IMG/VR virus record: IMGVR_UViG_3300020056_001913
Location: 1-31,987 of that record
Direction: 5' to 3' (one strand)
Source of the DNA: a virus
Length of the DNA stretch: 31,987 nt
How positions within the stretch are numbered: the first letter of the stretch is position 1; every line of letters starts with the position of its first letter. A model generated the notes under the pieces. That model did not search any database. It was not told the DNA's origin and saw only the letters and a list, made by a program, of their open reading frames with translations. Below, in pieces: positions 1-31,987 of this stretch. Both the position numbers and the translations under genes were made by a program.

Positions 1-1
1 T

Positions 2-3000
2 TACGACATTACAGCGTCTTTCAATAATAATGGAAAGGCATTTGAAATTGCAGCCGACTGGATTAATACGAACAGAACACCTCTATTAGTAAGATCTCTT
101 AGAGATTGCTGTCAGAACTGGACACAGTGGAGACAAATCGCAACCGCTGGTGTAACGTATAATCATGGTGCAGATATTTACGCTTCGAGATATTACGATA
201 GCGATAATGATTTCTATTATGGTGACTTTGCAAGCACATCTCGTGTTGCTGCAATAGACATGTATAGCACTCTTTCTATGATGAATGGTGCGCAAATTCA
301 ATTGCGTGCACCAGGTTCGAACAACCTTCGTGGTTATATTCAGGTACGAGATACAAACGACGGCCACTTAAGAATTGCTACCTCGGGTGGTGAAGATATT
401 CGCTTCATGGATGGTGGTCTCGACGGTCAATGGAATATGATTATCAGAGGTGATGGTAATACTCTGATTAATAACTACATTGACGCGACGAGATTTAGAG
501 ATCGAAATAGTCCCGGCTTTTACGGTGATTTTGCTTCTACGTCTCAAATGAACGTAGTTGATGTTAATCGCTTGAGAGCTCGCGGCTCGACTGGATATTT
601 CTGGGATGGTAACGAAGATCTCTCTATGTATGTTTATGGTGAGATTGCGAACTCTAACTATGCGGCCGGTAATTTACAACCAGGTGCTTTGAACATCGGT
701 CATACTAATCGTAACTATGCGTGGGATGGAACATCATGGGCCGGCTCAATCAATGTGGGTATTCTTGCTAACACTTCAGAAACTTGGGAAATGGCAATCC
801 ACGATAGTGGAGATAGTGTTAAATCTTTTGTCTACTTTAATGGTGGTAGCGATTTCCAAATTGGTCGAAACATTGGCTGGGGTACAAATAGAGTCATACA
901 TCCCGGTGGTACAGCGTCTACGATCTATACAGATTGGACGAATACAGGTTATTACTTAAATCCAGCTTCATTGTTTAGTTCTAATATTAATGGCTTTAGT
1001 TTAAGAACCAGAGCAATGCTTGGTGGCCCAGGCCATAGTAGAGATATTGTCTATAGTGGTAGTGCTTATTTCCATGCAAGGCCGACTATTACAAGTGACA
1101 CTAATTATTGGACTGGTGCAGTAGGCTGGAGTAGACAAGACTTTAATACTCGTGTTGCGGATTGGGGCTCGGGCTTTTTTGATACTTGGAGCAATCCACC
1201 TAATCAGCCTTCAGGTACATCTCACTGGGTGGGCGTGCAGGCATATCACTATTCTAATGGCTCAGCCAGATATGGTTGGCAGCTAGCCGGCGGACCAATT
1301 GCAGGATTAAGATTCCGTAATACATGGTCGTCATTTAGCTCTTGGAAACACATCACAATGTACGGTGTGAATGACGCACCAAGTGGTTCAAATGGTTACC
1401 TTTATGCGCGTAGATTTGTAGATACTGATTCGAGTGGCTATTATGCCGACCCAGCAAGCACTTCAAGATGGAATTCTACAATAAGTAATGAAACTTATAC
1501 TTACGGGTGGTTCCGTAACTATACTTCGGGTCGAGGCTTATATAGCCAGGCAAACGGCAGACACTTCTATAGTCCAGGCAACGTCTATTGGCACATCGAT
1601 GGTAGAAGTGATGTTGGCGGTCTTATTTTCTACGATCGCTACAATGGCTCACAAGGAAGTAGTACAGGTCGTCGTGGTTACGTATACTACGATGGTTCCG
1701 GTTTTGGATTATTGCATAGTGGTGGCGGTTGGGCTCTTCGTATTTTCAGTGGCAACTCAAACCATGAACTTTATGGTCAGACCTACGCTAATACATTACG
1801 AGCTTATATTTTCTATGATCGTAATAATGGCTCGAGCTACTATTCAGATCCAGGCTCTACTTCTCGTCTAAACGTTTCTATCACTAATACGAGCTACTTC
1901 AGTTCGAACACGAGTAGAGGCTACGCTCAAGGATATAGTTCGCGGAGTTCTTCTTTACATAGATTCTCTTATATTACAATGAACAATGGAAGCTCGGGTT
2001 GGAATGATTATCGCTTCCACGGTATTGCATCGACTGACTATAACAATAACTTTAGTGATAGTATATCGATCAACTCTTATAATGACGTAAACATAAGACT
2101 TGATTCGAATAGTAATAACAGCAGCTCTTACTTACGTATTCACGACAATGGTAGAACAAATGCACTTAACGTAGCATATATCGGTAGAGAAAGTAACAAC
2201 GCAATCGCATACTTCTACAATAGAGTATATGGTGCAATCTACTATGACCATAGCGCAGGCTATTATTTTGATGGCAACTCTACTACAAGATGTAATCAGC
2301 TTACTCCAAACAGAATTAACTCACCTTATCCTGGTGGTAACTCTGGTATTACAAGAAGTAGCTCAGCATACTCATTTGGCTTCCAGGAATCTGGTAGTTG
2401 GAGTTATCCATATCCTGACTTAGTATTACAATACCACACTGGTATGTCATTTGCTGCTAACCCATCTTACGGTGGTATGCGATTCTTTAATGATTATAAC
2501 AGTAGTACTGTAAGATTCCAAATTAACGGGGGTTCGGGATCAACCTTAAGTCATAATTTCTCAAATACATGGCTCCACGTTGGTGGTGGCGGTGTTGGTA
2601 TCCGTAGCACCTATAACTCAGCTACCTTCTATCCAAATAACCAGTCGAGCTATGGTTCTTGGAATATCACCGGATCTAGAAGTGGTTGGAGAGGTCTTTC
2701 ATTCTCTGATTCAACATATAGACCCCACTTAATGTTTGATGGTAGCTCGAGTGGTGGTTACTATATTCAGGATCTAGGACGTTGGGTATACTATCATAAC
2801 CGTGCCAGAAACTGTACTGGTTTTGCTTCATCTTCGACGCTTTCAGGATATCGTGTACGTATTAATGGTTCACTTTATTGTAACGGTAACGTTGTTGCTT
2901 ACTCAGATAGACGTAAGAAGAAAAATATCGTCACAATTGATAATGCTTTGGATAAAGTGTTGCAATTGCGCGGTGTTTACTACGAAAGAAAAGAAGATTT

Positions 3001-3253
3001 AATTGACGAGCGTGATGACCTCTTTAAGGGACGTCAGCTTGGTATGATTGCACAAGAAGTTCTTGAGGTCGTACCAGAAGTTGTCTCCTATGCAGAGGAA
3101 GTCGATGAGTATGCACTTGACTATCCAAAGATGGTAGGCCTACTTGTTGAAGCACACAAAGATCAGCAAGAAATTATAAATAACCAGCAAGAAAAAATTG
3201 ACAAGCTGGAAGAAATGGTATATAATATGATGCAAAAAATGGAGAACCTATAA
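2..3253 (+). CDS. Tail fibre protein with C-terminal S74 intramolecular chaperone (5' end outside window)
   Basis: The frame is open from the first bases of the window, so the gene starts upstream; 1083 residues are visible. The protein is rich in Tyr, Ser, Asn and Gly. It carries about six copies of a degenerate module (aromatic-rich, then G-Y-Y-x-D-P-x-S-T-S-R-x-N), near nt 181-260, 482-575, 918-1000, 1400-1482, 1796-1882 and 2226-2313. Such modules are typical of trimeric fibre shafts in T4-like phages. The end is an endosialidase-type chaperone (peptidase S74): the Ser-Asp of YSDRRKKKNI (Ser codon at 2903) marks the expected self-cleavage point. After it come a GMIAQEV-like segment, the conserved Y-P-K-MVGLLVEA stretch and a coiled coil. 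The domain should drive trimer folding and then be released. Host-receptor binding by the fibre is inferred. The ATG at 260 is internal, because the same repeat pattern continues upstream of it. Confidence 0.9.
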   Translation, partial: YDITASFNNNGKAFEIAADWINTNRTPLLVRSLRDCCQNWTQWRQIATAGVTYNHGADIYASRYYDSDNDFYYGDFASTSRVAAIDMYSTLSMMNGAQIQLRAPGSNNLRGYIQVRDTNDGHLRIATSGGEDIRFMDGGLDGQWNMIIRGDGNTLINNYIDATRFRDRNSPGFYGDFASTSQMNVVDVNRLRARGSTGYFWDGNEDLSMYVYGEIANSNYAAGNLQPGALNIGHTNRNYAWDGTSWAGSINVGILANTSETWEMAIHDSGDSVKSFVYFNGGSDFQIGRNIGWGTNRVIHPGGTASTIYTDWTNTGYYLNPASLFSSNINGFSLRTRAMLGGPGHSRDIVYSGSAYFHARPTITSDTNYWTGAVGWSRQDFNTRVADWGSGFFDTWSNPPNQPSGTSHWVGVQAYHYSNGSARYGWQLAGGPIAGLRFRNTWSSFSSWKHITMYGVNDAPSGSNGYLYARRFVDTDSSGYYADPASTSRWNSTISNETYTYGWFRNYTSGRGLYSQANGRHFYSPGNVYWHIDGRSDVGGLIFYDRYNGSQGSSTGRRGYVYYDGSGFGLLHSGGGWALRIFSGNSNHELYGQTYANTLRAYIFYDRNNGSSYYSDPGSTSRLNVSITNTSYFSSNTSRGYAQGYSSRSSSLHRFSYITMNNGSSGWNDYRFHGIASTDYNNNFSDSISINSYNDVNIRLDSNSNNSSSYLRIHDNGRTNALNVAYIGRESNNAIAYFYNRVYGAIYYDHSAGYYFDGNSTTRCNQLTPNRINSPYPGGNSGITRSSSAYSFGFQESGSWSYPYPDLVLQYHTGMSFAANPSYGGMRFFNDYNSSTVRFQINGGSGSTLSHNFSNTWLHVGGGGVGIRSTYNSATFYPNNQSSYGSWNITGSRSGWRGLSFSDSTYRPHLMFDGSSSGGYYIQDLGRWVYYHNRARNCTGFASSSTLSGYRVRINGSLYCNGNVVAYSDRRKKKNIVTIDNALDKVLQLRGVYYERKEDLIDERDDLFKGRQLGMIAQEVLEVVPEVVSYAEEVDEYALDYPKMVGLLVEAHKDQQEIINNQQEKIDKLEEMVYNMMQKMENL

Positions 3254-3688
3254 ATGGCCTTAATTCAATCTTACGAAATTCCCGGCACTGGATTGTCAGC
3301 ACCAAACGCCTATTTTGTAGTTACGGACGTAAAAGTGCATAAAAGAATGCACGATTTGAAAACACCCGTAGATACTTACGATCCCACTGGTTATACGAAC
3401 GGTGGAGTCTGGGACGAAGGAACTGAGGTTCACTGGAAAAAAGGATACATTGGTGAAATTTTTATGACTATATGGGCAAATAAAGAAGCTCGAGAAAATG
3501 ACCAGAAACCTATTGGTATGGCTGGTATAGATGCAAGTGAAGTAGAGGCCGAAGTACATATTGGTACTGAGGGGCTTGACCATCGCTGTGTAATGTTTAT
3601 TGATGTTGATTCACCAGACAATTATGTTACTCAGGCATACACATATTTAAAGACGCTCGATTATTTTGCCGGCGCAACAGAAGATTAA
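3254..3688 (+). CDS. Hypothetical phage structural-type protein (144 aa)
   Basis: I do not recognise a named family. The ATG follows directly on the stop codon of the fibre gene, so the two are probably translationally coupled. The 144-residue product is acidic and soluble, with no signal peptide or membrane segment. Alternating hydrophobic residues (for example EIFMTIWA and HRCVMFIDVD) suggest a small beta-rich fold. Position directly after a tail fibre and before the DUF7936-like pair suggests a virion accessory or fibre-associated protein, but that rests on context only. An A/T-rich late-promoter-like site follows the gene, so it is likely the last gene of the fibre transcript. Confidence 0.7.
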   Translation: MALIQSYEIPGTGLSAPNAYFVVTDVKVHKRMHDLKTPVDTYDPTGYTNGGVWDEGTEVHWKKGYIGEIFMTIWANKEARENDQKPIGMAGIDASEVEAEVHIGTEGLDHRCVMFIDVDSPDNYVTQAYTYLKTLDYFAGATED

Positions 3689-3694
3689 TAAATA
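3687..3694 (+). promoter_or_regulatory. Late promoter-like -10 site, variant AATAAATA
   Basis: AATAAATA differs in one base from the T4 late consensus TATAAATA and begins 37 bases before the ATG at 3724. That spacing is close to the exact-match sites elsewhere in the window. It overlaps the stop codon of the upstream gene. Confidence 0.45.
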
Positions 3695-3723
3695 GATTTA
3701 AATTCAAACGGAGATTAAAAAAC

Positions 3724-4164
3724 ATGGCACTTAGCGACGAATTTACATATACATGGGAAGTGACTGGTTTGAGAGTACGCAATCAGGTTAACACTGATGG
3801 TGATACTTTGACCGATGCTGTTGTTCAGACTTTTTGGAAAATAGAAGGTACTGATGCAAATGGTCACACAGCTATACACCAGGGTGCAACACCTTTTACT
3901 GCTGAAAACGTTCCTGCTGGCGAATTTGTATCTTTTTCGTCATTGACAGAAGAAACTGTTTTGGGCTGGATTCAAGACTTTGTTAATAATGATAGGGTTT
4001 ATAGCGCCCATATCGTAGAAGTTATGCAGAGAGACATTGATCGTGAGCATAACGTTAGAGATGCTTCAATGCCTTGGGCCCCTGAAGAGCCAGTAACGCC
4101 GACACCAGGTGCGCCCAGCGAAGACGAACTTGGAGAAAGTGCAAACACTGCTGCACCGGAGTAA
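3724..4164 (+). CDS. Small structural-type protein, DUF7936-like (146 aa)
   Basis: The N-terminal half reads YTWEVTGLRVRNQV, then AVVQTFWKIEGTDANGHTA and GATPF. This is a pattern I associate with small proteins near the fibre/baseplate genes of marine T4-like phages (DUF7936-type). The product is predicted beta-rich; the last 30 residues are a Pro/Glu/Ala-rich acidic tail that is probably disordered. A good ribosome site (GGAG about 10 bases upstream) supports the ATG. The next gene is a divergent paralogue. The function is unknown; a role as a virion or fibre-attachment component is inferred from position. Confidence 0.75.
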   Translation: MALSDEFTYTWEVTGLRVRNQVNTDGDTLTDAVVQTFWKIEGTDANGHTAIHQGATPFTAENVPAGEFVSFSSLTEETVLGWIQDFVNNDRVYSAHIVEVMQRDIDREHNVRDASMPWAPEEPVTPTPGAPSEDELGESANTAAPE

Positions 4165-4167
4165 TTC

Positions 4168-4503
4168 ATGAATTATTCATGGAAAGTTTTAGAAATTTCC
4201 AAAAAAGATGTGACGAATCAAGATGGTGTTGTTTTATCTGACTCTGTAATACAAATTAGTTGGAGTAAAACAGGCACAACAGACGATGATGTTGAAGCAT
4301 CTTATGTGGGAAAAACTCATTTATCTGCTGAAGAGGTTGCAGAAGCAGACTTTGTTGCATATGAATCTCTTACTGAAGATATTGTTCTTCAGTGGATTTC
4401 TTCGTCTTTGAGCGATGCTGACGTTGCAATTATAAATAAATGCATACAAGACAAAATCAACAAACAAGGTGTAACGAAAACAGAAGTATTCCCTTGGTCT
4501 TGA
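4168..4503 (+). CDS. Small structural-type protein, paralogue of preceding gene (111 aa)
   Basis: This aligns by eye with the preceding protein: YSWKVLEI against YTWEVTGL, VVLSDSVIQISWSKTGT against TLTDAVVQTFWKIEGT, and ADFVAYESLTEDIVLQWI against GEFVSFSSLTEETVLGWI. Both end their shared domain with a PW motif (MPWAPE and FPWS). This copy lacks the Pro-rich tail and stops at the domain end. The ATG starts three bases after the upstream stop codon, so the two genes are probably co-translated. The tandem duplication is clear from sequence; the function is unknown and probably matches that of its neighbour. Confidence 0.75.
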   Translation: MNYSWKVLEISKKDVTNQDGVVLSDSVIQISWSKTGTTDDDVEASYVGKTHLSAEEVAEADFVAYESLTEDIVLQWISSSLSDADVAIINKCIQDKINKQGVTKTEVFPWS

Positions 4504-4538
4504 TTTTCTGAGTTGAATTTATACATTATGGAGGTATT

Positions 4539-5573
4539 ATGCATGATCTGCGTTTGCATGGTCTCGTTTACTACGCATTAAAAAGGGGTGGGTCAATTCA
4601 CCCCGTTATCTTACCTAAAGAACTTACAGGCGAAACAGGTATCATGAATCCTTCTCTCTTTAATAGAGATGGAAAATTATTCATGAATGTTCGCCATGTA
4701 AATTATACGCTTCATCATAGTGAAAATCATAAATTTCCCCATTGTTATGGGCCTCTTCAATATATCCATCCAGAAAATGATATTAGCTTAACGACACATA
4801 ATATCGTATGTGAGCTTGACGCTGATATGAATTTGCTCACTGCTGGCCAAGTTAAAATGAACTTTAACACGAAGCCAACGTGGAATTTTATTGGCCTTGA
4901 AGATGCTCGACTTTTTGTATGGGAAGATCGAATGTTTCTTTGCGGTGTAAGACGAGATGCTTATGACGACAAAGGCACTGGGCGTATGGAGCTTTGTGAA
5001 ATAGATTTTGTAGATGGTATATGGCAAGAAATTGGAAGGTACCCTATCCCCGCTCCTCCGCCTAATAAATCTTACTGTGAAAAGAATTGGATGCCAATTC
5101 TCGATAAGCCATGGCACTTCGTAAAATGGACTAATCCCACAGAGGTCGTAAAGTTTAACATTGAAGATGGGACGACTGAGCAAATTGTGCATGAACAAAC
5201 ACGAACCTATCCTACACTCTGGCGTGATGTAAGAGGCGGAACTCAGGTTGTACAAATCGCGCCAGATCGAAGAATGGCGATCACTCACGAAGTTGATTTG
5301 ATGAAAGATAGCCATGGAAGAAAAGACGGTCACTACGCTCATCGAGCAATCATTTGGGATGATGATTGGAACATTATTAGTCATACTAAAGATTTTACTT
5401 TCATGGGTTCACAGACTGATTGGAGAGTAGGATCTCAGCACGTAATTGAGTTTGCCACCGGCCTAGCATTTGCTGGGACAGATGCTTTGATTTCTTATGG
5501 CTTCCAAGACAATGGAATTTTTATATTGAAGATGCCGCAAGAGGTTTTCTTTGATTTCGTAGTGAGAGGATAA
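4539..5573 (+). CDS. Beta-propeller glycosidase-like protein (GH43/GH130-type fold, tentative)
   Basis: The protein has 344 residues. Features suggest a five-bladed propeller of the glycoside hydrolase/phosphorylase type. MNPSLFNRDGKLFMNVRHVNY (about residues 36-56) resembles a first blade, and FIGLEDARLFVWEDRMFLCGVRRD (about 117-140) resembles the G-x-E-D-x-R strand that carries an acidic active-site residue in these families. Later blades include EKNWMPI and the closing FATGLAFAGTDALISYGFQD. No signal peptide is present, so it acts in the infected cell or on the virion. A GGAGG ribosome site lies four bases before the ATG. It sits one base ahead of the TPR-FkbM gene, which points to glycan work. 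Catalytic competence is uncertain; it could be a carbohydrate-binding or glycosyltransferase-associated propeller. Confidence 0.6.
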   Translation: MHDLRLHGLVYYALKRGGSIHPVILPKELTGETGIMNPSLFNRDGKLFMNVRHVNYTLHHSENHKFPHCYGPLQYIHPENDISLTTHNIVCELDADMNLLTAGQVKMNFNTKPTWNFIGLEDARLFVWEDRMFLCGVRRDAYDDKGTGRMELCEIDFVDGIWQEIGRYPIPAPPPNKSYCEKNWMPILDKPWHFVKWTNPTEVVKFNIEDGTTEQIVHEQTRTYPTLWRDVRGGTQVVQIAPDRRMAITHEVDLMKDSHGRKDGHYAHRAIIWDDDWNIISHTKDFTFMGSQTDWRVGSQHVIEFATGLAFAGTDALISYGFQDNGIFILKMPQEVFFDFVVRG

Positions 5574-5574
5574 T

Positions 5575-6834
5575 ATGTTAAATGAGTTAGTTACTGAGTT
5601 TGCACTTGATTCAAAGAATCCTCAAAAAATATTCGATATGGCTAGAGAATATGATAGGCTTGAGCAAGGCGCAATGGCGATTGGTCTTTATTTGAGAGCA
5701 GCAGATATCGAAGAAGAAGACGTAGATTTTCAATATAAGTGTATGGTGTATATGGCCGAAGCTTACCGTCGACAAAGAGATCGTAAGCACAGTGTACTCA
5801 TGTCATTGCAACACGCTTTGCGCCTGAGACCTAATCGACCGGAAGCACTTTACCTCATGATGAAGCACTACGAATCATGGGGAGACTGGAGGAATCATTT
5901 TCTTTACGCTGAATATGGTTTAAGAGCTCTTGAACTCGATGATCTAGAAGATCCTATTAAAGACGTGGGCTATCCTGGCAAGTTTGCATTTTATTACGGA
6001 AAGGCATTATCAGATTGGAAATGGCTTGGTTCAAAATCATCTCGAGACGCGCTATTCAACTTTAGATATAGAATGAAGAAAGGACCACACTATAGGCGAC
6101 TTTCTGATCAGCTCGTACAAGAAGTGGGTTATCCACACTCAATTACTTACAATCAATGTCCGGATTTTGAGCGATACAAATTTACGTTCGATGGATTATC
6201 TACAATCGATAAAAACTATTCGGCTCATTTCCAAGATATGTTTGTGCTGTCATTATTAAATGGAAAGCGCGGCGGTACTTACGTAGAGCTTGGTAGTTGC
6301 GATCCCTTCGTTAATAATAACACGGCATTGCTCGAAACAAAGTTTGATTGGAAAGGCGTATCAATCGACAAAGAAGAAAAGTTTGCGTATGATTTCTCAT
6401 CTAAGAGAAGCAATACTGTGATTTGCGCAGACGCTATGCATGTAAACTACGAAGATCTTTTCCACCAATTGTGTATGGATCATGAAGTTGATCTTTTGCA
6501 AATTGACTGTGGTCGATTCTCAATCGGTGTTCTTAAGAATATTCCATTCGATCATTATAAATTCAATATCGTTCAGTTTGCGCATAATCATACTGAATCG
6601 GGTCAATCGAGTGCAAGAGACGAGCAGCGCGAGTTTATGATTGAAAAGGGATATAAACTCGTAGTTAATGATGTTGCTTCTTCACCTACTACTTCATTTG
6701 AAGATTGGTGGGTTCACTCTTCTTTTGTTAACCGCGTCCCCGAACATATGTGGTCTCAAAAAGAAATCAATTTCGTATGGGATTATATGATGGACACGAA
6801 TTATTTGCAAAATGCATCGGAGTTTGTCGAATGA
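5575..6834 (+). CDS. TPR-repeat protein fused to FkbM-like SAM methyltransferase
   Basis: The protein has 419 residues. Residues about 8-150 are helical, with TPR-like pairs (AREYDRLEQGAMAIGLYLRA, MAEAYRRQRDRKHSVLMSLQ, ALRLRPNRPEALYLMMKHYE). Residues about 215-395 look like an FkbM-type Rossmann methyltransferase: GTYVELGSCDPFVNNNTALL (234-253) is the SAM-binding motif I with Glu238 and Gly240. GWxG-like FDWKGVSID follows, and VDLLQIDCGR (305-314) stands where the family has a L-x-IDxEG strand. FkbM enzymes O-methylate sugars or related small molecules. TPR-glycan-enzyme fusions often act on repeating or protein-bound substrates, so the fibre or surface glycans are possible targets (inference). 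The Gly of the usual IDVEG is shifted to CGR, which may lower activity. It overlaps the next gene by four bases (ATGA). Confidence 0.7.
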   Translation: MLNELVTEFALDSKNPQKIFDMAREYDRLEQGAMAIGLYLRAADIEEEDVDFQYKCMVYMAEAYRRQRDRKHSVLMSLQHALRLRPNRPEALYLMMKHYESWGDWRNHFLYAEYGLRALELDDLEDPIKDVGYPGKFAFYYGKALSDWKWLGSKSSRDALFNFRYRMKKGPHYRRLSDQLVQEVGYPHSITYNQCPDFERYKFTFDGLSTIDKNYSAHFQDMFVLSLLNGKRGGTYVELGSCDPFVNNNTALLETKFDWKGVSIDKEEKFAYDFSSKRSNTVICADAMHVNYEDLFHQLCMDHEVDLLQIDCGRFSIGVLKNIPFDHYKFNIVQFAHNHTESGQSSARDEQREFMIEKGYKLVVNDVASSPTTSFEDWWVHSSFVNRVPEHMWSQKEINFVWDYMMDTNYLQNASEFVE

Positions 6835-7589
6835 AAATAGTAATTGTGACCGGAGGATTCGATCCACTGCATTCCGGTCACATAGCTTACTTTAAAGAAG
6901 CACAACAATTAGGTGATATTCTTTGTGTCGGTTTGAATAGTGATGAATGGCTCAAGCGAAAAAAGGGTCGCTATTTCATGCCGTTCAATGAGCGCAGAGA
7001 AATTGTAAAAAGTCTTAAAGGTATAGCATATACTTTTGGCTTTGATGATAGCGATGATACGGCAATCGATGCAATCCAACACGTAAAAGATTACTTTAAA
7101 GTACCAAGTCCGCAAATCATTTTTGCAAATGGCGGTGACCGCACGAAAGATAATATCCCAGAAATGGTTTACGACGATGTTGAATTTGTCTTTGGTATTG
7201 GTGGAGACGATAAGAAAAACTCATCGAGCTGGATATTAAAAGAATGGTCACAACCTACAGTTAAACGTGACTGGGGAACATATACAGTTCTCAATCAAAA
7301 TGGAAAATGGGCGGTTAAAGAGCTTTCTTTTAAAGTCGGCAAAGCCCTCAGCGATCAACGCCACTTCCAGAGATCAGAGCATTGGCATGTCGTCGATGGA
7401 ACTATTCGCATGAATTTAGAATTTCCTAACGGAGATAAGATCTCTAAGATCTATAACGAAGGCGATAGTATAGACATCCCTATGTGGACGTGGCATAAAG
7501 CCATTAATATTGGAGATGTAGATGCCAAAGTCGTAGAAGTTTGGATGGGCGAAGAGCTCAAAGAAGAAGATATTGAACGACGAGATTGA
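6831..7589 (+). CDS. Cytidylyltransferase fused to mannose-6-phosphate-isomerase-type cupin
   Basis: The protein has 252 residues. The start chosen is the ATG that overlaps the upstream TGA (ATGA coupling), because MKIVIVTGGFDPLHSGH is the classic N-terminus of TagD/RfaE-type nucleotidyltransferases, with the H-x-G-H motif at residues 14-17. An in-frame ATG at 6750 would add residues inside the preceding gene. Residues 1-140 form the transferase, which activates a phosphorylated sugar or polyol with CTP. Residues about 145-252 match the type II mannose-6-phosphate isomerase cupin: GTYTVLNQNGKWAVKELSF, HFQRSEHWHVVDG (178-190), IPMWTWHKAIN and a terminal KEEDIERRD. In the family the cupin lies after a GDP-mannose pyrophosphorylase, not a cytidylyltransferase. 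The fusion suggests one protein for two steps of sugar-nucleotide supply. The substrate is unknown. Confidence 0.8.
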   Translation: MKIVIVTGGFDPLHSGHIAYFKEAQQLGDILCVGLNSDEWLKRKKGRYFMPFNERREIVKSLKGIAYTFGFDDSDDTAIDAIQHVKDYFKVPSPQIIFANGGDRTKDNIPEMVYDDVEFVFGIGGDDKKNSSSWILKEWSQPTVKRDWGTYTVLNQNGKWAVKELSFKVGKALSDQRHFQRSEHWHVVDGTIRMNLEFPNGDKISKIYNEGDSIDIPMWTWHKAINIGDVDAKVVEVWMGEELKEEDIERRD

Positions 7590-7608
7590 TATAAATAACT
7601 TATAAATA
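7590..7608 (+). promoter_or_regulatory. Two tandem T4-type late promoters (TATAAATA x2)
   Basis: Exact TATAAATA octamers occur at 7590-7597 and 7601-7608, 11 bases apart. They lie 42 and 31 bases before the ATG at 7640 of the first modular surface gene. This is the only doubled consensus site in the window and suggests strong late expression of the 7640-14932 block. Confidence 0.75.
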
Positions 7609-7616
7609 GAAAAAAC

Positions 7617-7648
7617 GCTAATAGTCCAAGGAGACGAAGATGGCAATT
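7617..7648 (+). repeat. 32-bp leader repeat, copy 1
   Basis: These bases, from GCTAATAGTCC through the ribosome site AAGGAG to the first codons ATGGCAATT, are identical to 10377-10408. Both copies cover the translation start of genes with the same N-terminal module. Confidence 0.9.
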
Positions 7649-8470
7649 GAAATCGGCACCACTGCCGTTATCACTAATGATTTTAAGCTTCAGTCTATTG
7701 CCGGTGGCACAGGCTTTTACGACAACTTCCAACCAAACGTAGTTAATCTTACACCAGCAAGCTCAGTAACTTTGAGTATGTCTAACGCATATTCGAGCAT
7801 TGGGCTTGATAGAAACACGACGTTTTCTTTGTCTAATATAACCGAAGGTAAAACTGCCATTATTACAATGGACTTAGATGGTCACACACCTACCTTTAAC
7901 GACATAGCCTGGGCAGAAGACACGACTCCTGCTTGGAGCACTTATCGTTATTGGACAGTAGCTCTTGTTGCATGGTCTGGGAGTGTTGTAAGAGGAATTG
8001 CCAGTGGGTTTAATTCGACTGGAGGAACATCTCCTCCCGCCCCAGACGTAGATTTACCTAATGGTCCTTGGGAATTGTATTCAAGCGGAGGTAATCTTGG
8101 AGGTTACGCACGCGGTTCATTTGTAATGGGTAGCAATGGACAAGCTTCCTTTACTGCTTCTGGTACTGGAGGTGCAGCAACTTTTGGTAACTTATCGAGT
8201 CCTGCTACGTGGTTATATTCGGGGAGCGCTTCCGATTATGACGTAAAATGGGATTACACTGCATCCCTGCCCGAGGCAGATTGGATACAAGGCCAAGAGC
8301 CAGGTAATGGCTGGCTTAATCTTGGAACAACTCGTCAATGGGGAATCGAAGATAGTAGCCAAGGTGGTGAGAATAACTCGGTTTCCGGAACACTTTATAT
8401 TAGAAGAGCGTCTAATCAACAACAATTAGCATCTGTTTTTGTACGTATAATAGTAAACTACTCTCCTTAA
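7640..8470 (+). CDS. Modular surface/structural protein, N-terminal module A (276 aa)
   Basis: Residues 1 to about 125 are a module shared with the genes at 8480, 10400 and 10787. It opens with MAIEIGTTAVI, has an IAGGTGFYDNFQPN segment and ends at a hallmark W-A-E-D-T-T-P-A-W...YRYW stretch. The rest (about 140-276) is Gly/Ser-rich and beta-type, ending in VFVRIIVNYSP, similar in style to the ends of the sister proteins. No signal peptide or coiled coil is seen. The ribosome site AAGGAG lies seven bases before the ATG, and tandem late promoters precede it. The protein is probably part of the virion's outer decoration or adsorption apparatus, judging from late promoters, repetitive modular build and position beside tail-fibre genes. 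I cannot assign a named family. Confidence 0.75.
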   Translation: MAIEIGTTAVITNDFKLQSIAGGTGFYDNFQPNVVNLTPASSVTLSMSNAYSSIGLDRNTTFSLSNITEGKTAIITMDLDGHTPTFNDIAWAEDTTPAWSTYRYWTVALVAWSGSVVRGIASGFNSTGGTSPPAPDVDLPNGPWELYSSGGNLGGYARGSFVMGSNGQASFTASGTGGAATFGNLSSPATWLYSGSASDYDVKWDYTASLPEADWIQGQEPGNGWLNLGTTRQWGIEDSSQGGENNSVSGTLYIRRASNQQQLASVFVRIIVNYSP

Positions 8471-8479
8471 GGTAAAACC

Positions 8480-9610
8480 ATGGCCGGAATTCAAATAGGT
8501 ACAAGCGACGTACTCAATAGCAGCCGCGAATTCGATAATATAACCGGCGCTGACGGTAACTACGATGGGCTGCACGCCCGACTTGTAGGTGGTTTAAGCG
8601 GAACCGTAATCAATATGTCTGTTCCTATGACAAGACATACTATGACTGCGCCTACTACGTTTGGTCTTACTGGAATTTCGGCAGGCACAACTTGTATGCT
8701 TCTTCTTGATCGTGGTGCAGATTTGCACGAACCAACATTTCCTGCAGGAATTGAGTGGCCTACTGAACCTACGTGGACAAATTGGAGATATTGGCAAATT
8801 GTTTTAACTTGCCCTCGCGGTTCTCAAGTTACTGGTAACGCAATTGGTTTTGTTTGGAGTGGTGTTAATGGTGAAGCACCAGGCGGAGCGGCGTTTGAGC
8901 CGACTTTTTCTAAACCTTCCGGTTGGCGATATTCTAATAAACAAGTTGAAGCAGGTGTGGGACAGACAGTATTCACAGCAGTATCAATTTACTTTGCGCA
9001 TGACACGTCAAATAATAGAATTTATGTCAGATTCGCGCACTCTGACGATCAAACTCCGCAAATAGCAAACGATGTTTATGTAGGTTATACAAATTTAACA
9101 AATATATCAGACATAGAGTTTAAATATAAGTATGCCGATGCTTATGCAGAATGGGATCACACACCCACGGCTGAAACCGGATGGTCGCCTGGAGACACAA
9201 AAAAATCGCCAGAGGAATTCGTTAAACGTCACGGTCCAGGGCCTATTCCCGAATTAGACGATCAAACAGCATCAGGTGGTCGGCAATACTTACCAGATCA
9301 GTGGTATTCATTTTTTCCAAGCTCGTGGGATGGATCTAGTCTTGGCGGCAGTTTCAAAAGACTCGTTTGGAAAGCTGGAGCAATGCATTCGAACCCGTAT
9401 GGTGGTGGTCCATGGCAAAGCCGCGTTGGAGTTGCTTGGGGAGCATCAATTGACGACAATTTGTCAATAAGAATTACGTGTGATGAAGGTCAATTTATTT
9501 CTACTTGTAATTTAGGTAGCTATGAAACTGTCGGTAATACTACAGGCGCACCAACCACTGATCCAGTCATTGCTGACATTCAATTATTAGCTATTCGCCG
9601 GCCTAACTAA
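8480..9610 (+). CDS. Modular surface/structural protein, module A plus module B (376 aa)
   Basis: The N-terminus (MAGIQIGTSDVLNSSREF, then ITGADGNYDGLHARLV and WPTEPTWTNWRYW) is a divergent copy of the module in the gene at 7640. Residues about 145-230 carry a second module (FTAVSIYFAHDTSNNRIYVRF, then VGYTNLTNISDIEFKYKYADAY). That module recurs in the C-terminal domain of the gene at 12269 as a D-x-x-SNNRI...YTGLSNITS...KYN pattern. The gene follows its neighbour by nine bases, without its own promoter. It looks like a beta-sandwich structural protein; function as an adhesin or virion decoration is inferred from context. Confidence 0.75.
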   Translation: MAGIQIGTSDVLNSSREFDNITGADGNYDGLHARLVGGLSGTVINMSVPMTRHTMTAPTTFGLTGISAGTTCMLLLDRGADLHEPTFPAGIEWPTEPTWTNWRYWQIVLTCPRGSQVTGNAIGFVWSGVNGEAPGGAAFEPTFSKPSGWRYSNKQVEAGVGQTVFTAVSIYFAHDTSNNRIYVRFAHSDDQTPQIANDVYVGYTNLTNISDIEFKYKYADAYAEWDHTPTAETGWSPGDTKKSPEEFVKRHGPGPIPELDDQTASGGRQYLPDQWYSFFPSSWDGSSLGGSFKRLVWKAGAMHSNPYGGGPWQSRVGVAWGASIDDNLSIRITCDEGQFISTCNLGSYETVGNTTGAPTTDPVIADIQLLAIRRPN

Positions 9611-9623
9611 AGGAGATAATAGA

Positions 9624-10355
9624 TTGAGTTTAACACACACCTTTAATCTTATTGGCTCAATGATGAAACCCAGCTTTGATCCTGGTAGTGGTAATAATAT
9701 TCCAGCTGGTACAAATTTTGCAAGGACAACTCCGAGCGGTGAAACGACGTGGGATTCAAATAATGCTGCGGTGTTAACATCTGATTTTGAGGTCGAGCCC
9801 GCAAGCACCACGCTTTTTCTTAATTCAACAAGCCAATTATATCTTAGAATGGAAAAAACCGCAAACGGAATGGAAATTAATTTTTTAACGCCGGATACTA
9901 ACGAATTTGGTGTTGCTGCGGATGAAGATTATTGGATTAATACATCTAATCAATTTCAGGAAGCGACGCCACAAACAGAATATACACTATATGAAAATAA
10001 TAGTGTAAGCTTTGATGCATTTAAATTTGTTTTAACTACTCGTGAAGTAGATCATAATGGTGATGGATTTTCGGCGATCCCACAAGATAGATTGCGAGCG
10101 CCAGGCGCGACGCAGACGACACCTTATGATGATCAAAACATTCCGTGGTTTTCTGTAACTAATACTGGAGACAAAGCAGCTTATGAATTGCTTTGTCTTT
10201 CTGCTAGAGAATACGAATCACAGGGTAATGGTTCAACACAAAATGGCGCTAATAGAATTGTAGAGTGTTGGGGTAGAGCACAAGGATATGCAGATACGTT
10301 ATTAGTAACTTATACTGTTCAAGCATATGCAGAAGCAAGAATAGGTTCAGTATAA
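9624..10355 (+). CDS. Modular surface/structural protein with TTG start (243 aa)
   Basis: The best start is TTG at 9624, eight bases after an AGGAG ribosome site (9611-9615). The first in-frame ATG (9660) would remove the hydrophobic MSLTHTFNLIG start and leave no ribosome site at the right distance. The protein lacks the N-terminal module of its neighbours. Its end (RIVECWGRAQGYADTLLVTYTVQAYAEA) closely parallels RYFDFWVRASGYADTKVAEFSGTAIASA in the protein at 10787, so both share a terminal beta module. A DHNGDGF stretch (about residue 140) could bind calcium. Function unknown; probably a virion surface component. Confidence 0.7.
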   Translation: MSLTHTFNLIGSMMKPSFDPGSGNNIPAGTNFARTTPSGETTWDSNNAAVLTSDFEVEPASTTLFLNSTSQLYLRMEKTANGMEINFLTPDTNEFGVAADEDYWINTSNQFQEATPQTEYTLYENNSVSFDAFKFVLTTREVDHNGDGFSAIPQDRLRAPGATQTTPYDDQNIPWFSVTNTGDKAAYELLCLSAREYESQGNGSTQNGANRIVECWGRAQGYADTLLVTYTVQAYAEARIGSV

Positions 10356-10360
10356 CCCGA

Positions 10361-10368
10361 AATAAATA
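10361..10368 (+). promoter_or_regulatory. Late promoter-like -10 site, variant AATAAATA
   Basis: AATAAATA starts 39 bases before the ATG at 10400, inside an A/T-rich run between two genes. It differs in one base from the T4 late consensus and lies just upstream of the 32-bp leader repeat, as in the 7590-7648 arrangement. Confidence 0.5.
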
Positions 10369-10376
10369 AAATAAAT

Positions 10377-10408
10377 GCTAATAGTCCAAGGAGACGAAGA
10401 TGGCAATT
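10377..10408 (+). repeat. 32-bp leader repeat, copy 2
   Basis: Identical to 7617-7648, covering the ribosome site and first codons. The match breaks off immediately after ATGGCAATT, although the encoded modules remain similar in protein sequence. Confidence 0.9.
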
Positions 10409-10777
10409 AAGGTAGCATCGACTACAGTAATCAATGACTCGCGAGTTCTTCAAAATCTCGCAGGCGCGTCTGGCAAATACACAGACTTCCACCCAACAGT
10501 AACTTCAATTAGTACAGCGATTAATTTTGCTAAGCCGGTTATGACTTGTACAATGTCATCTAACGTTACGTTTTCAGAATCTAACAAGGGGGTTGGTCGA
10601 AACAGTGTTCTTTTACTCGATACAAATACTGCTGGATATACACCTACTTTTTCGGGTAACGTAGAGTGGGCAAATGACACGACGCCGACTTGGTCAGATC
10701 ACAGATATTGGCATATTTCAATGTGGTGTTGGGACGCTACTTATGTGAGAGCAGTGGCAGCCGGCTATAATACGTGA
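10400..10777 (+). CDS. Single-module member of the surface protein family (125 aa)
   Basis: The protein is only the N-terminal module seen in the genes at 7640, 8480 and 10787. It opens MAIKVASTTVINDSRVLQNLAG, then ASGKYTDFHPTV, and ends after WANDTTPTWSDHRYWHISMWCW and VRAVAAGYNT. At 125 residues it stops where the larger sisters continue into their second domain, so it is a minimal or truncated paralogue. Reading-frame integrity, a strong ribosome site and its own promoter-like site argue that it is expressed and not a remnant. It may be a stand-alone subunit that assembles with the larger proteins; this is inference. Confidence 0.75.
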   Translation: MAIKVASTTVINDSRVLQNLAGASGKYTDFHPTVTSISTAINFAKPVMTCTMSSNVTFSESNKGVGRNSVLLLDTNTAGYTPTFSGNVEWANDTTPTWSDHRYWHISMWCWDATYVRAVAAGYNT

Positions 10778-10786
10778 GATAATGTA

Positions 10787-12259
10787 ATGGTTATAAAGGT
10801 AGGTTCATCAACAGTAGTTGGAAATTATTTTTCAACACCATATTTAGATAATATTACAGATACGACAGCAAGCGTATATGGTGTGTCAACTAATGATCCT
10901 TTTCAGGGAATATTTGCCACCAACACAATTAGTGGCACGTCATTTGTTGCTTTTGATCATTCAATGGGCGAATCGAATAGAAATGGTCAACGTATAGACA
11001 TGAGCAATAATATGACACTTTATTACGAAGCTTCGAGTGCGTCTGCAGGATTTGTATCTAATTTGCTTATTGATCGTAATCCATCGGGTACCGCGTTCAC
11101 ATTAGATTTTTCTTCTTCAGAGCCAGGTGCAATGAACATTCGTTGGGAAGATGATACTGAACCATCTTGGAACGATTGGCAATATTGGCACGTTTTTGGT
11201 ATTTGTTTAGACTCTTCAAATATTAGAGTATCGGCTATTCCTTGGAATCAAACATCAACTGCCGTCCCGCCCGGAAGTTTTACGGGTCGCGAGGAAGCGA
11301 GCGGTGTATTAGCTTACATTTCTGCATTCGATGAAAATACTCAAGGTGGTCTAGCTTCAGATCAATCTAAAGGAACATTTAGAATTGAAAGAACCGCCAC
11401 CGGTCATAGAATCCAAGTAAGGTATGATCTTGGCGATATCGCAAACTGGTATAATAGTGCAGGACAGTCTCAAAGTCTTACTAGCAGCTGGTCAACAATT
11501 TACACGAGTACGACTACACCGACGGCTGTTAAAATTACGTCAACATCTAGCTTGGGATCATTAGATAGTGGATGGATTACAACTGGATCTTCTGGCGTAG
11601 GAGTCAACCAATCATTTGATGCTAGTGCAAGTGTTGGAGGGGTCGGAACCGACAATCAAACAGATAATAGGTATTTTGATTTTTGGGTAAGAGCCTCTGG
11701 ATATGCAGACACTAAAGTAGCAGAATTTTCTGGTACCGCGATTGCTTCAGCAGTATCAGAATGTTTTATAGGTGATTCACTACTTACTATGGTTGATTCA
11801 GATGGCAGCAATATGCAAAACGTTTCTATGGAACAAGCATACAATACATATCAAGCCGACACTTCAATTGCAAGATATGTGCAAGGCAATGACAACGTAG
11901 TCAACCAAATTATAGAATTTAGAAAAACAGATGGATTTACGACGCTCATTTCATTCAATGGATCTGATTTTTTTGTAACAGGTGGTCATCCTTTTTTGAC
12001 GACAGATGGGTGGAAGTGTGTACATCTTGCTGCAGGACAAGCAATTAATCCAAATTTAAATCTTACTCAACTTGAAGTTGGTGACACTCTTGTTAAGTTT
12101 AATCCAAGTACTCAGCAATATTACCAAGAAGAATTAACTTCAATTGAATCAAATCATCAAGCAATATCTGTTTATTCGCTTGATGTAAGTGGACCAGATT
12201 CAGGCTCGACGGGTAACGATACTTATGTTGTTGATCAATTTGTCGTGCATAACAAGTAG
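10787..12259 (+). CDS. Modular surface protein with C-terminal Hint (intein/hedgehog-like) domain
   Basis: The protein has 490 residues. Residues 1 to about 160 are a variant of the shared N-terminal module (WEDDTEPSWNDWQYW is its hallmark). Residues about 180-325 are a beta module ending in VRASGYADTKVAEFSGTAIA, parallel to the end of the protein at 9624. Residues 326-490 are a Hint domain. It begins with Cys326 in CFIGDSLLTMVDSDG (intein block A pattern). TGGHPFLTTDGWK follows, with the T-x-x-H motif at Thr398/His401 (block B), then VYSLDVSG and VVDQFVVHNK with the terminal His-Asn at 488-489. At 165 residues there is no room for a homing endonuclease. The last residue is Lys, not Cys/Ser/Thr, and the stop follows at once, so cleavage or thioester chemistry is more likely than splicing. 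The ATG lies nine bases after the upstream stop. Confidence 0.85.
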   Translation: MVIKVGSSTVVGNYFSTPYLDNITDTTASVYGVSTNDPFQGIFATNTISGTSFVAFDHSMGESNRNGQRIDMSNNMTLYYEASSASAGFVSNLLIDRNPSGTAFTLDFSSSEPGAMNIRWEDDTEPSWNDWQYWHVFGICLDSSNIRVSAIPWNQTSTAVPPGSFTGREEASGVLAYISAFDENTQGGLASDQSKGTFRIERTATGHRIQVRYDLGDIANWYNSAGQSQSLTSSWSTIYTSTTTPTAVKITSTSSLGSLDSGWITTGSSGVGVNQSFDASASVGGVGTDNQTDNRYFDFWVRASGYADTKVAEFSGTAIASAVSECFIGDSLLTMVDSDGSNMQNVSMEQAYNTYQADTSIARYVQGNDNVVNQIIEFRKTDGFTTLISFNGSDFFVTGGHPFLTTDGWKCVHLAAGQAINPNLNLTQLEVGDTLVKFNPSTQQYYQEELTSIESNHQAISVYSLDVSGPDSGSTGNDTYVVDQFVVHNK

Positions 12260-12268
12260 GAAAAAGAA

Positions 12269-14932
12269 ATGACTTTACCACATTCAGCTGGCCACGGTAT
12301 TTTTTCTGGGACTAATCCTTATGATGGCGGTAGCAGTCCACCTCCTCCGCCCGCGTCAGGTGCAGTTTCAGGTGTTACTTCTAATAACACAATTAATGAA
12401 GGCGCAACGGAAACCTTTAGCGTAACTACTTCTAATATTGCAAATGGCGAATCAGTTAGTTGGTCAATTAATCATGGTACAACATCAGCTGCTGATTTTT
12501 CTGCTACGTCGGGTACAGCAACAGTCAATAATAATAGTGCTTCGTTTAATATTACCGCAACAGCTGATTCGACAACTGAAGGTAATGAAACATTTACAGT
12601 TACTGTTACTTACACTCCGACGAGCTCGTCGAGTACTACTGGAACAATTACTGTTGTCGATACGTCGCAAAGTCCTCCGCCGCCATCAACACCATCGATT
12701 ACTAGTGTATTACCTGACGGTTCAACATCTCATGTAGAAGGCCTTTCGCAAAGATTTGATGTTGTGACGGTTAATGTTCCTAATGGTACTTCACTTAACT
12801 GGACCGTTAATAATGTAACTACATCAAGTGCTGATTGGACGACTGCGTCTGGAACAGTTACGATTAATAGTAACGCAGGTTCCTTTTTTGTTGAATCTGC
12901 AACAGACGCGTCAAACGAAGGAACAGAAGAATATACAGTTACAGTTTCGGGCACAGTTAGTTCAACGTCTATTTCTAAAACGTCTGGCTCGCAATATGTC
13001 GTTGATGCTGCTTCACCGAGAATTGATTCTCTTAGTGTTTCGTCAAGCTCAGTAGAAGAAGGAAATAATCTTAATGTTATCGTAGATACGCTTGATTATC
13101 CGAATGGTAACAAAGTATTTAACTGGGCCATTTCACACGTAAGCACTATTGCGCAAGATTTTGATAGTACAAGTGGTACTGTCATAGTTGCAACTTCTTC
13201 CGGATCTGGGACAGGAAACTTTAATGTTCCTATTAAAGCAGATACTGTTGCAAGCGAAGGTAGCGAAACGTTTAGAGTAACTGTAACAGATCCGTCTACT
13301 CCTAGTATTAATGCACAAACTATTTTAGTTACTATCGTCGATAAAACACCGAGAATGGTTAGTTTAAGTGGTCCAACGACAGTATACGAAGATGGAAGCA
13401 CTAACACATATACTTTAACGACGGCTAACGTTCCTAACGGTACAGTTTTAGACGTAACATATAACTATGGATCCGGTGTAACCTCGGCCGATTTTGATAC
13501 AACTACAACCGGCGCTATTACTACGACTGTAAATAATAATACGGCTTCAATAACCTTTGCGGTAAACGAAGATGAAACGACTGAAGGCGATGAAACATTT
13601 ACTATCACGGTTGATGGTAATGCAGCTCATCCAAACGACGCGGGAGTATCTGTTCCTGTAAGTATAACGTCGGGAACAATTACAATTGATGATAGTTCTA
13701 CAGAACCTAGTTTAGCTATTTCTAGTACGCCAGTTCAGGGCAACGAAACAAACTTCGCCACGATGACTTGGACTATCACTGCTGTTGGATTTAATAGTGG
13801 TACAACGTTGAATTGGTCAGTTAATCATGGTTCAACATCAGCTGCTGACTTTACTGCTACGTCAGGTACGACGACGTTAAGTGGATCCACAGCTTCAATT
13901 TCAATCACAGCTGTTGAAGATTATGTTAGTGAATCTGCAGAAACATTTACTTTCACTGTTTCTGGCACTTCTGCGGGCGGTACATCTGTTAGTGAAACTT
14001 CTCATACTGTTACACTATATAGTACGTCTCAAACACCTTCTATTAGCTCTGTTTCTGGACCTTCATCAATCGACGAAGGAGCAACTGGCGATTTTGATAT
14101 TACCACAATTAACGTTCCCAATGGCACTCAATTAGCTTGGGAGATCCAAACCACCAGTGGTACTACACCTCCGCTTAGTGGATCTGGTTTAACTGCTGAT
14201 GATTTCTCTGGCTCAACAATATCTGGTACTGTTACGATAAACAGCAATACGGGAACAGTTACCATTGGTCCAGTCGCTGACAATCTTACTGAAGGACCCG
14301 AACAATTCAAAGTGTATGTGTCTGGTACTGCTGGTCCAAACAATGCATCAGTGAGTGGAACCTCTGGAAATTGCACGATTAACGATACATCGAAGACTGC
14401 TGCAAGCATGGACTCTTCTTTTTCTATTACTGGTGGCATTCAGAGCGAATCCGGACAAGCCGGTTTTGTTGAAGCTTATATAAAATATGAAATTGATCAT
14501 GAGCCTTCTAATAACAGAATAAAAATTGAATCACATAGAGGTGGATCACAAACACAGGCTATTATTATTACTGATTACGTTGATTACACCGGTTTAAGTA
14601 ATATTACGTCTCTTGATGTTAAATATAATGTTACAGCACATTCTTGTATTGGAACGTGTTACTCGGGAGGGGCATTTGGACCTTTGCCTACTAACGATGG
14701 ATTTTCAACAAATACTTACTATAGTGTTCCAAATACTGGATCTGGAGTTAGAACGTTCGGTTGGATGGCCAAGGTCAATCCTAATTTAGGTAATAATAGT
14801 ACAGCCGTCGATGCGGATGATGTTGAATTAACAGTAAGACTTATTGATTCAGTAGCCGGTACCTTTACAGCAACGTCCAATCAGGTAACTTTAGATCTTA
14901 ACGCACAAGTCGGCAGCCAACCACAGGTTTAA
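12269..14932 (+). CDS. Large Calx-beta-like repeat protein (887 aa), putative virion adhesin
   Basis: A short N-terminal segment and a linker with five consecutive prolines (residues 1-30) are followed by six Ig-like/Calx-beta-like repeats at about residues 31-135, 142-249, 250-360, 361-478, 479-589 and 590-710. Each has a pattern of N/D-E-G near the start, an ANVPNG-like turn, W-x-I/V-N-H, A-A-D-F, SGT-x-T/V-x-N-N, and T-x-E-G-x-E-x-F-T-V-T-V before a D-x-S boundary. Such repeats bind calcium in many surface proteins and make extended rods. The C-terminal 177 residues carry the SNNRI/YTGLSNITS module also found in the protein at 8480. No signal peptide is present, which fits a virion protein rather than a secreted one. 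The gene starts nine bases after the Hint gene, so the two are co-expressed. Confidence 0.8.
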   Translation: MTLPHSAGHGIFSGTNPYDGGSSPPPPPASGAVSGVTSNNTINEGATETFSVTTSNIANGESVSWSINHGTTSAADFSATSGTATVNNNSASFNITATADSTTEGNETFTVTVTYTPTSSSSTTGTITVVDTSQSPPPPSTPSITSVLPDGSTSHVEGLSQRFDVVTVNVPNGTSLNWTVNNVTTSSADWTTASGTVTINSNAGSFFVESATDASNEGTEEYTVTVSGTVSSTSISKTSGSQYVVDAASPRIDSLSVSSSSVEEGNNLNVIVDTLDYPNGNKVFNWAISHVSTIAQDFDSTSGTVIVATSSGSGTGNFNVPIKADTVASEGSETFRVTVTDPSTPSINAQTILVTIVDKTPRMVSLSGPTTVYEDGSTNTYTLTTANVPNGTVLDVTYNYGSGVTSADFDTTTTGAITTTVNNNTASITFAVNEDETTEGDETFTITVDGNAAHPNDAGVSVPVSITSGTITIDDSSTEPSLAISSTPVQGNETNFATMTWTITAVGFNSGTTLNWSVNHGSTSAADFTATSGTTTLSGSTASISITAVEDYVSESAETFTFTVSGTSAGGTSVSETSHTVTLYSTSQTPSISSVSGPSSIDEGATGDFDITTINVPNGTQLAWEIQTTSGTTPPLSGSGLTADDFSGSTISGTVTINSNTGTVTIGPVADNLTEGPEQFKVYVSGTAGPNNASVSGTSGNCTINDTSKTAASMDSSFSITGGIQSESGQAGFVEAYIKYEIDHEPSNNRIKIESHRGGSQTQAIIITDYVDYTGLSNITSLDVKYNVTAHSCIGTCYSGGAFGPLPTNDGFSTNTYYSVPNTGSGVRTFGWMAKVNPNLGNNSTAVDADDVELTVRLIDSVAGTFTATSNQVTLDLNAQVGSQPQV

Positions 14933-14937
14933 TAGAT

Positions 14938-15183
14938 ATGGCAAATAAAATAGGTTCACGTATTCTTAAAATTCACTGTAAATTATATGAAGGTGACGTT
15001 CACGGCACTGACTACTATAATCTCGTTTCTTTGTGGGATGCAGAAAGCAATAATGACTTTGAAGAAACTTTCATATTAGAACAATGGGAAGAACAATTTC
15101 CAGATATGATAGTAACTGTAGAAGAATATGTGCCTGTAAAGTATGATATGCTCGATCGTTTTGGGTTTACTCCGCGAGTTTAA
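14938..15183 (+). CDS. Hypothetical small acidic protein (81 aa)
   Basis: An 81-residue acidic, soluble protein (ANKIGSRILKIHCKLYEGDV at the start, YDMLDRFGFTPRV at the end). It begins five bases after the stop codon of the repeat protein with no clear ribosome site, so translation is probably coupled to its neighbour. No motif is recognised. It is the last gene before the late promoter of the neck genes and may belong with the surface-protein block. Confidence 0.6.
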   Translation: MANKIGSRILKIHCKLYEGDVHGTDYYNLVSLWDAESNNDFEETFILEQWEEQFPDMIVTVEEYVPVKYDMLDRFGFTPRV

Positions 15184-15191
15184 TCCTAAAA

Positions 15192-15199
15192 TATAAATA
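15192..15199 (+). promoter_or_regulatory. T4-type late promoter TATAAATA
   Basis: Exact consensus octamer, 37 bases before the gp13 start, in the short intergenic gap. It probably drives gp13-gp14-gp15, the second cytidylyltransferase and the terminase genes, since no further consensus site is seen until 20004. Confidence 0.8.
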
Positions 15200-15228
15200 G
15201 AAAAAACACTTCTACGTAGAGAAAAAAT

Positions 15229-15972
15229 ATGGCAACGCCAGCAACCAGAGACCAATTTATAGATTACGTTCTTCGAAAAATCGGAGCTCCGGTCATTGAG
15301 ATTAACGTAGCCGAAGATCAGATCGAAGACCGCGTAGACGAAGCTGTGTCATATTGGCGTGATTATCATTATAATGGAAGCCAACTCGTTTACCTCAAGC
15401 ATGAAATTACCGCAGCAGATAAAGCAAACGGTTATATTACATTACCACTAGGTTTACTCGGTATTTCGAGAGTATTTGATTTATCGTCATCAATATCTAC
15501 CGGTTCGGGCATCTTTAATGTTCAGTATCAATTCGTATTGAATAACCTTGAAGATATTACGGGCTATAACGTTCAAAATTATTATATGACGATGCAGCAC
15601 TTAGAGTTTTTGCAAGAAATTCTAGTAGGTAGACCTCTTATTCGATATAACAAGCACGTTAATAGACTTTATATTGACATCGATCAAGATTATTTGGTCG
15701 AAGGTGAATATATCATTATCGAAGCATATGATGTTATTGATCCCGACACTTATCCCGATGTTTGGGGTGATCGTTGGCTACAAAATTACGCAACAGCACT
15801 CATTCGAGAACAGTGGGGATTGAACCTAACTAAGTTTACTGGAATGTCACTCGTCGGCGGTGTTCAATTTAACGGAGAACAAATTCTGCAAGAGGCTAGA
15901 GAAGAAAGACAAAAAATGGAAGAGGACGCCCTCACAAGTCTGCAGCCTTTGACATACAACTTCATTGGATAA
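15229..15972 (+). CDS. 13: Neck protein gp13
   Basis: 247 residues, against 309 in T4. The N-terminus (RDQFIDYVLRKIGAPVIEIN, then EDQIEDRVDEAVSYWRDYHY) and the WGDRWLQNYATALIREQWG stretch near the C-terminus are the conserved signature of gp13-type neck proteins in T4-like phages. gp13 and gp14 close the filled head at the portal and form the tail-docking surface. The gene heads the classical 13-14-15-16-17-18-19-20 order, which strongly supports the call. It has its own late promoter and ends four bases before gp14. Confidence 0.9.
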   Translation: MATPATRDQFIDYVLRKIGAPVIEINVAEDQIEDRVDEAVSYWRDYHYNGSQLVYLKHEITAADKANGYITLPLGLLGISRVFDLSSSISTGSGIFNVQYQFVLNNLEDITGYNVQNYYMTMQHLEFLQEILVGRPLIRYNKHVNRLYIDIDQDYLVEGEYIIIEAYDVIDPDTYPDVWGDRWLQNYATALIREQWGLNLTKFTGMSLVGGVQFNGEQILQEAREERQKMEEDALTSLQPLTYNFIG

Positions 15973-15975
15973 ACC

Positions 15976-16674
15976 ATGGCCACGAATGTATTCTTCAGAA
16001 ACTATGACAACTTCAACGAACAACAATTAATTGATGATCTTGTAATTGAATCAATTAAAATGTATGGCGTTGATGTGCTATACGTCAAGCGTAGCATTGG
16101 CTCGCGAGATACCGTGTTTAACGAAGACGATACACCAATCTATGATGAAGTGTTTGAGTTTGAGTCATACGTAAAGAATGTCGATGGCTTTGAAGGGGAA
16201 GGTGATTTCCTTTCTAAATTTGGATTACAGATTCGAGATCAGGTTACATTCTCAGTTGCGAATCGCACCTTTGAAAAATATGTGACTCGCGAAAATAATG
16301 ATATTGTACGACCACGAGAAGGTGATCTCATCTTCTTCCCTCTCAACAGTAAAATGTATGAAATTAAAAACGTTGAGCACGAGAGTGTATTCTATCAAAG
16401 TGGTGCTCTTCAGGTATTTGATATTGTTTGTGAACTCATCGAATACAGTAATCAAATCTTTAGAACTGGTAGAGATAACGTTGATGCGTACTTTGACGAT
16501 ATCATTACTGACACCTATACAAACGTTGGTGCTAATAACGCATCGACTCTTGTTGGATTGGCAAATACCGATCCGATTGCAAGGAACCTTTTCTATGAAA
16601 GAGAAGGTGATTCAATCATTGACTTTACAGAAATTGATCCTTTCAGTGAGGTCATTGAGATACAGGATTCTTAA
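15976..16674 (+). CDS. 14: Neck protein gp14
   Basis: 232 residues (T4: 256). The signature NVFFRNYDNFNEQQLIDDL at the N-terminus, EQQLIDDLVIESIKMYGVDV, the central RPREGDLIFFPLNSKMYEIK and FYQSGALQVFDIVCELIEYS are characteristic of T4-type gp14. It partners gp13 in the head-tail connector. A translated start right after the gp13 stop and the conserved neighbours make the assignment firm. The last 30 residues are acidic (DFTEIDPFSEVIEIQDS). Confidence 0.92.
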   Translation: MATNVFFRNYDNFNEQQLIDDLVIESIKMYGVDVLYVKRSIGSRDTVFNEDDTPIYDEVFEFESYVKNVDGFEGEGDFLSKFGLQIRDQVTFSVANRTFEKYVTRENNDIVRPREGDLIFFPLNSKMYEIKNVEHESVFYQSGALQVFDIVCELIEYSNQIFRTGRDNVDAYFDDIITDTYTNVGANNASTLVGLANTDPIARNLFYEREGDSIIDFTEIDPFSEVIEIQDS

Positions 16675-17490
16675 ATGGCAATCGCAAACTATTTTTACAA
16701 TTCAACAACGAGAAAGTATGTAGCACTTTTTGGTACGTATTTTAATCAATTGACCATTGAAAGGCAAAATCTTCAAGGTGCGCCAATTCAGCGAATGGTA
16801 GTACCTATTTCATACGCACCATTTCAAAAGATTCTAGCTAGACTCGAACAAGATCCAGAATTTGCAAATAAATCTGGCATCACTCTTCCAAGAATGTCGT
16901 TTGAAATGACTTCAATGGCGTATGATCCGGATCGTAAAATTTCTCCAAACATGAAAATTAGAAAGGCGATTAAAGACGAATCGTCGGGTAATCGTAATTG
17001 GATTTATGCTGGTACACCATACAATCTCGAATTCTCACTGTACATTATGGCTAAATATAATGAAGATGCAGTCAAACTACTCGAGCAAATTCTGCCTTTT
17101 TTCAATCCAGAATTTACGAGTACTGTAAGACTCATTGACGGAATTGAGCCTATTGATGTACCGCTTATTCTCAATAGTGTAGATACAGAAGAGATTTATG
17201 AAGGCGACTTCACAGAACGCAAGAGCGTAATGTATACACTCAACTTTACTATGAAAGCGTGGTTCTTTGGGCCCGAGCGCAAGAAAGGCGTTATTAAGTT
17301 TATCGATATACGCGAATGGACATCGATGGACCCGCCCGAATCAAAAGGACCAGATGGCCAAATTACTATACAACCGGGCATGACTGACCAAGGTGAACCT
17401 ACTACTATTTTAGGTGATACTGTCGATTATAGCTTAATTGATTTTGATGATAATTGGGACTACGTTGTAACTCTAGATGATGGTTCTTAA
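16675..17490 (+). CDS. 15: Tail sheath terminator / tail completion protein gp15
   Basis: 271 residues, close to T4 gp15 (272). The N-terminus YFYNSTTRKYVALFGTYFNQ, then VVPISYAPFQKILARLEQDP and PRMSFEMTSMAYDPDRKI are typical of gp15, which forms the hexameric ring at the top of the tail and docks on the gp13-gp14 neck. The central region (GTPYNLEFSLYIMAKYNEDA) is also conserved. The ATG directly follows the gp14 stop codon without a gap. The C-terminal 50 residues (TIQPGMTDQGEPTTILGDTV onwards) are variable and acidic. Confidence 0.93.
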   Translation: MAIANYFYNSTTRKYVALFGTYFNQLTIERQNLQGAPIQRMVVPISYAPFQKILARLEQDPEFANKSGITLPRMSFEMTSMAYDPDRKISPNMKIRKAIKDESSGNRNWIYAGTPYNLEFSLYIMAKYNEDAVKLLEQILPFFNPEFTSTVRLIDGIEPIDVPLILNSVDTEEIYEGDFTERKSVMYTLNFTMKAWFFGPERKKGVIKFIDIREWTSMDPPESKGPDGQITIQPGMTDQGEPTTILGDTVDYSLIDFDDNWDYVVTLDDGS

Positions 17491-17506
17491 ATGATGGAGA
17501 TGATTT

Positions 17507-17941
17507 ATGAAAATAGGATTTACTTGCTCGACCTTTGATTTACTTCACGCTGGTCATGTTCAAATGTTACGAGAAGCAAGGTCGCAATGTGATTATTTGA
17601 TCTGTGGACTTCAGGTTGATCCCTCATTTGACCGCATTGAAAAGAATAGGCCTGTTCAAACATTAGTCGAAAGATACGCACAACTCAAAGCAGTACAATA
17701 CGTCGACGAAATTATTCCATACGAAACAGAACTCGATCTTAAGGATATTCTTGAGATGTATCATATTGATGTTCGTATTCTTGGCGATGAATATCGTAAT
17801 TTAGAATTTACCGGTAAAGAGATTTGCCAAAGTCGAAACATTGAACTATATTTTAATAAAAGAGATCACCGATTTTCAACAAGCGATTTGAGAAAACGTG
17901 TTTGTAAAGTAGAGATAAAAGACAATGGCAAAGAAGGATAA
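17507..17941 (+). CDS. Glycerol-3-phosphate cytidylyltransferase-like enzyme
   Basis: The 144-residue protein is a stand-alone TagD-type nucleotidyltransferase. FTCSTFDLLHAGHVQMLREA (residues 4-23) contains the H-x-G-H active-site motif, LICGLQVDPSF follows, and HRFSTSDLRKRV near the end is the counterpart of the RTxGISTT signature (less perfect). It should join CTP to a phosphorylated polyol or sugar, giving a CDP-linked precursor. The substrate cannot be read from sequence. It is inserted between gp15 and gp16, and its last 17 bases overlap the gp16 start, so it is expressed with the packaging genes. A second, differently fused enzyme of the same superfamily is at 6831. Confidence 0.85.
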   Translation: MKIGFTCSTFDLLHAGHVQMLREARSQCDYLICGLQVDPSFDRIEKNRPVQTLVERYAQLKAVQYVDEIIPYETELDLKDILEMYHIDVRILGDEYRNLEFTGKEICQSRNIELYFNKRDHRFSTSDLRKRVCKVEIKDNGKEG

Positions 17942-18389
17942 GATAGCTGAAACACTCGGGATTCGAGATCTCGAAGAGATTAAGTCTGAACTTGAAGTTC
18001 TTGGACCGGAAGAGCCAGAACCCGAACCCAACTTACCTGCTCATACTGAAGACCACTTACCCGCCGTGATGGACGAGGGCGCCGAAGAAAATCTTGCAGA
18101 CATTGAGCTAGCTAAAAGAAACATTGAAAACATTATCAACCTCGGTGACGACTCCGTAAAAGAAATGGTTGAGATCGCTAAACAATCTGAGTCACCTCGG
18201 GCCTTTGAAGTTGTTTCTACTCTCATGAAAACTCTTCTCGATGCTAATAAAGATTATGTTGAGATGTCGACTAAAAAGCGTTATGCACGAGAAGAAGCAA
18301 ATCCCAGCAAGCAGCAGGTGACTAATAATAATCTTATCGTATCGACTGCCGATCTTCTCAAAATGCTTAAGGACGGATCTGATGACTAA
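17925..18389 (+). CDS. 16: Small terminase subunit gp16
   Basis: 154 residues (T4: 164). The N-terminal third is acidic and Pro/Glu-rich. The central part (DIELAKRNIENIINLGDDSVKEMVEIAKQSESPRAFEVVSTLMKTLLDANKDYVEM) has the helical SPR-x-x-EV-x-x-TLM-x-x-x-x-x-x-N-K signature of T4-type gp16. The C-terminus has the NNLIVSTADLLKML segment. The protein forms a ring that recognises DNA and regulates the large subunit. Its start overlaps the upstream gene by 17 bases and its end overlaps gp17 by eight bases, the usual coupling of the two terminase genes. Confidence 0.9.
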   Translation: MAKKDKIAETLGIRDLEEIKSELEVLGPEEPEPEPNLPAHTEDHLPAVMDEGAEENLADIELAKRNIENIINLGDDSVKEMVEIAKQSESPRAFEVVSTLMKTLLDANKDYVEMSTKKRYAREEANPSKQQVTNNNLIVSTADLLKMLKDGSDD

Positions 18390-19992
18390 CGGCTATCTGG
18401 GTAACCTTAATCTTAAAAGGATTGGGGAACAGATAGAATTTACTCCCGAAAATTTGAAGGAGTATATGAAGTGCATGAAAGATCCCATTTACTTTTCTCG
18501 CAAATACATTAAAATTGTACATGTAGACAAAGGCCTTATTCCGTTTGATCTCTACGATTATCAGGAAGAAATCGTACAAAAGATTACTGACAATCGACGA
18601 CTAGCAGTATTAACTGCCAGGCAGTCAGGTAAAACGACGACAGCTGTCGCAGTTATCTTACACTACATTCTCTTTAATGAATTTAAGACTGTAGCTATTC
18701 TTGCAAACAAAGGTGACGCCGCACGAGAAGTGTTAGGCCGAGTCCAGCTTGCCTATGAAGCATTACCCAAATGGATGCAACAAGGTGTAGACGAATGGAA
18801 TAAAGGTAATATTTCACTCGAGAATGGTTGTAAAATATATGCAGGTACGACTACGTCGAGTGCAATTCGTGGTAAATCTATCTCATTCCTCTATCTCGAT
18901 GAGGTCGCTTTTATTGAAGGATTTGATGACTTCTTTGCTTCTGTATATCCCACAATCTCATCAGGTGATTCTACAAAACTAATGATGACCTCTACACCGA
19001 ATGGATTAAATCACTTCTGGAAGACGTGCAAAGGCGCAGAAGAAGGTACGAATGGGTATGAATTTACGCGAGTTATGTGGTACGATGTGCCGGGCCGGGA
19101 TGATAAATGGAAGCAAGAAACACTCGAAGCACTCGACTTTGATGAACAAAAGTTTAGACAAGAATACGAGTGTGGCTTTTTGGGCAGCTCGGGCACATTA
19201 ATCGATGGATCAAAACTTAAGAATCTTGCTTACTCGAGACCCATTGCCGAAAACGAAGGACTAACACAATACGAAAAAGTATTAGATGGCCATACTTACG
19301 TAATGACAGTAGACGTATCTCGAGGTAAAGGATTAGACTATTCGACCTTTAATATTATTGATATTACGCAAATGCCATACAAACAAGTATGTACATTTCG
19401 AGATAATTTCATCGGGCCAGTTGATTTCGCATCAGTTATATATAGGGTAGGCTTGCTCTATAATGAGGCCGCTGTGCTCGTTGAAACTAACGATATTGGT
19501 GAGCAAGTTTCAGACGTTCTTAACATGGATTATGGATACGAAAATCTACTTTATACCGAAAATGCCGGAAGAAACGGAAAAAGAATATCGAGTGGCTTTG
19601 GTAAAAGAGTAGACAATGGGATAAGAACAACAAAAAGCGTTAAATCAATAGGTTGCAGCATACTCAAAATGCTGATTGAGCAAGATCAATTGATTTTACA
19701 AGACTTCAACACAATACAGGAATTATCACGTTTCTCTAAAAAGGGATCATCTTACGAAGCAGAATCCGGTTCGCATGATGACCTAGTGATGAACTTGGTA
19801 ATATTTTCGTGGTTATCAGATCAAACGTACTTTAAAGATATGACTGACATTAATACACTTATGAAATTACGGCAAAGAACGGAAGAGCAGATTGAAGAAG
19901 ATCTTTTACCATTTGGCTTTATTGACGACGGAAGCGAAAACGATGACGATGGGTTGGCCCTAGGCCGTGAAGGATGGCAAATCCTGCAGTAA
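18382..19992 (+). CDS. 17: Large terminase subunit gp17 (ATPase-nuclease)
   Basis: 536 residues (T4: 610). The packaging ATPase carries Walker A ARQSGKTT at residues 79-86 and Walker B FLYLDEVAF with Asp173-Glu174. TSTPNG (about 203-208) is the coupling motif. The C-terminal RNase-H-like nuclease shows VDVSRGKGLDYSTFNIID with Asp311 as the first metal ligand, VETNDIG as the second acidic strand, and SHDDLVMNLVIF with the terminal acidic residues. The enzyme cuts the concatemer and drives DNA into the prohead through the gp20 portal. It overlaps gp16 by eight bases. All key residues appear intact. Confidence 0.96.
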   Translation: MTNGYLGNLNLKRIGEQIEFTPENLKEYMKCMKDPIYFSRKYIKIVHVDKGLIPFDLYDYQEEIVQKITDNRRLAVLTARQSGKTTTAVAVILHYILFNEFKTVAILANKGDAAREVLGRVQLAYEALPKWMQQGVDEWNKGNISLENGCKIYAGTTTSSAIRGKSISFLYLDEVAFIEGFDDFFASVYPTISSGDSTKLMMTSTPNGLNHFWKTCKGAEEGTNGYEFTRVMWYDVPGRDDKWKQETLEALDFDEQKFRQEYECGFLGSSGTLIDGSKLKNLAYSRPIAENEGLTQYEKVLDGHTYVMTVDVSRGKGLDYSTFNIIDITQMPYKQVCTFRDNFIGPVDFASVIYRVGLLYNEAAVLVETNDIGEQVSDVLNMDYGYENLLYTENAGRNGKRISSGFGKRVDNGIRTTKSVKSIGCSILKMLIEQDQLILQDFNTIQELSRFSKKGSSYEAESGSHDDLVMNLVIFSWLSDQTYFKDMTDINTLMKLRQRTEEQIEEDLLPFGFIDDGSENDDDGLALGREGWQILQ

Positions 19993-20003
19993 GTCCTGTA
20001 TTT

Positions 20004-20011
20004 TATAAATA
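20004..20011 (+). promoter_or_regulatory. T4-type late promoter TATAAATA
   Basis: Exact consensus octamer in the 79-base gap between gp17 and gp18, 68 bases before the gp18 ATG. This is the longest spacing of the set and gives a longer A/T-rich leader ahead of a highly expressed gene. Confidence 0.75.
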
Positions 20012-20071
20012 TAGTAAGTGATGCAATCTGAAAATTTTTTTAAAATAAGATAATAATTAAAGGAGAAAAAT

Positions 20072-22078
20072 ATGGCTTTTTCCGTAAGTCCTTCCGTAAT
20101 CGTTCGTGAAGTGGACGCATCGGCAGCGGTACCAGCCATCGCAACACCACCTGCAGCCGTTGCCGGTGTTTTTAGATGGGGTCCTATCAATGAACCAGTT
20201 CTAGTATCATCTGAAAACGATCTTGTAAATCGCTTTGGTAAGCCTACCGGAGATAATTTCGAGACGTTCTTTACAGCAGCAGATTACCTTTCTTACGCTA
20301 ATGCCCTATGGGTTGCTCGTGTAGATAATGGTGCTGTTACAGCTGACGCTACTGACATTGTACTTCATACTTCTAACACCGCATACGCAAATACAGCTGC
20401 ACCTGGTTATGTTGCTGGCACAACTGCTGGATCCATTGGTTCCATAGACACGGGCAATACTACTTATGGTGCATTCGAAGGTCTCTATCCTGGCGCTCTT
20501 GCTAACGGAATTGAGATTTCGTATGTTAAAGATTCTAACATGGATGCCGAGTTGTTTGGTGTAGGTGATATTCCTTCTACAGTACCGGACAGCAATCCTC
20601 AAGTTGATCAGCTCTTTGCTTTTAACACTCAGACGTTCGAGTGGACAACAAGCGGAAATACGGCAGCTGAAGTATTTGATGTAGATGGCATGGTTGGAGA
20701 TATTCTCGTTGTCGGTAACGACTCTGTAGGTTATCAAGAGCTTCCAATTACCTCTGCTACTCGAGTAGGTAATCAGAAAGATCTCGATCCATCTGCTAAT
20801 ACAAACATCGTAACGTCAACATATACGTATACGTTTACTACATCGACAAAATATTCTCTTTCAGAGACCGAAGCAAATAACTTGAAGATCAATGTCAAGT
20901 GGAAGCATTCAAGCCTCTTTGGAAGATCGCCAGACACGGGCAACTATCACGTTGCGGTCATCGATGCATCTGGCGATGTTACAGGATCTGTAGGTGCACC
21001 AGTTGAAATCTACGATAATGTATCAACCACAGTCGGTGCTACACTGCCAGATGGTAGAACAAACTATTACAAAGACGTCATTGAAAACTTCTCTGCATGG
21101 GTTAAAGTTGCAAATACCGTACATTTTGAAGCTCAATCCGCATCTACATACGAAACACTCGCTGGTGGTGCCGAAGGAACTTCTGAATCTGGTGCAACAC
21201 TTTCTGCTCTTGCAGGTGGTTATGACCTCTTTAAGAACTCTAACGAAATTGACATCTCATTTGTCCTGCAGGGTAAAGGCGATAATAGCGGTAACCTTGC
21301 AAACTACATCATCTCAAACATTGCAGATTATAGAAAAGATTGCGTAGCTTTCGTTTCTCCTTCTAAAGAAGCTGTTGTAGATGAGTTGAGAACAAATGCT
21401 AAGATGACAAACGTTATCGCATATCGAAACAAACTTCAAAATTCTTCTTATTGGTTTATGGATAGCGGATACAAGTATCGCTACGACAAGTACAATGATA
21501 CTTATCGCTATGTTCCTCTGAACGGTGATATGGCAGGTCTGGCTTCTCGAGTCGAACCTTACGAGTCTCCGGCAGGATTTAGAAAGGGTGTTGTAAAGAA
21601 TGTTGTGAAACTTGCTTTCAATCCTAATAAAGCACAAAGAGACCAATTGTACAGCTCAGACATCAACCCAGTTATGTCGCAAGTTGGACAGGGTATCGTT
21701 CTCTTCGGTGATAAGACAGGTTTGGGTGGCAACAGTGCATTCGACAGAATCAATGTTCGAAGATTGTTTATTGCAGTCGAAAAAGCAATTGCTAACGCTG
21801 CTCAATCTTTCTTGTTCGAGTTGAATGACGAATTCACTCAGACACAATTCAGAAACATTGTAGAACCATTCTTGAGAGACATTCAGGGTAGACGTGGTAT
21901 CATTGACTTCAGGGTAGTTTCTGACGCTACGGTGAACACTCCTACAGTGATTGATCAGAATAAGTTCAGAGCAAATATCTTTATCAAGCCTGCTCGCTCG
22001 ATTAACGTTATCGAACTTACGTTCGTGGCTACGAGATCTGGTGTAGAGTTTGAAGAGATTGTTGGCGCGCTTACATAA
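20072..22078 (+). CDS. 18: Tail sheath protein gp18
   Basis: 668 residues, near the T4 gp18 length (659). The N-terminus FSVSPSVIVREVDASAAVPA and GVFRWGPINEPVLVSSENDL, and the C-terminal TQFRNIVEPFLRDIQGRRGI and IFIKPARSINVIELTFVATR, are the core sheath signatures of contractile tails. The middle (about residues 150-350) is more variable, as in other T4-like sheaths, where it forms the outer domains. Six-subunit rings stack around the gp19 tube and contract on infection. A long leader with AAAGGAG precedes the ATG. Confidence 0.96.
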   Translation: MAFSVSPSVIVREVDASAAVPAIATPPAAVAGVFRWGPINEPVLVSSENDLVNRFGKPTGDNFETFFTAADYLSYANALWVARVDNGAVTADATDIVLHTSNTAYANTAAPGYVAGTTAGSIGSIDTGNTTYGAFEGLYPGALANGIEISYVKDSNMDAELFGVGDIPSTVPDSNPQVDQLFAFNTQTFEWTTSGNTAAEVFDVDGMVGDILVVGNDSVGYQELPITSATRVGNQKDLDPSANTNIVTSTYTYTFTTSTKYSLSETEANNLKINVKWKHSSLFGRSPDTGNYHVAVIDASGDVTGSVGAPVEIYDNVSTTVGATLPDGRTNYYKDVIENFSAWVKVANTVHFEAQSASTYETLAGGAEGTSESGATLSALAGGYDLFKNSNEIDISFVLQGKGDNSGNLANYIISNIADYRKDCVAFVSPSKEAVVDELRTNAKMTNVIAYRNKLQNSSYWFMDSGYKYRYDKYNDTYRYVPLNGDMAGLASRVEPYESPAGFRKGVVKNVVKLAFNPNKAQRDQLYSSDINPVMSQVGQGIVLFGDKTGLGGNSAFDRINVRRLFIAVEKAIANAAQSFLFELNDEFTQTQFRNIVEPFLRDIQGRRGIIDFRVVSDATVNTPTVIDQNKFRANIFIKPARSINVIELTFVATRSGVEFEEIVGALT

Positions 22079-22084
22079 TAAATA
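22077..22084 (+). promoter_or_regulatory. Late promoter-like -10 site, variant AATAAATA
   Basis: AATAAATA overlaps the gp18 stop codon and lies 30 bases before the gp19 ATG. It differs in one base from the late consensus and may give additional transcripts for tube and portal genes. Confidence 0.45.
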
Positions 22085-22106
22085 AAATTAAAAGGAGAAC
22101 ACGAAT

Positions 22107-22640
22107 ATGAGTTTTAACATCAACGAGTTTAAATCGCAGCTTGTAGGCGGTGGTGCTCGTCCAACTCTTTTCCAAGTTCAGATTCTAAACCCTGTCGATC
22201 CAGCCGCCGACTTTAAAGTTCCATTCATGGTGCGAGCGGCTGGTATTCCTGGCTCAACAGTAGGGCAATATGAGGTGCCCTACTTTGGCCGCCAGGTTAA
22301 ATACGCAGGTGATCGAACATTCGAAGATTGGACAATCACTGTAATCAACGATGAAGATTTTGCTGTAAGAAATGCTATGGAAGCTTGGTCTAACGCTATC
22401 AACTCACACGATAGTAATGTTAGAGCACTTCCTCAAGATTACAAGTCAAACGCTATCATCACACAGTTTAGTAAAGATGGTGATCCACTTAGATCTTATG
22501 TTTTCGAAGGCATGTTCCCAGTTTCTATTGATCAGATTGAAATGGATTGGGGTACTGTCGATGCTATTGAGGAATTCGGAGTTACATTCTCTTATGATTT
22601 TTGGAGAGTTGAAGGCGTTACCGGCATTCCAACAACCTAA
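22107..22640 (+). CDS. 19: Tail tube protein gp19
   Basis: 177 residues (T4: 163). FNINEFKSQLVGGGARPTLF, the FMVRAAGIPGSTVGQYEVPY segment, FGRQVKYAGDRTFEDWTITV and a C-terminal DEFxVTFSYDFW-like stretch (EEFGVTFSYDFWRVEG) are the textbook signature of T4-type tail tube subunits. Hexamers stack to make the inner tube that crosses the outer membrane after sheath contraction. The ribosome site AAAGGAG lies ahead of the ATG. Confidence 0.96.
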   Translation: MSFNINEFKSQLVGGGARPTLFQVQILNPVDPAADFKVPFMVRAAGIPGSTVGQYEVPYFGRQVKYAGDRTFEDWTITVINDEDFAVRNAMEAWSNAINSHDSNVRALPQDYKSNAIITQFSKDGDPLRSYVFEGMFPVSIDQIEMDWGTVDAIEEFGVTFSYDFWRVEGVTGIPTT

Positions 22641-22667
22641 TTAATGTTGAGTGAAGGATTTTAAATT

Positions 22668-24170
22668 ATGAAGATCTTCGGTTTTGAGATCAAGCGGCAA
22701 GAGGAGGAGGCCAATGAAGTACCGGTCTCCTTCGCCGAACCGTTAAATGACGACGGCGCGATTACCGTTGGCAGCGCGCTGGGTGGATTTTACAATACAC
22801 TGATTGACTTGGAGGGCTCAGCAAAAACTGAGTCCCAACTCGTCACTAAGTATCGTGGTATGGCAATGCAGCCTGAAATTGCTCAGGCGATTGATGAAGT
22901 AATTAACGAAGCAATCAGCGTTGATACACACGATAAAGTTGTCGATATTGTTTTAGATGATACTGATTTACCAGACAAAGTAAAAAAAGCGATTTCAGAT
23001 GAGTTTGTTGAAGTTTTAAGTTTACTTGATTTTACTAATACGGCATATGATGTGTTTAGTAAGTTCTATGTAGATGGCAGACTCAACTATCACATTATTA
23101 TCGATGACAATAATTTAAAGAAAGGCATTACAGAACTTCGCTATATCGATCCGAGAAAAATTAAGCTTATTCGCGAAGTAGATAAAAAGGGCAAGGACGA
23201 ATGGTCTGGTATGCCCACAAAAAAAATTAAAAACGAATACTATTTGTATTCTGACACTGGGTTTGGCAATGGCCCAGGTGATTCTTCGACTGGTTATAGG
23301 ATCGCAAAAGACTCAATTGCCAGAGTTACATCGGGGCTAATGAATGAGAATAATTCGTTAGTCCTTTCGTATTTGCATCCTTCTATCAAGCCTCTCAATC
23401 AGTTGAGGATGTTAGAAGATGCGACTGTCATTTATACATTGACACGAGCACCAGAGAGACGTATTTTCTACATTGATGTAGGTAATTTGCCAAAGAATAA
23501 GGCAGAACAATATCTTCGAGATATGATGGTTCGCCACAAAAATAAGTTGCAATACAATGCATCAACTGGTGAGATTACAGACTCTCGTAAGATGATGACA
23601 ATGACTGAAGATTTTTGGTTCCCTCGCCGAGGCGGTGAGAGATCCACAGAAGTAGATACACTCGCCGGTGGTAGTGCACAGGGCTTGAGTACAGACGAAA
23701 ACTTACAGTACTTCCAACGTAAATTATATAAAGCGCTGAGAGTACCGTTAACTCGATTGGAACCAGAAACAATGGTTTCGTTTGGTCGAGTCTCAGAAAT
23801 TACAAGAGACGAGCTGAAGTTTAGTAAATTCATTCGAAGACTGAGATCAAGATTTTCTTGGATCTTCAGTGAAATACTCGAAAAGCAGCTCGTATTGAAA
23901 GGTGTGTTAACACCTGAAGAATTTGAAAGTATCAAAAATCAAATTCGATATGACTTTATTAAAGACAACTATTTCGAAGAACTCAAAGAAGCAGAAATTC
24001 TCAGAGAGCGTATGAATACTTTGAGAGAGATGGAAGAAACAGTCGGTGTTTATTATTCACGAGAGTGGGTTATCCGCAATGTTCTTCAGATGAGCGAAGA
24101 TGAGTTTGAAGAAATACGGGATCAGATTGAAGCAGAAAAAGAATTGTATCCTGACGACGACGAAATTTAA
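22668..24170 (+). CDS. 20: Portal vertex protein gp20
   Basis: 500 residues (T4: 524). The N-terminal LGGFYNTLIDLEGSAKTESQ, YRGMAMQPEIAQAIDEVINE, the central RVTSGLMNENNSLVLSYLHP, APERRIFYIDVGNLPKNKAE and EDFWFPRRGGERSTEVDTLA motifs are highly conserved in T4-like portals. The ring of twelve subunits initiates head assembly and later serves as the DNA channel and terminase dock. It follows gp19 by 27 bases with a GAAGGA ribosome site and no separate consensus promoter, so it is probably co-transcribed with gp19. The C-terminus is strongly acidic. Confidence 0.96.
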   Translation: MKIFGFEIKRQEEEANEVPVSFAEPLNDDGAITVGSALGGFYNTLIDLEGSAKTESQLVTKYRGMAMQPEIAQAIDEVINEAISVDTHDKVVDIVLDDTDLPDKVKKAISDEFVEVLSLLDFTNTAYDVFSKFYVDGRLNYHIIIDDNNLKKGITELRYIDPRKIKLIREVDKKGKDEWSGMPTKKIKNEYYLYSDTGFGNGPGDSSTGYRIAKDSIARVTSGLMNENNSLVLSYLHPSIKPLNQLRMLEDATVIYTLTRAPERRIFYIDVGNLPKNKAEQYLRDMMVRHKNKLQYNASTGEITDSRKMMTMTEDFWFPRRGGERSTEVDTLAGGSAQGLSTDENLQYFQRKLYKALRVPLTRLEPETMVSFGRVSEITRDELKFSKFIRRLRSRFSWIFSEILEKQLVLKGVLTPEEFESIKNQIRYDFIKDNYFEELKEAEILRERMNTLREMEETVGVYYSREWVIRNVLQMSEDEFEEIRDQIEAEKELYPDDDEI

Positions 24171-24193
24171 ATTGTAACTTAAGGACCGGAAAT

Positions 24194-24790
24194 ATGAAAA
24201 CCTTTAAGAGTTTAATATCTGAAATGGACCAGCCAAAATCTCCTGAAGAAAAGAGATTTAAGGATCAGCATTCCGTTGAGGTACTTGATCCTGAAGGCCA
24301 CGGTGACGACATTAAGCCAAAGACTAAGAAAAAGAAGCGTTTAGCTGATTACACAGATGGCGCTGATAAAGCAGCTTATGATCAAGCTTATACCGTAAAG
24401 AAAGAAGATTGGGATGCGATCGAAGAAGAAATATTAGAGAATCACGATATTTCTGAACTCGATGAACAGCAACTCGATGAATTAATCGGTAAGATCGCAA
24501 AGGGTATTGGCAAGGGAATCAAAAAGGCTGCCAACAGAATGTCCACCTCTGGTCGGGCAGATGCGGCTGAAAAGAAAGCAGCTAAAGCAGAAAAGAAAAA
24601 TCAAGATCGTGAGAGATTGAAGAAAGCTAAAGAGCGCATTGCAGCTGCCAAGGCAAAGAAAAATGAATCTTTCTTAGAAGAAGATATTGCTGATATCGTA
24701 ATTCAAGCTTATGGTGAATCTATCCTTGAAATGGACGAAGAAGAATTAGATGCTATCGTTGACCGAGTCTTTGAAAGCTTAGAGGGATAA
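24194..24790 (+). CDS. Prohead core / internal head protein in gp67 position
   Basis: 198 residues, highly charged, with long Lys/Ala/Glu helices (for example AAEKKAAKAEKKNQDRERLK). The N-terminus MKTFKSLISEM closely resembles the capsid-targeting sequence of T4 internal proteins, a ten-residue leader ending in hydrophobic-x-Glu that the prohead protease removes. Here Ile8-Ser9-Glu10 fits the cleavage rule. Position between gp20 and gp21 corresponds to T4 genes 67 and 68. I assign it as a core or internal protein packed in the prohead, with DNA binding by the Lys-rich part possible after cleavage. Direct homology to gp67 cannot be shown by eye. Confidence 0.65.
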   Translation: MKTFKSLISEMDQPKSPEEKRFKDQHSVEVLDPEGHGDDIKPKTKKKKRLADYTDGADKAAYDQAYTVKKEDWDAIEEEILENHDISELDEQQLDELIGKIAKGIGKGIKKAANRMSTSGRADAAEKKAAKAEKKNQDRERLKKAKERIAAAKAKKNESFLEEDIADIVIQAYGESILEMDEEELDAIVDRVFESLEG

Positions 24791-24793
24791 TTC

Positions 24794-26215
24794 ATGAAGC
24801 GCGTCGGAGATCTTTTACCAGAATCGAGCAGAAAAGCTCATCGTAATATGTTTAAGGCTGCTGCCAAGAAAAAGCATGATGCAGATGAGCAGGCAGCTCG
24901 AGAGAAAAGGCTTAAGGCAAAGGGTTGGGTTAGAAACAATCGTGGTGGAATGTCAAAAGTAGAAACCGCGGTCGAAGTAGAAGAGAAATATAGAAAGCCA
25001 ACTCCAGATGAGATCGCCGCCGACAAGAAGAAAGATCAAAAAGGTTCTTCTAATAGGTACAAAAACATCAAGAAAAAGGTGTATGGCAACGCAATGGGCG
25101 GATTAAAAGAAGGGCGTAATGATGTAGTCAAAGCTCTCGCCGATAAAGCAAAGACCGGTGGTATCGATAAGGCTGACTTTAAGAAAGCTCATGATCTTTA
25201 TAAAGCTGCTAAATTAGAAGATCTTAAGAAATTAATCAAGGGTCTCGATACAGACGTTGCAGAATACATTGCTGATGTTATTAGTAGACACGATTCAAAG
25301 GCGTTCAATAGCATGTATCCACGTGCAAAGTCTGGTGATAGTATGGCCAAGATTGTAAGAGAGCGCATGGATCGCAACAGTGGTGCAGATGGACATTCTG
25401 ACGGTCAGTCTGATAGCAGCAGAGATAGAAAATTACAAGATAAAGATTACGATAATCTCATCGATCTTTATGACGCCGATGACGAAAAGGTATATCGCGA
25501 ATTGATTAACCTATATGGATATAAGCCAAAGATTGCTCAAAAGACTCTTATGAGAAATAATCCAGACATTAAGAAAATTACAGATCGGGGTGCAGGAGTT
25601 AAAATCGACATGAGAGAAGATGCACAAGACGAAAAAAGAATGATGCGTTCTCAGCTCATGTTTATGGCGTATGCTGCAAAAGAGATTGCTACTTACCTTG
25701 ATCGAATTAATGATCCAGAAGAATGGTATCAAAATAAGATGGCTACGACTCATTCAATGATGAAGACTCTTTATTCTTATGCGCAAGGTCAAATGCAAGC
25801 AATGGCTGCTGACCGAGATGATATCATGGCCGGTTATTACGGAGAAGACACTAATATGAAAAGCTTTAAATCACACCTCGATGAAAATGATTTTAAAATC
25901 GATGGGCGAAGAAGAGAGTTTAAAGAAAAGCTTCGTAAGCTTGCATATGAAAAGTATGGTAAGAAAAAAGTAGATGCTATTGATAAAGCAGATATGAAAG
26001 AAGACCAGCAGATCGATGAAGCAAACTTCAAGCCTGGTAATCTAAAGCTTAAAGATGGTTCTAAAGTTAAGCTTTCAATGGACGACGCAAAAGCCATATC
26101 AGCTGTAATGAAAACATTGAATCCTAAGAATCGTAAAGAAATGGAAACACGAATGATGGCAGACAAGAAAGGATTCGAAGAAATCATGGCATTTGTACAG
26201 GCAGCTGGTCTCTAA
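24794..26215 (+). CDS. Prohead core protein in gp68 position, with nested capsid-targeting-like segment
   Basis: 473 residues, Lys/Asp/Glu-rich and mostly helical, with no recognised enzyme motif. The N-terminus MKRVGDLLPESS has Leu8-Pro9-Glu10, a fit to the prohead-protease rule at the same position as in the preceding protein. Residues about 1-100 are basic; the middle includes repeated short helices (KAHDLYKAAKLEDLKKLI). At residue 355 the sequence MKSFKSHLDEN repeats the leader pattern of the upstream protein, so the last 119 residues look like a separate internal head protein joined to the core protein. The stop codon overlaps the next ATG by one base (TAATG). A core role is inferred from position, charge and leader pattern. 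Confidence 0.65.
   Translation: MKRVGDLLPESSRKAHRNMFKAAAKKKHDADEQAAREKRLKAKGWVRNNRGGMSKVETAVEVEEKYRKPTPDEIAADKKKDQKGSSNRYKNIKKKVYGNAMGGLKEGRNDVVKALADKAKTGGIDKADFKKAHDLYKAAKLEDLKKLIKGLDTDVAEYIADVISRHDSKAFNSMYPRAKSGDSMAKIVRERMDRNSGADGHSDGQSDSSRDRKLQDKDYDNLIDLYDADDEKVYRELINLYGYKPKIAQKTLMRNNPDIKKITDRGAGVKIDMREDAQDEKRMMRSQLMFMAYAAKEIATYLDRINDPEEWYQNKMATTHSMMKTLYSYAQGQMQAMAADRDDIMAGYYGEDTNMKSFKSHLDENDFKIDGRRREFKEKLRKLAYEKYGKKKVDAIDKADMKEDQQIDEANFKPGNLKLKDGSKVKLSMDDAKAISAVMKTLNPKNRKEMETRMMADKKGFEEIMAFVQAAGL
25856..26215 (+). other. Possible nested start giving a 119-residue internal head protein
   Basis: This in-frame ATG (residue 355 of the larger protein) is preceded by GGAGAAG at 25841-25847 at a workable distance. 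It opens MKSFKSHLDE, with Leu8-Asp9-Glu10 at the same positions as the leader of the protein at 24194. The product would be basic and helical (REFKEKLRKLAYEKYGKKK). Independent translation, proteolytic release, or simple gene fusion are all possible. Confidence 0.45.
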
Positions 26216-26445
26216 TGGCTTGGCTTCCTGTTCCAGGCTCGAATGGAATTTGGGAGTATGATAATGCTCCGGCTGTGCTGCAATCTGACATTTATGTAAG
26301 CGCAAACGGTACGCTTAATCTGGGGATACGTACATTTACTCCACCAAATGGTGGTAATCCTCAGCAAACCTACGTTAAATGTAGAAAGGTAGGTGAAACA
26401 ATAGAGCGTGGCGAACTGTCAAAAAATTATTACGATAACCAGTAA
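26215..26445 (+). CDS. Hypothetical small protein (76 aa)
   Basis: The ATG overlaps the upstream stop codon by one base, which argues for translational coupling. The 76-residue product opens AWLPVPGSNGIWEYDNAPAV and ends TYVKCRKVGETIERGELSKN with the final YYDNQ. I recognise no named family; the aromatic-rich start and beta-prone middle (DIYVSANGTLNLGIRTF) suggest a compact beta protein. It lies between core and protease genes, so a head-related role is plausible by position only. A late promoter follows immediately. Confidence 0.65.
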   Translation: MAWLPVPGSNGIWEYDNAPAVLQSDIYVSANGTLNLGIRTFTPPNGGNPQQTYVKCRKVGETIERGELSKNYYDNQ

Positions 26446-26455
26446 TTGGTAAATG

Positions 26456-26463
26456 TATAAATA
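26456..26463 (+). promoter_or_regulatory. T4-type late promoter TATAAATA
   Basis: Exact consensus octamer, 39 bases before the gp21 start, in the 49-base gap after the small hypothetical gene. Confidence 0.8.
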
Positions 26464-26494
26464 AGATTTAAGAAGAAAAACAAGGGTAAATGAT

Positions 26495-27190
26495 ATGAAA
26501 TTAATTACCGAAGTAAATGAAAGTTGTGAAGTAGTTTCTGAGCTGAATGAAGAAACCGGCAAAAAGTCGTTCTTCATTGAAGGCGTTTTCATGCAAGGTA
26601 ATATCAAAAACCGAAATGGTAGGATCTACCCTAGTGATGTTCTCGAAAAAGAGATGAATCGTTACCAAAAGGAATTCATTGAGACTAAGCGCGCTCTTGG
26701 CGAACTCGGTCACCCTGAAGGTCCACAAATTAACGGTGAGAGAGTTTCTCACTTGATTACTGAAATGAAGAGAGAGGGTAACGACTTTCACGGGAAAGCA
26801 AAAATTCTTGGCACACCTTACGGAGAAATTGTAAAGACTCTTCTCGACGAAGGTGTGAAGATCGGAGTCTCGACTCGCGGCCTTGGTTCTGTTAAAGCTA
26901 AGAATGGAGTGATGGAAGTACAAGGTGATTTTCATCTTTCGACAGTTGATATTGTCACTGATCCTTCTGCACCTAACGCCTTTGTTAACGGTATTATGGA
27001 AAATGTAGAATACTATTATGATATTGCTTCTAATGCTTGGCTCCCTCGGGAAGCTCAAGAAGAAGTTGCCGAAGTGGTCGAACAGATCACTAAGCAAGTT
27101 CACAAGAAGTATAATAGAATAGTGAACAAAATTGACGAACAGACAGCAGCTAAACTCTTCCAAAAGTTTATTAATACGCTGCAAAAGTAA
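26495..27190 (+). CDS. 21: Prohead core scaffold and protease gp21
   Basis: 231 residues (T4: 212). The herpesvirus-type serine protease fold is visible: IEGVFMQGNIKNRNGRIYP near the start, GELGHPEGPQINGERVSHLI with His73 (and His86), VKIGVSTRGLGSV with the catalytic Ser126, and the DFHLSTVDIVTDPSAPNAFV strand. It is assembled in the prohead core, activates itself, and cuts gp23, scaffold and internal proteins after hydrophobic-x-Glu sites. The C-terminal 60 residues form a charged helix that is probably removed. The catalytic residues appear intact. Confidence 0.95.
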   Translation: MKLITEVNESCEVVSELNEETGKKSFFIEGVFMQGNIKNRNGRIYPSDVLEKEMNRYQKEFIETKRALGELGHPEGPQINGERVSHLITEMKREGNDFHGKAKILGTPYGEIVKTLLDEGVKIGVSTRGLGSVKAKNGVMEVQGDFHLSTVDIVTDPSAPNAFVNGIMENVEYYYDIASNAWLPREAQEEVAEVVEQITKQVHKKYNRIVNKIDEQTAAKLFQKFINTLQK

Positions 27191-27196
27191 AAGATT

Positions 27197-27204
27197 TATA
27201 AATA
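27197..27204 (+). promoter_or_regulatory. T4-type late promoter TATAAATA
   Basis: Exact consensus octamer, 48 bases before the gp22 start, in the gap after gp21. Confidence 0.8.
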
Positions 27205-27244
27205 GTTTGCAACAATTCAATTGTTACATAAAAGGAGACTAAAT

Positions 27245-28162
27245 ATGGCAGATGATCAAAACAAGGTTGTCACTGACGAGGAGGTTCTCGAAAGTACAGC
27301 AGAAACTGTTGAAGAGCAGGTTGAGTCTGTTGAGGAAGTCACCGAAGAAGAGCAGCAAGAAGTAGTAGCTGAAGCTGAGGAGCAGGTAGAAGTTGTAGAA
27401 GAGACTGAGGAAGTTACTGAAGTCGATCCTACAATTGCTTCGATCTTCGAAGGTGTTGACCTTTCAGATGAATTCAAAAATAAAGTATCAGTCGTTTTTG
27501 AAGCTGCAATCAACGAGCAGGTTAAAGAGAAAGTCGCAGCAGTCGAATCTCAGTTGCAAGAGCAACTTGAAGCAGAGCTTCAAGAATCTCTGACGACTAA
27601 GGTAGAAGAGATTGTTGAAAATCTTGACAAGTATCTTGACTATGTAGTTGACGAGTGGATGACTGAAAACGAGATTGCTATCGAAGCTGGCATTAAAGTT
27701 GAAATGGCAGAATCTTTGATGAGCGGTCTTAAAGATCTATTCGAAGAGCATAACATTGACGTAGACGATGAAACTGTTGATGTAGTAACTGGCTTGGAAG
27801 AGCAGGTTGCAGCATTTACAGAAAAGGAAAACGAGCTTGTAAATAGCAACATTGAGCTCGCACAGCAAATTGCAGATATGAAAGCTGAGAAAGTCTTTGA
27901 GGAAATGACACAGGACCTCACTGTTTCTCAACAAGAAAGAATGAAGACTCTTTCTGAAAAGCTTGATACTGCGGATCTGGAGTCTTACACGACTAACCTC
28001 CAGACCATCAAAGAATCTTTCTTTGCAGAGACATCTGTGAAAAAGGAAGAAGTGATTGAAGAAGAAATCGTTTTGGAAGAGGATGAAATTAAGCGTCCTG
28101 TTTCTGACTATTCTTCGGTCAATGCTCTTGTAGAGGCACTCAACGCAAGAAAAACCAACTAA
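27245..28162 (+). CDS. 22: Prohead scaffolding core protein gp22
   Basis: 305 residues (T4: 269). The ATG at 27245 is chosen because AAAGGAG lies just upstream; an in-frame TTG at 27221 would place the ribosome site inside the gene. The first 70 residues are extremely acidic (runs of Glu and Val), followed by long coiled-coil helices (VKEKVAAVESQLQEQLEAEL, EKENELVNSNIELAQQIADM) and a C-terminal KRPVSDYSSVNALVEALNAR, typical for gp22. It forms the inner core around which gp23 assembles and is degraded by gp21. Identity rests on position between 21 and 23, composition and the conserved C-terminus. Confidence 0.9.
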   Translation: MADDQNKVVTDEEVLESTAETVEEQVESVEEVTEEEQQEVVAEAEEQVEVVEETEEVTEVDPTIASIFEGVDLSDEFKNKVSVVFEAAINEQVKEKVAAVESQLQEQLEAELQESLTTKVEEIVENLDKYLDYVVDEWMTENEIAIEAGIKVEMAESLMSGLKDLFEEHNIDVDDETVDVVTGLEEQVAAFTEKENELVNSNIELAQQIADMKAEKVFEEMTQDLTVSQQERMKTLSEKLDTADLESYTTNLQTIKESFFAETSVKKEEVIEEEIVLEEDEIKRPVSDYSSVNALVEALNARKTN

Positions 28163-28173
28163 AATTAGTTTTT

Positions 28174-28181
28174 TATAAATA
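28174..28181 (+). promoter_or_regulatory. T4-type late promoter TATAAATA
   Basis: Exact consensus octamer, 47 bases before the gp23 start, giving the major capsid gene its own late transcript. Confidence 0.85.
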
Positions 28182-28220
28182 AAACAGTAACACAGTTTAA
28201 TAACAAGGAGATAGAATAAT

Positions 28221-29564
28221 ATGTCTGAGACAAACTATCAAAAGCTTGTGGAAAAGTGGGGGCCAATCCTTGAGCACGAATCTTTTTCACCTATTGCTGA
28301 TCAACACCGCAGATCTGTAACTGCGACTATCTTGGAGAACACTGAAAAAGCTCTTCAGGAGTCTGGTGACCTTTCTGCTAACATGAGCTCTCTGCTTTCA
28401 GAAGCTCCTCTTAACCAAGTGGGAACTACTGGTGGATTTACATCTGGTTCTGCTGATGCAGGTCCTGGTGCAGGTTACGATCCAGTACTGATTTCTCTTG
28501 TACGTCGCGCAATGCCAAATCTGATTGCATATGACATCTGTGGCGTCCAGCCAATGACTGGTCCTACAGGTCTCATCTTTGCAATGCGATCTCGTAAGTC
28601 TGCCCAACTCGGTGCAGAAACTGGATACGCTGAAGCAGATACTTCATTCTCTGGTACAGGTACTCACACCGGCACGATCGCTGTTGCTGATGCTGCTAAT
28701 ACTACTCTCTTCGAGACTGGTACTGGTATGACTACAGCCGCTGGTGAAGATCTCGGTGATGGCGGTACTTTCGCAGAAATGGCCTTCTCTATCGAGAAAG
28801 TAACTGTTGCTGCTAAGACACGTGCACTGAAGGCTGAGTACACCACTGAATTGGCACAAGACCTGAAAGCAGTTCATGGTCTGGATGCCGAGACTGAGCT
28901 GGCTAACATCCTCCAGTCTGAGATCCTTACTGAAATCAACCGTGAAGTGGTACGTACTATTTACACCACTGCTGAGGTTGGTGCAGGTAACACCGCTTCT
29001 GCTGGTGTATTTGATCTCGACGTTGATGCTAACGGCCGCTGGTCTGTAGAGAAGTTTAAGGGCTTGATGTTCCAAGTTGAGCAAGAAGCGAATGCAATTG
29101 CTAAGGCTACTCGCCGCGGTAAGGGTAACATCGTAATCTGCTCTTCTGACGTGGCTTCTGCCCTTCAGATGGCTGGTGTACTGGATCACACTCCAGCACT
29201 CAACAGCAACGCTCTGGAAGTTGATGACACAGGTAACACCTTCGCTGGTGTACTGAATGGTCGCTTCAGAGTCTACATTGACCCATATGCAGGTTCTAAC
29301 TACATGGTTGTAGGTTACAAGGGTTCTAGCGCATTCGATGCTGGCCTCTTCTACTGCCCATACGTACCTCTGCAGATGGTCCGTGCAGTTGGTGAGAACA
29401 CTTTCCAACCGAAAATCGGATTTAAGACTCGCTACGGCATGGTTGCTAACCCCTTCGCTGAAGGTCAAGCAACTGCTAACAATGCTGCTGGCCAAGGTCT
29501 TGGTGCTCTTACAGCTAACGTTAACAAGTACTACCGTAAGGTACGCGTCACTAACTTGTTCTAA
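28221..29564 (+). CDS. 23: Major capsid protein gp23
   Basis: 447 residues (T4: 521). LVEKWGPILEHESFSPIADQ at the N-terminus, PVLISLVRRAMPNLIAYDIC, GVQPMTGPTGLIFAMRSRK and the C-terminal IGFKTRYGMVANPF are the classic gp23 signatures used to type T4-like phages. The predicted maturation cut is after Glu61 in SLLSEAPLNQ (Leu-Ser-Glu, then Ala), equivalent to the T4 cut after residue 65. The protein forms the HK97-type hexamer lattice. Codon choice is richer in G/C-ending codons than the neighbours, which suits high expression. A strong terminator follows. Confidence 0.97.
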   Translation: MSETNYQKLVEKWGPILEHESFSPIADQHRRSVTATILENTEKALQESGDLSANMSSLLSEAPLNQVGTTGGFTSGSADAGPGAGYDPVLISLVRRAMPNLIAYDICGVQPMTGPTGLIFAMRSRKSAQLGAETGYAEADTSFSGTGTHTGTIAVADAANTTLFETGTGMTTAAGEDLGDGGTFAEMAFSIEKVTVAAKTRALKAEYTTELAQDLKAVHGLDAETELANILQSEILTEINREVVRTIYTTAEVGAGNTASAGVFDLDVDANGRWSVEKFKGLMFQVEQEANAIAKATRRGKGNIVICSSDVASALQMAGVLDHTPALNSNALEVDDTGNTFAGVLNGRFRVYIDPYAGSNYMVVGYKGSSAFDAGLFYCPYVPLQMVRAVGENTFQPKIGFKTRYGMVANPFAEGQATANNAAGQGLGALTANVNKYYRKVRVTNLF

Positions 29565-29571
29565 TAACAAG

Positions 29572-29594
29572 AAGCCCTTTCAAAGGGGACGCTT
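29572..29594 (+). other. Accessory hairpin ahead of the gp23 terminator
   Basis: Bases 72-80 of this stretch (AAGCCCTTT) can pair with AAAGGGGACGCTT, with a small bulge, eight bases after the gp23 stop. It has no T-run of its own and sits next to the stronger hairpin, so it may protect the 3' end of the capsid mRNA. Confidence 0.5.
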
Positions 29595-29596
29595 TG

Positions 29597-29624
29597 AGGG
29601 AGGCCTTGTGCCTCCCTTTTTTTT
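29597..29624 (+). terminator. Rho-independent terminator after gp23
   Basis: An eight-pair stem AGGGAGGC / GCCTCCCT with loop CTTGT is followed by a run of eight T (29617-29624). This is the strongest terminator in the window and ends the head-gene transcripts. Confidence 0.92.
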
Positions 29625-29680
29625 AACATAACCTTTACTGAAATGTCATTAAAAATTAATGGTAGGGGTGTCTTTGTAGC

Positions 29681-29688
29681 GATAAATA
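29681..29688 (+). promoter_or_regulatory. Late promoter-like -10 site, variant GATAAATA
   Basis: GATAAATA differs in one base from the late consensus and lies 83 bases before the ATG at 29771. A sigma-70-like TATAAT at 29703-29708 lacks a convincing -35 box, so the late-type site is the better candidate. Confidence 0.45.
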
Positions 29689-29712
29689 AATTCATTGGAA
29701 CATATAATAGAA

Positions 29713-29744
29713 CCCCGCCAGTTTGACTGACGGGGATTTTTTTT
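29713..29744 (+). terminator. Terminator hairpin inside the TonB receptor leader (possible attenuator)
   Basis: CCCCGCCAG pairs with CTGACGGGG across a TTTGA loop, with one C-A mismatch, and is followed by A and eight T. It lies downstream of the only promoter-like sites and upstream of the receptor gene, so it would stop most transcripts before the gene unless read through. Confidence 0.85.
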
Positions 29745-29770
29745 GGAATTTACAAAGAGGACCCCCACAT

Positions 29771-31987
29771 ATGAAATATCTCTTATCCCTTCTATTATTA
29801 GTCCCGATTCTAGGATTTGCAGAAGTCCACTATAATCGGAATGAACTCCCTCAACTTAACGCACAAATCTTAGAAGCATCAGAATTTGCAGATCGTATCG
29901 AAGCTACAATGGTACCCGTCGCAAAGCTCAAGCCTGTACAAACTCAACGTGTTAAAGACTTAGTCAAGCACGAAAAGCGACTCATTAAAGTCCAACAAGA
30001 TACCTATAGACCTTTAGTCATCGATCATGATTATTACATCATTGATGGGCACCACCGATATGATGCACTTACCGAAATGGGTGTAGAAATGGCAAGAGTG
30101 CTACTTGTTCATGCAAACATCAAAGATGTAGTTGACTCTTTTCAAGAATATCGTGACGATACACCAACATATGAACCAATGGAAGAAATTCGAGTATACG
30201 GCTCTCGTGCCAATCTTATTAATGCTGTTGATAAGCAAATGATGGCAGATAACATTATCTCAGTTGTCGATTCAGATGCACTAGGTAACTTCCCAGATAC
30301 TACTGCGGCAGACGCAGTTCGTCGCTTGTCTGGTATCAATGTAGAGAATGATCAGGGTGAAGGTCGTTATATTACCATTCGTGGATTGTCCTCTGACCTT
30401 AATGCAGTGTCAGTAAATGGGGCTTCAATGGTGGCACCTGAGAATGGACGCTCAGTGATCATGGATGGCATTCCAACCGAACTTCTGGATAGTATTACCG
30501 TAGCGAAGTCTTTAGTGCCTGAGATGGATGCTGATAGCATCGGAGGGCGGGTTGAATTCAATACGAAAAAAGCAACTGAACTTGACGATCGTTTATTCAA
30601 TATTAAGCTTGCCACAAAATGGAGCGAGAAAGATGATAAGCAAATGCCTAACGCTTCTATCATCTATGGTGATTTCATTACAGATAACGTAGCTCATATC
30701 GCAGGTCTTACCTACTCATCTCGTCGTATCATTTCCCACAATAACGAAACTGGCTTTGGCTGGGAAGATGGGTTAATGAATGACGACTACGAAATGAGAT
30801 GGTATGATGTTGAGCGAGAGCGTTATGGCTTTAGCTATGACATTGCCTATGATACAGGAACGACCGTATATTATGCAAACGTTCTCCATAATCAATACGA
30901 TGAAACCGAAACTCGATTTAAGAATGAGTACGGTAAGATCAAAAATACTGGTGCTGAATTTGATAATGCAGTCGAGTCTTCTCGTGTACGCCACGACGTA
31001 GAAACAAAGCAACGTTACGAAACTCGTACAATTAGCGCAGCTTCAATTGGATTCGAACACCTTGGTAGCGTAACAATTGATGGTCAACTTTCTTTTTCAA
31101 GAGCAGAAGAAGATGACTCGGATAATGCTGACATTACTTTCCGTAACTATGACAAAGACTTTGGTGCTTTGTTTGATTGGTCTAATCCACGCCTTCCTAC
31201 TGTAACTGCTTATGATCCAGGCCTTCGTGATCCAGCAAACCTCGAGTTTGATGCTTTCGAAACATGGTCAAATGTCAGCCAAGACGAAGAAGTAGCGGCT
31301 CAGCTCAACTTTGAGTTTGATACAAGTTTCGGTATGATTAAGACTGGTGTCAAGTATCGAGATCGTACTAAGGAAGTTGATGACTACATCATTGGTTATA
31401 CATGGGATCGTACTCTTGCAGACTTCGACTCATCTGCACCTGATTGGATCTGGGATCATCAAACATTAGGTCCACACCTTTCGGGCGCAGACACTTATGA
31501 CCTACTCAATTATGTAGATCAAATGGAGTTTGATTTTGAAGACGATCTCAGCAGGGACTTTACTACTGACGAGCGTATCATGGCGGCATATATTCAAGAT
31601 ACGGTTGACTTTGAAAATGGTACAATCATCTTTGGTGTTCGCTATGAAACGACAGAGTTCGAGTCTCAGGCATATAACCAAGACGGTGAGCTTGTATTTG
31701 CAGAGAATGATTACTCGTTCCTTGCACCTAACTTGACTGTGAAGTACTTCTTGACTGACAACCTTCAGGTTCGTGGTGCTCTTTGGCGTGGACTTTCTCG
31801 CCCAGGCTTTAAGGAAACTGCACCAAAGACTTCGGTTGATGTAGACACCTCTGGTGATACTACAGGTTCGGTCGGTAATCCAGATCTACAACCTTATGAA
31901 GCAGATAACTTTGACATTTCGCTTGAGTACTATGGTGATGGAATGACATTCGCTTCAGTCGGTTTCTTCTATAAGAACATTGCAAAT
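29771..31987 (+). CDS. Secreted ParB-like domain fused to TonB-dependent outer-membrane receptor (3' end outside window)
   Basis: The frame is open from the ATG (AAAGAGG ten bases upstream) to the window end: 739 residues. Residues 1-17 (MKYLLSLLLLVPILGFA) are a signal peptide with an Ala cleavage site. Residues about 40-130 look like a ParB/sulfiredoxin-type domain: VPVAKLKPVQ, then YRPLVIDHDYYIIDGHHRYDAL with DGHHR at 92-96. Residues about 138-146 (EEIRVYGSR) resemble a TonB box. The plug follows with DAVRRLSGINVENDQGEGRY, ITIRGLSSDLNAVSVNGA and LVPEMDADSIGGRVEFNTKK, the pattern of the proteobacterial TIGR01782-like receptors. Beta-barrel strands fill the rest (for example IIFGVRYETTEF, YSFLAPNLTVKYFLTDNLQV). 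Related receptors run to 850-1000 residues, so perhaps 100-250 are missing. The ligand is unknown; the class often takes up oligosaccharides. Confidence 0.85.
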   Translation, partial: MKYLLSLLLLVPILGFAEVHYNRNELPQLNAQILEASEFADRIEATMVPVAKLKPVQTQRVKDLVKHEKRLIKVQQDTYRPLVIDHDYYIIDGHHRYDALTEMGVEMARVLLVHANIKDVVDSFQEYRDDTPTYEPMEEIRVYGSRANLINAVDKQMMADNIISVVDSDALGNFPDTTAADAVRRLSGINVENDQGEGRYITIRGLSSDLNAVSVNGASMVAPENGRSVIMDGIPTELLDSITVAKSLVPEMDADSIGGRVEFNTKKATELDDRLFNIKLATKWSEKDDKQMPNASIIYGDFITDNVAHIAGLTYSSRRIISHNNETGFGWEDGLMNDDYEMRWYDVERERYGFSYDIAYDTGTTVYYANVLHNQYDETETRFKNEYGKIKNTGAEFDNAVESSRVRHDVETKQRYETRTISAASIGFEHLGSVTIDGQLSFSRAEEDDSDNADITFRNYDKDFGALFDWSNPRLPTVTAYDPGLRDPANLEFDAFETWSNVSQDEEVAAQLNFEFDTSFGMIKTGVKYRDRTKEVDDYIIGYTWDRTLADFDSSAPDWIWDHQTLGPHLSGADTYDLLNYVDQMEFDFEDDLSRDFTTDERIMAAYIQDTVDFENGTIIFGVRYETTEFESQAYNQDGELVFAENDYSFLAPNLTVKYFLTDNLQVRGALWRGLSRPGFKETAPKTSVDVDTSGDTTGSVGNPDLQPYEADNFDISLEYYGDGMTFASVGFFYKNIAN

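Follow-up and report, generated by a model that had tools for sequence, protein, structure and literature searches.

We found a gene for a bacterial-type TonB-dependent outer-membrane receptor in a set of coastal, T4-like viruses. Of the roles that the original prediction had left open (superinfection exclusion, feeding, and trapping of competitors), feeding is favored, specifically with phosphorus, and exclusion is less supported. This preference comes from the phytase and phosphatase linkage of the bacterial relatives, the Pho-box-like arrays upstream, the conserved TonB box, and the lack of diversifying selection on the loops. The gene is probably a PhoB-inducible phage auxiliary metabolic gene for phosphorus that keeps organophosphate import going during infection.

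Phage residence of the receptor gene

The stretch analysed, hereafter the window, is an IMG/VR virus record of 31,987 bases. The receptor ORF starts with an ATG at 29771 and stays open for 739 codons, up to position 31987, where the contig ends. Pfam matched the protein to Plug (E 2e-14) and to the TonB barrel (E 7e-23), both above cut-off, and Pfam and PHROG matches placed gp20, the prohead protease gp21, the scaffold gp22, and gp23 ahead of the gene in this order. A phage-encoded TonB-dependent receptor directly behind gp23, as the original prediction had it, is therefore present in the window. Its description as near-complete also fits, since 739 of 926 codons are seen and the full gene exists in the related contig L002. 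The features of the region are as follows.

28221..29564, + strand: gp23 major capsid protein (PF07068, E 2e-144), which marks the contig as T4-like
29596..29626, + strand: intrinsic terminator after gp23 (z -3.75)
29621..29660, + strand: Pho-box-like array of 7-bp units with an 11-bp period, TTTTAAC-N4-CCTTTAC-N4-ATGTCAT-N4-AATTAAT (the 4-unit score has p 0.002 compared with shuffled sequences and ranks second in the window; supported by a control of the period)
29713..29744, + strand: a further hairpin that resembles a terminator, with a U-run, shortly before the receptor's ribosome-binding site, with which the U-run is predicted to pair
29771..31987, + strand: TonB-dependent receptor gene, cut by the contig end (739/926 codons; Pfam Plug and TonB_dep_Rec_b-barrel; complete homologue in L002)
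29771..29824, + strand: Sec signal peptide MKYLLSLLLLVPILGFAE, read from the sequence; cleavage probably after GFA
29825..30175, + strand: ParB/sulfiredoxin-fold domain with the motif YIIDGHHR, predicted to be periplasmic (PF08857 sub-threshold, PHROG ParB, AlphaFold and Foldseek)
30179..30208, + strand: TonB-box-like segment MEEIRVYGSR, residues 137-146 (sequence; the TIGR01782 match begins at residue 137)
30242..30547, + strand: plug domain PF07715, residues 158-259 (Pfam)
31112..31987, + strand: beta-barrel part matched by PF00593 (Pfam; the contig end cuts the match)

The window stops inside the gene, as misassemblies often do, and a chimeric join near gp23 had been named as a danger. However, counting the window, ten contigs from different metagenomes share the junction, and T4-type head genes precede it. 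L002 and L003, which come from metagenomes other than that of the window, run across the gp23-receptor junction in just the same way as the window, differing from it at 16 of 6534 and 8 of 6918 ungapped bases, respectively, and seven more contigs keep the same order. The gene also lies in other T4-like contexts in L033 and L149, and in phage contigs the complete gene ends before further genes. A chimeric assembly was rejected because independent contigs reproduce the junction, and an assembly artefact, or a piece of a bacterial contig taken for phage, can practically be dismissed. The receptor gene is real and phage-borne.

The first scan of IMG/VR recovered ten related contigs. The expectation that the gene would follow gp23 in related phages held for nine of them and the window, but not for L033, L148, and L149. 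The last is a 160-kb T4-like contig with a DNA polymerase close by. Later scans added L032 and L033 (66-67%) and L148-L151 (61-65%), bringing the total to 16 IMG/VR contigs besides the window, with contigs of 160 and 170 kb among the carriers. Complete receptors of 926-929 residues were found in L002, L004, L005, L006, and L008; the L002 copy extends to its end, with 926 aa and a stop, and has a canonical C-terminal beta-strand (...VIGVDFKL). Such complete copies in close phage relatives agree with the claim of an intact gene that is no chance insertion. A search of 50,697 deposited phage records gave matches to the receptor in just three contigs, all from the gut and unannotated, at 24-28% identity. 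With its bacterial ancestry, its residence on T4-like contigs including those of 160-170 kb, and its place outside virion and replication needs, the gene has the character of a phage auxiliary metabolic gene.

Several other genes were noted on these contigs. A convergent gene for a reprolysin-like metalloprotease lipoprotein (HEAGHLLGLQHEW) stands directly behind the receptor in L002 (7095-7919, -), L005 (6222-7871, -), and L006 (12781-14430, -), and other genes stand in its place in L004/L011; with this identity, a phosphatase was ruled out for the convergent gene. Small secreted proteins of ~95 residues that look alike are encoded in L132 (10657-10950, -) and L149 (8383-8661, -); the L149 gene converges on the receptor gene, and upstream of the L132 gene lies a Pho-box-like match that is among the best of its genome. 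A NifU/IscU-like iron-sulfur scaffold gene is present on the phages L007 (16158-16541, -) and L149 (13888-14277, +), and a serine hydroxymethyltransferase gene in the T4-like phages L151 (5722-6867, Pfam) and L129 (4065, by eye). Curli genes (csgF, csgG, and amyloid-repeat-like ones) are present at 5769-7796 of L150, a phage-type contig whose receptor lacks the ParB domain.

Domain architecture of the receptor

A signal peptide (MKYLLSLLLLVPILGFA) is visible by eye at the N-terminus, and the signal peptide, TonB box, and terminal beta-strand of a TonB-dependent receptor can all be read in the alignments. NCBIfam TIGR01782 (TonB-Xanth-Caul) matched a full-length copy with 451 bits against a cut-off of 310, covering profile positions 1-867 of 868. 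Within the TonB-box-like segment (EExxVxGS), E138, E139, V142, G144, S145, and R146 are invariant in five phage copies. The full L002 model (pLDDT 81.5) contains a complete barrel, predicted to start at about residue 275, and was matched by Foldseek to TonB receptors such as PfeA and PhuR. A PDB sequence search with the receptor returned chance matrixin matches only. The phage receptor would take up its ligand in a TonB-driven manner. The signal peptide, TonB-box-like segment, plug, and barrel strands described in the original prediction are all present in the sequence and Pfam matches; what it overlooked is the ParB-like domain.

This ParB/sulfiredoxin-fold domain covers approximately residues 19-135, between the signal peptide and the TonB box. 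It was modelled by AlphaFold with a pLDDT of 91, and Foldseek matched the predicted structure to pNOB8-like ParB-N (E 7e-6) and also to sulfiredoxin, ParB/Noc, and the free serine kinase SerK. Its matches in a viral library were phage ParB/sulfiredoxin proteins, and the domain is frequent in marine phages. The GHHR/GxxR phosphate-binding motif is present, with DGHHR conserved in the alignment. The domain can be aligned with free-standing phage proteins that have no signal peptide (ParBc_2-like), with which it shares the pattern PQ...Q...YIIDGHHR, the fold, and the motif; its best relatives are other marine phage proteins. Some of the free-standing proteins are joined to nucleotidyltransferases, whereas in the receptor gene a signal peptide precedes the domain and an outer-membrane receptor follows it. 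In all eight phage types with the fusion, the protein starts with a signal-peptide-like segment, different in sequence each time. As a side observation, this domain recurs in fusions with a variety of phage proteins, for example a nucleotidyltransferase (L061 5547-6572, other loci L041-L088), and is a widely shuffled module.

None of the bacterial receptor homologues found matches the ParB part, which is absent from two phage copies, L148 and L150, too. The receptor tree rejected a single clade of ParB-fused copies (p-AU 1e-8), indicating that the domain was lost or exchanged. Between L002 and L004, dS was 1.36 for the ParB part and 0.45 for the receptor, indicating domain exchange. The domain may perhaps bind phosphate or nucleotides in the periplasm. 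A composite importer could also be imagined, in which the periplasmic ParB-fold domain on a captured phytate receptor would bind or process the incoming phosphorylated ligand or gate TonB, so that the infected cell would exploit organic phosphate more effectively than the uninfected cell does; we regard this as rather doubtful.

Ancestry and phosphorus context

A tree of 50 receptors grouped the phage copies in one clade (89/84), sister to the bacterial L099, inside a Porticoccaceae/SAR92-type group. The nearest bacterial proteins are L099, with about 62% identity, and those of SAR92, with 57-58%. When L148-L150 were added, the phage copies and L099 intermixed, and a single clade of all phage copies was neither shown nor rejected (p-AU 0.07). 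Overall, the phage copies nest among Porticoccaceae TonB receptors.

The bacterial relatives are closely linked to phosphorus enzymes. A beta-propeller phytase adjoins 17 of 17 bacterial homologues in a genome scan and lies within 1.5 kb of 24 of 29 further homologues (294 genomes, one order), the phytase identity being confirmed by Pfam PF02333 in three lineages. Counting phytase and other phosphorus enzymes together, 45 of the 46 homologues examined are linked. Among the five homologues without phytase, L099 (locus L128) adjoins an alkaline phosphatase and L104 (locus L141) a purple acid phosphatase. L105 and L106 (loci L142 and L143) stand in clusters with inositol monophosphatase, PhoD, iolG/E/D/C, and a UhpC/GlpT-like transporter, as read by family scan for L105 and by gene order for L106; at the fifth, L111, there is a contig edge. 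No phytase lies near L097 and L098, which are the second-best TonB receptors in the same genomes. A phytase-adjoining TBDT in Citromicrobium (PMC3400609) and the phytase-linked TBDT Fjoh_1368 in Flavobacterium (PMC8115612) have been described, and such receptors were independently tied to phytate and low-phosphate induction (PMC3400609, PMC8115612).

The phage receptor groups in the tree with receptors encoded next to phytase. It shares with these bacterial receptors (TIGR01782) a homologous plug and barrel and a TonB box, with 57-62% identity to the Porticoccaceae-type copies. The bacterial receptors have their own Pho-box-like sites and phytase neighbors, whereas the phage receptor is phage-borne, has no adjoining phytase gene, and in eight types carries the ParB/sulfiredoxin domain before the TonB box. 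Since phytase adjoins only the bacterial relatives, we treat the phage gene as a relative, not a full member, of the phytase-linked group. No phytase (PF02333) was found on any of 11 phage contigs, so the pathway would need host enzymes. PhoH is present on only two of five phage records, indicating that other phosphorus genes are not general in these phages.

The genomic context suggests that the phage receptor may bind phytate. Considering that L099 stands beside an alkaline phosphatase, the ligand could be another organophosphate. More broadly, the receptor might import a different nutrient altogether (an iron chelate, a sugar, or another organophosphate), with the phytase linkage merely ancestral. 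TIGR01782 is a broad subfamily, mostly carbohydrate-associated, the neighbor of L099 is not a phytase, and there is a weak kinship, general in kind, to siderophore receptors. However, the phosphorus linkage of nearly all homologues and the Pho-box-like array upstream of the phage gene make this unlikely.

Upstream region of the receptor gene

The Pho-box matrix was built from E. coli half-sites known from the literature. The 4-unit p value was ≤0.004 in the window, L005/6, L032, and L033, 0.026 in L008, and 0.05 in L004; these seven phage loci amount to six distinct ones, and the values are optimistic, because the arrays were spotted by eye before testing. Bacterial receptor operons carry Pho-box-like sites, and a matrix trained on these operons alone gave p values of 0.004-0.10 in the first seven phage loci. 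The summed Pho score was +32 at a period of 11 and -48 to -75 at every other period from 7 to 17. In three later loci, the 4-unit test was not significant, and the 2-unit p values were 0.015 (L150), 0.043 (L149), and 0.85 (L148); an exact repeat of TCTTAAC at 11 bp is nevertheless present in L148. In L032 and L150, TTGTAAC repeats are followed by a TATAAT-like hexamer at about 10 bp. Cyanophage genes under host PhoBR control have been reported, and the authors caution that box prediction alone is unreliable in phages (PMC10976474). As far as sequence can tell, the phage receptor may be controlled by PhoB through the putative array.

A terminator-like hairpin is located between the Pho-box-like array and the start codon, which counts against PhoB-inducible phosphorus import, the reading that we prefer. 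Hairpins of differing sequence are found at the same place in L004, L005/L006, and L008. Pairing of the U-run with the ribosome-binding site (29713-29760 in the window) was predicted in L005 and L008 as well.

The exact T4 late-promoter motif TATAAATA occurs at nine sites in the window between 3175 and 28181, all on the + strand and 37-108 bases before a gene, against a chance mean of 2.3. A T4 late promoter for the receptor was rejected, as the exact motif is absent before it, though present ahead of head and tail genes. A version with one mismatch, GATAAATA, lies at 29681 and is not conserved in other phages.

Selection and proposed role in the infected cell

The receptor of the window-type phages has an omega of about 0.04, indicating strong purifying selection; dS is saturated between more distant receptor pairs. 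No sequence window with pN/pS > 1 and no diversifying loops were found in these phages. Arg and Lys occupy 16 of 60 invariant positions, compared with 8% of residues, an excess that fits an anionic ligand.

These results bear on superinfection exclusion, in which the surface would be flooded with a modified receptor closed to rivals, or the host phage receptor would be replaced. TonB receptors commonly serve phages as receptors, and the gene lies within the structural region in nine contigs and the window. However, the TonB box and plug are kept in all copies, which is unnecessary for a decoy, the loops show no diversifying windows, and the kinship to phytase-linked receptors and the Pho-box-like control suit nutrition better. 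Exclusion is thus a possible function without specific support, and we consider it distinctly unlikely.

For phosphorus import, the following course can be proposed. T4-like phages would have captured a TonB-dependent receptor that is paired with beta-propeller phytase in bacteria, their host being probably a marine Porticoccaceae or similar gammaproteobacterium, and most copies carry a phage ParB/sulfiredoxin-fold domain between the signal peptide and the TonB box. In a phosphate-starved infected cell, host PhoB may activate the gene via the Pho-box-like array. The receptor would then be exported, folded into the outer membrane, and powered by host TonB-ExbBD, and it would import phytate or other inositol phosphates, from which host periplasmic phytase and phosphatases could free phosphate for phage DNA. 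The phage copy may in this way substitute for a host receptor that is no longer made after the shutdown of host expression. We infer the substrate (probably phytate or inositol phosphate), the timing, the benefit, and the host identity in this scheme.

Discussion

Phosphorus limits marine phage production, and the known phage phosphorus genes (PstS, PhoA) work inside the outer membrane, on inorganic or simple phosphate. Phage phosphorus-acquisition genes as such are known. A phage-borne organophosphate receptor of the outer membrane, and the joining of such a receptor to a ParB-fold domain that is exported, appear to be new: no description of a phage TonB receptor was found in the open-access literature searched, which is weak evidence of absence. 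Like pstS, phoA, phoH, and the PhoB-controlled cyanophage genes (PMC10976474), the receptor is a host-derived gene of phosphorus acquisition with upstream Pho-box-like sites and T4-like carriers, and it is likewise proposed to relieve the limits that phosphate sets on phage production. In contrast to PstS, a periplasmic binding protein for inorganic phosphate, the receptor would have organic phosphate as its substrate and the outer membrane as its site of action.

With its exported ParB-fold domain, the receptor seems to have a new domain arrangement, and the activity of that domain is open to assay. If the composite importer were real, it would be the first nutrient gate of the outer membrane known from a phage, with a ParB-fold domain active outside the cytoplasm. 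If the phosphorus role is true, a phage-borne organic-phosphate receptor would widen the phosphorus pool open to infected cells, and a non-cyanobacterial phage would be using host PhoB sensing. It would also give a testable tie, in coastal bacteria, of viral yield to organic phosphorus of the phytate type.
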